From: Paraglaciecola hydrolytica
GTDB taxonomy: Bacteria > Pseudomonadota > Gammaproteobacteria > Enterobacterales > Alteromonadaceae
NCBI RefSeq assembly: GCF_001565895.1
Contig: NZ_LSNE01000005.1
Location: forward strand, 470,015 to 534,014
Direction of reading: 5' to 3'
DNA length: 64,000 bases
In this document: piece by piece, positions 1 to 64,000 of the stretch
Layout of the letters: the number at the start of each line of letters is the position of its first letter
How positions within the stretch are numbered: position 1 is the first letter of the stretch
Position numbers and translations under genes: made by a program
The notes under the pieces: model-generated
Told to the model about the DNA's origin: nothing
Seen by the model: only the letters and a program-made list of their open reading frames with translations
The model's database searches: none

Positions 1-2
1 AA

Positions 3-59
3 TACATCACAGGGTTACCATTAAACCCAATGCTATTGAGTGTAAAAATATGCCTTTAG
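3..59 (+). other. Possible C-terminal tail of an upstream gene
   Basis: An open frame enters from the left edge and ends at TAG 57-59, giving a short tail with a G-L-P-L-N-P-M stretch. Some TonB-dependent receptors end with a similar NP-containing strand, but 18 residues are too few to decide. It may be non-coding chance. Confidence 0.2.
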
Positions 60-103
60 GTAAGATTGCTTGTTAAATCTATGCACAGACTTTCTATATT
101 TAA

Positions 104-151
104 TTGACAAGTTCAAGGGCTGAATGTTAGCTTTTTATGCTACCGGTGGCA
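104..151 (+). promoter_or_regulatory. LacI-type operator and promoter element before the GH105 gene
   Basis: A near-perfect palindrome, TGCTACCGGTGGCA, lies at 138-151. A consensus -35 TTGACA is at 104-109, so the palindrome would overlap the start of transcription; no strong -10 hexamer is visible. The same palindrome recurs before three other pectin transcription units in this window, which argues for a shared repressor site. Confidence 0.75.
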
Positions 152-281
152 TTAGGTTGGCGGTTTATTGATCGCAGACAATGTTACATAATTTACTTTT
201 TACTACGCTGGTTGGATATTGATGCATGAAGCCAATAGCCAAATATAAAAGTGTTAGTCGCTTATTTTGGAGTTTTCTTAG

Positions 282-2807
282 ATGAATCATTTCAATGTTA
301 AAACAACCAGTGTTTTATTGTTAAGCACTTGCTTCGGTTTAGCGGGGTGCGGTCAGGCTAAAGACCCTCGGCTTGAAGATAATGCCAAAAGCAATCCAGA
401 TAAGACTGTTGTCGCGCAACTTGAATTAAGCAATCCTTCTCAGTTTAGCCGTTTGCAACAAGCTGTTTATGTAAGTTATTACGACTTAGGTTTAGCACAG
501 GATGCTATTCCTCAACTTGAGGTTGTTGCTCAAGGCAAAACGATCCCGTCACAAAACATCGATAATGATTTTGATGGAAAAAATGATGGACTGCTATTTT
601 TAAGTGACTTTACTGAAGGTCAAAATCAGTCGTATAAAATTTTACAGTCTGATAAAGCACCTTCGTTAAATGGCGTTAAATTAACTCAAGCAGAGATTTC
701 ATTAAAGGAAGGTGGAAGCTGGGTTGCGCATAGCAAACTACCTGATACGGCGTTTCAAGAATATGTTGGTGGGCAATTTAAAAACGTAAACTCTATCAGT
801 CCTCCAAAGCATTATACCGACCATTCCAACTGGATCCGCTACGAAGGTCCTGGCATAGAATCTGATAAGGTGGGCTATCGCATATATTTGGACTGGCGTA
901 ATGGCTTCGATATTTTTGGCAAGTTGGTAGACAAACCTGTCTTGCAGAACGTTGGCTTAGATGGTTATGAGTCTTACCATCATAAAGAAGCTTGGGGTAT
1001 GGATATCTTAAAAGTAGGTAGCTCGTTAGGCGCCGGCGGTTTTGGTTTGTGGCACAACAATGCTCTGTCTTTAGTAGACAAAACAGATGGTTTAACTGCC
1101 ACTATTAATGAAAATGGCGATCTCCGCTCATCCTTTACTATTGATTATAAAGGCTGGGAAAGCACTGTTGGCAAACAAGATTTTAGCGCGCATTTTTCTA
1201 TGCAAGGTGGCAGCCGTTTAGTTAAAGTCAACTTGGATCTAAGCAAAGCCCTTGATGCTATGGCTATTGGTGTCGTCAAACATCCCGATACGACGTTTAT
1301 TAAAGGTAACATCGATATTACCGGTAAAGCCTATTCCTATATTGCAAGCTGGGGAAAGCAGAGTTTAGATGGCGAGAACTTGGGTATGGCGGTGTTTTTT
1401 CGCCAAGAATATCTACAAGATATTACCGAGGATGATAAAAACTACCTTGCTGTCGTTAACCCACTGGGACGTCCTACCGCTGAAAAACCACATGCACAAG
1501 AGTTAGAGTATTATTTTGCCGCTGTTTGGCAGCCTGAAAGTGGTATCGATTCTGCGGAAGATTTTGAGGTTTATCTTAAACAAGAAGCTGAAAAACTCAC
1601 CATCAAACCAAGGTTGAGATTAACAACAACAGCATCCACCAAACTACAAGAGCAAACCTTGGCTGCAAATGTAGCCTTAGACTGGAGTGTCAGGTTAGCT
1701 GATGCTGAACTACATAGAAAAACCTTAAGTTATGCCCATGATGGTTGGGACGTTAACCGCCAGCGCAAACCTAAATTTGAATATGACATCGTAGGTCTTT
1801 ATCCACAAAGTTACGATGAATTGGCTAAAGCCACTGGTAATAAAAGTTACAGCGATGTGTTGTATAAAGTAACGTCAACCTTTATTCAAGATGATGGTGG
1901 TATACAAGCATATTCATTTGATAGTTACAATATTGATAGTGTAGCGCCGGGCATGGCTTTACTTAGACTCTATCAACAAACGGGTGAAGATAAATATCGC
2001 AAAGCCGCTGACATATTACGTGAGCAACTCGCTTCTCAACCTAAAACCAGTGAAGGTGCCTTTTGGCACAAGAAAAAGTACACAGGTCAATTATGGCTTG
2101 ATGGTGTGTATATGGGCATGCCTTTTTTAGCTGAATATTCAGCCATGTTTGAAGAGGGTCATAGTTTTGATGAAGTCATTAATGAATTTAGATTAACCCG
2201 TAAATATTTACGCGATGCTGATACCGGGCTTTATTACCACGCCTGGGATGAAAATAAACAACAGGTCTGGGCTAACAAAGACACGGGTTTATCTGGCATA
2301 TTCTGGGGGCGGGGAGTTGGCTGGCTTTCAATGGCTTTAGTCGATACTTTAGATTTTATTCCTGAGCAAAATACCGAACAACGCAAAGTATTGCTCGATA
2401 TGATCACGGAACTAGCGGTGAGCTTAGTCAAGTTTCAAGACCAGCAAACTCATACTTGGTGGCAGGTTATGGATAAACCAGAGGCTATTGGTAATTACCG
2501 TGAATCCTCAGCGTCTGCCATGTTTACTTACTTTTTTGCAAAAGCAGTTAATAAAGGTTATCTCGATGAGAGTTATCGTGCAGTAGCACTAGAAGCCTAT
2601 CAAGGTTTGATTAATGAATTTACCTTAGTACATGCAGATGGTAGCGTGAGCATGACCAATCAGTGTTATGTGGCGGGTTTAGGCTTTGGGCGTGATGGTA
2701 GTTATCAATACTATATGTCCGAACCCGTTTGGACTAATGACATCAAAGGTAATTTTGCCTTTATATTAAGTGGTATTCAAATTGCTGAATTACTTAAGCC
2801 TCTATGA
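282..2807 (+). CDS. DUF4861 + GH105 unsaturated rhamnogalacturonyl/galacturonyl hydrolase, lipoprotein
   Basis: Predicted outer or periplasmic lipoprotein of 841 residues. The signal peptide ends in the lipobox L-A-G-C (Cys23). Residues about 40-440 look like the DUF4861 domain often fused to pectin enzymes. Residues about 460-840 match the (alpha/alpha)6 barrel of GH88/GH105, with the characteristic WLDGVYMGMPFLAEY and GRGVGWLSMAL segments; GH105 members remove the unsaturated uronate from the non-reducing end of lyase products. The double-domain size is about twice a simple GH105 such as YteR. It starts a two-gene unit with the VOC gene 20 bases downstream and carries the shared palindromic operator 131 bases upstream. 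Family assignment is firm; the exact substrate (homogalacturonan or rhamnogalacturonan fragments) is inferred. Confidence 0.88.
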   Translation: MNHFNVKTTSVLLLSTCFGLAGCGQAKDPRLEDNAKSNPDKTVVAQLELSNPSQFSRLQQAVYVSYYDLGLAQDAIPQLEVVAQGKTIPSQNIDNDFDGKNDGLLFLSDFTEGQNQSYKILQSDKAPSLNGVKLTQAEISLKEGGSWVAHSKLPDTAFQEYVGGQFKNVNSISPPKHYTDHSNWIRYEGPGIESDKVGYRIYLDWRNGFDIFGKLVDKPVLQNVGLDGYESYHHKEAWGMDILKVGSSLGAGGFGLWHNNALSLVDKTDGLTATINENGDLRSSFTIDYKGWESTVGKQDFSAHFSMQGGSRLVKVNLDLSKALDAMAIGVVKHPDTTFIKGNIDITGKAYSYIASWGKQSLDGENLGMAVFFRQEYLQDITEDDKNYLAVVNPLGRPTAEKPHAQELEYYFAAVWQPESGIDSAEDFEVYLKQEAEKLTIKPRLRLTTTASTKLQEQTLAANVALDWSVRLADAELHRKTLSYAHDGWDVNRQRKPKFEYDIVGLYPQSYDELAKATGNKSYSDVLYKVTSTFIQDDGGIQAYSFDSYNIDSVAPGMALLRLYQQTGEDKYRKAADILREQLASQPKTSEGAFWHKKKYTGQLWLDGVYMGMPFLAEYSAMFEEGHSFDEVINEFRLTRKYLRDADTGLYYHAWDENKQQVWANKDTGLSGIFWGRGVGWLSMALVDTLDFIPEQNTEQRKVLLDMITELAVSLVKFQDQQTHTWWQVMDKPEAIGNYRESSASAMFTYFFAKAVNKGYLDESYRAVALEAYQGLINEFTLVHADGSVSMTNQCYVAGLGFGRDGSYQYYMSEPVWTNDIKGNFAFILSGIQIAELLKPL

Positions 2808-2827
2808 CTTAAGGGAATGGACTGTAT

Positions 2828-3211
2828 ATGAGAATTGAACATTTTGCGTTTAACGTTAAAGACCCTATCGCCATCGCTGATTGGTACTGTGAGCACTTAG
2901 GTTTTAGCGTAAAACATAAATTTGATCGTGCGCCACATACACATTTCTTGGCAGACGAAACAGACAAGGTGATGATCGAAATTTATTGTAATCCGGCCGA
3001 TCAAGTTCCTGATTATGCCAATATGGATCCACTTATCGTGCATCTGGCCTTTGTTTCTGTGGATCCTGAGGCCGATGCGGCAAGATTAGTATCAGCAGGT
3101 GCGCGTGTTGTTGACGACGTTAAGTTAAAAGATGGCTCTCATCTAAAAATGCTTAAAGACCCCTGGGGTTTTTCAATTCAACTGTGTAAACGCGGCACAC
3201 CAATGGTGTGA
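2828..3211 (+). CDS. VOC-family (glyoxalase-fold) metalloprotein
   Basis: A 127-residue cytoplasmic protein with the paired beta-alpha-beta-beta-beta fold of the vicinal oxygen chelate family. The expected metal ligands can be placed at His5 (EHFAF), Glu51 (MIEIY), His72 (VHLAF) and Gln118 (SIQLC). It lies 20 bases after the GH105 gene with no terminator between them, so it is probably co-transcribed and controlled by the same operator. The family includes glyoxalase I, dioxygenases and isomerases, so the reaction cannot be read from sequence. Its place between a GH105 and kduD/kduI suggests work on unsaturated uronate or a by-product; this is inference. Confidence 0.8.
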   Translation: MRIEHFAFNVKDPIAIADWYCEHLGFSVKHKFDRAPHTHFLADETDKVMIEIYCNPADQVPDYANMDPLIVHLAFVSVDPEADAARLVSAGARVVDDVKLKDGSHLKMLKDPWGFSIQLCKRGTPMV

Positions 3212-3299
3212 GTCTGACAAGAATGTCCAGTTCAGATCTTATACTATTTGATGGAACATAATGTTATGTCTAGTTTCTTCGCAGGTTTATCGCTGTATT

Positions 3300-3704
3300 T
3301 TGTGTTGTATCTGTTAATGGCTGGGGTCTTTGTAGAGCAAACAGTAATAATAAAAGCTTTGGTTTAAATTCACTAGGTGTACAAAGCGGCCAATTTATAA
3401 AAGTCACTAATCTTGCTAGCGAGGTTGCTTACCAAGGAGATGTTTATCTTCATGATAATCAAGTACTTAATCTTATGGGTAAATCCACGCCACCCAGTCA
3501 AGGTTGCATCACTAATCTGACTGCCCCCTGTTTGGCCTACAGGCTTCAAATCATTTTCGTGCTTCCCAAGTTGAGGTAAAGCTATTAAATAAAGTGGGTG
3601 CCAAGCCATGGCAAAGAGATCCTATAGCTCAGCGTATTGTTGATTCTGTATTAAATAGAACAGGGAGGCAAATCGATAGTTGGTTAACATTTTTTGAACT
3701 TTAG
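3300..3704 (+). pseudogene. Remnant of a PL1 pectate lyase (C-terminal part)
   Basis: Two plus-strand frames carry consecutive pieces of a lyase C-terminus. The first, up to about 3580, reads through VYLHDNQVLN. The second, after a frameshift near 3530-3545, reads VGAKPWQRDPIAQRIVDSVL followed by NRTGRQIDS and stops at 3702-3704. The 'VGA-x-RD-x-x-x-RI...G-x-IDS' pattern is the usual end of PL1 pectate lyases and is echoed at the end of the intact PL1 gene in this window at about 18600-18740. No intact start or beta-helix core remains. It sits between the GH105/VOC and kduD units, so a lyase was probably lost here. Confidence 0.65.
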
Positions 3705-3811
3705 TTTTTTATCTCACCATTCCAACTTAAGTTTTAAGCATCAAACTATTTACCATTTTAGCTTTACATGTTGCGGTTCTACTTAAAATACACCTCATAG
3801 TTAGAAAATAG

Positions 3812-3840
3812 TTGACAATTTGCCACCGGTGGCAAAGAAT
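3812..3840 (+). promoter_or_regulatory. Promoter with embedded LacI-type operator, kduD operon
   Basis: TTGACA at 3812-3817 and AAGAAT at 3835-3840 are separated by 17 bases. The perfect palindrome TGCCACCGGTGGCA (3821-3834) fills the spacer, a classic position for repression by blocking RNA polymerase. The site is about 190 bases before kduD. Confidence 0.78.
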
Positions 3841-4029
3841 CCCTATCTATTGTAAGTATATTGTTAACTTGATGTGGTTTGTAAGTTGCCCTAATAATTT
3901 GATGATGTTCTAAAAATCATGCAATATTCATATCTGGAACATTGTGTTGTTATATGAACTAAAGTTCTCGTCAATCATTTTGCGTTAGGGTCATACTAGA
4001 AGCTCATAATTAACTTAAGGTAAAAACTA

Positions 4030-4794
4030 ATGAATTTGTCGGCGTTTTCTTTAGAACATAAATGGGCATTGGTAACTGGTGCTAGTCGTGGTTTAGGCCA
4101 AGCCATTGCCATTGGTTTGGCAGAGGCAGGAGCGAATGTAATTTGTGCCAGTTCACGTGCTAATGGTTGTGATGAAACTTTAGCGGCAATTATCAGCAAA
4201 GGGGTGAAAGGCTTCGCATTGGCGGCAGACTTATCCAATGAAGATGCTGTGCGTCAATTGGCTGCTGAGGCCCGCTCAATATCCGGTGGCATTAACATCT
4301 TAGTTAATAATGGTGGAACCATATTTCGTCAACCAGCTGTTGAGTATTCTATGCCAGAATGGCGCAGAGTATTACAAGTCAATTTAGATTCCGCGTTTCT
4401 GTTGAGCCAAGAAGTTGGCAAGGACATGATTGCCAATAAAAGCGGCAAAATTATTAACATCGCGTCTATGTTGTCTTTCAGCGGTGGCATGACAGTCCCT
4501 GCGTATACCGCCAGTAAACATGCCATTGCTGGTGTGACTAAAGCCTTAGCCAATGAATGGGCGCAGTTTAATATTCAAGTTAACGCCATCGCTCCGGGTT
4601 ATTTCAAAACAGATAACACCGCGGCCTTACAAAGCAATGAAGTACGCAATAAAGAAATTACCCAACGTATTCCAGCAGGATACTGGGGCGAACCTGAGCA
4701 TTTGCAAGGGGCAGCAGTATTTTTAGCCGGTAAAGCCAGCGATTATGTTAATGGCCACATTCTGGCCGTTGATGGCGGCTGGTTAGCAAGATAA
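4030..4794 (+). CDS. kduD: 2-dehydro-3-deoxy-D-gluconate 5-dehydrogenase KduD
   Basis: Short-chain dehydrogenase of 254 residues, the normal KduD length. The Rossmann motif TGASRGLG is at residues 16-23, and the catalytic set is Ser146, Tyr159 and Lys163 (Y-T-A-S-K). KduD reduces 3-deoxy-D-glycero-2,5-hexodiulosonate to 2-keto-3-deoxygluconate in the cytoplasm, the last step for unsaturated galacturonate. The assignment rests on family likeness plus the immediate neighbour kduI, 13 bases downstream. First gene of the kduD-kduI-TRAP-IclR unit with an operator in its promoter. Confidence 0.92.
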   Translation: MNLSAFSLEHKWALVTGASRGLGQAIAIGLAEAGANVICASSRANGCDETLAAIISKGVKGFALAADLSNEDAVRQLAAEARSISGGINILVNNGGTIFRQPAVEYSMPEWRRVLQVNLDSAFLLSQEVGKDMIANKSGKIINIASMLSFSGGMTVPAYTASKHAIAGVTKALANEWAQFNIQVNAIAPGYFKTDNTAALQSNEVRNKEITQRIPAGYWGEPEHLQGAAVFLAGKASDYVNGHILAVDGGWLAR

Positions 4795-4807
4795 GGACTA
4801 GGTATAG

Positions 4808-5650
4808 ATGACTACTGAATACGAAGTGCGTTATGCCATCGGGCAACGCGAAGCAAAAGGCTACGATACTCAAGCGCTTAGACGGGAGTTTTTAGTCGAA
4901 AACTGTATGCAAAACGACAAGATTTATTGGGTATACAGCCACTATGAACGTTTTATGGTGGGGGGCGCCGTGCCCGTTACTCAATCGTTAAAATTAGAAA
5001 CCATTGACGCGCTTAAATCTGCCGAGTTTTTAGCTCGTCGAGAACTCGGTATTATTAACGTGGGTGGCGAAGGCACGGTTACCGTTGGTGAGCAGTCTTT
5101 TACCTTGGCTAAAGAGGAGGCACTGTACATTGGCCAAACTACAGAGTCTGTGACTTTCAACTCGACAGATAAGAGTAACCCTGCTCGTTTCTACTTAAAT
5201 TCTGCGCCAGCACATCACGCGTTCCCGCATAAAAAAATCGGGAAAACTGACGCTAATGTCTTACATATGGGCAGTCAGGCCACCTCCAATGAGCGTGATA
5301 TCAATCAATTATTGATCAATACCGTCGTGCAAACGTGCCAGTTGCAAATGGGTTTAACCCGTTTAGCGCAGGGCAGTGTATGGAATACCATGCCTGCTCA
5401 TCAGCACGACAGGCGTAACGAAGTGTATTTCTATTTTGATATCGCCTCTCCCCAAGCGGTTTGCCATTTTATGGGGGAGCCTACAGAAACTCGTCATCTA
5501 TGGGTGACAAATGAAAGTGCAGTACTCTCTCCACCTTGGTCAATTCATTGTGGTGTAGGTACGGGTAATTATGCCTTTATCTGGGGCATGGCCGGCGAAA
5601 ACCTTGATTATGATGATATGGATAAATATCAGCCTAACCAATTGCGTTAA
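4808..5650 (+). CDS. kduI: 5-dehydro-4-deoxy-D-glucuronate isomerase KduI
   Basis: Cupin-fold isomerase of 280 residues, typical of KduI. The metal site can be read in the TMPAHQHDRRNEVYFYFD segment as His198, His200 and Glu205, with His247 further on (SIHCGVG). The protein opens with EVRYAIGQREAKGYDTQ, close to known KduI N-termini. It converts 5-keto-4-deoxyuronate, the open-chain form of the unsaturated monomer, into 3-deoxy-D-glycero-2,5-hexodiulosonate, the substrate of KduD encoded just before it. Confidence 0.95.
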   Translation: MTTEYEVRYAIGQREAKGYDTQALRREFLVENCMQNDKIYWVYSHYERFMVGGAVPVTQSLKLETIDALKSAEFLARRELGIINVGGEGTVTVGEQSFTLAKEEALYIGQTTESVTFNSTDKSNPARFYLNSAPAHHAFPHKKIGKTDANVLHMGSQATSNERDINQLLINTVVQTCQLQMGLTRLAQGSVWNTMPAHQHDRRNEVYFYFDIASPQAVCHFMGEPTETRHLWVTNESAVLSPPWSIHCGVGTGNYAFIWGMAGENLDYDDMDKYQPNQLR

Positions 5651-5674
5651 TAACTGATAACTGGAGATAGACTT

Positions 5675-6691
5675 ATGAAGTACTTCAGGCTTGGCGGCAG
5701 ACGTTCATTATTTGGATTGAGCTCGCTAGTTGGAATAACCACAGTGGTAGGAATGGTACTGACCTTAAGTGCCTGTAGCAAAACGAACGATACCGTTATT
5801 TTGCGCTTAGGCCATTCTTTAGATACCCAACATACGGTGCATAAAGCCATGGTGCATTTAGGGGAGCGCCTTGATTTTTATTCCAACGGAAGTATGCAAG
5901 TTCTTATCTATCCCAGTAGTCAGTTAGGCTCGGAACGACAAATGGTTGAACTGCTGCAGATTGGCAGTTTGGCCATGACCAAAGTATCGGCCAGTCCGCT
6001 AGAAGGATTTGTGCCTGAAATGCAGTTATTCAGTATCCCTTATGTATTTCGTGACAGAGACCATTTTTGGAAAGTCCTTAACAGCGATTTAGGTAAAGCA
6101 TTGTTAAAAGGTACTGAAAATGTGCGTCTAAAAGGATTGGGGTATTACGATGCGGGTAGCCGCAGTTTTTACACGACTAATGCACCGGTTCATTCACCGG
6201 CTGATTTACAAGGTAAAAAGATCCGCGTGCTTAACAGCCCAACCGCTGTGCGTACTGTTAAAGCATTAGGTGGCGCTGCCACGCCAGTGTCTTGGGGCGA
6301 GTTATATACTGCATTGCAACAAGGCGTAGTAGATGGGGCTGAAAACAATCCACCTAGTTATTACCTGTCTCGTCACTATGAAATATCCCGATATTACACC
6401 TTAGATGAACATACCTCGGTACCCGATGTGATGTTAGCTAGTTTAAAAGTGTGGGATTCACTCACAGCACAACAACAAAATTGGCTGAGTATGGCCATGG
6501 CAGACTCAGTTGAGTATCAAAAGACATTGTGGCAACAAGCCTCTGATGAAGCCTTAGCTGCGGTAAAAGAAGCCGGTGTTGAGGTTATTTATCCTGACAA
6601 ACAGTTGTTCCGCGACGCCGTCAAAGAATTCCATCAGTCTTTTGCTGGGACTGAAGTAGGCAAAATCATGCAACAAATTGATCAAATGTAG
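5675..6691 (+). CDS. TRAP transporter substrate-binding protein (DctP family), lipoprotein
   Basis: A 338-residue periplasmic binding protein anchored as a lipoprotein: a long hydrophobic signal ends in L-S-A-C before KTND. The body has DctP features, including LRLGHSLDTQHTVHKAM near the N-terminus, the GKKIRVLNSPTAVRTVKALGG segment with the arginine that usually binds the substrate carboxylate, and GVVDGAENNPPSYYLSRHYE. It is followed 8 bases later by the DctQ gene and then DctM. Within a pectin unit between kduI and an IclR regulator, the likely cargo is galacturonate or unsaturated uronate (inferred). Confidence 0.9.
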   Translation: MKYFRLGGRRSLFGLSSLVGITTVVGMVLTLSACSKTNDTVILRLGHSLDTQHTVHKAMVHLGERLDFYSNGSMQVLIYPSSQLGSERQMVELLQIGSLAMTKVSASPLEGFVPEMQLFSIPYVFRDRDHFWKVLNSDLGKALLKGTENVRLKGLGYYDAGSRSFYTTNAPVHSPADLQGKKIRVLNSPTAVRTVKALGGAATPVSWGELYTALQQGVVDGAENNPPSYYLSRHYEISRYYTLDEHTSVPDVMLASLKVWDSLTAQQQNWLSMAMADSVEYQKTLWQQASDEALAAVKEAGVEVIYPDKQLFRDAVKEFHQSFAGTEVGKIMQQIDQM

Positions 6692-6699
6692 GCACACCA

Positions 6700-7203
6700 A
6701 TGAATTCACTTATTAAGTATTTAGATAAAACACTGGCCTTAGCCCTAATGACGGTGATGGCTTGCATTCTGTTATGTGTCAGTTGGCAGGTCATCTCTCG
6801 TTACATGTTAAAAGATCCTAGCTCAGTGACAGAAGAGCTAGCCCGTTTTTTACTGATTTGGGTCGGTATGTTAGGAGCGGTTTATGCCTATCGTACTAAT
6901 AGCCATCTAGGTTTGAATATCGTATTAGATAAAATGTCAGCAAATACTAAAAAAGCTACGCTGGTATTAATTCAACTTTTGGTGATTGTATTTTCCGCTT
7001 TGGTGCTGGTTTTTGGTGGTTATGAGTTAGTAGATTTAACCCTAGAGCTCAAACAGATATCCGCAGCCCTTAGCATTAATATGGGCATTGTTTATATGGT
7101 CTTACCCATTTCTGGGGGCTTACTCATTCTTTATTCGCTGGTTAATCTGAGTGAAATATTCAATGGAAAATTGATTGAAAGTGCGACACAGGAGTCAGTG
7201 TAA
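6700..7203 (+). CDS. TRAP transporter small permease (DctQ family)
   Basis: A 167-residue inner-membrane protein with four predicted helices, the standard DctQ size. The segment SVTEELARFLLIWVGMLGA is typical of the family between helices one and two. Its stop TAA overlaps the next start (TAATG at 7201-7205), so translation with the large subunit is coupled. Forms the membrane complex of a secondary, sodium- or proton-driven uptake system with the DctP and DctM proteins encoded on each side. Confidence 0.9.
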   Translation: MNSLIKYLDKTLALALMTVMACILLCVSWQVISRYMLKDPSSVTEELARFLLIWVGMLGAVYAYRTNSHLGLNIVLDKMSANTKKATLVLIQLLVIVFSALVLVFGGYELVDLTLELKQISAALSINMGIVYMVLPISGGLLILYSLVNLSEIFNGKLIESATQESV

Positions 7204-8498
7204 TGGGCATGACAGCTTTTGTATTACTGTTAGTATTTTTTATCCTGTTGATTTTAAGTGTACCTATCTCTTTTAGCATCGGTATCGCCACTTTAGTCAC
7301 CATGTTAATGAGCATGGACTTGACCCCAGCGGTCACCACTATTGCTCAGCGCATGGCGGGCGGTTTAGACAGTTTTGCCTTGTTAGCCATTCCATTTTTT
7401 GTCTTGTCTGGCCTTATTATGGGGCAAGGAGGCATTGCTAAACGGCTTATTGAATTTGCGATGGCACTCATTGGAGCTCTTCCCGGTGGACTCGCCTTGG
7501 TTAACGTGGTTTCTTGTATGTTGTTTGGTGCCATTTCGGGCTCTGCCGTAGCCGCCACCTCGGCCATCGGTAGTTTTATGTTACCCGAGATGAAAAAGCA
7601 GGGTTATGATCCTAATTTTTCTGCTGCGGTAACCGCGGCCGCCGCCACCACAGGCATGTTAATTCCGCCCAGTAACATTTTGATTATCTATGCTATCGCC
7701 AGTGGCGGTGTTTCAATTGCCGCTTTATTTATGGCGGGCTATTTGCCTGGCATTATGGTCGGTCTGGCGCTAATGGTCGTGTGCATGATTTACGCAAAGC
7801 GTAAAGGTTATCCTACCGGCGCCAGATTACCCTTAAGAGTGGTGGCTAAATGCTGTCTTGCTGCTATCCCTAGTTTGTTTCTTATATTTTTGGTCATTGG
7901 TGGCATCATCGGCGGTATTTTTACTGCCACCGAAGCAGGTGCTATCGCGGTATTTTATTCGATGTTTTTATCCATGGGCGTCTATCGCGAAGTTAAAATG
8001 AGCGAGTTTCCTGCTTTGTTGTTAAAATCCGCTGAAACCACCGCCATCGTATTGTTGTTAATTGGTTCTTCCACTGCAATGTCGTGGTTACTATCATTTG
8101 AAAATATTCCCCAAACCTTCAGTGACTTTTTATTGGCCTTGAGTGACAACCCCATCATTATTTTATTGTTGATCAATATTGTATTAATTGTGGTAGGCGC
8201 ATTTTTGGATATGACACCGGCAGTATTAATATTTACTCCTATATTTTTGCCTGTTGCTATGGCGCTTGGTATGTCGCCTTTACAGTTTGGTATCATGATG
8301 GTATTAAATCTGTCGATTGGTTTGTGCTCTCCGCCCGTGGGAGCAGTCCTCTTTGTGACCTGCGCTATTGCTAAAACCAAACTGGAGAATATTATCAAAC
8401 CACTCATTCCCTTATATTTCGCCATGTTTGTCGTATTGATGTTGGTGACTTATGTACCTTGGGTAAGTGAAGCTTTCCCTCGTTGGTTAGGATTATAA
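7203..8498 (+). CDS. TRAP transporter large permease (DctM family)
   Basis: A 431-residue polytopic membrane protein, usual DctM length, with about a dozen hydrophobic helices. Family hallmarks include PISFSIGIATL near the start, AISGSAVAATSAIGSFMLPEM, the TGMLIPPSNILIIYA loop and NLSIGLCSPPVGAVLF near the end. It forms the transport channel with DctQ, with which it overlaps by one base, and works with the DctP-type lipoprotein. Probable uronate importer (from context). Confidence 0.92.
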   Translation: MGMTAFVLLLVFFILLILSVPISFSIGIATLVTMLMSMDLTPAVTTIAQRMAGGLDSFALLAIPFFVLSGLIMGQGGIAKRLIEFAMALIGALPGGLALVNVVSCMLFGAISGSAVAATSAIGSFMLPEMKKQGYDPNFSAAVTAAAATTGMLIPPSNILIIYAIASGGVSIAALFMAGYLPGIMVGLALMVVCMIYAKRKGYPTGARLPLRVVAKCCLAAIPSLFLIFLVIGGIIGGIFTATEAGAIAVFYSMFLSMGVYREVKMSEFPALLLKSAETTAIVLLLIGSSTAMSWLLSFENIPQTFSDFLLALSDNPIIILLLINIVLIVVGAFLDMTPAVLIFTPIFLPVAMALGMSPLQFGIMMVLNLSIGLCSPPVGAVLFVTCAIAKTKLENIIKPLIPLYFAMFVVLMLVTYVPWVSEAFPRWLGL

Positions 8499-8501
8499 TT
8501 T

Positions 8502-9284
8502 ATGGAACGTTATTTAATTCCGGGCGTGGTGCACGCCTGTGATCTCATCAGAATGTTGGCTAAACATGACAAAGGGATGACCTCACAACAGATAGAAATT
8601 GCCTTGGCGTTGCCACGTACGACGGTATTCAGATTGTTACGCACTTTGTGTGCACAACAAATGATTGAAAAACGTGAGAAAAAATATTTTTGTGGTGCAG
8701 ATTTAATGAATATCGGTTTGCAAATCATTAATTCAGACCGCATGCATCAGATTGCTATTCCTCATATACAACGTTTAGCCTTAAAAACAGGCCATACTGC
8801 GCATTTGGCTGTGCCTCACCATGGTACTGCTTTGATCGTTGAAGTGTTTGACAGCCCTCATCCCTTAAAAGTCGCGAGTCGTCCCGGTATGCGGGCCTTA
8901 ATGCACTGTTCATCAACGGGTAAAGTGTTTTTAGCCTTTTTGTATTATGACAACTTGGACTTGATGTTTGAGAGCAAAGAATTAGAAAAGTTAACCAGCA
9001 AAACCATTAGTGATATTCCCAGTTTGCGCAAAGAACTACAGGGTGTCATGGCATTAGGTTATGCCGTTGATGATCAAGAATATAATATGGATGTAAGATG
9101 TGTTGCCGCCCCTGTGCGAGATAATCGTGGTGTTGTCGTTGCGGCAGTAGGTATAACGGCGCCTGCCACGTCATTCAGTAAGTCGCAAATTCCTGCGATG
9201 GCTGCACAAGTAAAAGAAGCAGCTTGTGCGATTTATAAAGACACCTACCAGTTAGCCGCGGAACAAAGAATAAAAGTCGGATGA
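8502..9284 (+). CDS. IclR-family transcription regulator, probably of uronate catabolism
   Basis: A 260-residue regulator with an N-terminal winged helix (about residues 5-65; TSQQIEIALALPRTTVFRLL is the recognition part) and an IclR effector domain (from about 80; GMRALMHCSSTGKVFLAF is characteristic). It begins three bases after the dctM stop, so it is the last gene of the kduD operon and may control that operon itself. KdgR of enterobacteria, the classical regulator of pectin genes, belongs to this family and senses 2-keto-3-deoxygluconate; whether this protein is its functional equivalent is inference. Confidence 0.85.
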   Translation: MERYLIPGVVHACDLIRMLAKHDKGMTSQQIEIALALPRTTVFRLLRTLCAQQMIEKREKKYFCGADLMNIGLQIINSDRMHQIAIPHIQRLALKTGHTAHLAVPHHGTALIVEVFDSPHPLKVASRPGMRALMHCSSTGKVFLAFLYYDNLDLMFESKELEKLTSKTISDIPSLRKELQGVMALGYAVDDQEYNMDVRCVAAPVRDNRGVVVAAVGITAPATSFSKSQIPAMAAQVKEAACAIYKDTYQLAAEQRIKVG

Positions 9285-9376
9285 TTATCATAAATACCAA
9301 ATACTTAGGCTTAACTGATATCATTAATTTAATGTACTTAAATGTGTAATTACCTGATCGTAATTTAGGAAAAATA

Positions 9377-10411
9377 ATGAGTGAAAAAAAGCCAACGATA
9401 AATGATGTCGCCAGAGAAGCGGGCGTGTCAAAACGTACTGTGTCTCGGGTTATTAATGGTTCTACAAATGTAGGTCCAAAAACGTTGGAACTTATTCAGC
9501 AGGTAATTGATCGTTTAGATTATTCACCAGATAAACAGGCGAGAGGACTGGCGTCGAGTCGCTCCTATTTGCTTGGCCTAATTTACGATAACCCGGATGC
9601 ACTTTATATCGATCAGGTGCAGCGTGGAGTATTAAATATTTGTTCGAGTAAAGGTTACGAACTGGTTGTTCATCCTTGCAAGTATAACAGTACCGATTTG
9701 GTTAAGAATTGTCTGAGTTTTATCCGTCGTTCGAACATTGATGGTGTGATTGTATTGCCACCTGTGTCGGAATCAAAAGATCTTGCGGCAGCCTTGCGTG
9801 AGGCCGGGCATTGTTATGTAAGAATGGCATCGGTTGATTTAGATGATCATACCAATATTGTGGTGTCTGATGAGCGTGCTGCCATGAGTGAAATGGCACG
9901 ATATATCGTATCTTTAGGCCACAAAAACATCGGGTTTATTACTGGTCCATTAAATTATTATTCCTCAATCGAACGACTTGAAGGTTTTCGCAATACCCTT
10001 GTGCAATTGGGGATAGGTTTAGATGAGGCCAAGGTGGTCGAAGGACAAAATAGTTATCAGAGCGGTCAGGACGGCGCTCAACAACTATTGCAGCTTGCCG
10101 ACCGACCTTCCGCAATATTTGCCAACAATGATGAAATGGCTGCAGGGGTGTTAAGGGTGGCTCATCAATTGGGTATTAAAGTCCCAGAACAACTATCAAT
10201 AGCGGGGTTTGATGACAACATATTGGCATCCAGAATTATCCCTTCATTAACAACTATTCAAAGACCCGTAGGGGCAATGGCTTCATTAGCAGCCCATAAA
10301 ATTATTCAGTCCGTTGAAAAAAATATCGTTGAAAGTGTTGATAAAGAGTTTTTAGTTAAACCTCATTTAATTATTCGTGAATCAACAAGTGCGCCAACTG
10401 CAGTGGATTAA
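9377..10411 (+). CDS. LacI-family transcription regulator, likely master repressor of the pectin locus
   Basis: A 344-residue LacI/GalR protein. The DNA-binding helix-turn-helix is at residues 7-26 (TINDVAREAGVSKRTVSRVI), followed by the hinge (YSPDKQARGLASSRS) and a periplasmic-binding-like sensor domain ending with IAGFDDNILASRIIPSLTT. It has its own short upstream gap (9285-9376) with no copy of the palindromic site. Five copies of TGCCACCGGTGGCA-like palindromes lie before the flanking units; CCGG-centred palindromes of this length are common LacI operators. It is the only LacI-type gene in the window, hence the proposed pairing. The inducer is unknown, probably a galacturonate-pathway intermediate. 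Confidence 0.9.
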   Translation: MSEKKPTINDVAREAGVSKRTVSRVINGSTNVGPKTLELIQQVIDRLDYSPDKQARGLASSRSYLLGLIYDNPDALYIDQVQRGVLNICSSKGYELVVHPCKYNSTDLVKNCLSFIRRSNIDGVIVLPPVSESKDLAAALREAGHCYVRMASVDLDDHTNIVVSDERAAMSEMARYIVSLGHKNIGFITGPLNYYSSIERLEGFRNTLVQLGIGLDEAKVVEGQNSYQSGQDGAQQLLQLADRPSAIFANNDEMAAGVLRVAHQLGIKVPEQLSIAGFDDNILASRIIPSLTTIQRPVGAMASLAAHKIIQSVEKNIVESVDKEFLVKPHLIIRESTSAPTAVD

Positions 10412-10520
10412 CAGTAGCAATATTGACCTAAGATGATTTAGCTATTCATCTGGCGGTTACGACAACATTTTTTGTTAAAAAAACGTAAGCAAGGTATGGG
10501 TTTAATTGACGTGAGTACCT

Positions 10521-10551
10521 TATAATTATATATTGCCACCGGTGGCAATAT
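10521..10551 (+). promoter_or_regulatory. Promoter -10 and perfect palindromic operator before the GH28-uxa operon
   Basis: A consensus TATAAT at 10521-10526 is followed by a perfect 22-bp palindrome at 10530-10551 whose core, TGCCACCGGTGGCA, is at 10534-10547. The operator thus covers the transcription start. This is the longest perfect version of the site in the window. A clear -35 is not visible. Confidence 0.78.
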
Positions 10552-10662
10552 GTTTGGGTATGGATGGCAAGTGATTTGACAATTGGTTTGCCATATAAGA
10601 GTGAATTGTTTTAAGTGATTGCGAACAAATTTAAGAATTAACAAAAGAGGATGAAAGTAATT

Positions 10663-12102
10663 ATGCAAAGGCGAGGATTTCTTAAAACCGCATTAGCAAG
10701 CTGTATAGTTACGGTATTGCCTGGCTGTGTTGTTCATCACAATACTTCTAGTCAAGTTATACAGGATAAATGGCTACAAGCTGCACAAATTCGTCAGAGC
10801 ATTCAAACGACTACTTTTGCTGATGTTGATTTTAATGTGTTTGATTACGGTGCCGTAGCGGACGCTCAACATGATAATACCGAGGCATTTGCTCAAGCAA
10901 TTGCGGCTTGTCATCAGGCCGGTGGTGGCCGAGTTATTGTTCCCTCAGGTAATTATTTAAGTGCTGCTATCCATTTAAAATCCAATGTTAATCTGCATAT
11001 CCAAAAAGATGCCGTTATCCGTTTTATTACGCAGCCTGAACGTTATCTTCCTGCCGTTATGACCCGTTGGGAAGGCGTAGAGTTAATGGGGTATTCCCCC
11101 TTAATTTATGCCTTCGAGCAAGAAAATGTCGCGGTAACGGGGGAAGGTACGATAGACGGGGGGGCTGATGATGAAACTTGGTGGCCATGGAAAGGACCTC
11201 ATAAAGAAGCCCATTGGCGCATCGACCCAGAAGAGTTAAGTCAAAAACCTGCCAGAACCCAACTATTTGCTGACGCCGAAGCCGGTGTCCCCGTAGAGCA
11301 ACGTGTCTATGCGGATGGCTCGTTTTTACGACCTGCATTTTTACAAACTTATCGCTGCAAGCGGGTATTAATTCAAGGCATTACAGTGATCAATTCACCG
11401 TTTTGGCTCATTCATCCGGTGTTGTGTGAAGACGTAATAGTTAGAGGCGTAACCTGTCGTAGTCACGGTCCAAACAACGATGGTTGCGATCCTGAATCTT
11501 GTAACCGAGTGCTAATTGAAGATTGCATTTTTGATACCGGCGACGATTGCATCGCACTTAAATCGGGCCGTAACGTTGATGGACGGCGGTTAAAAACTCC
11601 CATTGAAAACGTACTAGTCAAAAATTGCCAAATGAAAGATGGTCATGGTGGTTTAGTTATCGGTAGTGAAATATCCGGTGGTGCGAGAAATATCTTCATG
11701 GAAGACAGTGTGATGAGCAGTCCTGAACTCGAGCGAGCCATTCGTATTAAAACCAACTCAATCAGAGGCGGTTTAATCGAAAACATTAACGTTCGAAACG
11801 TTAATGTGGGTCAGGTTAAAGATGCCATCGTGATTAATTTTTTGTATGAAGAAGGCGACGCCGGACAATTTGATCCAGTGGTCAGAGACATCAATATCAG
11901 TAATTTTACCGTTGAAAATGCAAATCATGCCTTGTTTATCAAAGGTTTTGAGCGTGCACCGATTGTTGGGCTGACCTTAGATAACTGTCAGTTTAAACAA
12001 GTCAAGAATGCCCATGTGGTTGAGCACGTTAAGCAATTAAAGCTGAACCATGTGTTGGTAGCAGATATTCCTTTGTTGGCCAAAGATTTGGTCAGTATGT
12101 GA
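10663..12102 (+). CDS. GH28 polygalacturonase, Tat-exported lipoprotein
   Basis: Right-handed beta-helix glycosidase cleaving polygalacturonate. I chose ATG 10663 over the in-frame ATG 10651 because AGAGG (10646-10650) directly abuts 10651, and because starting at 10663 gives a clean twin-arginine signal, MQRRGFLKT, followed by a lipobox L-P-G-C. So the protein is probably exported folded and lipidated. Numbered from 10663, the GH28 active site is intact: N272-D273 in NNDGCDPE, D294-D295 in TGDDCIALKSG, His328 in GHGG and R361-I-K363. It heads the uxaA-uxaC-uxuB-kdgK-PL1 operon, 10 bases before uxaA. Whether it acts endo or exo cannot be read from sequence; a periplasmic exo role on imported oligomers is likely. 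Confidence 0.92.
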   Translation: MQRRGFLKTALASCIVTVLPGCVVHHNTSSQVIQDKWLQAAQIRQSIQTTTFADVDFNVFDYGAVADAQHDNTEAFAQAIAACHQAGGGRVIVPSGNYLSAAIHLKSNVNLHIQKDAVIRFITQPERYLPAVMTRWEGVELMGYSPLIYAFEQENVAVTGEGTIDGGADDETWWPWKGPHKEAHWRIDPEELSQKPARTQLFADAEAGVPVEQRVYADGSFLRPAFLQTYRCKRVLIQGITVINSPFWLIHPVLCEDVIVRGVTCRSHGPNNDGCDPESCNRVLIEDCIFDTGDDCIALKSGRNVDGRRLKTPIENVLVKNCQMKDGHGGLVIGSEISGGARNIFMEDSVMSSPELERAIRIKTNSIRGGLIENINVRNVNVGQVKDAIVINFLYEEGDAGQFDPVVRDINISNFTVENANHALFIKGFERAPIVGLTLDNCQFKQVKNAHVVEHVKQLKLNHVLVADIPLLAKDLVSM

Positions 12103-12112
12103 GAGCAGAAAA

Positions 12113-13591
12113 ATGAAGGCCTTATTAAAAATCCACACTAACGATAACGTTGCAGTAGCAACCCGAGATCTTGCATGTGGAGAACGTTTTACAGAGTTTA
12201 ACCTTGAGTTGTTAGAGGCAATCCCGAAAGGCCACAAAGTTGCCTTAGTTGATATTGCCGCCCAAAACAAAGTCATGAAGTACGGCTTTGAAATAGGTAA
12301 TACTCAGGTGGATGTGAAAGCAGGGCAGCACCTGCATAGCCATAATTTGAAAACCAATTTAAGTGATGGTCAGCAATATAATTATTTACCCAGTTTAAGC
12401 AATGCCACTCACAAATTACAGAACGCTAGTTTTAAGGGTTTTCGTCGCGCCAACGGCAAAGTGGGGATCCGCAATGAAGTATGGATCATCAATACTGTGG
12501 GTTGTGTAAATCGTACGGCCGAAAAAATTGCACAAATTTGCAGTCAGCGCTTTTTTGGTCAGGCCGATGCTTTTGTGGCCTTTACTCATCCTTATGGTTG
12601 TTCACAACTCGGTGATGATTTAAAAGATACACGTGCAATTTTAGCCTCATTGCTAAACCATCCTAACGCTGGTGCTGTTTTAGTTGTTGGTTTAGGTTGT
12701 GAAAACAACCAGATGGCAGCTTTGCTTGATGCCGCGGGTGATTATGATAAAAACAGAGTGAAATATTATAATTCCCAACAGGTCGGTGATGAGATAGAAA
12801 CCGGTGTGGCGGCGATTGCAGAAATGCTGCCCTTGTTAGCACAGGATAAACGCGTTGATTGTCCCGCCAGTGAATTAGTGCTTGGCATGAAATGTGGTGG
12901 TTCAGATGCCTTTAGTGGTATCACTGCCAATCCTTTGGTAGGGCGCATGGCTGATCGCATTACCCTCGAAGGTGGTACCGCGTTATTGACCGAAACCCCC
13001 GAAATGTTTGGTGCCGAGCAAATTTTAATGAATCGCGCCAAAGATCAACAAACTTTTAGTCAAATTGTTGATTTAGTTAATGAATTTAAACAATATTTTA
13101 TTGATCACAATCAGCCTATTTATGAAAATCCTTCTCCTGGCAATAAAGCGGGCGGTTTAACTACCTTGGAAGAAAAGTCCCTTGGGGCAATTCAAAAAGG
13201 CGGCCAAGCCACGGTTAATCAGGTATTGGATTATGGTCAGCCTTTGACGAGCAAAGGCTTAGTGTTGCTGCAAGCCCCTGGCAATGATGCGGTATCGTCT
13301 ACCGCACTGGCTGCTAGTGGTGCCCACTTAGTTTTGTTTACTACTGGTCGCGGTACACCTCTTGGTTTTCCGGTACCAACAGTAAAAATCTCGTCTAATT
13401 CCGATTTGGCCGAACGTAAACCTCACTGGATTGATTTTAATGCCGGCATGGTACTTGATGGTGTGAGTATGGATGACTGTGCAGAGCAATTTTTTGAGAA
13501 ATTACTGAGTTTTGCTTCTGGCCAATTAACTAAAAACGAAATAAACGAATGCCGCGAAATCGCTATTTGGAAACGTGGCGTAACGCTCTAA
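12113..13591 (+). CDS. uxaA: Altronate dehydratase UxaA
   Basis: A 492-residue full-length UxaA-type dehydratase. Residues 1 to about 85 form the SAF-type N-terminal domain (small-subunit equivalent), and the rest the large domain with FKGFRRANGKVGIRNEVWII, the Cys-containing THPYGCSQLGDD and MKCGGSDAFSGITANP segments. It removes water from D-altronate to give 2-keto-3-deoxygluconate. Expected partners are encoded directly after it (uxaC, reductase, kdgK), all with short gaps. A decayed split-gene relative of this family is found at 45340-45469. Confidence 0.93.
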   Translation: MKALLKIHTNDNVAVATRDLACGERFTEFNLELLEAIPKGHKVALVDIAAQNKVMKYGFEIGNTQVDVKAGQHLHSHNLKTNLSDGQQYNYLPSLSNATHKLQNASFKGFRRANGKVGIRNEVWIINTVGCVNRTAEKIAQICSQRFFGQADAFVAFTHPYGCSQLGDDLKDTRAILASLLNHPNAGAVLVVGLGCENNQMAALLDAAGDYDKNRVKYYNSQQVGDEIETGVAAIAEMLPLLAQDKRVDCPASELVLGMKCGGSDAFSGITANPLVGRMADRITLEGGTALLTETPEMFGAEQILMNRAKDQQTFSQIVDLVNEFKQYFIDHNQPIYENPSPGNKAGGLTTLEEKSLGAIQKGGQATVNQVLDYGQPLTSKGLVLLQAPGNDAVSSTALAASGAHLVLFTTGRGTPLGFPVPTVKISSNSDLAERKPHWIDFNAGMVLDGVSMDDCAEQFFEKLLSFASGQLTKNEINECREIAIWKRGVTL

Positions 13592-13612
13592 AGAATTTAC
13601 AAGGAGCCTTTA

Positions 13613-15040
13613 ATGGTTAACTCTACAACACTACATCTTCATCCTGATCGTCTTTTCCCTAGCGATGAAAAAGTCAGGTCAATTGCACGCAATTTATATG
13701 AGCAAATCAAAGATTTACCCATCATCAGCCCCCACGGACATACCGATCCTCGCTGGTTTGCTTATGATGAACCCTTTGGTAATGCCTCAGAATTACTCAT
13801 TCGTCCCGATCACTATGTATTCAGAATGTTATATAGCCAAGGGATCAGTTTAGAGTCTTTAGGTATACGTCGTCAGGACGGTGCAACGGTTGAACAGGAC
13901 CCACGTAAAATTTGGCATTTGCTGGCAAAAAATTATCATTTGTTTCGTGGCACACCGTCACGCATCTGGTTAGATACGGTATTCCATGATGTCTTTGGTT
14001 TACGTACTATGTTGAACGAAAAGTCTGCTGATTTATATTATGACCACATCACAGAGATGTTAACAACGCCGGCATTTCGCCCACGCGCTTTAATGGACAG
14101 ATTTAATATTGAATTGATCTGTACCACAGAAGGCGCTTTGGACACCTTACCCCATCATCAAGCGATGCAAGGTACCCCCATGCAAAGCCGCGTGATCACC
14201 AGTTTCCGCCCTGATGATGTGGTTGATGCTTCCCGTGAAGACTTTGTTGAAAACATCCAAAAACTGGCTGAATTAACTGGTCAGGATACTCAGTCATGGA
14301 CGGGATATTTACAAGCGCTTAGATTGCGCCGTGAATACTTCCGAACTTTAGGTGCAACGGCTACTGACCATGGTCATCCTACTGCACGGACGGCTAATTT
14401 GTCGGTGTCTGAGTGCGAAAAATTATTTGCGATTTGTTTGAGTGGTCAATCTTCTGAAGAACAACAAGAATTGTTCAGAGCGCAAATGTTGACAGAACTG
14501 GCTGGCATGAGTATTGAAGATGGCATGGTGATGCAAATTCACCCAGGTGCTCATCGTAATCATAACTCGGTTATTTTTAATAACTTTGGTCGTGATAAAG
14601 GCGCGGATATCCCCTCACAAACAGAATATGTACAAGCCCTTAAACCCATGCTGGAAAAATACGGAAATGATCCACGTTTAAGCATCATCTTATTTACTTT
14701 AGATGAAACCACCTATGCGCGTGAGCTTGCACCGCTTGCAGGTCATTATCCAAGTCTCAAGCTTGGGCCAGCGTGGTGGTTCCACGACAGTCCTGAAGGC
14801 ATGATCCGCTTCCGTCATCAAACCACTGAAACCGCTGGTTTCTACAACACTGTTGGTTTTAACGATGATACTCGGGCGTTTTTATCTATTCCTGCCCGTC
14901 ATGATGTGGCGAGACGAATTGATTGTCGTTTTCTCGCTGAGCTGATTTCTCAGCATAGAATTAATGAGGATGAGGGTGTTGAACTGGCCTTTGACTTAAC
15001 TTACCGATTAGCTAAAAAAGCCTACAAGCTTGACAAATAG
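13613..15040 (+). CDS. uxaC: Glucuronate/galacturonate isomerase UxaC
   Basis: A 475-residue amidohydrolase-superfamily isomerase, the standard UxaC length. The metal-binding H-x-H is in LPIISPHGHTDPRWFAYDE; further signatures are WLDTVFHDVFGL, MQIHPGAHRNHN and LGPAWWFHDSPEGM. The ribosome site AAGGAG lies at 13601-13606, seven bases before the ATG. It interconverts galacturonate with tagaturonate and glucuronate with fructuronate. In the operon between the dehydratase and reductase genes. Confidence 0.95.
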   Translation: MVNSTTLHLHPDRLFPSDEKVRSIARNLYEQIKDLPIISPHGHTDPRWFAYDEPFGNASELLIRPDHYVFRMLYSQGISLESLGIRRQDGATVEQDPRKIWHLLAKNYHLFRGTPSRIWLDTVFHDVFGLRTMLNEKSADLYYDHITEMLTTPAFRPRALMDRFNIELICTTEGALDTLPHHQAMQGTPMQSRVITSFRPDDVVDASREDFVENIQKLAELTGQDTQSWTGYLQALRLRREYFRTLGATATDHGHPTARTANLSVSECEKLFAICLSGQSSEEQQELFRAQMLTELAGMSIEDGMVMQIHPGAHRNHNSVIFNNFGRDKGADIPSQTEYVQALKPMLEKYGNDPRLSIILFTLDETTYARELAPLAGHYPSLKLGPAWWFHDSPEGMIRFRHQTTETAGFYNTVGFNDDTRAFLSIPARHDVARRIDCRFLAELISQHRINEDEGVELAFDLTYRLAKKAYKLDK

Positions 15041-15054
15041 AGTGGACAAATAGC

Positions 15055-16524
15055 GTGGAAAAACAACGTTTAAATAAACAAACTTTGGCTCTTTTGCCAA
15101 GCTCGGTCATCCATAATGTTTCGTCTGCCAAGGCTGAAATCGGCATAGTGCATTTAGGACCAGGCGCGTTTCATCGCGCCCATCAAGCGGTTTACACCGA
15201 CAATGCGATGGAGTTTGGTGGCAATTGGGGTATTTGTGCCGTATCGATGCGTAGTACGGGGGTGCGTGATGAACTGGCCGAACAAGAAAATTTGTATACC
15301 CTGGCGATAATTGATGAAAACCCCAGTTATCAGCTGATCAGCGCCATAAAAGAAGTTTTGGTATTAGGTGAGCAACGTCAACAAGTGATGGCTAGACTCA
15401 CGGCCGCCACGACTCATATTGTTAGTCTAACCATTACCGAAAAAGGCTATTGCCTTGATGGTAAGGGTTTGTTGGATACGGCTCATGCTGATATCGTGCA
15501 TGACCTAGCTAATCCTGCAGAGCCGCGCTCTGCTATTGCTTTGCTTGCGACGGCCTTAAAAATCCGTATGCAACAAGGCATCGACCAACTAACAATCATT
15601 AGCTGCGACAATTTAGCAGATAACGGCGCCAAATTGGGTAAAGCCATCGTCGCTTTTGCCACACTGTCAGATAAGACACTCGCAGAGTGGATCAGTCTTA
15701 ATGTATGTTTCCCTAATACTATGGTGGATAGCATCACACCTGCCAGTAATGATGAACTGCGTGCCAGAGTCGCCGAAGCCATTCAGTTACAAGATAACTG
15801 GCCAATTCAACGTGAAGCTTTTACCCAATGGGTAATAGAAGATCACTTTAGTGGTCCACGTCCCGCGTGGGACAAAGTAGGTGTAACCTTTACCCAAAAT
15901 GTCAGTGGTTACGAAAAAGCCAAACTTCGTTTGCTTAACGGTAGTCATTCAACCTTAGCCTATCTTGGTTTGCGTTGCGGTTTCGAAACCGTTAATGAAG
16001 GCATTAGCCACCCAGCATTGTTTAAACTAGTTAAAACAATGTTAGTTGAGGAAGTTAAAGTCTCTTTTAACGCACCGGATGAGTTGGATGTTGATGCCTA
16101 TATCGATGCCATTTTAAAGCGTTATAGCAACAGACATATTCGCCATTTGTTATCACAGATTGCCTGGGATGGTTCGCAAAAACTGCCATTTAGATTACTT
16201 GGTAGTATTCAAGATAACTTAGCCAAAGGTAATAGTATTACGTTGATGGCAGTGGGCGTTGCGGCGTGGTTACACTTTTTAGTGACTGCGGCCAAAACCA
16301 ATTTAAAAATAGTCGATCCGCTGGCGGATAAACTTATCAGCGAAGCCGCTTATTGTGCAGGTAATCTGGCTGATGATGTCTTAAGATTATTAGCAATAAG
16401 TCAGGTTTTCCCAACAACACTGGCAACTAATCAACACTTTGTTAATGCGGTTACTAATGGCTATTTAGCTTTGAGTAATCTCAATCCAACAAATATAGAT
16501 GAAGTGATTGAAGGTCTTTTATAA
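15055..16524 (+). CDS. uxuB: UxuB-type hexuronate reductase (mannitol dehydrogenase family)
   Basis: A 489-residue NAD-dependent reductase starting with GTG at 15055. The N-terminal Rossmann motif reads IVHLGPGAFHRAHQAVYTD, and the catalytic lysine region is KLRLLNGSHSTLAYLG; by eye it follows E. coli UxuB (fructuronate reductase) along its whole length, for example SLTITEKGYCLDGKG and WVIEDHF. Yet the operon carries UxaA (altronate dehydratase), not mannonate dehydratase, so the natural reaction is probably tagaturonate to altronate. The stop codon sits in the loop of a strong hairpin followed by a T run (16511-16540). Confidence 0.85.
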   Translation: MEKQRLNKQTLALLPSSVIHNVSSAKAEIGIVHLGPGAFHRAHQAVYTDNAMEFGGNWGICAVSMRSTGVRDELAEQENLYTLAIIDENPSYQLISAIKEVLVLGEQRQQVMARLTAATTHIVSLTITEKGYCLDGKGLLDTAHADIVHDLANPAEPRSAIALLATALKIRMQQGIDQLTIISCDNLADNGAKLGKAIVAFATLSDKTLAEWISLNVCFPNTMVDSITPASNDELRARVAEAIQLQDNWPIQREAFTQWVIEDHFSGPRPAWDKVGVTFTQNVSGYEKAKLRLLNGSHSTLAYLGLRCGFETVNEGISHPALFKLVKTMLVEEVKVSFNAPDELDVDAYIDAILKRYSNRHIRHLLSQIAWDGSQKLPFRLLGSIQDNLAKGNSITLMAVGVAAWLHFLVTAAKTNLKIVDPLADKLISEAAYCAGNLADDVLRLLAISQVFPTTLATNQHFVNAVTNGYLALSNLNPTNIDEVIEGLL

Positions 16525-16540
16525 AGACCTTTGGTTTTTT
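16511..16540 (+). terminator. Hairpin with T run overlapping the uxuB stop codon
   Basis: Arms AAGGTCTTT (16511-16519) and AAAGACCTT (16523-16531) are perfectly complementary with a three-base loop, and six T follow at 16535-16540. It has the form of an intrinsic terminator, but it is inside the operon, 38 bases before kdgK. It may be a partial terminator or an RNA-stability element. Confidence 0.65.
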
Positions 16541-16578
16541 CCACATTCTTTTAAACCTTTAACAAGAGAACTAATTAG

Positions 16579-17505
16579 ATGGCACAACACATTATTGTTG
16601 GTGAATGCATGGTTGAAATGTCCAGTCGCGGACAACAAACTTATTATCAAACATTTGCAGGCGACACCTACAATACGGCTGTCTATTTTAAGCGCTGTAA
16701 CTCTGTTGAAAGCATACAATATTTAACTGCTATTGGTAGTGATGAAATCAGTGAACAACTACTAGTACAAATGCAAGCCGAGGATTTAGCCACCGAACTA
16801 ACCTTGCGTAGCAGCAATAAAACCCTTGGTTTGTACACGATCAATACCGATGAGGCAGGCGAGCGCAGTTTTGCATACTGGCGCAGTGATTCTGCAGCCA
16901 AACAAATGCTGAGTTTGCTTGACCCAACAGTACTGGGCACACCAAAGAGTTTCTTTTTTTCCGGTATTAGCCTTGGCATTTTGAGCGATGACGATAAACA
17001 AAAATTGTTGGAATTAGCCAATAAGCTAAAACAGCAAGGCTGTAAGATTATTTTTGATCCTAATTATCGCCCCAAGTTGTGGGTATCAGCTGAACGTGCG
17101 CGTATATGGACAGATAAAGCTTACGCCCTCGCAGATATCGCCTTTCCAGGCTGTGATGATCATCTTACTTTGTATGGTCACAATAACCTCAACGAAGTAC
17201 AGCAACACGTTGTTGCCTTGGGTGTACAAGAGATTGTGATTAAAAATGGTGAACATGGCATTCAGATATTTTCCCAAGGGCAACACTGTATAGTACCCGC
17301 TCATCGAGTCAGCAAAGTGGTTGATACCACCGCCGCAGGAGATGCCTTCAATGGTGGTTATCTGGCCGCGCGTTTTGCTGGACAAAACGAGCAAAGTGCC
17401 GCGGGCTTTGGTGCCAAAATTGCCGCTTATGTCATTGGTCACCGTGGTGCGATTGTTGATAAAACTGAGATGGCCGCTTTTATTCAAGCGAATAGATTGT
17501 GGTAG
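16579..17505 (+). CDS. kdgK: 2-keto-3-deoxygluconate kinase KdgK
   Basis: PfkB-family sugar kinase of 308 residues. The C-terminal signature DTTAAGDAFNGGYLAARFAG holds the catalytic Asp; the usual G-A-G-D reads A-A-G-D. The early GECMVEMSSRGQQTYYQTFAGDTYNTAVY segment is typical of KDG kinases rather than fructokinases. It phosphorylates 2-keto-3-deoxygluconate, where the KduD and UxaA branches meet, to KDPG. Its stop TAG overlaps the start of the PL1 gene. KDPG aldolase is not encoded in the window. Confidence 0.92.
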   Translation: MAQHIIVGECMVEMSSRGQQTYYQTFAGDTYNTAVYFKRCNSVESIQYLTAIGSDEISEQLLVQMQAEDLATELTLRSSNKTLGLYTINTDEAGERSFAYWRSDSAAKQMLSLLDPTVLGTPKSFFFSGISLGILSDDDKQKLLELANKLKQQGCKIIFDPNYRPKLWVSAERARIWTDKAYALADIAFPGCDDHLTLYGHNNLNEVQQHVVALGVQEIVIKNGEHGIQIFSQGQHCIVPAHRVSKVVDTTAAGDAFNGGYLAARFAGQNEQSAAGFGAKIAAYVIGHRGAIVDKTEMAAFIQANRLW

Positions 17506-18857
17506 TGTTTATACGGCGCTGTTTGGCTATTGTCGCCTTAAGTGCTCTTATTTCATGCAGTGTATTCTCTGCAAGCGAAAAACCTTTGGCCTCACCTGAA
17601 GAAAGGCCTTTGGCTTTTCCGGAAGCTCAAGGCTACGGTAAATTCACCCAAGGTGGGCGAGGAGGCCGAGTCATTGTAGTTGATTCCCTGGAAGACAGTG
17701 AAAAAGCGCGCCCTGGCACCTTGCGTTATGCTGTAAAAGCGCAAGGCCCACGCATAGTGGTATTTGCTGTGTCTGGGGTTATCAACTTAGTTAAACCACT
17801 GGAAATCAAAGAGGATTTTATCACTATTGCTGGGCAAACATCACCCGGTGGCATAGTGATAAGCGGTGCTGAAACCCAGATTGATGCCAGTCAGGTCATC
17901 ATACGCTATCTACGCTTTCGTCCTGGCTCCACAAAAGAACAAGGCGATGCGATTAATGCTAAACGTTTGAATAACATCATTATTGATCATTGTTCTATGA
18001 GTTGGGCCAATGATGAAGTCGCCTCGTTTTACAACAATACCGACTTTACTTTGCAATACAGTATTATCAGCGAAAGCCTGAATAATGCCGGTCATGCTAA
18101 GGGCAGTCATGGTTATGGTGGAATATGGGGCGGTAAACGAGCAAGCTTTATTAATAATGTACTTGCTCATCATATTAGTCGTAATCCGCGTATTAATGGT
18201 TATCGCCTTAAACCCAATTACGAGCCAGCAGGCGAGTTAGTCGACGTACGTAACAATGTGATCTACAACTGGGCAAAAAATAGTGCCTATGGTAACGAAG
18301 ATGGACGGGTTAACTTTATTAACAATTTATATAAACCTGGCCCTGCTGGAGGCGATGCTAGATTTTTTCTGATTGAAAATACTCAAAGTATGGGCCAGGC
18401 CTATTTTAGCGGCAATGTGATGAATGGCTCGCCTAAACTGAGTGCAAATAATGCCTTGGGCATTGAAATTAAAAACCAGAAAAAGATGCAAAACCCGGTT
18501 ATTGAACAACTCAAATCTGAATTTTTAGTGGCTGAGCCTTTTATTGATGCCAGCACTTTCGTCGAGCACATAAAACAAAGTGCAGAAATGAGTTACCACA
18601 ACTTAATTATAAATAGAGAAGTGGGGGCCAATCGAAATCGCCATGGAAAATTTCAAGACTCCGTTGATAGCCGTATATTAAATGACATCGCTACTGGCAA
18701 AGCAACTTATGGCAACGGCATCATAGATTCTGAACTACAAGTCATAGAAAGTTGGTTAGCTTACCAGGCTGAATTTAATAATGAAGAGTTAGAAAAGCAA
18801 CCTGCTGATTCAGTTGTTCAGGTTTGGATAGATACTCTAGGTCATTTTATTCAGTAA
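17505..18857 (+). CDS. PL1-family pectate lyase, lipoprotein
   Basis: Secreted right-handed beta-helix lyase of about 450 residues. Two GTG starts are possible (17499 and 17505); 17505 gives the coupled arrangement TAGTG with kdgK and a compact signal peptide ending in L-I-S-C, a lipobox. Typical PL1 elements are AFPEAQGYGKFTQGGRGGRV, the LRYAVKAQGPRIVVFAVSG strand, IIIDHCSMSWANDE (metal and active-site strand), the Arg-containing HHISRNPRING, and a VGA...RI...G-x-IIDS tail. It cuts polygalacturonate to unsaturated oligomers. Last gene of the GH28-uxa operon; no clear terminator follows. Confidence 0.88.
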   Translation: MFIRRCLAIVALSALISCSVFSASEKPLASPEERPLAFPEAQGYGKFTQGGRGGRVIVVDSLEDSEKARPGTLRYAVKAQGPRIVVFAVSGVINLVKPLEIKEDFITIAGQTSPGGIVISGAETQIDASQVIIRYLRFRPGSTKEQGDAINAKRLNNIIIDHCSMSWANDEVASFYNNTDFTLQYSIISESLNNAGHAKGSHGYGGIWGGKRASFINNVLAHHISRNPRINGYRLKPNYEPAGELVDVRNNVIYNWAKNSAYGNEDGRVNFINNLYKPGPAGGDARFFLIENTQSMGQAYFSGNVMNGSPKLSANNALGIEIKNQKKMQNPVIEQLKSEFLVAEPFIDASTFVEHIKQSAEMSYHNLIINREVGANRNRHGKFQDSVDSRILNDIATGKATYGNGIIDSELQVIESWLAYQAEFNNEELEKQPADSVVQVWIDTLGHFIQ

Positions 18858-19505
18858 GTAAGATGATTACCTTGAAGTACAACATTTGCACTAGTCTGTT
18901 AGCTTAAATGTATCTATTTTTTAATTCTATTTATGGGTCACATGGATTCATGTCAAAGAGTATCCAAACAATCTAGGCTAAAATTTTTAGTCATAATGTT
19001 TGCACTAAACTCCTGCAATATTTGATTAAAAGTTTTTTACTTTAGTAGCAAATTTCTCTCGCCACGCTAAAAACACTCAATTGACAATATTGTTTTACTA
19101 AGCATTTTAGCTGTATAGATTTTGTTTTTTTGAAAAGTAATTTGTTGAGTAAATATACTCTGTTTTTTCTTCGCTTTATTTTTGCTTTTTCACATCACTA
19201 GTCTTAGTTTTATATTAAATTGTCCTGTTTCATCAAAACCGACAACCTTTGTATTCAGCTTAAAATAGCCATAAACAAATGATAACTCCAGTTTGTTAAG
19301 GCCTAGTTTTCAAATGTTTAACAACTCATCTTTTAAGTTAACAACATGTTGACATTGTTGTTTTATTAATCGTAAACTGCCACCGGTGGCAACTCAAATC
19401 CATTGCTTTGCACGCGAATGCTACCGGTGGCGTTTTGTAAGCTCAGTGAGAGCTTAAGTCACCTGAAAAATATTTTTCAATGAAAATGCCAGGAGAAAAT
19501 CCGAA
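18858..19505. other. Long AT-rich intergenic region with receptor control sites
   Basis: About 650 bases without a credible gene in any frame. The last 160 bases hold a -35-like TTGACA (19349-19354) and two operators. A small palindrome ACAATATTGT at 19084-19093 follows TTGAC. I see nothing else convincing. Confidence 0.6.
19349..19432 (+). promoter_or_regulatory. Two tandem LacI-type operators before the pectin TonB-dependent receptor
   Basis: A perfect TGCCACCGGTGGCA is at 19378-19391 and a second copy with two changes, TGCTACCGGTGGCG, at 19419-19432. Their centres are 41 bases apart, close to four helical turns, so two repressors would lie on the same DNA face. TTGACA at 19349-19354 is a candidate -35. 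Confidence 0.75.
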
Positions 19506-22484
19506 ATGAAGAGTTTTCAAATGAAGGCTTTAGTGGTTGCCATAACTATGGCTCTTCCAAGTTATGCGCAACAAGTCCAGCAAGTTCCCTCTGAGGCAAA
19601 AAACTCAAATGCTGCTTCGCAAGAAAATGCCAATATTCAGCAAGACTCAAGTGAAGCTGAACTAGAAATAATCGAAGTCACTGGTGTTCGTCAGGCCGAC
19701 ATTAAAGCGCGTGATCTTGAGCGTGAAAAAAATGGTCTGAGTTCAGTCATCGCTACCGATGATATCGGTAACTTTGTTGATCAAAACGTAGCTGAATCAT
19801 TACGTCGTTTGCCTGGAGTTACCTTACAACGCTCAGAAGGCGAAGGTAAATTTGTTAGCGTTAGGGGATTGGGACCTGGATTTGTGGCGGTTAGCATTAA
19901 CGGCTCAGAAATGTCAGGAGTAGGGGACGAACGTAAAGTTGGTTTAGATGCTATTCCATCTGACATACTGGGTTCTATCGAAGTACTTAAAACTCTAACT
20001 GCCGATCAAGATTTAAACTCCATTGGTGGTGCAGTCAATGTTAATGCTATCTCTGCTTATGATCGTGGTAAAGCCGGTCTAAAATTTAAAGCTCAGGATG
20101 CTTACAGCACCTTAAGAGACAAACATTCTCCTAAATTTAGTTTAGATGGCACCGAATTTTTCCTCGATAAAACCATAGGTATAGGTTTTGCCTTATCTCA
20201 TGAAAATCGTAAATCTCAGGTGGATGAAGTGCGTCACCACAGCACCAACGACATGAGTTTTTATCAAGCTGATACCGGATTCACTGCCAACGAAAACGCA
20301 ACAGTGGCAGAGCAAATTGCCGCTGGGCCAGAAATACTGGCACCTAACCAATTAGAATATCGTCGCGAAATTGCAGGACGTACCCGCAAAGCGGCCTCAC
20401 TTAACGTTGAATTTAAACCCAACGATACCAGTTACTACTATGTTCGAGGCAATGTCACTCAATTTACTGATTCTGATGTGGCCTTGCGTGAGTTTTATGA
20501 TTTTCAAGATGCCGGTCCCATAGGTGATGGCGAAATTCTTTATGTTAATGGTGATACTAAAGAGTTCATCTTGAGCGATATTGATGTTTATCATCAATAT
20601 TTTATTCAGGGCGGTGACAACACCACCAAAAGTTTTAGCCTAGGTGGCGAAAACAAAATTGGTGAGAGCTGGACCATAGATTACGAATTGGCTCAGTCTT
20701 CTTCTTATGAAGAATCTAATAACGACAGGCGTGTGCAATTTCGTGAACGTGATCTGGTGGTTTATGGCAAAGGTTCTAAAGACAATATTCAGGCTCAAGT
20801 TGTAAGCCCAGAATACGCTGCACAATTAGGTGGATTTGATCCTGCTTTAATTGGTACCTCAGGCACTGGTGATGCATCTACAATGGCTAATTGGGATTTT
20901 GATAACCTGTTTCTCGAAGATGGTACCCGCGATGATAAAATCAAAAGTGGCAAGTTAAATCTAACCAACGATTTTTTTTATAAACACTTAAGTTATATCA
21001 AAGCCGGTGTGGCATTTTCTCAGCGTGAATATATACGTGATAAAAACCGCGCCAGTTATATTCCAAGCGCTGCCGACTGCGGCGGTGATGCGACTTGTAT
21101 CAGTGTTATAGGCGCACCACATTCTGACTACCCAAGTTCTATCCCCGCAGACAGTAATTTTCAGTATCCCTTTGTTGATCAGGATCAAGTTGATTACATA
21201 GTTGATAGTTCAAAAATAACCCGTGAAAGTGCGACGCAAGGTGAGCTTTCAATTGATAGTACCAAAGAAGATTACACTCTTACTGAAGACACCAAAGCCG
21301 CCTATGTGATGGCTGAAATGCCCATCAACGATGACTTAATTATGATCGCAGGTGTGCGTTTTGTAGAAACCGAGTTTTCGTCAACCGGCTTTTTATCGCT
21401 AGAAAATGATGACTTTGAATTTAACGGAGCAGGTCTGGGTAGCTTGGATATCGCAATTCCATTACCTGAAGCGTCGATTAAATACAGTGAATACTTCCCT
21501 AGTGTGCATCTTCGTTACGAACCTAACAGCGACATATTAGTACGTGGTGCAATTTGGACTAGTTTTACTCGTCCGTCATTTAGTCAAGCCCGAGCATTTG
21601 CCAAGTTTGACGAAGATATTGAGTTGTGCCCACCACAAAGTGCTAATTGTGCTGATGACCAAGGCAGTGCCAACGTACAACAATTACAGGACTATATCTT
21701 AGGCTCTAACAATACTATCGACGTAGGTAATCCTAATTTATTAGCGATGACATCAATTAACTACGATGCGTCGATAGGTTGGTATCCCTCTAAAGATTTG
21801 TTTATGGAAGCCTCAATCTTTTATAAAGATATCGATAATTTTATTGTTGATGTCAATGGTATCACCATGAACATCGAAGACCTGCCACTCACTTTGCCGG
21901 TTAATCAGATCACTGAATTTGTTATCCCTCAAAATCTGATCTTGAATGATGTCAACATCACTCTTAACGGCAACAAAGCCACAGTATTAGGCCTTGAGCT
22001 AAGCTATAACCAGTTTTTTGAAAGCGGTTTTTTTGTACAAAGTAACATGACTTTGCTCGATAGTGAGGCTGAACTGGATCCTTCTATTCGTGCTGACAAA
22101 GTACCTTTACCTGACCAAGCTGATACCACCTTTAACCTGACCTTAGGTTGGGAAGATGCAGACTATTCTGTGCGTATTATCGGTAATCACCGCGCCAAAA
22201 TTCTAGAAGAAGTAGGAGCTTGTCCGGTAGGTGTCAGTGTCTCTAATGCACGAGCCTGTAAGTTGTGGTCTGACCGCTACCAGGATGCCGTTCAAAGTGT
22301 CGATTTCAAAGCCAAGATGAATATCAACAAACAATTGTCGGTGTATTTTGATGCCATTAATTTAACTGACGAAGTGGACTTACGTTATTTCGAGGGTAAT
22401 GAACAAAGTGGCGGCAATATCCTTTATCAACGAGAAGAATATGGCAGAACTTTTCAGCTAGGCCTGAACTACAAATTTTATTAG
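19506..22484 (+). CDS. TonB-dependent receptor for pectin oligosaccharides
   Basis: Outer-membrane receptor of 992 residues. After the signal peptide (cleavage near S-Y-A-Q) a Gln/Ser-rich spacer leads to a TonB-box-like EIIEVTGVR, then the plug (VAESLRRLPGVTLQRSEGEGKFVSVRGLG; SIEVLKTLTADQDLNSIGGAVN) and a 22-strand barrel ending in GRTFQLGLNYKFY. The size and the long plug motif are typical of carbohydrate receptors of marine Alteromonadales rather than iron receptors. It shares the operator with the pectin operons and is followed after 80 bases by the giant CE8-PL1 lipoprotein gene, so it probably imports the oligogalacturonides made at the surface. Confidence 0.92.
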   Translation: MKSFQMKALVVAITMALPSYAQQVQQVPSEAKNSNAASQENANIQQDSSEAELEIIEVTGVRQADIKARDLEREKNGLSSVIATDDIGNFVDQNVAESLRRLPGVTLQRSEGEGKFVSVRGLGPGFVAVSINGSEMSGVGDERKVGLDAIPSDILGSIEVLKTLTADQDLNSIGGAVNVNAISAYDRGKAGLKFKAQDAYSTLRDKHSPKFSLDGTEFFLDKTIGIGFALSHENRKSQVDEVRHHSTNDMSFYQADTGFTANENATVAEQIAAGPEILAPNQLEYRREIAGRTRKAASLNVEFKPNDTSYYYVRGNVTQFTDSDVALREFYDFQDAGPIGDGEILYVNGDTKEFILSDIDVYHQYFIQGGDNTTKSFSLGGENKIGESWTIDYELAQSSSYEESNNDRRVQFRERDLVVYGKGSKDNIQAQVVSPEYAAQLGGFDPALIGTSGTGDASTMANWDFDNLFLEDGTRDDKIKSGKLNLTNDFFYKHLSYIKAGVAFSQREYIRDKNRASYIPSAADCGGDATCISVIGAPHSDYPSSIPADSNFQYPFVDQDQVDYIVDSSKITRESATQGELSIDSTKEDYTLTEDTKAAYVMAEMPINDDLIMIAGVRFVETEFSSTGFLSLENDDFEFNGAGLGSLDIAIPLPEASIKYSEYFPSVHLRYEPNSDILVRGAIWTSFTRPSFSQARAFAKFDEDIELCPPQSANCADDQGSANVQQLQDYILGSNNTIDVGNPNLLAMTSINYDASIGWYPSKDLFMEASIFYKDIDNFIVDVNGITMNIEDLPLTLPVNQITEFVIPQNLILNDVNITLNGNKATVLGLELSYNQFFESGFFVQSNMTLLDSEAELDPSIRADKVPLPDQADTTFNLTLGWEDADYSVRIIGNHRAKILEEVGACPVGVSVSNARACKLWSDRYQDAVQSVDFKAKMNINKQLSVYFDAINLTDEVDLRYFEGNEQSGGNILYQREEYGRTFQLGLNYKFY

Positions 22485-22506
22485 TTCAACTGAAATTGCG
22501 CTTATA

Positions 22507-22530
22507 GCCCGCAGAACAATATGAGCGGGC
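22507..22530 (+). other. Intercistronic hairpin between receptor and CE8-PL1 genes
   Basis: GCCCGC (22507-22512) and GCGGGC (22525-22530) can pair around a 12-base loop. No T run follows, so it is more likely an RNA-stability or processing element that sets different levels of the two proteins than a terminator. Confidence 0.45.
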
Positions 22531-22569
22531 GTATAGAATCCAATATTTTTCATCCCTGGGAGGGTGATT

Positions 22570-25500
22570 ATGAAATTTAAAAGTAATATAGCAGCCAGTG
22601 TAGTTGGCGCTATGGTATTAATGGGCTGTGGTGCTGAAAGTACCATTAATGTTAAAGAAGCGCCGGATCCAGCATTAACGGGCGTATTTGTTGATAGTCC
22701 GGTTGCAGGTTTGGGATATCGTTCTGAATCTGTCGCTAATGGTAAAACCAACAGCAATGGCGAATACGCTTATTTCCGTGGCGAAACCATCACCTTTTTT
22801 ATTGGTGATTTTGAGTTTCCCGGCGTTGCAGCTTCCAGTTTGTTAACGCCTCTTAAGATGTTTGAAGCAGACAGCCCGTTTAAACAGCCCGTGGCTAACG
22901 CCATTCGTTTATTACAAGCCTTAGATACCGATGGCGACCCAGCCAACGGAATTACAATCAGTGATGCAGCCGCCAGTGCCGCAACTATGGTACTACCTGA
23001 AGGCATGACAGTAGAGGCATTTTTTAATCGTCCAGCGGCCCAGTTTGCGGCAGATGTTGAGCCTTGGTTAGCCGTTGCCGGTGGTGCAATGACAACCTTA
23101 GCGCCTTTTGACAGTGCCCTTGAACATTTTGTCACTTATCTTGAAACCGAGTTTGGTACCTTGTTTGCCAATACTTTCGATATAACACAGTTTAACGGCA
23201 CCCTTTACAACCCAGTACTTAAATATAACCCAGTACTTAAAGTTGATACCGCGGTACTCGAAACCTTAGATTTTACGCCGGCCGATAGCACAGGTAAAAG
23301 TGGTACTTTTACCCAAATCGTTGGAGAAGATGCTGTAGTTCCCGGTACTTACGAGTTTGTATTTGGTCGTCGCGCGATCAAATTGACCACCGAAATGGCT
23401 AGCTCTTACCTTATCGTGCGCTCATATAACACCGTCAACATGGTTTACAGTTTGTGTGCTGCTGATGGTAGTAATGGCCTTGCCACGGCCATTGCTAGTT
23501 GTGATGCCGACGCAGATAAAAAAGCCAATCTTATTGTGATCAGTGAAACTCAAGCGGCAGTTGAACTTGAACAACTTACTGAGCGTGCCAATACCATTGA
23601 ACCTGCCTTAAACGAAGAGTTTGATACTGATACCACCACTTTCTTTTCATCAGGTTACAAACGTTTAACTGATGATCCCAATAGTGGCGCTATGTACTTT
23701 AAAACCGGTGGTAGTCCGGCACTTGATTCGGCACTGGGCAATATTACTTTAGCCGGCGACCGTTTTTCTATCGGTAATGCTGCTGTTAATCCACTGACTA
23801 ACACCACATCTGCTGATACTTATGGCACAGGTATTTTTAATATCAGTCAGGGTTTTACTTTAAGTTTTGATGTGGTGGCCCACAACAGTGCAGGCTCGTT
23901 AAATATCTATGTAGATAACAACACTACAGGCCAGGATAACTCGGTACATGGTGCTGCCTCTAAATTTTACGGCATGTCGATTAACCAAGAAAACCTGCCG
24001 GTAGGGCAACGTTTTACTTACACCTATGTGCCAGGAGCTGATGTTAACGGGCTGGATCCTAGTGACCCAACCGCTAAAATTTTAAATTCAACTATCACCA
24101 ATTCTTTCTTTCAATTACGTACGGATAGTGCTGCCAGTATTACTATCGATAACCTGAGAATTGAAACTGTGGCCGATAGTGTTCCTGTCACAGAACCAGA
24201 AGAACCTGAGGAGCCCACTGAGCCAGAAGTTCCAGCTGAGATCCCACGTGTTAGTCTGCCCTTTAATGCCGGTTTCGCTGGCGTAGTTGATGACATTTTC
24301 AGTTCAGCTTATTCAGCTATTCAAGATTCAAGTGGTGCTGATGTGGCCATGTTTACCAAAACCGGCGGTTCGGTTCTGGTTGTAAGCAATGGTATCGAAC
24401 TTGACGGTGGTCGTTTTAGCATAGGTAATGCAGTACCAGGTACTAATAGCACCTCGGCTGATACGACTAGCACCGGTGTGTTTGATTTAAGTCGCCCTTA
24501 TAATGTGGTGATGGACATCGTTGCAGTTGAAGTCACTGATGAAACTAAAAAACTGCAAATCTATGTGGATAACAGCACCAGTGGTAGCGCCAATTCAATG
24601 CATGGTGGTGATTCTCGAATCTACAACGAATTAGCCAGTAGTTTAGTCGCCGGAACGACCATTACCGTACCTGGTTTGGTAGCGACCAAAAACTCCTATT
24701 TGCAAATTCGTACCGAAAGCGGAGTTAAAGTCACACTGGATAATATTCGCATTGAATATATCAATGAAAATTTATTGACCTCTGAAGACTTTAATACCAC
24801 AACTGAACTGTTTTTTACCCCAGAATACAAAGCACTACCAGGTGATGTCGCAACTGAGTTGTATCATATTACGGGGGGGACAAGTGGTTTAACTATTACT
24901 GATGGTCAGTTACAGATTTTCGAAGCGCGTTTTACCCTAGGTAATACCACGCCGGAAGTTAATACTACCAGTGCAGATACCACCACCACCGGCATCTACG
25001 ATTTAAGTCGTCCATATAAAGTGTTATTTGATGTCGTTGCTACCGAAGATACTGAAGGTAACAACAACCTCATTTTATACGTGGATAACAATACCAGTAG
25101 CAGCGGTAGCTCTATTCATGGTGGTGATTCTAAGTTTTATGCTGAGCAAATATTGTCTTTGGTTCCGGGTGAAACGGTGATCATTGATGGATTTGTTGCA
25201 ACCCAGACCTCGTTTTTACAAATCCGTACTGAAAGTGGCGGTAGTGTAACTATCGATAACTTACGGATTGAATATCTAGCGGAAGAGGCTCCGGGTGCCA
25301 AAGCCTTTAGTTGTGCCGATGCACCTGACTTATACTTTTGTGATGACTTTACTAGTGGCAGCACCAGTAACTATCAGTTATTAGCCACTGCAGCCAATAC
25401 CGAAGCACCACTAGGTTTCTTTGATACTGTTGCCGATATGGATGACAACATGGCTTTGCGTTACAACGCCGGTGGCGCTGGCGGTGAAATATTATTGTTC

Positions 25501-28500
25501 ACCGAAGCGGCTATGGCCAACGTACCAGCCAGTGGTGATTATTTTGTTGAAGCACGTATTCGCCCCAGACAAAACAGTACGACTGCCAATAAACAGATCT
25601 TTTTATTGGGCCGTTATGACAGCTCTGGTAATTGGTATGGCGGTGGTTTAAACGTACAAAACTCATCTAGCAGTACGCAAGTTGAAGTGGCGATCAGTAC
25701 CAATGGCTCAATCTCTCGTCCAGTACAAAAGAAAACACCTATTTTATTAGGCGAAAAAGACGGTGCCGGTGATGGTGTTTGGTACACGGTACGCTTTGAG
25801 TTGATAGGTAGTAACCTAAGTGTGTATTTTGACGGCGAATTAATGGGTACAACCAGCGATGCAGCCTATACCACTAAAGGTTTGATTGGTTTGTTTACTA
25901 ACAATCGTTCTTTTGAGTTAGACGACATCAAGGTCGGCGACCCAAGTGTTAAACCAGTACAACTGACAATTGACTACAAGAGTCCAACTTTTGAAACCTC
26001 GACTACTGCTGATCCCTTAGTAATCAATATTACTGCGATGCAAAGTGATGGTCTAACGGCTGATACTTTCACCGTTAAGTCTTCAGATGCGGCTGTAGTT
26101 AATCCTTTGTTAGAAGGCAACGTACTGACGTTACAAGCCTTAAGTGCTGGTACTAGCACCATTTACATCAAATCAGGCTCAGACAAAACCATAGTACGTA
26201 CTATTGAAGTGACAGTAGCAGAAGGTTTTGTCATGCCAACCCAGAGTTACGGTGATTTTGGTGCTAAGGTCACGCCAGCGATTGCAATGACCAATGAATA
26301 CATCGATGCAAGCTTAAGCATTACCTTTGATAGTGCGCCTACCTTGGGCACTATAGGCGAAGTTAGGATATTTGACGCTAGCAATAATATTATCGTTGAT
26401 ACCCTTACCGTAGGTGGCGAAATTGATTCTCTAGGTTATGCTGGTCAGGATCGCATTCGTCGTGTGAATGTTGATTCCATCACCCTAGATGGCGCAACGA
26501 TGACCATCAAACCCCATAATGGCGCCCTGGAATATGGTCAAACCTATTATGTAGTTATTGGTGATGATGTTGCTTTGGGAACCCAGTTAAACGGCGTTGA
26601 TTTTGTTGGTTTAGGTGAAAACAGCAATTGGTATTTCAGTACTAAAGCCAGCGCACCGACAACGACTGACTTAACGGTTGATGATGATGGCGATGCCGAC
26701 TTCAGAACGGTACAAGGCGCATTAAACTATGTCATGCAACACGTTGCCCAAGACACCCCTGCAACTATTATGGTTAAAGATGGGGTCTACAATGAATTGC
26801 TGTACTTACGTAATAAAAACTTTGTGACGATTCAGGGCGAAAGCCGCGAAAATACCATTATTCAATATGACAATTACGAAACTAAAAACGGTGGTTCAGG
26901 CGGTAGCGAAGCACCAGGCACAGGAACGCCTGGCGGTGGTCGTAGTGTATTTTTGGTAGAAGGCGCTGATTTACTAACGCTGACTAAATTAACTCTCAAA
27001 AATACTCACATGCGTTCTAACCTGTATTCGAATCAGGCTGAAACTATCTATTTTAATAGCCCTAATCGTTTAGTCGCTCGTGACGCTAACTTTATCTCTG
27101 AGCAAGATACCTTATTAATCAAAGGTTATACTTGGTTCTACAATACTTTAGTGGCAGGTAACGTTGACTTTATCTGGGGTTATCCAGTAACTGCGCTGTT
27201 TGAAGAAAGTGAAATTCGCACTATAGGTGACTCTAAAGACGGCGACCCAACTAAAGATACCTCTGGCGGTTACGTCTTACAGGCCCGTGTGCAAAATGCC
27301 ACTGATCCCGGTTTTATCTTCCTCAATAGTGAGTTTACCAATGGCCCTGGTCCAATCGGCAACGGTGTATTGGATAACTCCACCTACATTGCCCGTAGCG
27401 GTGGTAGTGCCAGCTATTTTGATAACGTGACCTTGATCAATAACAAGTTTGATACTCACATAGCCACTTCTGGTTGGGCGGTACAAGGCGTTAATAGCCA
27501 GCCTGCACCCAATCCAGCAACCGCTACCGCCACTAGTGGCTGGAGAGAATACGGCAGTATGGATATGAGTGGTAATGCACTTGATCTAAGTGCTCGTGTG
27601 GGTGGTTATTTGTTGCAGGACGCAGATGTTGTTAATTTAACCAACCGTGTCAACATCTTTGCCAGCTATGACAATAACGCAGGCTGGGATCCTATGGCCG
27701 ACAATACCCCGGTTATTGGTCAAATCCTCACCGACAAAGGTTTTGCTGGTGATAACTTTGACTTAACGGGTGGAGCAGGTGGCATGGTTGTCACTGTCAA
27801 TAACGGCATTGCTCTTACCAATGCATTAAAACAAGCTAAAGACAGCAATATGCCCATCATTGTCTATGTTGATGGCACGATTACCGATGCTAACAACGGT
27901 GGTAACGGTACCTCTATCGATATTAAAGACATGGACAATGTGTCTATTGTCGGGGTTGCTGATCGTGGCGAGTTTGATGGTATCGGCATTCAAATCCGCC
28001 GCGCCAATAACATTATCATTCAAAACCTGAAAATCCATCATGTACTGACTAGCGGTAAGGATGCGATCTCTATTGAAGGTGACGACGATGGTTCAACCAC
28101 CAGTAACATCTGGATCGATCATAACGAGTTGTACAGCACCTTAAGTGTCGATAAAGATTACTACGATGGTTTAATCGACAGTAAGAGTGGTGCTGAAAAC
28201 ATTACGATTTCGTACAACTATCTGCATGATCATTGGAAGGCCTCGTTACACGGCCATACCGAAGATGATTCAGCTAGTAGCAATACTAACCGTAATATCA
28301 CTTTCCATCACAACCGTTTTGAAAATATCGAATCGCGTTTGCCCTTGTTCCGCTATGGTAAAGGCCATTTGTACAACAACTATTACAACAACATCACTTC
28401 TACTGCGATGAATTCCAGAATTGGTGCTGAACTGTTAATAGAAAACAACGTGTTTGAAAATACCAAAAACCCGATTGTATCTTTTTACTCAGATGTGATT

Positions 28501-29781
28501 GGTTACTGGAATCTAGCAGGCAATGTATTTGGCACAGGTGTGACTTGGACTACTCCTGAAAGTGGTGATGTATCAGCGCAAGATGGCAGTTCTACAAGCA
28601 GCTACATGGTGCCTTATGACTATGAGCTCGAAGCCGCTAACGTGGTGAAAGCTAACGTCATTAACTTATCTGGTGTTGGCAAGTTGGATCAAAGTGACTT
28701 GTATATTCCTGAAATTGAAGACAATGGTACACCCACAGAAACCGATGTCAGTCTGCCTTTTAGTGAAAACTTCAGTGCAGCAGATGCCGCAACCTTCTTC
28801 AGTGCAGACTATAAATACATTCCGGGTGACAGTACGGCTCCTATGTATAACATCACAGGTGGTGGCAGTGGCATTACAATCTCGGATGGACAAATTAGTC
28901 TTGCGAGTGCGCGTTTTACTCTCGGGCATGCTACTCCAAGTGTTAATACCACAGGTGACGATACAGTTGGGGCAGGGGTGTTTGATTTAAGCAAACCCTA
29001 CCGCGTGGTCATGGATATCATTAGCGTTGGGGGGGCTGATGGCACTAAAGACTTCCAAGTTTATGTGGATAACAATACCTCTAGCAGCGGTAATTCAATC
29101 CACGGTGGAGGCTCTAAGTTCTATGCGGTGGATTCTAATACCCTAACTTTAGGTACTCTGGAAATTGAAGGTTTGTTAGCGACAGAAAACTCCTTTATCC
29201 AAATCAGAACCGAAACCGGTGCTACTGTGGTAATCGATAATCTGCGCATTGAGTATTTACCCTCAGATGCGGTATTAAGTGAAGATTTCACAGCAGCAGA
29301 TGCAGCAACATTGTTTAGTGCTGACTACAAAGCCTTACCTGATGATGCCGCAACACCAATGTATTTCATCACTGGCGGTGGTAGTGGTATCACTGTCACT
29401 GATGGCCAGCTTAGTTTAGCCAGTGCTCGTTTCACAGTGGGCGCTAAAACCCCCAGTGTTTCGACTACGGCCAATGATGCAGAGGGTGCAGGGGTGTTTG
29501 ACTTGAGTAAACCTTACAAAATTGTAATGGATATCATCAGTATTGGAGGTGCCGATGGCACTAAAGACTTTCAGGTTTATGTTGATAATAATACCTCTAG
29601 TAGCGGTAACTCAATCCACGGAGGCTCATCTAAATTTTATGGGGTAGATTCAAATACTTTGTCAGTAGGCACTTTAGAAATTGAAGGTTTGGTGGCTACT
29701 GCTAATTCTTTTATTCAAATTAGAACGGAAACCGGCGCCACAGTGGTATTTGATAATTTACGCATTGAATATACTGAATAA
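22570..29781 (+). CDS. Giant surface lipoprotein: CE8 pectin methylesterase + PL1 pectate lyase with five repeat modules
   Basis: About 2,403 residues. ATG 22570 is preferred over GTG 22564 because GGGAGGG (22558-22564) sits five bases before it. Residues below are numbered from the GTG. A lipobox (MGC) is followed by a carrier domain (about 30-340), three copies of a ~170-residue module (350-539, 563-737, 737-908), a concanavalin-like domain (about 913-1130), Ig-like segments (to about 1370), CE8 (about 1375-1700), PL1 (about 1735-2010) and two more modules (2062-2236, 2237-2405). CE8 residues: GVYNE 1407-1411, Gln1491, Asp1515 (QDTL), Asp1535 (DFIWG), Arg1611. PL1 residues: WIDH with Asp1852 and FRYGKGH with Arg1930. 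Joining de-esterification to cleavage suits methylated pectin. The modules may bind sugar (inferred). Confidence 0.88.
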   Translation: MKFKSNIAASVVGAMVLMGCGAESTINVKEAPDPALTGVFVDSPVAGLGYRSESVANGKTNSNGEYAYFRGETITFFIGDFEFPGVAASSLLTPLKMFEADSPFKQPVANAIRLLQALDTDGDPANGITISDAAASAATMVLPEGMTVEAFFNRPAAQFAADVEPWLAVAGGAMTTLAPFDSALEHFVTYLETEFGTLFANTFDITQFNGTLYNPVLKYNPVLKVDTAVLETLDFTPADSTGKSGTFTQIVGEDAVVPGTYEFVFGRRAIKLTTEMASSYLIVRSYNTVNMVYSLCAADGSNGLATAIASCDADADKKANLIVISETQAAVELEQLTERANTIEPALNEEFDTDTTTFFSSGYKRLTDDPNSGAMYFKTGGSPALDSALGNITLAGDRFSIGNAAVNPLTNTTSADTYGTGIFNISQGFTLSFDVVAHNSAGSLNIYVDNNTTGQDNSVHGAASKFYGMSINQENLPVGQRFTYTYVPGADVNGLDPSDPTAKILNSTITNSFFQLRTDSAASITIDNLRIETVADSVPVTEPEEPEEPTEPEVPAEIPRVSLPFNAGFAGVVDDIFSSAYSAIQDSSGADVAMFTKTGGSVLVVSNGIELDGGRFSIGNAVPGTNSTSADTTSTGVFDLSRPYNVVMDIVAVEVTDETKKLQIYVDNSTSGSANSMHGGDSRIYNELASSLVAGTTITVPGLVATKNSYLQIRTESGVKVTLDNIRIEYINENLLTSEDFNTTTELFFTPEYKALPGDVATELYHITGGTSGLTITDGQLQIFEARFTLGNTTPEVNTTSADTTTTGIYDLSRPYKVLFDVVATEDTEGNNNLILYVDNNTSSSGSSIHGGDSKFYAEQILSLVPGETVIIDGFVATQTSFLQIRTESGGSVTIDNLRIEYLAEEAPGAKAFSCADAPDLYFCDDFTSGSTSNYQLLATAANTEAPLGFFDTVADMDDNMALRYNAGGAGGEILLFTEAAMANVPASGDYFVEARIRPRQNSTTANKQIFLLGRYDSSGNWYGGGLNVQNSSSSTQVEVAISTNGSISRPVQKKTPILLGEKDGAGDGVWYTVRFELIGSNLSVYFDGELMGTTSDAAYTTKGLIGLFTNNRSFELDDIKVGDPSVKPVQLTIDYKSPTFETSTTADPLVINITAMQSDGLTADTFTVKSSDAAVVNPLLEGNVLTLQALSAGTSTIYIKSGSDKTIVRTIEVTVAEGFVMPTQSYGDFGAKVTPAIAMTNEYIDASLSITFDSAPTLGTIGEVRIFDASNNIIVDTLTVGGEIDSLGYAGQDRIRRVNVDSITLDGATMTIKPHNGALEYGQTYYVVIGDDVALGTQLNGVDFVGLGENSNWYFSTKASAPTTTDLTVDDDGDADFRTVQGALNYVMQHVAQDTPATIMVKDGVYNELLYLRNKNFVTIQGESRENTIIQYDNYETKNGGSGGSEAPGTGTPGGGRSVFLVEGADLLTLTKLTLKNTHMRSNLYSNQAETIYFNSPNRLVARDANFISEQDTLLIKGYTWFYNTLVAGNVDFIWGYPVTALFEESEIRTIGDSKDGDPTKDTSGGYVLQARVQNATDPGFIFLNSEFTNGPGPIGNGVLDNSTYIARSGGSASYFDNVTLINNKFDTHIATSGWAVQGVNSQPAPNPATATATSGWREYGSMDMSGNALDLSARVGGYLLQDADVVNLTNRVNIFASYDNNAGWDPMADNTPVIGQILTDKGFAGDNFDLTGGAGGMVVTVNNGIALTNALKQAKDSNMPIIVYVDGTITDANNGGNGTSIDIKDMDNVSIVGVADRGEFDGIGIQIRRANNIIIQNLKIHHVLTSGKDAISIEGDDDGSTTSNIWIDHNELYSTLSVDKDYYDGLIDSKSGAENITISYNYLHDHWKASLHGHTEDDSASSNTNRNITFHHNRFENIESRLPLFRYGKGHLYNNYYNNITSTAMNSRIGAELLIENNVFENTKNPIVSFYSDVIGYWNLAGNVFGTGVTWTTPESGDVSAQDGSSTSSYMVPYDYELEAANVVKANVINLSGVGKLDQSDLYIPEIEDNGTPTETDVSLPFSENFSAADAATFFSADYKYIPGDSTAPMYNITGGGSGITISDGQISLASARFTLGHATPSVNTTGDDTVGAGVFDLSKPYRVVMDIISVGGADGTKDFQVYVDNNTSSSGNSIHGGGSKFYAVDSNTLTLGTLEIEGLLATENSFIQIRTETGATVVIDNLRIEYLPSDAVLSEDFTAADAATLFSADYKALPDDAATPMYFITGGGSGITVTDGQLSLASARFTVGAKTPSVSTTANDAEGAGVFDLSKPYKIVMDIISIGGADGTKDFQVYVDNNTSSSGNSIHGGSSKFYGVDSNTLSVGTLEIEGLVATANSFIQIRTETGATVVFDNLRIEYTE
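23206..23241 (+). repeat. 18-bp tandem duplication inside the CE8-PL1 gene
   Basis: Two adjacent 18-base units, 23206-23223 and 23224-23241, match at 17 of 18 positions and encode YNPVLK twice. The frame is kept. Looks like recent replication slippage. Confidence 0.85.
28747..29778 (+). repeat. Tandem C-terminal module pair (copies 4 and 5) of the CE8-PL1 protein
   Basis: Two in-frame copies of about 525 and 507 bases lie head to tail. Long stretches are near-identical at DNA level around the DNNTSSSGNSIHGG motif, while copies 1-3 (from about 23611, 24250 and 24772) are more diverged. This suggests a recent duplication of the last module. Confidence 0.85.
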
Positions 29782-29803
29782 TTTTAGGTCTCCCTAAAAC
29801 AGC

Positions 29804-29832
29804 AAAAGGGTAGCGTTTAGCTACCCTTTTTT
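29804..29832. terminator. Bidirectional intrinsic terminator
   Basis: Perfect 11-bp stem AAAAGGGTAGC (29804-29814) / GCTACCCTTTT (29820-29830) with loop GTTTA and T/A tracts on both sides. It ends the CE8-PL1 gene and the convergent chemoreceptor gene. Confidence 0.92.
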
Positions 29833-29862
29833 ATGCTTTCAAACTTAAGTTTATTAAGACCT

Positions 29863-31521
29863 TTAAGTTCTATATTGGCCAACGAGCCTATCCATCTCAG
29901 CCGCAAGTAAATTCAAATTATCCGCAATGTCTCTGGCTTTCTCAGTACCAGCTGCGGTTCCCTGAGCGATATTGACAATATTATGAATGTTTTTATTAAT
30001 TGATTCAGAGACAAAGGTTTGCTCTTCGGCGGCAGTGGCGATTTGCGTATTCATATCGTTAATTGTCAAAATTGCTTGATGGATTTCTTTAAGTGCTGAA
30101 TCCACTTCTTTGGTATGTATTACGGTTTCTTCGCTGCCTTCACGAATGGAACTAATCGCATCAACTGCTTCTTTAGAGCCATTTTGTAAACGAGCAATCA
30201 TTTGGTTAATTTCGCCAGTGCTAGCTGCGGTTTTAGCCGCTAAAGAGCGCACTTCATCAGCAACAACTGCAAAGCCTCGTCCTTGTTCACCTGCACGAGC
30301 CGCCTCTATTGCTGCATTAAGTGCCAGCAAATTGGTTTGATCAGCAATGCCACTGATGACTTCGAGTACTCCACCGATATTTTTAGACTCTTCGCCTACT
30401 CGCGAAATAATTTTAACGCCTTCACTTACTTTGATTTCGAGGCCTGAAATAACCCTAATCGCACCATCTAAACGTTTAGTGGCACCACCGACTTGACGCT
30501 CAACTTCTTCGGTATGATTGGCCGCAGTAGCAGCATTATTAGCTACTTCTTGGGCAGCCACAGACATTTCATTCATAGCTACAGCGACTAAATCACTTTC
30601 TTCATGCTGCTGTTTTACACCATGATCAGCTTGTAACATTAGTTGACTGAGATTCTGGCTGGAATCAACCATAGTGGCGATTGATGTGCGCACGTTATTA
30701 ACCAAATCAGCTACTTTCTGCGCAAATATATTAAAGGCTTTTGCCAATGCCTGAATTTCCTTAGCGGCGTTTTCATCCAGACGGCGGCTGAGATCACCAT
30801 CGCCATTGGCGATATCTTGCATGGCTTCCACCGCTCCATTGATCGGTCTTAAAATACTGCTGGATAATACCAGACCTAAACCTAGTGCCACACCAAGTAA
30901 AACCAAGGCGATAATAACCGTCGTCACTACACTTTCATTGGTACTAGTTTGAAGTTTTTCCTCAAGCTTAGTGAGGTTGTCGTTTAGATCATCAATATAA
31001 AAACCAGTAGCAATAACCCAATCTTTACCCGGAAACATAATCGCCTTGGCCATTTTGGGGCTAGGGGTGGTTGAATTTGCTCTAGGCCAGTTATATTCAA
31101 CATAGTCGCCGCCATTTTTTGCTGCTTTGATGTACTCCTGAACCAAATAACGCCCTTCAGGCGACTTACTGTTGTAAAAGTCTTGCCCTTCACGATCTAT
31201 TTGATCGGCACTTACAATTTGCACCCCTTTAGTATCATAAACAAAAAAGTAATTTTTTCCGTTTTCATAACGAACCGTACGTAAAATCTGTTTAAGTTCT
31301 TCTTCATTTTTAGCGACCGAACCCGCGGTAATCGCCATATGCAGAAGTTCATCTAATTGGATACGCTTAGCTTGATAAAGTGAATCTCGCTGCTGCTGCA
31401 CACTATGTTCAACTATGGACGAGGCATTATTCACCGCTAACATCGTCATAACAATCGCGAGTAATAGGGTTGGAACCGCAGCTAAGAGTAAAATTCTAAA
31501 TTTAATCGATAAGTTGTTCAT
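29863..31521 (-). CDS. Methyl-accepting chemotaxis protein with sCache sensor
   Basis: A 552-residue chemoreceptor. One N-terminal membrane helix, a periplasmic single-Cache domain (YFFVYDTKGVQIVSA ... GDYVEYNWPR ... KDWVIATGFYIDDLN), a second helix near residue 200, HAMP, and a long cytoplasmic coiled coil with the conserved hairpin tip EAARAGEQGRGFAVVADEVR. It relays ligand binding to the CheA/CheW flagellar pathway. It begins 23 bases after the Tsx-like gene ends, so the two are probably one unit. Being next to a pectin locus it may sense a sugar acid or other small acid, but the ligand cannot be inferred from sequence. Confidence 0.92.
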   Translation of the reverse strand: MNNLSIKFRILLLAAVPTLLLAIVMTMLAVNNASSIVEHSVQQQRDSLYQAKRIQLDELLHMAITAGSVAKNEEELKQILRTVRYENGKNYFFVYDTKGVQIVSADQIDREGQDFYNSKSPEGRYLVQEYIKAAKNGGDYVEYNWPRANSTTPSPKMAKAIMFPGKDWVIATGFYIDDLNDNLTKLEEKLQTSTNESVVTTVIIALVLLGVALGLGLVLSSSILRPINGAVEAMQDIANGDGDLSRRLDENAAKEIQALAKAFNIFAQKVADLVNNVRTSIATMVDSSQNLSQLMLQADHGVKQQHEESDLVAVAMNEMSVAAQEVANNAATAANHTEEVERQVGGATKRLDGAIRVISGLEIKVSEGVKIISRVGEESKNIGGVLEVISGIADQTNLLALNAAIEAARAGEQGRGFAVVADEVRSLAAKTAASTGEINQMIARLQNGSKEAVDAISSIREGSEETVIHTKEVDSALKEIHQAILTINDMNTQIATAAEEQTFVSESINKNIHNIVNIAQGTAAGTEKARDIADNLNLLAAEMDRLVGQYRT

Positions 31522-31544
31522 TGCTAGTCTCTATGTTTAAAGTA

Positions 31545-32306
31545 TTAAAAATGCCACTTAACTAAAACATTTACATTAGATTCATTGGTACGAAAGTTAC
31601 TACTGTCAGCAATACCAAACTTATTGCGCCAATAGACATATTCAACTCCAAAATATAAGGTGCTGGATAATCCAAGCCACTCTGTTGCTGACCATTTAAG
31701 TTGCGACGTCCAGTTCATACTGCTGCGACGATCCACAGTGGTCGTATTCCAGTCAATAAAACCATCATAGGTAAACTTTTGATTTGCTAACGCAAATGGC
31801 CGTGACCAACTAGTGGTAACTTGCCAGTTGTTAGTTACGTTATCGTTTTGGCGACGATAAACGTTAATTTGCAAAAATTTAAATCCACTGATATCCCAAT
31901 TTGAGCCCATTCCGAGCAATACATCCGTTGAAACAGTGGACATTTCAATAGTACTGGCAATAAATAACTCTTTTATCCAAGCATTCGAGAAACAACTGAT
32001 CTCCACTTTGCATAAACTGACGCGTGGCGACCATTCAGTATAGTTTGAGCGTTCCCCATTTTCCGAGCGTAAGTGATCAAAAAACATAAAACTGTCGCCC
32101 CAACTGGTTGAGGCTGCATGTTCTAAGGTAATCACTTCTCGTTTGGGGTCTCCAACCTGATAATGCTGGCCGTTTAGATAAGTGACACTGAAATCTTGCC
32201 ATAATATTTTTGCCTGTAGACTCAATGGCAGAAACAGCAAGAACAGTGTTACTACACTGGGCGATAATTTAGTCATTAGTAGCTGAACCTTATTGAAAAC
32301 ATTCAT
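31545..32306 (-). CDS. Tsx-like nucleoside-specific outer-membrane channel
   Basis: A 253-residue outer-membrane beta-barrel with a signal peptide ending near LSLQA-K. The body shows alternating amphipathic strands, paired aromatic residues, a disulfide candidate (CKVEISC) and a last strand ending in VLVKWHF. The WQDFSVTYLNG beginning and the DFxxFDH-like segment FMFFDHLRSE are features of the OmpK/Tsx family, which forms small channels for nucleosides. Start is uncertain: ATG 32306 or ATG 32276. Precedes the chemoreceptor gene on the same strand. Confidence 0.7.
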   Translation of the reverse strand: MNVFNKVQLLMTKLSPSVVTLFLLFLPLSLQAKILWQDFSVTYLNGQHYQVGDPKREVITLEHAASTSWGDSFMFFDHLRSENGERSNYTEWSPRVSLCKVEISCFSNAWIKELFIASTIEMSTVSTDVLLGMGSNWDISGFKFLQINVYRRQNDNVTNNWQVTTSWSRPFALANQKFTYDGFIDWNTTTVDRRSSMNWTSQLKWSATEWLGLSSTLYFGVEYVYWRNKFGIADSSNFRTNESNVNVLVKWHF

Positions 32307-32516
32307 ATTTTTGTTGCCGAAGTATAGGCTACACTTTTATTTTGGTAATAAAAAATTACTATTTTTTGTGCAGTAAAAAAAGAATAAGACAGGCGAACAT
32401 GTTAGCAACAGCAAAACTGCAGCCACACGAATTAATAAAAATAGCAAAACGAGAAATGGGTAATTAGCTAAGTATAGGGTGATATCGCTGGCTACTTACC
32501 AGCGATCAAGTTATGA

Positions 32517-33290
32517 CTAATAACTAAGCTTTAAATGTTTAGGATCGGTAGGGCGCAATTCATTAACTAAAGAATGCTGACGTAACTTTAATTCTGTTAA
32601 TACCAACTGGGCAACTTCACGTGCACCTAACTCATTAAAATGGGTATTGTCTTTAACGCCATGAGGATAATTAGGGTGCAGATCAGGTTTGATGTGCATA
32701 AAACGCAGTGCTGAATCAACATCACCTAAAGCAGTAAAATAATCACGAGTAATACTGTCCATATCAATAAATGTTACGCCGCTTTGTTTGGCAACATCTC
32801 TGACAATGGCAGAGTAGGGGTGGGTTGCTTCAATTTTGCCATCGGCAGCAAAATAGCGCCGAGTCATTGGGCTTAACAGAATAGGCTGAGCTTGTTTTGC
32901 TTTGACTTCATTAATGTAAGCAAGCAAATTAGCCTTGAATTGTTCTGGCGTAGTGTAAGTTGCCTTGGTAGACACTTCATCATTGTGACCAAACTGAATA
33001 AACACATAATCGCCAGCCTGGCAGTGTTCCATCAGCTGTTGCCATAAACCTTCACTCCTAAAACTGGCAGTGCTACGGCCATTTTTAGCAAGATTGTGGA
33101 TTGTGATTCCCTCGGCAAAAAATGTGGCAAAGGGCATTCCCCACCCTGTTTCGGGATAATCTGATAAGGCCTTTATCGACATCGTTGAATCGCCAGCCAT
33201 CAGTATTTGTGGTTTAGCCTCAGCAGCAATACTGTTATTCATCATGCAACACACTAAAACAATATAAACAAAACGACGATAAAAACTCAC
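32517..33290 (-). CDS. CE12 rhamnogalacturonan acetylesterase (SGNH hydrolase)
   Basis: A 257-residue secreted SGNH hydrolase with signal peptide (to about SIAAEA). The four blocks are clear: GDST with the catalytic Ser near residue 35, the Gly in NLAKNGRSTASF, GHND in IQFGHNDEVS, and DNTHFNELGA with the catalytic Asp/His pair. The spacing and the WGMPFATFF segment match family CE12, which removes acetyl groups from rhamnogalacturonan I. It lies outside the operator-marked pectin units and has its own upstream gap, but its substrate fits the locus to the left. Confidence 0.85.
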   Translation of the reverse strand: MSFYRRFVYIVLVCCMMNNSIAAEAKPQILMAGDSTMSIKALSDYPETGWGMPFATFFAEGITIHNLAKNGRSTASFRSEGLWQQLMEHCQAGDYVFIQFGHNDEVSTKATYTTPEQFKANLLAYINEVKAKQAQPILLSPMTRRYFAADGKIEATHPYSAIVRDVAKQSGVTFIDMDSITRDYFTALGDVDSALRFMHIKPDLHPNYPHGVKDNTHFNELGAREVAQLVLTELKLRQHSLVNELRPTDPKHLKLSY

Positions 33291-33441
33291 GCATACTTCC
33301 TTAGTACCTAATAATGTTGTCAGATAGTAGCCTAAATTTTACGGCAGCTGCCTAAAACTAAGCTAATAATTGCTATTTGAATACTTTAGCGTAATTAGTT
33401 GTCTGGCCTTATATTAAAAGAGTAGGGCGGTTACGCGTAAT

Positions 33442-33819
33442 TTAAAACATAACTTGCTGAGGGTTTTTCCCTGACACATTCAGCACATTCTGCGGTAACG
33501 TTAAAGATGGGTAATCTAATGACGAATAATTCAATGGATTCGTCGTCGGTACAGGATAATTTGCAGTGCTATTGTCATTATTACTTAGTCTGTTGTCGTT
33601 ATTGGTGCCGCCAATGTTGTTGGCAAAACTCATTAAATTCGGTTTAATTTGCAGTGGCACCTCAACAGATAGGATGATGTCCGCAGTTTTCTGTGGTGAA
33701 TAAACCATTAATACGGTAATTGAAGATATCACCTGAGTTTTTTTAAACTGACTGGCATGTGCTGTAATTGCGAATGAAGTTACTAAAAAAACCAATAACA
33801 AAACCAATATATTTTTCAA
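33442..33819 (-). CDS. Small secreted protein of unknown function
   Basis: A 125-residue protein with a clear signal peptide (cleavage near THA-SQ). The mature part begins with a short beta-like section and continues with an Asn/Ser/Pro-rich, low-complexity tail (NNIGGTNNDNRLSNNDNST...). I recognise no family. A plausible ribosome site (AAGGAAC) precedes the ATG on the minus strand. It stands alone between the CE12 and RegB genes. Confidence 0.55.
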   Translation of the reverse strand: MKNILVLLLVFLVTSFAITAHASQFKKTQVISSITVLMVYSPQKTADIILSVEVPLQIKPNLMSFANNIGGTNNDNRLSNNDNSTANYPVPTTNPLNYSSLDYPSLTLPQNVLNVSGKNPQQVMF

Positions 33820-34090
33820 AATAGTTCCTTAATAAGCCTAGTTAAAACAGGGCTTATTATGATGGGGACTTAAGCCCCTATTTACACAGTTTGAATCGTA
33901 AATAATTTGCTTAAAATGTTACTAAATCTTAATGTGTTTTATATATACTCAAACTACATGGAAATACGAATTTCAGCGTAGCTAGATGGCTTATGGATAT
34001 AGTGCATAGATGCTATAGATCTAATAAAATCGACGCGGTTTGGCAATATACCCAGCTATTAAAAATCTTATAAATTCAATGGGAAACTCG

Positions 34091-35380
34091 ATGTTAAAAG
34101 ACTACTTGCCAGCTAATTTTCAAAGTGGCTTTCACACTAGTCCTAAAAGTAACTTACAAACCAATCTCCAGTTATTACAACTGGTTAAGATTCGCTTTGG
34201 TTTTATCGGTTTTCATTTGTTGGCTGTGCTTATTGCCCAGTATTGGTTCAGTTATGAGCTACCTTATCTAAATCTCAAAATCATCGTAGTAGTTGAATTA
34301 ACATTCAATTTGTTGCTGTTTTATTATTACCGAGGTAATCGCAATGCCCATACAGCCGAATATTTACCTCAAGTATTGATTGATATTGGTTTTCTGGCGC
34401 TACTTCTGTATTTTTCAGGCGGAGCCACTAATCCCTTTGTTTCTTTGTTGTTATTGCCCGTAGCAATTGCGGCTGTCACTTTGCCTAGAGGTTTGTTGTT
34501 AGTCGTAACTTTGGTTGCGCTGGCCGCGTATTCCACCTTAGTTTTACAGTTGTCACCCCATCAAATGCATTCTATGGATATGCAACAGCACTTTGTTGGT
34601 ATGTGGCTTAATTTTGTATTATCCGCACTGGTAGTGGTACTAATCGTTGCATCACTGGCCAGAGCCATGCGCCGGCAGGAAAGGTTTGTCAGTCAATTAC
34701 GTGAAGAGCAACTACGCCAAGAACAACTGGTTGCACTGGGCACTGCAGCGGCGCAGTTTGCTCATCATTTAGCGACACCTTTAGGTACTGCAAACCTGTT
34801 GGTTGAAGAACTACAGGATGAAAACAACGATGCTAAAGTTACATATCTGACGCAGTTAAAACAGCAAATTGATTTATGCAGCAAGCGATTACAGGATTTC
34901 CGGGTGATGGCAGAAGACGTTAAACAAAATACTAAACGTCAAATCTCACTGGCAAAACTGGCTGCGCAACTTAAACAAGAAGTTCAACTTAATTTTGCCG
35001 CAGCTCAGGTTACTTATGCACTGAGCGAGGCAGAAAACCTGGCTATAGTGGCTGATACCACTTTGTTGCCAGCGCTATTAAACCTTATTCAAAACGCGGT
35101 ACAAGCGAGCAAACTTAAGCAAGACAACAATATCGTGATAGGTAGCCAAGTTTTTAACAACAAGCTTATTATTAATATCCGTGATTTTGGTCAGGGCTTA
35201 AGTGAACAAAGTTTATTAGAATTAGGCTCCAGCTTAGTAAAAAGTGCTACCGGTTTAGGCATGGGGGTAATGCTCAGTCATGCCACCCTTGAACGTTTAG
35301 GTGCCCAACTTAAACTGTATAATCATCAGGAAGGCGGTGCCGTGGCAGAGATCACCCTAGATGTGGTTAAGCTAGTATGA
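34091..35380 (+). CDS. regB: RegB/PrrB-type redox sensor histidine kinase
   Basis: About 430 residues if read from ATG 34091; an upstream TTG (34040) and ATG 34079 are also in frame. Six N-terminal membrane helices are followed by the kinase. Two RegB hallmarks can be seen: the quinone-binding G-G-x-x-N-P-F motif (GGATNPF, near residue 110) and a Cys near residue 263 (QIDLCSKRL) at the place of the redox-active Cys of RegB. The phospho-acceptor is His225 in AHHLATPLGT, where the usual Glu after it is His. An ATPase domain with NLIQNAVQAS and GLGMGV closes the protein. It overlaps the regA-like gene by four bases. Confidence 0.85.
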   Translation: MLKDYLPANFQSGFHTSPKSNLQTNLQLLQLVKIRFGFIGFHLLAVLIAQYWFSYELPYLNLKIIVVVELTFNLLLFYYYRGNRNAHTAEYLPQVLIDIGFLALLLYFSGGATNPFVSLLLLPVAIAAVTLPRGLLLVVTLVALAAYSTLVLQLSPHQMHSMDMQQHFVGMWLNFVLSALVVVLIVASLARAMRRQERFVSQLREEQLRQEQLVALGTAAAQFAHHLATPLGTANLLVEELQDENNDAKVTYLTQLKQQIDLCSKRLQDFRVMAEDVKQNTKRQISLAKLAAQLKQEVQLNFAAAQVTYALSEAENLAIVADTTLLPALLNLIQNAVQASKLKQDNNIVIGSQVFNNKLIINIRDFGQGLSEQSLLELGSSLVKSATGLGMGVMLSHATLERLGAQLKLYNHQEGGAVAEITLDVVKLV

Positions 35381-35919
35381 GCCAGACAGCACACTTACAA
35401 ACACTACTGTTAATTGAAGACGAACAAGCGTTTGCTAACATATTATTGATCCGTTTATCCCGACAGGGTTATCAATGTCATCATGCAGATACCGTTGAAG
35501 CAGGAATCAAGTTAGCCTCCGAGTTAAGCCCACAATATGTGGTGGTAGATATGAAAATTGGCAACGATAACAGTTTGCCTCATATCACAGCATTAAGAGC
35601 TTTATTACCACAGGCCAAAATCGTGCTGTTAACTGGCTATGCCAGCATAGCCACAGCGGTAGAAGCAATAAAAAACGGAGCTGACGATTATTTGGCCAAA
35701 CCCGTGGATACCGCAGCGTTAATTGCCGCACTTGAAGGTAAACAATCAGCTGTTAGTTCTGAACAAACCATATCAACAGCACGTTTAGAATGGGAACATA
35801 TTCAGCAAACCCTAAAAACAAACGATGGCAACATTTCCGTTACTGCGCGCCAATTGGGTATGCATAGGCGCACATTACAACGTAAGTTAGTCAAAAAGCC
35901 TAAAGGCGAAAATGGTTAG
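35377..35919 (+). CDS. regA: RegA/PrrA-type response regulator
   Basis: A 180-residue response regulator. The receiver domain has the acidic pair in LIEDEQ, the phospho-acceptor Asp in VVVDMKIG, the Thr in LLTGYAS and the Lys in YLAKPVD. A Fis-like helix-turn-helix closes the protein (ISVTARQLGMHRRTLQRKL). Start overlaps the kinase stop (ATGA), so the pair is translationally coupled. RegA proteins switch respiratory and carbon genes in answer to the quinone pool. Confidence 0.9.
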   Translation: MSQTAHLQTLLLIEDEQAFANILLIRLSRQGYQCHHADTVEAGIKLASELSPQYVVVDMKIGNDNSLPHITALRALLPQAKIVLLTGYASIATAVEAIKNGADDYLAKPVDTAALIAALEGKQSAVSSEQTISTARLEWEHIQQTLKTNDGNISVTARQLGMHRRTLQRKLVKKPKGENG

Positions 35920-36015
35920 TTTAAGTGTAGGGTTTACGTGTTAACTAGTCGTTTTATAAATGCTTGGTTTTGATGCGACATAGTTAATTATATGGCTCTA
36001 GTTTCAATATATATA

Positions 36016-36072
36016 AATTCGTAATAATAACTGTTATTACGAATTGACAATATCAGTAAGCATCCTTATTAT
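36016..36072 (+). promoter_or_regulatory. Integrase promoter overlapped by a 12-bp inverted repeat
   Basis: AATTCGTAATAA (36016-36027) and TTATTACGAATT (36034-36045) form a perfect inverted repeat with a six-base spacer. Its right end overlaps TTGACA (36044-36049), which is followed after 17 bases by TATTAT (36067-36072). This is a strong promoter match, with the repeat placed like an operator; the recombinase ATG lies about 40 bases after the -10. Confidence 0.7.
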
Positions 36073-36112
36073 TCCTAACATCCAGTAATCAATTCAACAT
36101 CATCAGCACTCT

Positions 36113-37414
36113 ATGCACTATCACCCAATTACTGATTCCTTCAAGTTAATTCCAAAGCAACGTAAGTTGTTAATGTCAGCTGAATTCAAACACCAGTATC
36201 CTTCGTTAGATACTTATCTTGATGAAATGGAAAGTATTGGCGTAGCTGCGCGTAAGGATCTCGATTTATTACTGAGTTTTTTAATCAATGTCATTGGCAA
36301 TGCCAAAGGTACGCAAACTCGGTTTAGAAATGAAGCCGAACGTTATATGTTGTTTTGTTGGAATGAAAAACAAAAGTCCGTGCTTAAATCAAACGTCGAG
36401 GATGTGCGGGATTATATCGATTGGCTGTGGTCACCACCAAAATCTTTGGTAGCCGATACCACCATTGCCAGCCGTTTCAAAAATAAAGGCGATTCTGAGA
36501 TTAGATTAGCAAACGAGTCATGGCGGCCATTTGTATTAAGACGTGCTAAAGCCAATCGTAAAACTAATCAAATTATTGCGCCCGAACGTGCCAACGTGGC
36601 GCGCCCTAAAACGGCTTACAGTCTTAATCAAACCTCATTACAAAATTCTTACGCCTCGCTTAACGTATTTTTTAAAGAGTTGTGGGAATCAGAACACATT
36701 AATCGTAACCCAGTGAGTTTGGTTAAAAAAAGCTGTAAATACTTGGTAAAAGGTAAAATCTATAAACCACCGCATACCTTAGATGATGAAACCTGGCAGC
36801 TTTTTGTCGACACACTGACTAATGCTGCAGATAGCGATGCAAAATACGAAAAACATCGTTTTTTAGTGCTGGCTTTAAAAGTACTTTTTTTACGTATTTC
36901 TGAGCTATCAAACCGCGATTATTGTGTGCCTGTTTTTGGTCATTTTCGCCAAGATCCCAGTGGTGAAGGATGGGTACTAAACATCATTGGTAAGGGCAAA
37001 AAACAACGATTAGTCACAGTGCCTGATGAATTTATGGATCATGTATTAGTGCGCTACAGAGAATCTTTAGGCCTAAGTCCCCTGCCCCATATTGATGAAA
37101 CTATGCCCATCATGCCTTCAACTAAAACCGGTCAAGCGCTGCATCAAGACAGTTTAAATAACATGGTCGAAGAGGCTTTTGATTTGGTGATTAAATCACT
37201 AATGGAACAAGGAAAAAAACAGCAAGCTCACGCCATTGCTGGTGCATCATCCCATTGGTTACGTCATACCGGCGCGACCCAAGCCTTAGCTGAAATCAAT
37301 GAAACTATGTTAGCAGTAGAGTTAGGCCACGCGAGTGTTAAAACCACGGTAGAAGTTTACGTTGCCCCGGCACACCGGGACAGGATCAAAAAAGGAGTGA
37401 CACGCAAGCTTTAA
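36113..37414 (+). CDS. Tyrosine recombinase / site-specific integrase
   Basis: A 433-residue phage-integrase-family protein with a SAM-like N-terminal core-binding part and a C-terminal catalytic domain. The active residues are visible: Arg in LFLRISELSNRD, Lys in GKGKKQRLV, His-x-x-Arg in SHWLRHTGATQ, His in ELGHASVKTT and Tyr in VYVAP. There is no excisionase, tRNA, attachment-site pair or phage gene nearby, so it looks like a stand-alone chromosomal recombinase. No ribosome site is visible before the ATG. Confidence 0.88.
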   Translation: MHYHPITDSFKLIPKQRKLLMSAEFKHQYPSLDTYLDEMESIGVAARKDLDLLLSFLINVIGNAKGTQTRFRNEAERYMLFCWNEKQKSVLKSNVEDVRDYIDWLWSPPKSLVADTTIASRFKNKGDSEIRLANESWRPFVLRRAKANRKTNQIIAPERANVARPKTAYSLNQTSLQNSYASLNVFFKELWESEHINRNPVSLVKKSCKYLVKGKIYKPPHTLDDETWQLFVDTLTNAADSDAKYEKHRFLVLALKVLFLRISELSNRDYCVPVFGHFRQDPSGEGWVLNIIGKGKKQRLVTVPDEFMDHVLVRYRESLGLSPLPHIDETMPIMPSTKTGQALHQDSLNNMVEEAFDLVIKSLMEQGKKQQAHAIAGASSHWLRHTGATQALAEINETMLAVELGHASVKTTVEVYVAPAHRDRIKKGVTRKL

Positions 37415-37554
37415 ACCACTAGGTGCATTTAGCCCCGAGTTTGCAAGTAAAAGCAGAAAATTAAAATAAAAGTGATCCAATCCTTAGTTGTTACGTTTAA
37501 TTAATAACGGTTTTGCAAACGTGCTTAGCTAAACAACTCATTTGAGGATTGAAT

Positions 37555-37926
37555 ATGAAAACTTTACCACTAACTGTACTTGCGATTTCATTTGGCCTTT
37601 TAGCAACTTCTGCTCAGGCTCATTTTGACCAATCGGTCAATGATCAAGTTTGTGACATTGTGAAAACACACGACAAAGTAAAATTAAATCAAACTGTTAA
37701 AAGCATCCAATTATCAATGAATACCCTCTATAACAATGTTAAATGTGAGGGGCAGAACATCTTACAATTTTCGATTAACCAAGGTGCTGAGCAAGTCAGT
37801 GAATATGTCATCAAAAAAACCAGTAGCAAATATTTAGCAAAAGATGTCGAGCTATATAACTCGTTTAGCCCTGAACTAGCTCAGTCAGATATTATGAAGT
37901 CTCTACAGGCTAAAATTAATTCTTAA
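37555..37926 (+). CDS. DUF3718-type small secreted protein
   Basis: About 123 residues starting at ATG 37555 with GAGGA seven bases upstream. A signal peptide ends at SAQA-HF. The mature protein has two cysteines (DQVCDIVK; NVKCEGQNILQFS), spaced as in DUF3718 proteins of Alteromonadales and Vibrionales. Role unknown; periplasmic. Confidence 0.7.
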   Translation: MKTLPLTVLAISFGLLATSAQAHFDQSVNDQVCDIVKTHDKVKLNQTVKSIQLSMNTLYNNVKCEGQNILQFSINQGAEQVSEYVIKKTSSKYLAKDVELYNSFSPELAQSDIMKSLQAKINS

Positions 37927-38092
37927 TGATGTATAGAGACGAAGGGCTTAACACGCGGCTTTATTAATAAGACATAAAACCCATTGTACAATCTTGGTAT
38001 TGCCCGCTTGTTTATCGTTTTGCACGAATATCGTCATGTGGATTAGGTTTTTAAAGCCAGTACACTCATTGCGATATGTTGGTGCAATTGAA

Positions 38093-38506
38093 CTATCTTT
38101 GCCCAAGTTCCTGGAGCTTTTGATCAAGCATGTTGAGCATATGCCTGCGGGTCAAAACCCCTAGTACTTTTCCTGAACTATCAATTACTGGATAACTTTT
38201 GGGCTTGGCTTGTAACATCTGCTGAGCTACTTCAAGAGGATCGCTATCTAGATTTACCGATATAACATCAGTACGCATTACGTCCTGTACTATTGCCACG
38301 CGAGTATTGTGATATACCACCTGTAACGTGATTTGCAAGCATTCTTGTTCGGATATCCAGCCGATTAATTTGCCTTCGTAGTTAGTTACGGGACCACCGA
38401 GTAAGGCTTTTTTGATTAATTTGGCAGAGGCTTCTGCCACCGGCATATCTGCATGAATTTTGGCAAAGTCACTGCTCATGCACTCGGCAATAGTGGCTGA
38501 AATCAT
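38093..38506 (-). CDS. Two-CBS-domain protein
   Basis: A 137-residue cytoplasmic protein made of a tandem CBS pair only: first domain about residues 1-65 (CMSSDFAKIHADMPVAEASAKL), second about 72-130 (VMRTDVISVNLDSDPLEVAQQML ... YPVIDSSGKVLGVLTRR). CBS pairs bind adenine nucleotides and regulate partners. No enzyme domain is attached and the neighbours do not reveal the partner. Confidence 0.88.
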   Translation of the reverse strand: MISATIAECMSSDFAKIHADMPVAEASAKLIKKALLGGPVTNYEGKLIGWISEQECLQITLQVVYHNTRVAIVQDVMRTDVISVNLDSDPLEVAQQMLQAKPKSYPVIDSSGKVLGVLTRRHMLNMLDQKLQELGQR

Positions 38507-38621
38507 GGGTATTTCCTAAATTTGTCATTCTGTGTTTTGTATCTAAACAAAACATTGCAAATGCTTAGCCAGTATTATGTGAAGCTACACTTCAAGCTTA
38601 CAGAATTTAACTAAGGGAAAT

Positions 38622-39041
38622 TTAATCGAAAATAAAGGGCTCTTTCTTAGCCTTTGAACGGATCCAGTTTAACGAAACCCTTATGGACTTGCGGGCAAGC
38701 AGGTTTTGTTCAAGCTGGTGTTTGCCTGGAAACGGGATCAAGCTCAATCCAATTAATATGGTGGTTAAACCTTGACCAGGTAGTATTAGCATCGCCAATC
38801 CACACAGAATTAAAAACAGTCCTACAATAAATTTGGCACTTTTTACCACATAATTTAGGTTTCGACTCCTTGAGTCTCCATCAATGTTTTTACGCGCTTG
38901 TTTACCACCGGTATTTTTACGTAAAAAGTATTCTTTATCCATTTGGGTAATGAAAAAACTAATTACGATAAAATAGGCGATAGAGACTACTGTAGTGATT
39001 AATATGCTTAAAAATATAAGCTTGGTGTCAAAAGTTTCCAT
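38622..39041 (-). CDS. PGPGW-family transmembrane protein
   Basis: Small membrane protein. The longer frame starts at 39107, but ATG 39041 (METFDTK) is more likely because it keeps the gene clear of the divergent cardiolipin synthase start. Two hydrophobic parts: a helix near the N-terminus and a hairpin IVGLFLILCGLAMLILPGQG followed by LIPFPGKHQLEQ, which match the PGPGW putative transmembrane family. Function unknown. Confidence 0.75.
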   Translation of the reverse strand: METFDTKLIFLSILITTVVSIAYFIVISFFITQMDKEYFLRKNTGGKQARKNIDGDSRSRNLNYVVKSAKFIVGLFLILCGLAMLILPGQGLTTILIGLSLIPFPGKHQLEQNLLARKSIRVSLNWIRSKAKKEPFIFD

Positions 39042-39123
39042 TAAATAAGTTGTAATGTTGTAGGATTCTCTAAACACCTTATTTCCGTAATTGATAACGC
39101 TGCACATTCTGAAGGTGGGTTAT

Positions 39124-40590
39124 ATGCATGATTTCATGCAGTTTATTGAACTAATGCTTGAATGGATTTACACCCATTGGCTAACGATTATTGTTGTTTT
39201 CTATATTAGCTTATCTTTTGTGACATCGGTACATGTACTTCTGTTCAAAGAAAATGAACGAACATCACTGGCATGGATAGCGCTAGTGATTTTTTCCCCC
39301 GTTATGGGCAGTCTTTTTTATTGGCTATTTGGCATAAATCGTATTCAACGCTCAGCACAAAAAAAACATCCTAAAAAACTTAAACAAGGTTTTCGTCAGC
39401 AAGACCAGCTCATTGAATTTCATCAGTTACCAATAAACTGGCACTCATCCATTATCGCGGGCTGTAAAATTAATCACTTTAACTACCTTGCTGATAATAA
39501 AGTGGACCCCCTCATTAATGGTGATAAAGCCTACCCGGCCATGATCCAATCCATTAATAGTGCTAAACGTCATGTCGTATTGGCGAGTTATATTTTTAAT
39601 AACGATTCAACTGGACGTCAATTCGTTGAGGCCTTAATTGCCGCCCATCACCGAGGGGTCATCGTTAACGTACTACTGGACGGTATTGGAATTGGCTACA
39701 ACTGGCATAAATTGAATAGAGCATTGAAAAAACAAGGTGTAAAGACCGCACGTTTTTTACCCGCCATGTCTTTTACCAATATTCGTTTCATCAATCTAAG
39801 AAACCACCGAAAAATACTCTGTGTGGATGGTGAAGTGGCATACATGGGTGGCATGAATGTGAGCAAAAGTAACCTGGTTAAATTTGCAACCCACCCTATT
39901 GATGACATCCATTTTAGAATAACAGGCCCAGTGATTGATCAAATTAGTCAGGTGTTTAGTGAGGATTGGTTTTTTGCTACCACTGAGCACATTACTTTTC
40001 CGCATTTTAAACCTAACACAGGTAAGAAAAAGAACGACAACTCCCTCATTGCTCGAGTCATTCAAGATGGTCCAGATGAAGACCACAACAAATTACGTTG
40101 GACCTTAATTAATGCCTTGGCCTGCGCGCAAACCAGCGTAAGAATAATGACTCCCTATTTTATTCCCGATCACACCTTAATGACGGCACTTCATGCCGCA
40201 GCTCTGCGTGGTGTAGCTGTGCAAATTATTGTGCCGCAGCGCAGTGATCTGCGATTATTAGATTGGGTGATGGAAGCTAACTTTGCGAGAATAATGGCTC
40301 ACGGAATTCAAATATACAAAAACCAGAGACCATTTGATCACAGCAAAATCGTCATCATCGATGACATATGGTCATTCATTGGCTCCACCAATTGGGATGC
40401 CAGAAGTTTGGAATTGAATTTTGAAATCAATCTCGAATGTTTTGATGAAGATCTTAATACCAAACTAAATGCCTTTTTCAACGAAAAACAACAAAACGCA
40501 ATTGCGGTGATTGCCAGTGAAATTGAAAACTTGCCCATCTACAGAAAAATTCGCAATAACTTATTTCGCTTGTTCTCACCCTATTTGTGA
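39124..40590 (+). CDS. cls: Cardiolipin synthase (phospholipase D family)
   Basis: About 488 residues from ATG 39124, which has GAAGG about nine bases upstream; the longer TTG frame from 39091 is less likely. Two N-terminal membrane helices (WLTIIVVFYISLSFV; WIALVIFSPVMGSLFYWLFG) anchor the protein. Two H-x-K-x4-D motifs, HRKILCVDGEVAYMGG and HSKIVIIDDIWSFIGSTNWD, form the active site that transfers a phosphatidyl group between phosphatidylglycerol molecules. Confidence 0.9.
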   Translation: MHDFMQFIELMLEWIYTHWLTIIVVFYISLSFVTSVHVLLFKENERTSLAWIALVIFSPVMGSLFYWLFGINRIQRSAQKKHPKKLKQGFRQQDQLIEFHQLPINWHSSIIAGCKINHFNYLADNKVDPLINGDKAYPAMIQSINSAKRHVVLASYIFNNDSTGRQFVEALIAAHHRGVIVNVLLDGIGIGYNWHKLNRALKKQGVKTARFLPAMSFTNIRFINLRNHRKILCVDGEVAYMGGMNVSKSNLVKFATHPIDDIHFRITGPVIDQISQVFSEDWFFATTEHITFPHFKPNTGKKKNDNSLIARVIQDGPDEDHNKLRWTLINALACAQTSVRIMTPYFIPDHTLMTALHAAALRGVAVQIIVPQRSDLRLLDWVMEANFARIMAHGIQIYKNQRPFDHSKIVIIDDIWSFIGSTNWDARSLELNFEINLECFDEDLNTKLNAFFNEKQQNAIAVIASEIENLPIYRKIRNNLFRLFSPYL

Positions 40591-40652
40591 TATTAAGCAG
40601 ACATCAAGTGGTTCAGGTACTATCACAGTGAGCTTACTAGGAGGGTATTTTT

Positions 40653-41411
40653 ATGCTTAAAAATCGATATTGCACAGTAGAAACATTAAAAATTATGGGT
40701 AAGGCATCTAAGGTGACAATGGGGCCAAACATCGAGTTATTGTTGTGGAATGTATATAAATGCCAGAAAAAGGGTTGGCATGACGATTTTAAAAAACTTG
40801 GCGCAAGCAAAGATTTAATCCTCTTGCAAGAAGCCATTCTAAACTCTCCTTTCGACAGTCATTTTAACGGCTCAGTGTTACATCAGTGGATAATGGCATG
40901 CAGTTTCAGAAATATAAAAACCAATATCGAAACAGGCGTTAAAACCGGTTCGACAGTCGCGGCCCAAAAGCAATATTTTTCAGCATCACACCACAGCGAG
41001 CCCATTTCTAATACAAAAAAAATGTTATTAGCTACCCTCTACCCCTTAGATACCCCAAAGCAATCATTGCTTGTAGTCAATGCTCATCTTATAAACTTTG
41101 TTTCTTTAGAAAAATTTAAAACTCATCTGCATCAGATATTCAAAACTCTCGATGATCATGAAGGACCAATCATAATGGCGGGTGATTTTAATACGTGGAA
41201 CAGGCAACGATTAAGCTATTTTAATGAGCTTGCAAGGTCGTTTTGGCTAGAAGAAGTAAAAATGACACGTCAGCCACGGTTTAGTCATTTATTTCAGCAT
41301 CTTGACCATATTTATTATCGCGGCTTAGAATTAGTCGCTAGTCATGTACATACTGACATACGCTCGTCTGATCACTACCCTATCAGCTTGACGCTACGTA
41401 CCCAGAATTGA
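40653..41411 (+). CDS. Endonuclease/exonuclease/phosphatase-family protein
   Basis: A 252-residue protein of the DNase I-like fold. Motifs: LLWNVYKCQKKGW (the N-V-x-K/R start), LLQEAIL with the metal-binding Glu, VVNAHLINF, MAGDFNTWNRQRLSYF, and the terminal SDHYPIS. There is no signal peptide. It follows the cardiolipin synthase gene after 62 bases and is convergent with the potassium channel gene, ending only four bases from it. Substrate (nucleic acid or phosphoester) is open. Confidence 0.85.
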   Translation: MLKNRYCTVETLKIMGKASKVTMGPNIELLLWNVYKCQKKGWHDDFKKLGASKDLILLQEAILNSPFDSHFNGSVLHQWIMACSFRNIKTNIETGVKTGSTVAAQKQYFSASHHSEPISNTKKMLLATLYPLDTPKQSLLVVNAHLINFVSLEKFKTHLHQIFKTLDDHEGPIIMAGDFNTWNRQRLSYFNELARSFWLEEVKMTRQPRFSHLFQHLDHIYYRGLELVASHVHTDIRSSDHYPISLTLRTQN

Positions 41412-41415
41412 CGTT

Positions 41416-42129
41416 TTACTTTTCTTCTTTACGTGCTTGAGTTAAGGCTGATGCCACTAAACCCGTGGGAACCGCTACAACCCCTAAGCCAATTATCAGT
41501 ACAAAAAATGTAAAAAATTTGCCCCCTGCCGTGACCGGATACATATCGCCGTAACCCACCGTAGTCAGAGTGGTAATTGCCCACCATAAGCTGTGAAATA
41601 CCGATTTAAACTGTTCGGGCTGGGCTTCATTTTCAAAGTAATAGATACCCACCGAGGATAAATACAACATGATCAAAGCGACAGCTGCCGATAAAATGAG
41701 CTCTTCTTTGGCTATGCTAATGGCTCGCTGAAAACGTTTGATGGCTTTGTTGTACTTAAGTAATTTAAGAATACGCACCAGCCGCAAAAGCCGGAATATG
41801 CGCACAGTACGCAAATCCAATCCGGTGACGATGTAATAAGGTAAAATAGCTAATAAATCGACCAAACCAAAAAAGCTAAAGATAAAACGTAACTTGTGAT
41901 CAGCTACCACGATGCGTGTTATATATTCGATGGTGAAAATAAATACTGTAATGCCTTCGATAATATTAAGTAGTTTTCTGTCTTCGGACGACAGTTCAGG
42001 CAAGGTATCAATAGAAAAGGTTATAAGCGAAACAATGATTAAAAACTGAATAAAAACAACAAAACACTTACCACTGATATGATCGGGATTTTCTAACATC
42101 CTTTTAATATTGTCGCGATTAATCAGCAT
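41416..42129 (-). CDS. Voltage-gated-type potassium channel (ion transporter family)
   Basis: A 237-residue inner-membrane channel with six helices. The fourth carries regularly spaced arginines (RTVRIFRLLRLVRILKLLKY), a voltage-sensor pattern, and the pore loop reads TTVGYGDMYP, the potassium selectivity filter. No large cytoplasmic RCK domain is attached. Confidence 0.9.
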   Translation of the reverse strand: MLINRDNIKRMLENPDHISGKCFVVFIQFLIIVSLITFSIDTLPELSSEDRKLLNIIEGITVFIFTIEYITRIVVADHKLRFIFSFFGLVDLLAILPYYIVTGLDLRTVRIFRLLRLVRILKLLKYNKAIKRFQRAISIAKEELILSAAVALIMLYLSSVGIYYFENEAQPEQFKSVFHSLWWAITTLTTVGYGDMYPVTAGGKFFTFFVLIIGLGVVAVPTGLVASALTQARKEEK

Positions 42130-42304
42130 GATTTTATTTATTTCTGGGTGGTTATGCTTGCTTAAAGTAAAGCAATATTATGTTAGCCTCGCTTAAATCA
42201 CAAACAATAACTTTGACTTAACAATTTGAAGTAATGGGCTTTTTTCAAATATTTAACCCACAACGTAGCACTATAAACTTACAAAAAGCACAAAAATATT
42301 GTTG

Positions 42305-43558
42305 CTATCGAGCCAACATACATGGCGTAACCAACACCACCCCTTTATTACTCATGCGAAAACCCCTAGCGATGTCGGCTTGATGGTCTATCCCAATTGT
42401 CATGCCATCAGGAATATTGCAGCCACTGTCAATGATGGCTCGTTTGATATTAACGTGTCTGCCAATAGTGACTTTGGGTAGGATAAGTGCTTCTTCAATG
42501 CGACTATAGGAATTTACTCTAACATCGGAAAACAACAGAGATTTATTGATTGCTGCACCCGAGATAATACATCCACCTGATACAGTTGAATCTACTGCAT
42601 ACCCTCGCCTATCTACATCATTAAAAACAAATTTTGCTGGCGGCGCTTGTTTTTGGTGGGTCCAAATTGGCCAATCTTCATCATACATATTGAGTTCAGG
42701 GCTAACACTCACCAAGTCCATGTTTGCCAGCCAAAATGAATCCAGTGTACCAATATCTCGCCAATAGGGTTTTAGATGGTCTTCTACATCATGAAAACGA
42801 AAGGCCATAACTTGATTATTTTCAATAGACGCAGGAATGATATCTTTACCAAAATCATGCTCAGATTGAGGATTTTTAGCATCCTTGAGCAGTTGTTCGA
42901 TTAGAAACTCGGTATTAAATACATAGTTGCCCATGGAAGCCAGTGTATAACCCGCTTTGTCATTTAATGGGCAGGGTTCGGCAGGTTTTTCATAAAAATG
43001 GCTAATTCGATTATGCTTATCAATGCACATGACTCCTAGAGTATTTGCAGCCTCTGCGATGGGAACCTCAATACAAGACACTGTCATATCTGCGCCACTT
43101 TCAGCATGCTGAGCTAACATATCGGCATAATCCATTTTATAGACATGGTCTCCTGCCAGCACCAATACATAGTCGGGTGCCAACTCACGGATAAACTCAA
43201 TATGTTGATATAGGGCATTGGCCGTGCCTTCATAACCGCAGGCAGAATCTTTATGCCACGCAGGCATGAGTTCGACAAACTCGCCAAGATCCCGATTAAG
43301 ATGGCCCCAACCTCTGGCGATATGACGAATTAAACTATGGGCGCGGTAATGGGTCATGACACCAATTTGTTTAATACCGGAATTAACACAGTTGGAAAGT
43401 GGAAAATCAATTACCCTAAACTTGCCACCAAAATGCAAGGCTGGTTTAGCTTGTTTTTTAGTCAGCTCAAATAAACGGCTCCCCTTACCACCGGCTAAAA
43501 TCAGTGCCAAGGTATTACGCGTAAGATGACTAACATAACGAGAATTTGAATGTGTCAT
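42305..43558 (-). CDS. glgC: Glucose-1-phosphate adenylyltransferase GlgC
   Basis: A 417-residue enzyme making ADP-glucose for glycogen. The nucleotide-binding start [17 protein letters not shown], the GTANALYQH loop, [20 protein letters not shown] and a C-terminal left-handed beta-helix ([30 protein letters not shown]) are all present. It is a single gene here, without glgA, glgB or glgP next to it. Confidence 0.95.
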
Positions 43559-43748
43559 ATGTGTAATGAATTCCCTTGGTTTACGGAATTTTTCGATACG
43601 TCAGCGTTTGATTTGGAGTTGAAAATTACTCAAAAGTTCATTAAGACTTACATTACTTTGAATAAACGAACTAGCTTAGATAGTCTAGTAAAGGTTGGAA
43701 AAAGTAGTTAATACATCAAGTGATTTTGTAGGTTTTTATCAATTTATA

Positions 43749-43780
43749 ATGAATAGGCAGGCAAGCACCTACCTATTCAT
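43749..43780 (-). other. Long hairpin after the SGNH gene
   Basis: ATGAATAGG-C-AGG pairs with CCT-A-CCTATTCAT around a six-base loop, with one mismatch. It lies 23 bases past the stop of the minus-strand SGNH gene, but no T run follows, so it is only a possible terminator or RNA end-protecting structure. Confidence 0.45.
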
Positions 43781-43802
43781 ATCAGTACTCTTAAGGTTAG
43801 CG

Positions 43803-45095
43803 CTATTGCTGCCTGACATACTGATTAATAAAGGGCTCAAGTTGCTCCGCCCAAACTTCATAACCCAGTGCTTTGGGATGCAATAAATCCGGCATCATTT
43901 CTGTGGTTAACGTGCCGTCATCGGTTAAAAAACCTGCATTAAAGTTGGCAAACAACAAACCGCGTTGCTGCGCCATTTGTTCGATCAGGTCGGTGGCTTG
44001 TTGATTGTTGATCCGAGCTAATGAATCGACTGTGGCATCACGTGGGAAGATTGCCAACAACAGTACTTTGGCCCCTGGTATTTGGCTTTTCAGTTCATCA
44101 AGAATTTTGCTTACACCCGCAGCTATCGCTTCGGGGTTATCCATGCGATGGCCGGTATTATTGGTGCCAATCATCATCACTACGAGTTTGGGTTGCAAAT
44201 TAGCCAGTTCATCGTGTTGTAAACGCCACAATACATTTTCAGTCCTATCGCCACTATAACCGAGGTTTAGTGTATTTATATCGCTAAAGTGTTTGTCCCA
44301 CACGGCTTTGCCATCATTTTCCCAACCATGAGTAATCGAATCGCCAATCATCACCAGTTGCGCCTGCCCCAACTGAGCTTGCTCAACTTTTTGTGCATGT
44401 CTTGGCATCCACCAATCAACAGACCAGTATTCATTTAGCGTGGCAGGCGTGGTTGCCAGTTGTGTTGCCGTATGACAGGGCTGATTGGCCTGGCCTTGTG
44501 CTTTAATCACTACGTTAGCCAAAGCTAATTGGCCTTTACCACCGGTACTGAAATTAAAGGGCTTAGTTACTTGAGTTAAATCAGCTTTAGCATCCACTAA
44601 GCATTTTAAGGGAATAGATAAATGCTGCCAGCCTTTATCCTGATGTTCTTGCGCCCACTCACGAAGGCGGTAAACATGCTGGCAATTTTGTTCACAATTG
44701 ACCACTAAATCAAGCTTGCCTTGCTGAATATCGTCCACGCGCAAATCAAACTCAACCGTGCCAGTTGCGACATAACTGCTGATATCCAGACCATCGCTGT
44801 TAAAATATAAACCGGAAGACCAACTGTCTTTAAAGTTAAGTAATAACGCATCTTTTTGCTTATCTTTGTCTATGGTTTTGATAGAAACTAAACCATCAGG
44901 CAGTTCAGCAAAATCCCCAACAACTGCTAGCTCATGTTGGTGACTTTTAATCCCAAGTTTAGCTGAATCGCTATTTTGACCTTGGTACAAAACGATATTT
45001 GCCTGTTGATTAACAGTTGTCGCCTCTGGTACACAAGCCACTAACAACGAGGTAAAACCCAGTGCTGCCAACCAAAGTTTGTTATTACTTTCCAT
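43803..45095 (-). CDS. Lipoprotein with ExoP-like galactose-binding domain and SGNH/GDSL hydrolase
   Basis: A 430-residue lipoprotein: signal ends in L-L-V-A-C. Residues about 35-200 resemble the ExoP-type galactose-binding-like domain found at the end of some GH3 glucosidases (VEFDLRVDDIQQGKLDLVVNC, then WQHLSIPLKCL and KPFNFSTGGKGQLALANV). Residues about 225-430 form an SGNH hydrolase related to PAF acetylhydrolase: MIGDSITHGWEN with the catalytic Ser, GYSGDRTENVLWRL, MIGTNNTGH and DLLHPKALGYEVW. A probable carbohydrate deacetylase held at the membrane. It lies next to the second glycan locus, downstream of the decayed UxaA/FAH genes on the same strand. Confidence 0.8.
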   Translation of the reverse strand: MESNNKLWLAALGFTSLLVACVPEATTVNQQANIVLYQGQNSDSAKLGIKSHQHELAVVGDFAELPDGLVSIKTIDKDKQKDALLLNFKDSWSSGLYFNSDGLDISSYVATGTVEFDLRVDDIQQGKLDLVVNCEQNCQHVYRLREWAQEHQDKGWQHLSIPLKCLVDAKADLTQVTKPFNFSTGGKGQLALANVVIKAQGQANQPCHTATQLATTPATLNEYWSVDWWMPRHAQKVEQAQLGQAQLVMIGDSITHGWENDGKAVWDKHFSDINTLNLGYSGDRTENVLWRLQHDELANLQPKLVVMMIGTNNTGHRMDNPEAIAAGVSKILDELKSQIPGAKVLLLAIFPRDATVDSLARINNQQATDLIEQMAQQRGLLFANFNAGFLTDDGTLTTEMMPDLLHPKALGYEVWAEQLEPFINQYVRQQ

Positions 45096-45165
45096 TACAA
45101 TTCCTTAATTTAGTTTTAAGGTCTTAACCAATGACCTCACCAACGTTTCCAACAGCTTAAGTGAC

Positions 45166-45469
45166 TTACATAGTTTGTCGATGAAAATCTACAACCCTTT
45201 GCTGTTGTTCACCTAAACCCGAGATGGATAGTTTGATATGGTCACCATGATCTAAATAAACTGGTGGTTTTTGACCTAAGCCAACCCCAACGTAATGTTA
45301 CTAATGCCTTTACGACCATCCTTACGCAAATATCCCTGCATCAGTTAGTATCTCCTTCTGATTGTTTGGTTTGTCCAAGACGAGTATGGCTGGCAATATA
45401 ATCACTTTTGACATTATTCATATGCACATTATCCCCCGTTTGAATATCGCGGGTAGCCGAGCTAAACAT
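45166..45469 (-). pseudogene. Decayed sugar-acid genes: UxaA small part, UxaA large start, fused to an FAH C-terminus
   Basis: Three remnants follow each other on the minus strand. 45469-45341 encodes ATRDIQTGDNVHMNNVKSDY and stops, which is the end of an SAF-type UxaA small subunit. ATG 45342-45340 then opens MQGYLRKDGRKGISN, the start of a UxaA large subunit, which breaks off near 45295. From about 45290 another frame reads VGVGLGQKPPVYLDHGDHIK and on to QQQRVV, stopping at 45168-45166; this is the C-terminus of a fumarylacetoacetate-hydrolase-family enzyme. A deletion seems to have joined the two ends of a larger operon. Such sets usually process deoxy sugar acids. Confidence 0.7.
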
Positions 45470-45702
45470 AAAATTGCAAAAGCGCTATGTAAATACATAA
45501 ATCGTTTAATATTCCTTTTTTGTAAGTGGTTTTTTAAAAAACATAACGGCCAAATCAGCTTATGGAACTTGCAGCCAACTAACTTTTAATAGATATAGCG
45601 TTACTAATTTTGTAGTGTAACTATTGCTCAATTGATATTAAAACAACAATATAATCAGCAACTAGCGCTATCCACTCCATAAATTTTGTAAAGGTTTTCT
45701 TA

Positions 45703-46482
45703 GTGAAAGATAAAAATTCAGAAGTTGAATCCGTTAATAAGTACGCCGCACCAGCTCTTGAAAAAGGCTTAGACATTCTGGAGTTATTAGCCGGTGAACC
45801 AGAGGGTTTGAAACTTAAAGATATCGCTTTGTCGTTAAAAAAATCTGTTTCTGAAGTATTTAGAATGGTTTTGGTACTAGAACGACGAACTTATTTAAAG
45901 TTTGATGCCGATAGTGATCGTTATTCGCTATCGATGAAACTCTTCGAGATAGCCCATCAACATGTGCCTGTACAAAAGTTAGTTAAAGCCGCTTCGCTCG
46001 AAATGGAAAAATTAGCGAAAAACATCGAGCAATCCTGCCATTTGACCATTAACTCCAATAATCATGTTTTAGTAATTGTGCAAAAAGACAGCCCTATGGA
46101 TAAGTTAATCTCCATACGTTTGGGTGCCAAATCTCCACTACTGAATTCTTGTTCTGGGCATATATTTATTGCGTTTTCCAAAGAAGAACAACAACAAAGA
46201 ATACTCGAATTATTAGCAGTCGATGCCACTAAAGGTGAGTTGGCAAACGTTATCAGCGTGGTCCGCAATCAAGGCTTTGAGCGAATGTTGAGTAAACAAA
46301 TTCAAGGTGTTGAAGATATTGGCTTTCCTGTCTATGGCTACGAAAATGAATTGGTGGCGTGCTTAGTAGTGCCCTATCTGCATTATATTGGTGATTTAAA
46401 TACTGTTAATATTAATAGCGCTATTGCTGCAACAAAAGAAACTGCCATCAATATCTCACGCAAATTAGGTGCGATATTCTGA
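45703..46482 (+). CDS. IclR-family transcription regulator of the second glycan locus
   Basis: A 259-residue regulator starting at GTG 45703, with a winged-helix domain at about 15-75 (LKLKDIALSLKKSVSEVFRMVLVLERRTYL) and an IclR effector domain (KSPLLNSCSGHIFIAFS; GFPVYGYENELVACLVVPYL). It is read away from the decayed UxaA/FAH genes, the usual position for their regulator, and towards the GH95 gene. It may now regulate only the glycosidase-receptor genes or be left without targets. Confidence 0.85.
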   Translation: MKDKNSEVESVNKYAAPALEKGLDILELLAGEPEGLKLKDIALSLKKSVSEVFRMVLVLERRTYLKFDADSDRYSLSMKLFEIAHQHVPVQKLVKAASLEMEKLAKNIEQSCHLTINSNNHVLVIVQKDSPMDKLISIRLGAKSPLLNSCSGHIFIAFSKEEQQQRILELLAVDATKGELANVISVVRNQGFERMLSKQIQGVEDIGFPVYGYENELVACLVVPYLHYIGDLNTVNINSAIAATKETAINISRKLGAIF

Positions 46483-46744
46483 TCTAATCCAGCAATTCTA
46501 CACACCAGCAATTTATACATGCTAGTGTGGCTCTTGTGCTCAAACTCCTTTTTTACTCAAACTCTTTCATAGACTACCCAGCTTAGATCTGGATATCCAT
46601 GCCGATATACCAACAATTAAACCTACTCTTTTACTAAACATCTTTATTATTTTTATTTTTGTATTTGATATATTTTTTTATATGTAAATATTGCTTTGAT
46701 TAACATACACATAACAAATAGTATTACAATATTATAATAGGTAA

Positions 46745-49192
46745 TTGAGTAATGCTGTGTCACAAGCAATTCAAACTAGCTCTTGGCAACATAAAATTTC
46801 AGGTTTAATCATCAGTTATGTTAGTTGTGTATTGCTGATATATGTTACATCTAGTGCCTGGGCAGACACTTTGCCAATGCCATTAGCATTGAGTTTTACT
46901 CAGCCTGCATTAGATTGGGAAAGTGAGTCACTGCCTATTGGTAACGGCGCTTTGGGTGCTAATGTCATGGGCGGTATTAATGAAGACATCTTACAATTTG
47001 CCGAAAAAACCTTATGGACAGGTGGTCCACAAAGTAAACAAGGTTATGATTTTGGCTTACCCCCGGCAGGCAGTGATTACCCGCAAAAACTAAAGTCTAT
47101 TCAAAACCAATTGAGCGAACAAAACCAACTCACACCTGAAGAAGTTGCCAAGGTACTAGGTCGTGATTATCAAGGTTATGGCAGTTACCAAAGTTTTGCA
47201 TCGGTAAAAATGAATTTCTTCCATAATGAAAAGGCCATCCGCAACTATCAACGTTCACTGCAGCTAAACAGTGCAGTGGCTCGTGTTACGTTTACTGAAA
47301 ATGATGTTGTTTATAAACGAGAGTATTTTGTTAGTTATCCCGATCAGGCGATTGTTACACGAATCTGTGCCAGCCAAAAAGGCAAGATCCATTTAAACCT
47401 CAGTATGGTTACAGCGCCTAATCGCTCGGTGAATTATTCGCAGTCCGACCAGCAGATTACTTTGCAAGGGGTATTAAACGATAACGGCCTACAATACGCG
47501 TCAATACTTAGCTTTCATCACAAAAATGGTAAAACTATTCAGCACAAAAATAGTGTTGAAATTATCGGTGCCGATGAGCTTTGGTATACCGTTGTGGCTA
47601 CTACCAATTATCGTCAGCAATATCCAAACTATCGTGGAACAGACGCCCTTAGCAAAGCACAACAATCTCAGGAAAAATTACTTGGCCTGACTTACGAAAA
47701 TTTATTGACTAATCATGAAAACGATTACAGGGAGTTATTCTCGCGCGTCACCTTAGATCTCAAGCAGCAGGCAACAACGTTGAGTACACCAGCATTATTG
47801 GCTGGTTACCAATCTAGCAATACTGCTGAACAAGATCGTGCTTTGGAAGTATTGTATTTTCAATACGGCCGTTATTTGTTGATCAGTTCGTCTCGCGCCG
47901 GCTCCCTGCCCGCTAATCTACAAGGGGTATGGAACCAATACGAACATGCTCCTTGGAGCGCGGATTATCACGTTAATATCAATTTGCAGATGAATTATTG
48001 GTTGGCCGATGTAACAAACTTACCTGAAACCCTTCCACCTCTTTTTGATTTTATAGATAGTTTAGTGGAGCCCGGCGCACAAACCGCCCTGCGTTTATTT
48101 GACGCACCAGGCTGGACCTTGTTGTTAAACACCAACATTTGGGGGTTTACAGGGTTAATTGCGTGGCCAACTGCATTCTGGCAACCAGAAGGTGCGGCAT
48201 GGATGGCCCAACATTATTTTGAACACTACCGCTTCACCTTAGATCAAGACTTTTTGACACAGCGCGCTTATCCAGTGATGTTAGGGGCCAGTGAATTTTG
48301 GTTAAGCACTTTACAAAAAGACCAACAAGGTAACTGGTTAATCAGCCCTAGTTACTCACCTGAGCACGGTAATTTTACTGCTGGTGCGGCAATGTCTCAG
48401 CAAATCATCTACGACCTGTTAACTAATACCAGTGAAGCTGCTGGCATTGTCGGCGATGCAGAAAACCAGAAACGTATCAGTAAGGTGCTCGCTAATCTCG
48501 CCCCCGGTCTACTTATTGGCTCGTGGGGGCAATTACAGGAGTGGCGTCAAGATCTGGATGATAAAAGCTCAGAACATCGTCATGTTTCACAACTATATGC
48601 CTTACATCCTGGTAATCAGTTATCACCTTTAACCACACCCGAGTTGGCTCAAGCTGCCCTTACTACCCTTAATAGTCGTGGTGATGGTGGCACAGGATGG
48701 AGTAAAGCTTGGAAAATAAACTTTTGGGCTCGTTTGTTAGATGGTGATCGGGCACACAAAGTATTAAGCGAACAGTTATTGCACAGCACCCTTAAAAACT
48801 TGTGGGACAATCACCCCCCTTATCAAATCGACGGGAACTTTGGTGCCACCGCTGGCATCGCTGAAATGTTATTGCAAAGTCATTTAGGCGAAATTCATTT
48901 ACTCCCGGCTTTACCTTCAGCTTGGCCAAATGGTCAGATTAGCGGCTTAAAAGCCAGAGGCGGAATCACGGTGGAACTCGCGTGGCTGAACGGCAAATTA
49001 CAACATGCCATGTTTAATAGTCAGCACAGTCAAATCATAAACATCAGATGCACAGATTGCACTGATGTTAGCCAGCTAAGGGACAAGCAAGGCAATCTTA
49101 TAACAATGCAAAAACGACCAGATGGATTCAATTTTATAGCCAAAAGTGGCGTGAATTACCGCTTACTGGTTAGTTCGGAGCCACTCAATTAG
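46745..49192 (+). CDS. GH95 alpha-L-fucosidase / alpha-L-galactosidase
   Basis: An 815-residue glycosidase, normal GH95 length. A TTG start at 46745 gives an extended N-region and a hydrophobic signal ending at SSAWA-D, so the enzyme is exported. The N-terminal beta domain starts with LPIGNGALGANVMGG. The active-site residues of family GH95 can be placed: Asn411 and Asn413 (VNINLQMNYWLAD), Glu540 (SPSYSPEHG) and Asp696 (YQIDGNFGATAGIAEML). GH95 enzymes remove alpha-1,2-L-fucose, or L-galactose, from galactose in xyloglucan, pectin side chains and related glycans. The receptor gene follows after 58 bases. Confidence 0.92.
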   Translation: MSNAVSQAIQTSSWQHKISGLIISYVSCVLLIYVTSSAWADTLPMPLALSFTQPALDWESESLPIGNGALGANVMGGINEDILQFAEKTLWTGGPQSKQGYDFGLPPAGSDYPQKLKSIQNQLSEQNQLTPEEVAKVLGRDYQGYGSYQSFASVKMNFFHNEKAIRNYQRSLQLNSAVARVTFTENDVVYKREYFVSYPDQAIVTRICASQKGKIHLNLSMVTAPNRSVNYSQSDQQITLQGVLNDNGLQYASILSFHHKNGKTIQHKNSVEIIGADELWYTVVATTNYRQQYPNYRGTDALSKAQQSQEKLLGLTYENLLTNHENDYRELFSRVTLDLKQQATTLSTPALLAGYQSSNTAEQDRALEVLYFQYGRYLLISSSRAGSLPANLQGVWNQYEHAPWSADYHVNINLQMNYWLADVTNLPETLPPLFDFIDSLVEPGAQTALRLFDAPGWTLLLNTNIWGFTGLIAWPTAFWQPEGAAWMAQHYFEHYRFTLDQDFLTQRAYPVMLGASEFWLSTLQKDQQGNWLISPSYSPEHGNFTAGAAMSQQIIYDLLTNTSEAAGIVGDAENQKRISKVLANLAPGLLIGSWGQLQEWRQDLDDKSSEHRHVSQLYALHPGNQLSPLTTPELAQAALTTLNSRGDGGTGWSKAWKINFWARLLDGDRAHKVLSEQLLHSTLKNLWDNHPPYQIDGNFGATAGIAEMLLQSHLGEIHLLPALPSAWPNGQISGLKARGGITVELAWLNGKLQHAMFNSQHSQIINIRCTDCTDVSQLRDKQGNLITMQKRPDGFNFIAKSGVNYRLLVSSEPLN

Positions 49193-49250
49193 TCAACCAT
49201 ATTTAATAGAACCAACAAAAATTCACACATACATAAGCTGGAGTCAAACA

Positions 49251-52229
49251 ATGAAAAGTAAATACCTTACCTTTGATAGCCCTTTGGGCAATTTATACAA
49301 AAGGTCTAAAACATCCCTATGCGTATTAGGTGCCTTAGGCATCTTAACGCCTGGACTTGCCCTTGCTCAGGACGCTGCAACAGAAGAAGCTAATGCCGAA
49401 ACTGAAGTTATTGAAGTAACAGGTCTACGTTCAAGTATGATTTCGGCTCAGGCTAGAAAACAAAACTCCAATAAAATCATGGACGGTATTAGTGCTGATG
49501 ATTTAGGCGCCCTACCTGATCGCAGTATTACCGAAACCTTACAACGTGTTGCAGGTGTATCTATCGACCGTTATATGTCCCTTGGCGACCCCGAGCATTT
49601 TTCAGTAGAAGGTAACGGCGTTATTGTACGAGGTTTATCGCAGGTACGCAGTGAATTGAATGGCCGTAGTTCGTTTAGCGCTAATGGTGGCCGTACACTC
49701 AGTTTTGGTGATGTTCCTCCTGAGCTTTTAAACGCGGTAAACATATACAAAAGCCCTACTGCCGATCAGGTCGAAGGTGGTTTAGCTGGCACTATCGATT
49801 TAGAAACTAAGTTACCCTTTCACTACGATGGACAAAAAATGTCCTTTAGTTTGGAAGCCAACTATGGCGACATGATTAAAGAAACCACACCTGCTTATTC
49901 GGCGCTTTACAGCAATACTTGGGATACCAAGGCCGGTAAGTTTGGCTTTTTAGCCGATTTTGCATTTTCAGAATTGTCTACCCGCAACGATTCAATTTAT
50001 GTCCGTCCTTATTTCTCTCGCGACAATATGCCAGCGCACGAAGGTGAAAAAGTCTTTGTTCCCCGTGGTGCCGACTGGCGTACCATGCATTTTAATCGCG
50101 AACGTTCAGGGCAATACGTGGCGTTGCAATGGGCTCCACAAGAAAATCACGAATTTGTACTGACCTATTTTAACAGTGAATATGATATGCGCTGGGACGA
50201 AGATGCGATTTTTGTCAGCAATGATATTACTGAAGTAACCGCCTCTGCAGACAGTGTTTATGACAGCATGGGCGTTATGAAAAAGGGACGACTAACAGCA
50301 GCAAGCGATATTGCTATGGGCTCTGACATCCGCGTTTCTGCACAAAATGCTCAGACTCGTGACATTTCTCTAGAGTACAAATACTTCAACGACAATTCAG
50401 CGTTCAAGTTCTCATTGCAACGTGTTGACGCTACATCAAAAGGGATCGACTCAACAGTGGCCGTGGCGACTCGCGTTCCTTATATTGATATCGATTTATC
50501 TGGCAGTTTGCCTTCGGTTACATCGGATCCCGTTCATTTAGCAAATCCTGACAATTATGTATGGGATTTTTTGATGGACAACCAATATGACAACGCTGGA
50601 GATATGACCACAGCGGCGGCAGATTATGAGTACTTTTTAGAAGACAGTGTTATCACTTCTATCAAAACCGGTGCGCGTTTTACCAAATCAACCTCGGATA
50701 ACTTCGATTCGGGTTATAACTGGGGCGCAGTAGGTAACTGGCTATACAGTTCTGGACTGATTGAAAGTGGTGCGAACCCGCTTGAGTCAGATATGCATCT
50801 CAATGAATTTAATAACTTTTTCCAAGGTGATGTAGCTGCACCTGCCAATCTATATGCGCCTATCGCCCACTACGCTGAAGGTTTCCAACAAGGCAGTTAC
50901 CAAGAAGTAAAAGACAAAATAACCTACGTAGATAATGGCTGGTTTGACCCCGACGGCGCTACGTGGCAACCTCGAAATCTAGATGACCAGCAGTGGTACA
51001 ACTCGCAAGAAGAAAAAACCTCTGCCGTGTATGTGCAAGCTAATTTTGAACTGAACAACTTAAAGTTCCCCGTCAGCGGTAATATGGGCGTGCGTTATGT
51101 CAAAACCGACAATACGGCTTTTGGCTATCTTACCTTCCCTAATGGACTATTGTTTGGCGAAGGAGCTTACGAAGAGCGAGCAGCCGAACATTCTTATAAT
51201 AATCTACTACCCAGCTTAAACGTTAAAATTGAACTACGTGAAGACTTGTTTTTACGTTTTGCAGCAGCAAAAGCGATGACTCGTCCTGACTTTAGTAGTT
51301 TGCGTTCAAGCTTAGCTTTAAGTGCAAACATACCTGATGAAAAACGCGATGATTTTTTTGATCCAGAAACAGGCGGTCCGTTAATAGATCCTAGTACTGG
51401 GCTCCCGATTATCCCTACCGCGGCTGATTATCGTAAAACCGGTGAATCGACTTATAATCCCTATTTAGACCCGATGACCTCCACCCAGTTTGATGCATCG
51501 CTAGAATGGTATTATACCGATTCAAGTTCGATGTATTTAGCATTGTTTACCAAAGACATTAAAGGTGATCAAGTAGACCAATTTGTCACCGAGAGTTACG
51601 GTGCCGAGGGCTATCCTCAACAGGATTACCAAATCAAACGCCCAGTGAGTGAAGGTAAGGCCAAAATTAAAGGGGCTGAGATTAGTGTAAACCACTTTTT
51701 TACCAGCCTGCCCTCGCCCTTTGATGGTTTAGGTATTAGTGCCAACTACACCTACATAGATAGTAGTAGTATTGTTAACGCGGATAGTGCACCTCGTGAT
51801 ACCAACGGTATGCCCTATGACTACGAGTTACCCTTTAAAGCTATCTCTAAAAATGCCTATAACGTAGTGGGTATTTATCAAAAATACGATATCACTGTTC
51901 GTTTAGCCTATAACTGGCGTAGTGAATTTTTAACCTCTGTTGGTGCCAACGGTTTTAATGGTTCAATCCCACTTAGTTCTGGTGGTTATGTTGACGGCAG
52001 TGGCGATAATATCGACTGGCGTTTACCAGTGCTCAACGCGGCTGGTGGTTATTTAGATGGTTCTATATCTTATAAAATAGACGATACCTTTACTGTTTCA
52101 CTTAACGCTAACAACTTAAGTAATACAGTAACCAAAAATATCGTTAAACAAACTGATTCAGGCGATCATTATTCGGCTTACCATATGAATGACACACGTT
52201 ATTCATTGGCTTTAACCGCAAATTTCTAA
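49251..52229 (+). CDS. TonB-dependent receptor of the second glycan locus
   Basis: A 992-residue outer-membrane receptor. Signal peptide ends near LALAQ; a TonB-box-like TEVIEVTGLR is followed by the plug (LGALPDRSITETLQRVAGVSIDRYM; ANGGRTLSFGDVPPELLNAVNIYKSPTADQVEGGLAGTIDLET) and the barrel ending in SLALTANF. The plug wording is typical of carbohydrate receptors of Alteromonadales, Cellvibrio and Xanthomonadales. Flanked by GH95 before and halogenase-like genes after; closed by a strong terminator. It does not carry the pectin operator. Confidence 0.92.
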   Translation: MKSKYLTFDSPLGNLYKRSKTSLCVLGALGILTPGLALAQDAATEEANAETEVIEVTGLRSSMISAQARKQNSNKIMDGISADDLGALPDRSITETLQRVAGVSIDRYMSLGDPEHFSVEGNGVIVRGLSQVRSELNGRSSFSANGGRTLSFGDVPPELLNAVNIYKSPTADQVEGGLAGTIDLETKLPFHYDGQKMSFSLEANYGDMIKETTPAYSALYSNTWDTKAGKFGFLADFAFSELSTRNDSIYVRPYFSRDNMPAHEGEKVFVPRGADWRTMHFNRERSGQYVALQWAPQENHEFVLTYFNSEYDMRWDEDAIFVSNDITEVTASADSVYDSMGVMKKGRLTAASDIAMGSDIRVSAQNAQTRDISLEYKYFNDNSAFKFSLQRVDATSKGIDSTVAVATRVPYIDIDLSGSLPSVTSDPVHLANPDNYVWDFLMDNQYDNAGDMTTAAADYEYFLEDSVITSIKTGARFTKSTSDNFDSGYNWGAVGNWLYSSGLIESGANPLESDMHLNEFNNFFQGDVAAPANLYAPIAHYAEGFQQGSYQEVKDKITYVDNGWFDPDGATWQPRNLDDQQWYNSQEEKTSAVYVQANFELNNLKFPVSGNMGVRYVKTDNTAFGYLTFPNGLLFGEGAYEERAAEHSYNNLLPSLNVKIELREDLFLRFAAAKAMTRPDFSSLRSSLALSANIPDEKRDDFFDPETGGPLIDPSTGLPIIPTAADYRKTGESTYNPYLDPMTSTQFDASLEWYYTDSSSMYLALFTKDIKGDQVDQFVTESYGAEGYPQQDYQIKRPVSEGKAKIKGAEISVNHFFTSLPSPFDGLGISANYTYIDSSSIVNADSAPRDTNGMPYDYELPFKAISKNAYNVVGIYQKYDITVRLAYNWRSEFLTSVGANGFNGSIPLSSGGYVDGSGDNIDWRLPVLNAAGGYLDGSISYKIDDTFTVSLNANNLSNTVTKNIVKQTDSGDHYSAYHMNDTRYSLALTANF

Positions 52230-52249
52230 GCGATTCATAAGTAATGTAG

Positions 52250-52272
52250 AGGCACCTACGGGTGCCTTTTTA
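52250..52272 (+). terminator. Intrinsic terminator after the second receptor gene
   Basis: AGGCACC (52250-52256) pairs with GGTGCCT (52261-52267) around a TACG tetraloop, followed by a T run. It separates the GH95-receptor unit from the halogenase-GH35 unit. Confidence 0.9.
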
Positions 52273-52280
52273 TTGAAACC

Positions 52281-52339
52281 ATTATTTTTAAATAACCTAC
52301 TTAAGTAAGTTATTTTCTGAGCGTTTATTTAAAAATAAT
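52281..52339. promoter_or_regulatory. Nested inverted repeats before the halogenase operon
   Basis: Perfect 15-bp arms ATTATTTTTAAATAA (52281-52295) and TTATTTAAAAATAAT (52325-52339) flank a 29-base centre that contains a smaller palindrome TACTTAAGTA. It is about 65-85 bases before the first halogenase-like gene. It may be a regulator-binding region; an AT-rich chance repeat is less likely at this arm length. Confidence 0.5.
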
Positions 52340-52423
52340 GTAGTAACAGCATTTTCGAAATAAATGGCGTTATAGTGTTGATATTAAAAACAATCTTATC
52401 ATTTGATTACAAGCTCGAGAGAT

Positions 52424-53947
52424 ATGCAGTCAGCAAATATTGAACATATAGTCATAGTGGGTGGGGGTACAGCTGGTTGGATGACAGCTGCTGCTCTGGC
52501 CAACCGTTTACCGCAAAAACTTTGCCGCATCACTCTCGTTGAGTCTGATGTAATTGGTACTGTGGGAGTTGGCGAATCGACTATTCCCCATATTCGTCAA
52601 TTTAATCAAACCTTAGGTATTGATGAAGCCACTTTTATCAAAAAGACCCATGCAACTGTTAAACTCGGCATCAAATTTAATGATTGGGGCAACATTGGCG
52701 ACAGCTATTTTCATCCCTTTGGCGAACATGGCGAAATCACTCAAGGCATTGATTTTCATCAATACTGGTTAAAAGCCCGTAGTTTGGGTGAAACCTATGG
52801 GCTTGAGCAATACTCTATTGCTGCGATGGCTGGCTTTGCGGGTAAATTTCCACTTTCAACGTCAAATAAACCTACGGTATTTGCCGATTACACTTACTCC
52901 TACCATATTGATGCCTCTGCTTATGCAGCTTTTTTGAGTGACTACGCTCAGCAACGTGGAGTACAACGAATTGAAGGAAAAGTGGTTAAGGTCAATCAGC
53001 ATCTTAATGATTTTGTTCAGAGTATCACTCTTGAAAGTGGCCAAACCATAGAGGGTGATTTGTTTATTGATTGCAGTGGTTTTAAGGCACTTTTGATAGA
53101 TGGTACCTTAAATACACCTTACCTTGATTGGAGCCAATGGTTACCAACAGATAGCGCGGTAGCCGCACCTTGCGAGCATGCTCCTGGTGATCATAGTTCT
53201 AGTAAGGGCAAAATTGCTTTGCAACCTTATACTCAGGCAACGGCCAGAGTGTCAGGCTGGCAGTGGCAAATCCCCTTGCAACATCGCATTGGTAACGGCC
53301 ATGTATTCACCAGTGCGTTTTTAAGCGATCAACACGCTACCGATATACTAATGAATTCTTTGCCCGGTAAAGCCTTAGCCAATCCCAAAATACTGCGTTT
53401 TAAAGCCGGTCGGCGCCAATATTCGTGGCAAAAAAATGTGGTGGCTATTGGTTTATCTTCTGGATTTCTAGAACCCTTAGAATCCACCAGTATTTATTTA
53501 ATTCAACTGGGGGTAAGCAAACTCCTTGAGCTCTTCCCAGATAAGGCATTTCGCCAAGCTGAGATGAATGAATACAACCGCAGTATTTGTCAGCAATATG
53601 AGCTGATCCGCAACTTTATTATTCTGCATTTTCATGTCACTAAACGCAATGATTCACCCTTTTGGGACTACTGCCGCAACATGGCCATCCCAGATGAATT
53701 ACAACATCTCCTCACTTTATTTGCAGAGTCAGGTCGCACTGATCTTGCGCAGTTTGGTGTATGGCCTGCGGTATGTATAGGTCAGAATATAATTCCTCAG
53801 CACTATGATGCTCGGCTCGACAATATCGATGCAGAGCAAATAAAGCAATTGATGGCCAATCACCGCCACAAAATCCAATCTATGCTTGCTACCTTTCCTC
53901 AGGCAGACGATTACATTCAAGAGTTGCTGACTAGGGGAACACGATGA
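52424..53947 (+). CDS. Flavin-dependent tryptophan-halogenase-family protein (TonB-receptor-associated type)
   Basis: About 507 residues from ATG 52424 (an in-frame TTG at 52403 is possible). It keeps the three halogenase marks: FAD-binding IVGGGTAGWMTAAAL, the catalytic-lysine region THATVKLGIKFNDWG after VGVGESTIPHI, and W-x-W-x-I-P as GWQWQIP. Such proteins often sit beside TonB-dependent receptors in Alteromonadales and Caulobacterales; the related BrvH can halogenate indole in vitro, but the natural role of the group is unknown. The gene overlaps the next one by four bases and shares a unit with the GH35-like gene. Confidence 0.88.
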   Translation: MQSANIEHIVIVGGGTAGWMTAAALANRLPQKLCRITLVESDVIGTVGVGESTIPHIRQFNQTLGIDEATFIKKTHATVKLGIKFNDWGNIGDSYFHPFGEHGEITQGIDFHQYWLKARSLGETYGLEQYSIAAMAGFAGKFPLSTSNKPTVFADYTYSYHIDASAYAAFLSDYAQQRGVQRIEGKVVKVNQHLNDFVQSITLESGQTIEGDLFIDCSGFKALLIDGTLNTPYLDWSQWLPTDSAVAAPCEHAPGDHSSSKGKIALQPYTQATARVSGWQWQIPLQHRIGNGHVFTSAFLSDQHATDILMNSLPGKALANPKILRFKAGRRQYSWQKNVVAIGLSSGFLEPLESTSIYLIQLGVSKLLELFPDKAFRQAEMNEYNRSICQQYELIRNFIILHFHVTKRNDSPFWDYCRNMAIPDELQHLLTLFAESGRTDLAQFGVWPAVCIGQNIIPQHYDARLDNIDAEQIKQLMANHRHKIQSMLATFPQADDYIQELLTRGTR

Positions 53948-55455
53948 GTTGGTCAAATCTACAGCCCCAAGAAAATAGCGCAATTAAAAACATCGTCATC
54001 CTTGGCGCTGATATTATTGGCTGGTGCGCTGCCGTTGGATTAGCACGTGGTTTACAAGGCCAACAAGTCAATATTACGGTACTGGATTGTCTTTTAAACG
54101 AGCGTCCGTTAAACCAACCGTCTTTAACTCAAAGCGCAAACGAAGCAGTTATTCATTGCACTGCACATCTTTTCGATTTTCATCGGCTTTTAGGAATTCA
54201 AGATAAACAACTGCTCGTCAATGGCAGTGCCAAGCTGTGTTCTGCTACACAGTTAACTAATTTTTCAGCCCAGCATTCAGATTATTTTATCGGCTGTGAA
54301 AATACTCTGCCAAATTTTTGCACGGTCGAACTACATCAAGTCCTGCAATGGTTAGAGATTGACGATATTAGCCCCTACTCGCTTAGTGCCCTTGCTGCAC
54401 AAAAATCATTATTAGCTTTACCAGCTAACAGCAAAGATGAAATAGCCGCGGGCTTTTCTCCTTCCCTTAATCTGGATGCTAAAGCCTATTTACGTTTTAT
54501 GCAGGGTGCGGCCAGCCAGCTTGGCGTTAAACTGATCAAGGCGACAGTCAGCGATATTCGCTATCACAGTGAAAATGGTTTTATTAAGCAGTTTGAGCTC
54601 GACAACGGTACAACTATAGATGCTGATTTAGTGCTGGATAACAGTGGCCCAACTGGCGTATTAAATGAAATAAATCAACAACGACCTTATGTGGATTGCG
54701 CGACGTTAATTCCCTTTGATAAAAAAATTAGCACGAGGCTTAATATCACCCAACAAGCTAAACCCTATCAGCAATTTATTGCCACTGCAGAGGGTATTGT
54801 TGAAATCAGTTTTATGCCGCAATTTCATGAAATCAGTCTGTATTATGCAAGTACAAGCACCTCTGATGAACAGGCTCAGTACCAGCTACGCAAGTTTGCA
54901 CCTCAAAGTGAGCCATTAGAGCTTAAACAAGTGCAATATGCTTACACTGAACAAGCCATGTTTAAAAACTGTTTTGCCCTAGGCACTACAGCGGGTTATT
55001 TGGGCTCTTCGCCTTTTAGCAATTTAATATTGTGTCAGCGCAGCATTAGTAAACTACTTGATCTGTTTCCAGGTAAAGCCTGCTTAGCTACCAATAGCGC
55101 TGAATTAAATCGTCGAATTGCCAAAGACTATCAACAAGCCTTGGATTATAGCCTGCTGATGTTGCTTTATGCTGAAGGTCAACCATCGTTTTCGTGGCAA
55201 TTATCGCAGCAACAATTACCCGCAATACTGCAACAAAAAATAACTTTATTTAGTAGCAGTGGTCGTGTGGCCAGTGAACTTAACCCTTTAGTTTCGCGGA
55301 TTCGTTGGCTCACGCTGTTAAAACATAAGGTGCTAGACCGCCATGGTTATGAGCCTGTACTCGATGCCCTTGATAAAAGCAATGCTCGACAGTTTTTGCT
55401 CCAACTTAGCCTAAAAATACAACAGTGTTTAAGTCACTACCGACCTTACAACTAA
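53944..55455 (+). CDS. Degenerate halogenase-like flavoprotein
   Basis: A 503-residue protein of the same family and length as its neighbour, and overlapping it (ATGA). The fold is recognisable (VILGADIIGWCAAVGLARGL; LGTTAGYLGSSPFSNLILCQRSISKLLDLFPGKA), but the FAD loop G-x-G-x-x-G is altered to G-A-D-I-I-G and no W-x-W-x-I-P motif is present. A Lys in GSAKLCSATQL may correspond to the catalytic one. It is a full-length open frame with no stop codons, so it is probably expressed, perhaps as a non-catalytic partner of the first protein. Confidence 0.75.
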   Translation: MSWSNLQPQENSAIKNIVILGADIIGWCAAVGLARGLQGQQVNITVLDCLLNERPLNQPSLTQSANEAVIHCTAHLFDFHRLLGIQDKQLLVNGSAKLCSATQLTNFSAQHSDYFIGCENTLPNFCTVELHQVLQWLEIDDISPYSLSALAAQKSLLALPANSKDEIAAGFSPSLNLDAKAYLRFMQGAASQLGVKLIKATVSDIRYHSENGFIKQFELDNGTTIDADLVLDNSGPTGVLNEINQQRPYVDCATLIPFDKKISTRLNITQQAKPYQQFIATAEGIVEISFMPQFHEISLYYASTSTSDEQAQYQLRKFAPQSEPLELKQVQYAYTEQAMFKNCFALGTTAGYLGSSPFSNLILCQRSISKLLDLFPGKACLATNSAELNRRIAKDYQQALDYSLLMLLYAEGQPSFSWQLSQQQLPAILQQKITLFSSSGRVASELNPLVSRIRWLTLLKHKVLDRHGYEPVLDALDKSNARQFLLQLSLKIQQCLSHYRPYN

Positions 55456-55476
55456 AAGCCATTTAATGAGACAGAT

Positions 55477-57228
55477 ATGATAGTAAAAGCAACAAAGTCG
55501 CTGTTTAAGCAACATTCAATACATGCCTTAGGCATCAGTTTATTAAGTTTGAGTTTGCTCAATGCCTGCCAATCCACTGACTCCACAATGTTTAATAGTG
55601 ACAGCAAACAAACCCATGTAATGCCAGAAATTGTCACGCAAAACGGCAAACATGCGTTTATGGTGGATGGCAAACCTTATTTAGTGTTAGGCGCTCAGTC
55701 GAATAATTCAGCCAATTACCCTGCCGCCCTTGCTAAAGTCTGGTCAGTGGTTGAACAAATGTCGGCTAATACCTTAAGTATTCCGGTGGCTTGGGAGCAA
55801 GTTGAGCCTATCGAGGGCCAATTTGATTTTTCTTATCTCGATGTTTTACTCGCCGAAGCTCGCGAGCGTGATATACGCCTGAATTTATTGTGGTTTGCAA
55901 CATGGAAAAACAACGCGCCTCACTATGCGCCAAGTTGGGTAAAACTGGATAACCAACGTTTTCCGCGCGTGGTTAAAAAAGACGGCAGCAGTTTAAATTC
56001 CATGTCCCCTTTGGGTAAAAATACACTAGAAGCGGATAAAAAAGCCTTTGTTAAGTTGATGGAGTATCTAAAAAGCCATGACAAACAACACACAGTGATC
56101 ATGGTACAAATCGAAAATGAAGTGGGCACCTATGGTTCAAAACGTGATTTTTCTGAACTAGCGCAAAGCCAATTTGAACAAATGGTTCCGCAAGAGCTTG
56201 TTGATACTTTAAAGGTCAAAAGTGGCAGCTGGTCAGAAGTTTTTAACAAAGACGCTGATGAATATTTTCATGCTTGGTACATTGCTAAATTTTGTGAAGA
56301 ACTGGCGATTGCAGGTAAAGCCGTTAAAGATTTACCGATGAATGTCAACGTCGCCTTACGTAATCCCTTTTATCCCGGTGATGGCTATTCAATGGGCGGT
56401 CCCACCGATAACGTTATCGATTTATGGAAAATTGCCGCGCCTTCTATCGATATGATAAGTCCTGATATTTACTTCCGCGATCACCTTACTGTGGATAGAG
56501 TCATGGAGTTATATTCGCGACAGGATAACCCTTTATTTATCTCTGAAATAGGTAATGATCAGCCTTACGCCCGTTACTTTTTTACCGCTATGGGCTATCA
56601 GGGGATAGGTTTTGCGCCTTTTGGTATGGATTTCACTGATTATGCCAATTATCCATTAGGTGCCAAAAGCATGAGTGATGAAACTATTGCCCCCTTTGCT
56701 GAAATCTACTCGCTGATGCGACCTTTTGCTGATGTGTGGGCAACCTTGAGTTTTGAAAACAAAGTATGGGGCGTGGCCGAACCTCATGACTCGCTAACCG
56801 AAAAACAAAGTATCTGGAATGCCAATACAACTGAAGAGCAAATCCCTGTATCTGCAGTAGAGCTCGATCCTGCCTTATTTACCCAAACTCTTGATTTGGG
56901 TCTATGGAATGCCGAGGTAACTTATGGTCGTAAGATGTTTTGGATCGACCCACCCATTGGTAATGCACCTGCATCAGGCGGCGCTCTTATCGCCAAGTTA
57001 TCGGAAAACGAATATTTAGTGACGGCCTTACGCGCCCGTGTAAGTTTTTCTCCCTCTACTGAAATAGTCGATAAACACCACATGATTGAGCGAGTTGAAG
57101 AAGGTCACTTTGAGGATGGTAAATGGATTTTTGAGCGGGTATGGAATGGCGATCAAACAGATTGGGGGCTCAATTTCACCTCAGTTCCACATTTGTTAAA
57201 AGTTACCATGGCAACTTACGAGTTGTAA
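55477..57228 (+). CDS. GH35 / DUF5597 beta-galactosidase-like lipoprotein
   Basis: A 583-residue lipoprotein (signal ending L-L-N-A-C) with a TIM barrel related to GH35: the FMVDGKPYLVLGAQSNNSANYPA opening, SIPVAWEQVEPIEGQFDFSYLD, the acid/base Glu in VQIENEVGTYG and the nucleophile Glu in PLFISEIGND. A C-terminal beta domain matches DUF5597. Relatives are beta-galactosidases, some in xyloglucan loci. It follows the second halogenase-like gene after 21 bases. Acting with GH95 it would release galactose after defucosylation (inferred). Confidence 0.87.
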   Translation: MIVKATKSLFKQHSIHALGISLLSLSLLNACQSTDSTMFNSDSKQTHVMPEIVTQNGKHAFMVDGKPYLVLGAQSNNSANYPAALAKVWSVVEQMSANTLSIPVAWEQVEPIEGQFDFSYLDVLLAEARERDIRLNLLWFATWKNNAPHYAPSWVKLDNQRFPRVVKKDGSSLNSMSPLGKNTLEADKKAFVKLMEYLKSHDKQHTVIMVQIENEVGTYGSKRDFSELAQSQFEQMVPQELVDTLKVKSGSWSEVFNKDADEYFHAWYIAKFCEELAIAGKAVKDLPMNVNVALRNPFYPGDGYSMGGPTDNVIDLWKIAAPSIDMISPDIYFRDHLTVDRVMELYSRQDNPLFISEIGNDQPYARYFFTAMGYQGIGFAPFGMDFTDYANYPLGAKSMSDETIAPFAEIYSLMRPFADVWATLSFENKVWGVAEPHDSLTEKQSIWNANTTEEQIPVSAVELDPALFTQTLDLGLWNAEVTYGRKMFWIDPPIGNAPASGGALIAKLSENEYLVTALRARVSFSPSTEIVDKHHMIERVEEGHFEDGKWIFERVWNGDQTDWGLNFTSVPHLLKVTMATYEL

Positions 57229-57312
57229 TGCTTAAAGAGCCTAGTTGCTGGTAAATCACTGTGGATAGTTTTGGGAAATAAATATTTGTAAAACACAAGT
57301 AGTGACTCCCTA

Positions 57313-57355
57313 AAGGGCTAGTTCCGTTTCCTGTTGCGGTGCTAGCCCTTTTTTT
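57313..57355 (+). terminator. Intrinsic terminator after the GH35 gene
   Basis: AAGGGCTAG (57313-57321) pairs with CTAGCCCTT (57342-57350); a 20-base loop separates them and a run of T follows. Closes the halogenase-GH35 unit. Confidence 0.85.
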
Positions 57356-57493
57356 ACTGTAAATTTACGTCATGCTGAATATTTTGCTTAAGATAAAACA
57401 ATTGTCATGTAAAATCATTTTGCAAACTGCCCATGTCTGTCTAATTACTATGACGCTGGTAAACCAATAAAAACACAGTAGGTATTGCACAAA

Positions 57494-57850
57494 ATGCTCA
57501 GTGGAAAATCACGTGCCGAACAAGTTGAAATTATTAAACAGCTTATAAGGCAAAACAATTATCGCCAAAATCAAAAAATCTACGAGCAATGTTTAGATTT
57601 GGGGTTAAGTGTCAATGTTCATTCCCTTAGTCGTTTTTCTGAAAAGTTAGAGTTATTAGATCGCGCTGAACGCGCTAAACAAATGCGAGAGCAACAAGGC
57701 CCAATAGACAACAAAATGTCTTATGCCCAAGTCAAACAACGAGAAACTGAAATTACCTTTGAATTAGGTGAACTGAAAATTCGAGAACATAAATTACTTG
57801 AGGAACTCAGTGCCTTATCGACTATGCTCGATATAAAACAATTTAATTAA
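57494..57850 (+). CDS. Small helical protein of unknown function
   Basis: About 118 residues from ATG 57494 (TTG 57485 is also in frame). It is almost wholly alpha-helical and charged. The first half (SRAEQVEIIKQLIRQNNYRQ ... LGLSVNVHSLSRFSEKLELL) looks like a helix-turn-helix of the kind seen in DUF3486-type phage proteins; the second half (MSYAQVKQRETEITFELGELKI ... LLEELSALSTML) is a likely coiled coil. No relatives recognised with confidence. Ends at a bidirectional terminator. Confidence 0.55.
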   Translation: MLSGKSRAEQVEIIKQLIRQNNYRQNQKIYEQCLDLGLSVNVHSLSRFSEKLELLDRAERAKQMREQQGPIDNKMSYAQVKQRETEITFELGELKIREHKLLEELSALSTMLDIKQFN

Positions 57851-57869
57851 ATGGCAAATAGCAAAATAT

Positions 57870-57894
57870 AAAAGGGAGCATAAAGCTCCCTTTT
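57870..57894. terminator. Bidirectional intrinsic terminator
   Basis: Perfect stem AAAAGGGAGC (57870-57879) / GCTCCCTTTT (57885-57894) with loop ATAAA, between two convergent genes. Confidence 0.92.
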
Positions 57895-57911
57895 ACGTTT
57901 TTGGGCAAGGT

Positions 57912-60188
57912 TTAGAATGTCGCTCTAAGCCCAATTTTAATAGAACGTCCTGGCAAGGGAGCCACATCTTTTATAAATGACGAATGCACTCGCGCTTCTT
58001 GGTTTGTTAAGTTATCCCCTTTAACAAAAATGCTGATGTCAGCAAAATCTGTGGGTAGATAATAATTTACGCTGGCAGAAACAAGGGTATAACCTGCTGT
58101 ATTTGTTTCATCAGCCGCTATTTTATCTTGTTTGCTATAGTGAGTAATGCCTGCTTCTGCATGCCAATCGTCATACTCAAAGTGGAGTGATGAACTAACT
58201 CGCATTGGCGGAATACGGGGGGCATTGCTGCCATCATCGAGTTTAACTCGGCTGTAATCAGCAAAGGTATCAATACGCCAATTATCAGCAAAATGCCAAT
58301 CTACTTCGGCTTCAAAGCCATACAGTTTAGCGTCTTGCTGAGCAAACAAATAAACCGGCAGTTCGTCTTCGTGCCCATGACCTAGCTCTTCTTCGTGTTC
58401 ATCACCTTCGCCATCATGGGCATGAAAATGGCCATCACTAACCACTAAACCTGTATCTTGTTGAAACACATAGTTGTCAACTTGATTGTAAAACACGCTT
58501 ATAGAACTCGTTAGATAGTTGTTGTGGTAGCGATATGTCAGGTCAATATTATTGGATTGTTCTTTATCCATATTGGCCTCGGTTCGCTCTAGCACATATT
58601 CATCCTCTTCATAATGCAGAGCAAAACCACCGCCAACTTCATAAGTTCCTGTGCCTATGTGAGGACCATTGGCAAAAATTTCTGAGGCTGAAGGTGCACG
58701 CTCTGAAAATGCGTAATTAAAAGCGAAGGATTGATTGTCATTGAGAGTCCAAACCACGCCTGCTGATGCACTGAAAGCAGTGTAATTTTGTTGTTCAAAG
58801 TCAATATCGTGGCCTTCTGCGTGGTCATCATCTTCATGCTCTTCGTCTTCGTGTTCTAGTGTTGCAAAAAAACTGTTATCAGGAAGATGACTAATATTTT
58901 CAACGCGCATACCTAATTGCCACAATAAATTTCCAACTTTTTTCTCTTCTAAGACAAACAAAGCCAAACTTTTACTATCGGTAGAGGGAGTAAAGGCCTC
59001 ATCGCCTTCGGCGGCAAACTCGATGTTGTTATAGTGCAAACCAACCACGCCTTTCCAGCCTGATAAAGGCTTATGTTCTGCCCACAAACGAGACTCTAAG
59101 GTTTTATTGGTGAAGGTAGTACCGACAACGCCACCTTCTATTTCACTATGTTGATAGTCGGTGTAACCATTTTGCCAATGTACCGCGCTAAATGGACCAC
59201 TTAAGTTCAGCCACTCGGCGACACTTTGCACACGATTCTGTTCTAAACTGGCGTAGATACTTTCCTCTTCATGCTCAGTTTCTTCATGCCCCTCTTCTTC
59301 ATCTTCCACATGATCTTCCTCGTGATGGTGAGCATGCCCCGGAATTCCGTAGTCTGATTCAAGTCGACCATAAGACAGGGCTAAACGAAAATCATCGGTG
59401 ATCCAACCAGTTCCTAAGGTGAAACCCTGTGCATCAATGGCCGAGTTTTCAAGATAACCACTGCTTTCTTCGTGCTCTTCTTCATCTTCATGCTCGTCCT
59501 CTTCATGCTCTTCAATACTCGCTTCACCTGGAATTTTATAATTATCGGTTTTACGGCTGAATGCGTCGAAATGCCAGGCAAAAGCCCCCACTCCGCCATT
59601 AAGATCAGTCGTGTAGGTATTTTCATTGGAAACTGAGTCGTAGGTGACTCCCATTTTACCTTGTAAGCCGTCTAGTGCTTGTTGTGGTAATCGGTTGTCT
59701 ACTACATTGACCACGCCACCAATAGCACCACTACCATAGAGCAAAGTCGCGGGACCACGGAGTACTTCAATTTGGGTGGCAGTTGAGGATTCCGTCGACA
59801 CCGTATGATCAGGACCAACACGTGAGGCATCCGATGCATCCAAACCGTTTTGCACTACCTTAATACGCGGGCCATCAAGGCCACGAATAATGGGGCTACT
59901 GGAAACTGGACCAAAATAAGAACTGTTGACGCCTGGAATGTTTTTAAGAGTTTCGCCTAAGGTTGCAGCTTGGTTTTGATCCAACTGTTCACCGCTGATC
60001 ACTGTCACAGGGGTACTCGACTCTAGTACAGTGCGTTTGAGCGGTGATGCAGTAATCAATAAGGTTTCTATATCGTGTTCGTCTTTTTGAATTTCTTTAT
60101 CTGCAGCATGCACATTGCCGCTTATTACTGTTATAACGCTCATAGCAGTTATTACCGCTAAACATAGGGGGGAGAACTTAAAAGTCAT
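57912..60188 (-). CDS. znuD: ZnuD-like TonB-dependent receptor with His/Glu-rich loops (zinc uptake)
   Basis: About 758 residues from ATG 60188, which has AGAGA upstream; an earlier in-frame ATG lies at 60209. Signal peptide ends at NVHA-AD. The plug is standard (ETLKNIPGVNSSYFGPVSSSPIIRGLDGPRIKVVQNGLDASD; EVLRGPATLLYGSGAIGGVVNVVD). At least four extracellular stretches are packed with His, Glu and Asp, for example HAHHHEEDHVEDEEEGHEET and LEHEDEEHEDDDHAEGHD, as in zinc receptors of the ZnuD type. The upstream small protein gene and Zur-like box support zinc limitation control. Confidence 0.85.
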   Translation of the reverse strand: MTFKFSPLCLAVITAMSVITVISGNVHAADKEIQKDEHDIETLLITASPLKRTVLESSTPVTVISGEQLDQNQAATLGETLKNIPGVNSSYFGPVSSSPIIRGLDGPRIKVVQNGLDASDASRVGPDHTVSTESSTATQIEVLRGPATLLYGSGAIGGVVNVVDNRLPQQALDGLQGKMGVTYDSVSNENTYTTDLNGGVGAFAWHFDAFSRKTDNYKIPGEASIEEHEEDEHEDEEEHEESSGYLENSAIDAQGFTLGTGWITDDFRLALSYGRLESDYGIPGHAHHHEEDHVEDEEEGHEETEHEEESIYASLEQNRVQSVAEWLNLSGPFSAVHWQNGYTDYQHSEIEGGVVGTTFTNKTLESRLWAEHKPLSGWKGVVGLHYNNIEFAAEGDEAFTPSTDSKSLALFVLEEKKVGNLLWQLGMRVENISHLPDNSFFATLEHEDEEHEDDDHAEGHDIDFEQQNYTAFSASAGVVWTLNDNQSFAFNYAFSERAPSASEIFANGPHIGTGTYEVGGGFALHYEEDEYVLERTEANMDKEQSNNIDLTYRYHNNYLTSSISVFYNQVDNYVFQQDTGLVVSDGHFHAHDGEGDEHEEELGHGHEDELPVYLFAQQDAKLYGFEAEVDWHFADNWRIDTFADYSRVKLDDGSNAPRIPPMRVSSSLHFEYDDWHAEAGITHYSKQDKIAADETNTAGYTLVSASVNYYLPTDFADISIFVKGDNLTNQEARVHSSFIKDVAPLPGRSIKIGLRATF

Positions 60189-60266
60189 GACATAATCTCT
60201 GAAATACATATCAAAATCACCGCTTTATCTATTGATAAGCAGCGCTAAAAAAACTATCGATTGGGT

Positions 60267-60578
60267 TCAGCTTACGTGGGGAGGGTCGCGGTTTCCGCTA
60301 GTTCTAACAAAGGTTTCAACATAATGTATCGTTGTTAATTCGGCACTAAAGTCCGATAACAAAGGCGCAAACAATGGAGCAGTATTAGTGGGTAACGAAT
60401 GATCTATGTTGTGTGCATGAATACATAGAGCACAATGTTGGTCAGCTTGCAGTACATGAGCGGGATTATGCCCCTCAGTCAACATACTCATGCCAATGCT
60501 CAGCAACAACGAAAGCACCAGTAAATATCTCACTAGTGTGGTTCGAGTCTTAAAGCGATGTAATGAGGTGCTCTGCAT
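60267..60578 (-). CDS. Small zinc-uptake-linked protein (DUF2946-like)
   Basis: A 103-residue protein with one hydrophobic helix near the N-terminus (YLLVLSLLLSIGMSM) and a short metal-binding-like patch, HCALCIHAHNIDH, with two Cys and several His. Similar small proteins are often encoded before zinc TonB-dependent receptors and have been labelled zinc chaperones; the function is not proven here. It lies 79 bases before the receptor gene, same strand, with a Zur-like box directly upstream. Confidence 0.65.
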   Translation of the reverse strand: MQSTSLHRFKTRTTLVRYLLVLSLLLSIGMSMLTEGHNPAHVLQADQHCALCIHAHNIDHSLPTNTAPLFAPLLSDFSAELTTIHYVETFVRTSGNRDPPHVS

Positions 60579-60581
60579 AGT

Positions 60582-60596
60582 TGTTATAATATAACA
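60582..60596 (-). promoter_or_regulatory. Zur box
   Basis: TGTTATAATATAACA is a perfect odd palindrome and equals the core of the gammaproteobacterial Zur consensus, as I recall it. It ends only three bases before the ATG of the small zinc-linked gene. The site also contains a possible -10 (TATTAT on the minus strand), so repression would block RNA polymerase and the transcript may be nearly leaderless. Confidence 0.82.
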
Positions 60597-60781
60597 TTAT
60601 TGTTTTTTAACTGTCGATAGCAGTAAGGCGATTTATATTCTCTACAGAAAAATAGCTTCGTAATTTCACACGTTTAAATACATTAAATTTAATCAAAAAA
60701 CATTAAAAATTAGAACCTTAGCTAATGTCTGCACATTAATTGCATAAGGCTTAGTAATTATCAAAGTAGTAGCAGTCTTAA

Positions 60782-63700
60782 ATGGAATATGCCTGGTTAT
60801 TAATGTGTTCAATGCTTGTATTTTTAATGCAGGCAGGTTTTTTGTGTCTGGAAAGTGGGAAAATACGCAGTAAAAACAGTATCAATGTAGCGGCTAAAAA
60901 TATTGCTGACTTTGTTGTTGCGGCAATTTTGTTTTGGCTTTTTGGTTTTGCTTTTATGTTTGGCGATAGTCTGAATGGCATTATCGGTACATCTGCGTTC
61001 TATTTTGGTGCAAACAATAGTCCTTACGAGATCAGTTTTTTCATTTTTCAAATGATGTTTTGTGGCACTGCCGCGACTATTTTGTCAGGTGCAGTAGCAG
61101 AACGAATGTCTTTTCGAGGTTACATATTTGCAACCCTTGTAATGACCTCGATAATTTATCCCGTATCTGGACATTGGGCGTGGGCATCTTTTTATAATGT
61201 GAATAATCAAGGCTGGTTACAACAAGCTGGTTTTATTGACTTTGCCGGTTCAACGGTAGTCCATTCTGTGGGCGGATGGGTCGCATTAGCCGCAGTTATT
61301 ATTATTGGCCCACGTATAGGTCGATTCAACTCTCCAACCCCCTTCCCTGTTGGCAGCAACATACCAATGAGTGTACTTGGGACTCTATTGATCTGGTTAG
61401 GTTGGTTTGGTTTTAATGGCGGGAGTACCATGATGTTCAATTCTCAGGTTCCCGGAATTTTACTTAATACCAGTTTAGCTGCGGCTTGGGGAGGGGTAAC
61501 CGCCGCATGTTGTCATTATTACTACCATCGTTACGTAGACGTCACATTCATCATGAATGGCGTTATCGCAGGTCTAGTGGCGATTACTGCATCTTGTCAT
61601 GCTGTCAGTCCGCAGTCTTCCGCCATTATCGGCATAGTTGCCGGTGTGGTTTTGGTAAGTGGTACAAGTTTTATCATACGCATCAAAATTGACGATGCTT
61701 TAGGGGTAGTTGCAACTCATCTCTTTGCTGGTATCTGGGGCACACTAGCCGTTGCGCTATTTTCAGACCTCAACATACTTGCAACGGGTTTAAGTCGAAT
61801 TGAACAATTTGGCGCTCAACTTTTGGGGGTGGTCACTATAGGCGTCTATACCTTTGGCCTAAGTTACCTGTTACTTAGATTAATCAATTATTTTGAGCCA
61901 CTAAGAGTAAGCAAAGAAAACGAATTAGTTGGGATGAATATCTCTGAACATAAGGCATCAACAGAATTAATTGAGCTATTAACTAACATGCACCATCAGG
62001 AAATTAAAGGTGAATTTTCGCATCCCGTTCCCGTAGAGCCTTTTACTGAAGTAGGGCAAATTGCGAATCAGTACAACAGTGTTATACAACGTGTGAATGA
62101 CGAAATAAGTAAAAGAGACAGTGCAATTATTAATTTCAGAACCAGTGAAAAACGCAAAGGCGCTATTCTAGATTCCGCAATGGATAGCATACTTACGATT
62201 GATTTTAACGGTAATATTATTGAGTTTAATCAGTCGGCAGAACGCACTTTTGGCAATCTTCGCAAACAGGTTGCCGGTGAAAACTTTATGAAATTATTCA
62301 TTCGCCCACAAGATCATAAAAAATTTGCGACTAGCTTGCAGTATAAATTTTCATCTCCCAATGGCTTATTAATTAACCGTCGCAACTCATTGATTTTAAT
62401 GCGCTATTCGAATGATGAGTTTCCCGCCGAAATTACCATTACCGGCGCACAGTTTGATAGCGACCTACAAAATGAATATACCCTGCATGTAAGAGACGTG
62501 ACGCGAGAAGTAAAGTTACAGTCAAAATTAAAACAACTCGCTTACAGTGATCCATTAACGGGTTTGTATAACCGTACTTTTTTACTTGATAAGTTAACAC
62601 GAACCTTAAAACGTCAGCGCGAGCAACAAGGCACTGTGGCGATATATTTTATGGACTTAGATAAGTTCAAACAAATTAATGACACTCTGGGTCACAAAGC
62701 CGGTGATGAATTACTTAATGAGGTTGCCAGACGACTAAGTAAATCAACTCGTAATACCGATGTTATTGCTCGTTGGGGAGGTGATGAATTTCTGGTCATG
62801 ATCTCGGGAAAAATTAGCGTTGATTTAATCAGAGCTAAAGGGCAAGAGTTTTTGCAAGTCATGCGTGAGCCGCTTACTCTGGCAGGAAGAGAAATAAAAA
62901 TTCCTATAAGCATAGGGATTGCTATTACTTTAGATCTTGAAATTAATGCCGAGCAACTTATTCAGCAAGCCGACATTGCCATGTATAGCGCTAAACAGCT
63001 TGGGCGAGATAATTTTCAGTTTTTTAAACCAGAAATGGCTCATAAAGCCCTACGGCAATTTAATTTTGAACAGGAAATTCGCCACGCGATTAATCAATCA
63101 GATCAATTTTATATGGTTTATCAACCAAAGGTGAATGAGCTAAAAGAGGTGATAAGCTTCGAATCTTTAATCCGCTGGCAACACCCAGTTGAAGGATTAA
63201 TCATGCCCGGCGAGTTTATACCTTTAACGGAAGAGTCCGACATCATTATTCAGTTAGGCGAAAAAGTAATTGAAATGACATTTGCGCAACTTCAACATTG
63301 GCGCGATGCTGGCTACACCCTGTTACCCGTATCTATTAATATATCGGGTAGGCATCTGATTTCAGGCAATATAGTACCTTTTATTAAAGCACAATTAGAA
63401 AAATTCACGCTAGACGGCAGTTTAATTGAGTTAGAGATAACCGAAAGTGTTTTACTTAGCGATATTGAGCAATGTATTGCGGTTATGTTTGAATTTAAAA
63501 AACTTAATATTACTTTATCGATTGACGATTTTGGCACGGGTTATTCATCCCTAAACTATTTGAAGCGTTTACCCATAGATATTCTAAAAATTGATCGTTC
63601 CTTTGTAGATGAATGCACTACATCTGTAGAAGATGGACAAATTGTCACAACGATCATTAATTTAGCGCAAAACTTAGGGCTTAGAACTGTCGCTGAAGGT

Positions 63701-63820
63701 GTTGAAATTGAAGAGCAGTTTGAATTTTTGGAAAAAACAGGGTGTAATCTTTTTCAAGGCTACTATTTTTATAAACCGTTACATGCTCACAATGTAATAA
63801 ATCTACTCATTAAACGTTAG
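60782..63820 (+). CDS. Ammonium transporter/sensor fused to PAS-GGDEF-EAL (cyclic-di-GMP enzyme)
   Basis: A 1,012-residue fusion. Residues 1 to about 375 form an Amt channel with 11 helices; pore residues match AmtB: Asp153, His161 (STVVHSVGGW) and His313 (VVATHLFAG). A HAMP-like linker (about 375-450, with EVGQIANQYNSVI), a PAS domain (about 455-575), a GGDEF domain with intact G-G-D-E-F at 666-670 and the inhibitory R-x-x-D (RNTD, 657-660), and an EAL domain (about 765-1005) follow. The EAL motif reads E-S-L (794-796), with DDFGTGYSSL and KIDRSFV kept. It probably couples external ammonium to cyclic-di-GMP level; direction of control is unknown. Single gene with its own upstream region. Confidence 0.9.
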   Translation: MEYAWLLMCSMLVFLMQAGFLCLESGKIRSKNSINVAAKNIADFVVAAILFWLFGFAFMFGDSLNGIIGTSAFYFGANNSPYEISFFIFQMMFCGTAATILSGAVAERMSFRGYIFATLVMTSIIYPVSGHWAWASFYNVNNQGWLQQAGFIDFAGSTVVHSVGGWVALAAVIIIGPRIGRFNSPTPFPVGSNIPMSVLGTLLIWLGWFGFNGGSTMMFNSQVPGILLNTSLAAAWGGVTAACCHYYYHRYVDVTFIMNGVIAGLVAITASCHAVSPQSSAIIGIVAGVVLVSGTSFIIRIKIDDALGVVATHLFAGIWGTLAVALFSDLNILATGLSRIEQFGAQLLGVVTIGVYTFGLSYLLLRLINYFEPLRVSKENELVGMNISEHKASTELIELLTNMHHQEIKGEFSHPVPVEPFTEVGQIANQYNSVIQRVNDEISKRDSAIINFRTSEKRKGAILDSAMDSILTIDFNGNIIEFNQSAERTFGNLRKQVAGENFMKLFIRPQDHKKFATSLQYKFSSPNGLLINRRNSLILMRYSNDEFPAEITITGAQFDSDLQNEYTLHVRDVTREVKLQSKLKQLAYSDPLTGLYNRTFLLDKLTRTLKRQREQQGTVAIYFMDLDKFKQINDTLGHKAGDELLNEVARRLSKSTRNTDVIARWGGDEFLVMISGKISVDLIRAKGQEFLQVMREPLTLAGREIKIPISIGIAITLDLEINAEQLIQQADIAMYSAKQLGRDNFQFFKPEMAHKALRQFNFEQEIRHAINQSDQFYMVYQPKVNELKEVISFESLIRWQHPVEGLIMPGEFIPLTEESDIIIQLGEKVIEMTFAQLQHWRDAGYTLLPVSINISGRHLISGNIVPFIKAQLEKFTLDGSLIELEITESVLLSDIEQCIAVMFEFKKLNITLSIDDFGTGYSSLNYLKRLPIDILKIDRSFVDECTTSVEDGQIVTTIINLAQNLGLRTVAEGVEIEEQFEFLEKTGCNLFQGYYFYKPLHAHNVINLLIKR

Positions 63821-63925
63821 ATAGCATTAAAATACACAACTGACTCGCAATCTTGCACCTATTATTGTGCACAGTGCTTATGGTTTAAGTCTCTGCCTTC
63901 CCTTAATTATTAAATGGAGAGTTAA

Positions 63926-64000
63926 TTGGAAATTGTCTTTATATTCGTCGCTTTTATTTTTGGTTTGGCTATTAAAATGGCTGGTTTTCCTCCGCTTATC
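63926..64000 (+). CDS. Start of a CPA2-family cation/proton antiporter (partial)
   Basis: TTG 63926 is preceded by GGAGAG (63916-63921). The first 25 residues, MEIVFIFVAFIFGLAIKMAG then FPPLI, match the first helix of KefB/YbaL-like monovalent cation/proton antiporters. The gene runs off the right edge. Confidence 0.65.
   Translation, partial: MEIVFIFVAFIFGLAIKMAGFPPLI

Follow-up and report, generated by a model that had tools for sequence, protein, structure and literature searches.

The window, that is, the whole 64,000-nucleotide stretch of Paraglaciecola hydrolytica DNA that was analyzed, encodes an intact flavin-dependent halogenase (A) whose gene is overlapped by that of a degenerate homologue (B), just downstream of a TonB-dependent receptor gene. 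The pair is real, recurrent and constrained, and its pseudo-enzyme part is well supported. B is probably maintained as a functional pseudo-enzyme partner of A; that the partnership acts on a large substrate we regard as slightly less likely than not.

Results

An intact halogenase and a degenerate homologue in a glycan import operon

The locus comprises the following features, all on the + strand.

45703..46482, +, IclR-family regulator (PF01614, PF09339)
46745..49192, +, GH95 glycoside hydrolase (PF22124, 525 bits)
49251..52229, +, TonB-dependent receptor, possible substrate (TIGR01782, 607.8 bits; cut-off 310)
50721..50723, +, codon of receptor Trp491, candidate target (context YNWGAVGNW)
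52424..53947, +, A: intact flavin-dependent halogenase of the BrvH/Xcc4156 group, 507 aa (PF04820, motifs, solved relatives, model)
53723..53761, +, shortened loop of A, residues 434-446, 13 aa against 18 in most relatives (alignment)
53933..53938, +, Shine-Dalgarno-like AGGGGA before B (reading of the sequence)
53944..53947, +, ATGA, four-base overlap of the A stop and the B start (sequence)
53944..55455, +, B: degenerate halogenase homologue (pseudo-enzyme), 503 aa (PF04820, lost motifs, model)
54097..54138, +, residues 52-65 of B, replacing the FAD loop, pLDDT <50 (model)
55276..55287, +, ELNP of B, residues 445-448, invariant in the five B of this operon type
55477..57228, +, GH35-like hydrolase with DUF5597 (PF18120, 129.4 bits)

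The gene order is thus IclR, GH95, TonB receptor, A, B, GH35-like/DUF5597. A sequence-only reading had placed the pair inside a glycan import operon, and the profile matches of the GH95, receptor and GH35-like products bear this out; the GH35-like product also scored 461.2 bits against NF051902, below the cut-off of 500.

The reading frame of A starts with the ATG at 52424 and ends with the stop at 53947. Its product matches PF04820 (Pfam Trp_halogenase) with 583.2 bits (cut-off 21) and hence belongs to the family. The earlier reading had assigned it all halogenase motifs, and alignments locate G13-x-G15-x-x-G18, K80, W279-Q-W281-Q-I-P284 and E353. The closest solved structures are 6frl, 9luq and 6y1w (bit scores: BrvH, 448.7; Xcc4156, 409.1; and MibH, 201.2), and the structure model has a pLDDT of 88.5 and a pTM of 0.89. 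A is a flavin-dependent halogenase with every motif intact and is predicted to be active. At its halide site, Ser replaces the usual Gly (PLESTS), as described also for BrvH and the X. campestris brominases (PMC7336383). The QhpG maturase profile NF049967 excludes A from its membership (31.9 bits; cut-off 240). No signal peptide is evident, on reading of the sequences, at the start of A or B, so both would act in the cytoplasm.

The shortened loop of A falls, by alignment, within the substrate loop of BrvH (residues 432-444; PMC5945002), which is itself short and thereby leaves the catalytic Lys solvent-exposed (PMC5945002). All five A proteins encoded in the order GH95-receptor-A-B have the 13-residue loop, that is, five residues fewer beside the substrate site. 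The loop has 18 residues in 27 other upstream partners of B and in 21/21 downstream ones, and 2, 7 or 17-23 residues in 143 other halogenases (the value of 2 probably reflects missing sequence). Because the substrate-side loop of A is shorter than even that of BrvH, the substrate is probably a polypeptide.

B is encoded by a frame that runs from the ATG at 53944 to the stop at 55455 with no internal stop, and the open frame and its four-base overlap with A were read correctly from the sequence alone. AGGGGA lies 5 bases ahead of the ATG, which fits translation of B. The protein matches PF04820 with 164.9 bits and shares 26% identity with A across an alignment of 519 columns. None of the four features of a functional halogenase (GxGxxG, Lys, WxWxIP, Glu) is present: the alignment gives GADIIG at the glycine motif, Cys in the catalytic-Lys column, Pro in the Glu column and G-I-V-E-I-S-F opposite the G-W-Q-W-Q-I-P of A. 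The broken FAD loop and the missing W-x-W-x-I-P noted earlier are therefore confirmed, as is the retention of length and fold. Indeed, the structure model of B has a complete halogenase fold (pLDDT 87.1, pTM 0.88), which together with the profile match places it in the family. Foldseek aligned the model at a TM of ~0.87 to both 6frl (BrvH) and 6y1w (Xcc4156), with Xcc4156 the nearest fold; comparison with BrvH 6frl gave Z 46.5 and rmsd 2.1 over 473 aligned residues.

B also retains some residues in common with A, such as the Asp of a D-x-S-G motif, invariant across 32 aligned sequences, and 22 invariant residues are peculiar to B in five orthologues. In the five B of this operon type, ELNP stands in the loop stretch that is missing from their A partners.

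Degenerate homologues recur beside intact halogenases

The genome to which the window belongs contains 22 halogenase-family genes scoring above 100 bits, in 11 stretches (one gene, matched in two halves, is counted twice among the 22). The 22 include four degenerate genes, each immediately downstream of an intact one, and the B of the window is 18-22% identical to the other three. We pooled loci of the genus, 79 loci of named genomes matched by B and loci of further genomes of the family, removed identical copies, and scored the 229 proteins with a length of 420 aa or more on the glycine motif, Lys, W-x-W and Glu. All four were found in 194 proteins, three in two proteins, and one or none in 33; the loci were chosen by similarity to B or by hand, so these counts are not natural frequencies. 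An intact halogenase gene on the same strand adjoins every one of the 33 degenerate genes and lies directly upstream of 32, the exception (L098) being 320 bases from a contig end. Gaps between the two range from -98 to +34 bases, -4 being the commonest. A few other B, such as those of L102 and L198, retain GxGxxG. Going by record titles and tree labels, the degenerate genes belong to Alteromonadaceae, Colwelliaceae, Kangiellaceae, unclassified Gammaproteobacteria and Caulobacterales/Hellea-type Alphaproteobacteria. When B was compared with plasmid records by tblastn, 61 records matched, all below 60% identity; the five listed are halogenase-family genes.

Hence B is not a single-genome oddity, an explanation that we rejected because degenerate genes beside intact ones recur (33 of the 229 scored). 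A survey of synteny had been proposed when one pair was at hand, and the arrangement indeed recurs in related genomes. Adjacency in 33/33 cases is the constant partnership expected of a heteromeric enzyme with a pseudo-enzyme subunit. The view of B as a pseudo-enzyme, first put forward from the sequence, is supported by its fold, its catalytic losses, its sequence constraint and this invariable proximity to an intact homologue.

All genomes that yielded an orthologue of B (5/5) have the operon type of the window. The order GH95-receptor-A-B is seen in L038 (the locus in the window), in L069 (Paraglaciecola algarum G1-23; the same record as L089) and in L197, L198 and L205, which come from other genera of the family. 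The A-B gaps in the five loci are -4, -4, -4, -7 and +3 bases. In L038, L197 and L205 the run is followed by a DUF5597 gene; in L038, L197 and L198 an IclR gene stands ahead of it. Among the five, B proteins are 25-58% identical and A proteins 54-83%.

B evolves faster than A under constraint

Relaxed selection on B, with dN/dS near 1 in relatives, had been named as an outcome that would speak against a functional pair. In the only unsaturated pair of loci, L095-L132 (dS 0.34), dN/dS was 0.18 for B, 0.09 for the upstream A and 0.04 for the receptor. Four more pairs, with a B dS of 1.6-2.2 and hence rough values near saturation, gave 0.09-0.19 for B and 0.03-0.07 for A. The five other-B pairs together thus span 0.09-0.19, far from 1; in five further pairs, including both with the window's B, dS of B was saturated. 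When the G043 orthologue was evolved neutrally to its divergence from the window's B, 0/2000 simulated frames stayed open, with a mean of 19.5 stops. With the frame open in five orthologues in addition, B does not qualify as a pseudogene, and we rejected the idea of a neutral relic on the dN/dS of other B and the simulations. Distances between B proteins are ~2.5 times those between A proteins (median of 66 close pairs). B is constrained, though faster-evolving than A.

Distances of B correlate with those of the upstream A (r 0.69, 32 pairs; 0/2000 permutations as high). In the 20 loci where B is flanked by two halogenases, it gave r 0.76 with the upstream enzyme and 0.68 with the downstream enzyme, and the two flanking halogenases gave 0.87 with each other. 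Since the flanking enzymes correlate more with each other than B does with A, co-inheritance is enough to explain the correlation.

In a quick tree of 97 rows, all 33 B fell on one side of a branch with an SH-aLRT of 97, in a data set flagged for many long branches. When eight B were placed singly in trees of intact genes, four grouped with the same six long intact rows, two attached at another fork and two went elsewhere; none was sister to its own A, a weak result because long branches attract.

Halogenase genes accompany TonB-dependent receptors

Nine of the 11 halogenase stretches of this genome hold a receptor, the linkage expected of a receptor-modifying enzyme. In eight the receptor is within 1 kb, and in one it is at 2.05 kb, behind SapC and Cupin_8 genes; with a chance of ~3% per stretch of finding one within 1 kb, the rough p is 5e-13. 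In the pooled set, 28 of the 33 B loci have a receptor resembling those of this genome within the same stretch. As to the remaining five, the receptor of L077 lies in the adjoining stretch L076, L079 and L116 are truncated at contig ends, and for L100 and L160 a check of ORF length and start, rather than a domain search, showed nothing receptor-like within ~10 kb on each side.

Receptors of the x1 type with at least 850 aa were accompanied by A and B in 11/11 cases. Of those best matching x0, 10 have B; the others comprise 17 directly beside intact halogenases (one of which, L216, belongs to a B locus divided between two stretches), five with SapC or Cupin_8 and one with none of these. As x0 receptors also occur with intact halogenases only, A-type enzymes of related loci manage without B.

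We considered Trp491 of the receptor as a candidate target. Trp occupies this column in 27/27 receptors of A+B loci, in about half of 50 other halogenase-linked receptors, and in 1/19 unlinked receptors of this genome. Among 123 receptors from five genomes, it was present in 32/52 at most 5 kb from a halogenase versus 12/71 farther away (p 4e-7), and with a 1 kb limit in 22/39 versus 22/84 (p 0.002). A column scan of the 123 receptors put six columns at or above Trp491, and seven mark the receptors of A+B loci better. Of the 20 most informative columns, Trp491 is the most widely shared with other halogenase-linked receptors (0.51; next, 0.37). On the receptor tree, one or two of 12 independent pairs were informative for Trp491, with a median p of 0.5. 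The wider set, the column scans and the tree test together indicate that shared ancestry explains as much of the pattern. Trp491 is kept as a candidate target, although with phylogeny taken into account its association with halogenases lacks significance.

Discussion

Comparison with known systems

BrvH (PDB 6FRL) is a close relative of A with an open substrate site and the same Ser at the halide-site Gly, but its loop has five residues more. It brominates free indole with an activity that the authors call low, and a second halogenase gene, 42.7% identical, lies upstream of it (PMC5945002); the available parts of that account contain no mention of "TonB", "receptor" or a degenerate partner. 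Xcc4156 (PDB 6Y1W) belongs to the same group. It crystallized as a dimer like other Trp halogenases and, unlike A, is described as a single enzyme (PMC7336383). Both enzymes refuse free tryptophan, and larger or peptide substrates have been suggested for them (PMC5945002, PMC7336383). MibH (PDB 5UAO) halogenates Trp within a peptide, as we propose for A; in contrast to A/B, its substrate is a lanthipeptide, and the parts of PMC5945002 and PMC7336383 that treat it mention no dead partner.

A dead partner of a halogenase is an idea already in print. In the armeniaspirol cluster, the dead homologue of the Ams8/Ams9 pair is predicted to heterodimerize with the active halogenase (PMC13311259), and deletion of Ams8 abolishes the product in vivo, as cited there from other work. 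Unlike A/B, this predicted pairing concerns carrier-bound pyrrole chemistry in a biosynthetic cluster, belongs to another halogenase branch and involves no receptor. QhpG, a weak relative of A, acts in the cytoplasm, before export, to dihydroxylate a polypeptide Trp, for which it requires a second, substrate-holding protein (PMC7876137). It thus resembles the proposed A/B in being a flavoenzyme that acts on polypeptide Trp with a helper, and differs in the reaction and in that its helper is a radical SAM enzyme (PMC7876137).

Among the matches listed in a search of full-text literature, outside which most subscription journals and all preprints lie, we found no account of halogenases of receptor loci, a weak negative; nor was a receptor-linked dead halogenase among the matches listed from the same literature. 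PMC11337851, in the parts available, treats halogenases and receptors apart, save for speculation that virus-receptor contacts may be tuned by a halogenase.

Proposed role of the pair

We favor B as a partner of A because all 33 degenerate genes adjoin an intact halogenase, because the sequence is constrained and the fold complete, and because the operon recurs in 5/5 genomes; the receptors at 9/11 loci, the shortened loop in 5/5 A, and the QhpG and Ams8/Ams9 precedents point the same way. Physical contact between A and B in a heteromer is likely, judging from gene order, overlap and conservation. The overlapping genes would let A and B be made in step in the cytoplasm, where B would most likely bind A, or the substrate of A, and help to hold a large substrate. 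The likeliest polypeptide would be the nascent TonB receptor encoded just upstream, of which a surface-loop Trp such as Trp491 might be halogenated before export; bromide, from sea water, would be a likely halide.

Among the substrates proposed earlier, a receptor-linked one fits best, plausibly as the receptor protein itself, because halogenases accompany receptors locus by locus. One enzyme set per receptor would likewise favor the receptor polypeptide over a separate aromatic compound for each glycan. We nonetheless regard the receptor polypeptide as a bold guess with circumstantial support, and a doubtful one. The boldest form of the proposal is that marine bacteria halogenate a surface-loop Trp of their receptors before export, with a dedicated halogenase for each receptor, and that several classes use a dead paralogue to present or hold the unfolded receptor, making up a receptor-specific protein bromination system; in this full form we consider it unlikely. 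Several results weigh against our best explanation: the x0 receptors without B, L100 and L160 with no receptor-like ORF, the phylogeny test of Trp491, the sufficiency of co-inheritance for the A-B correlation, and the saturated dS of the window's B.

B might instead work alone, without binding A, as a ligand sensor, a receptor chaperone or another enzyme that reuses the fold. Its retained D-x-S-G Asp, its own invariant residues and the GxGxxG of L102 and L198 would suit such a role, which we think rather unlikely given that an intact halogenase is the neighbor in all 33 cases, including the two loci where no receptor is evident. A different possibility concerns the substrate: A, with or without B, would halogenate or oxidize a small aromatic compound from the imported glycan, and the receptor would be the importer only. 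The position of A among GH95 and GH35-like genes and the bromination of free indole by BrvH (PMC5945002) agree with this; we judge it quite unlikely, by argument rather than by test, because an aromatic partner would be required for each of ~22 genes, spread over 11 loci whose receptors differ, and because the indole activity of BrvH is low by its authors' account (PMC5945002). That B is a functionless, decaying duplicate, as its ~2-3-fold faster evolution and lost catalytic motifs might suggest, is extremely improbable and is already contradicted for B as a class by the dN/dS values, the neutral simulations, the orthologues in five genomes and, weakly, by the 0/8 B that are sister to their own A and hence no fresh copies.

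Halogenases of the BrvH/Xcc4156 group have been studied as catalysts, and the papers cited here leave their natural substrate open. Their linkage to receptors supplies a specific candidate for that substrate, and the conserved dead paralogue, which follows the active enzyme throughout entire receptor classes, a missing subunit that assays could include. Should the proposal hold, halogenated outer-membrane receptors would add a new layer to nutrient uptake.

Receptors and halogenases in the P. hydrolytica genome

In the genome of the window's own strain, 29 TonB-dependent receptors score above the cut-off of TIGR01782, and the halogenase family is represented by 22 genes. Judged by eye, window positions 282-29781 look like a pectin/uronate locus, presumably comprising a TRAP transporter, regulators of the IclR and LacI types, genes resembling those for polygalacturonase and pectate lyase, and a large multidomain protein. 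No halogenase gene was found within 29 kb of this locus's own receptor.

Window 19506-22484: receptor belonging to the pectin/uronate-like locus
Window 49251-49370: start of the receptor beside the intact halogenase gene A and its degenerate homologue B

When the latter start was read by eye, about 18 residues (MKSKYLTFDSPLGNLYKR) were seen ahead of an apparent signal-peptide core. For the beginning of an exported protein this stretch looks long, the core itself being putative.

Gene neighborhoods in other loci

Genes for SapC (PF07277), Cupin_8 (PF13621) and DUF6445 (PF20043) are repeated neighbors of receptor and halogenase genes in Paraglaciecola loci.

L031:9264-11071, L027:3656-4342, L070:9448-10149: examples of SapC, Cupin_8 and DUF6445 neighbors

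Among the loci examined, halogenases are intact where the receptor adjoins SapC or Cupin_8, and B shares its stretch with a gene of this kind at L145 and L117 only (other clusters).

In Paraglaciecola algarum (L071:8627-10519), a receptor of the x1 type (eleven of eleven of at least 850 aa go with A and B) and the adjoining halogenase are both truncated and face each other. B is absent, and the locus looks as if a single deletion had taken out the middle of the module.

A row of four halogenase-family genes, the second degenerate, is present at L028:7359-13469, adjoined by a divergent receptor; its A-B-A-A order was also found in loci of Alteromonadaceae and Caulobacterales. A-B pairs with no evident receptor close by occur at L100:8496-11530 and L160:9998-13031; the pair may function as a unit of two genes.
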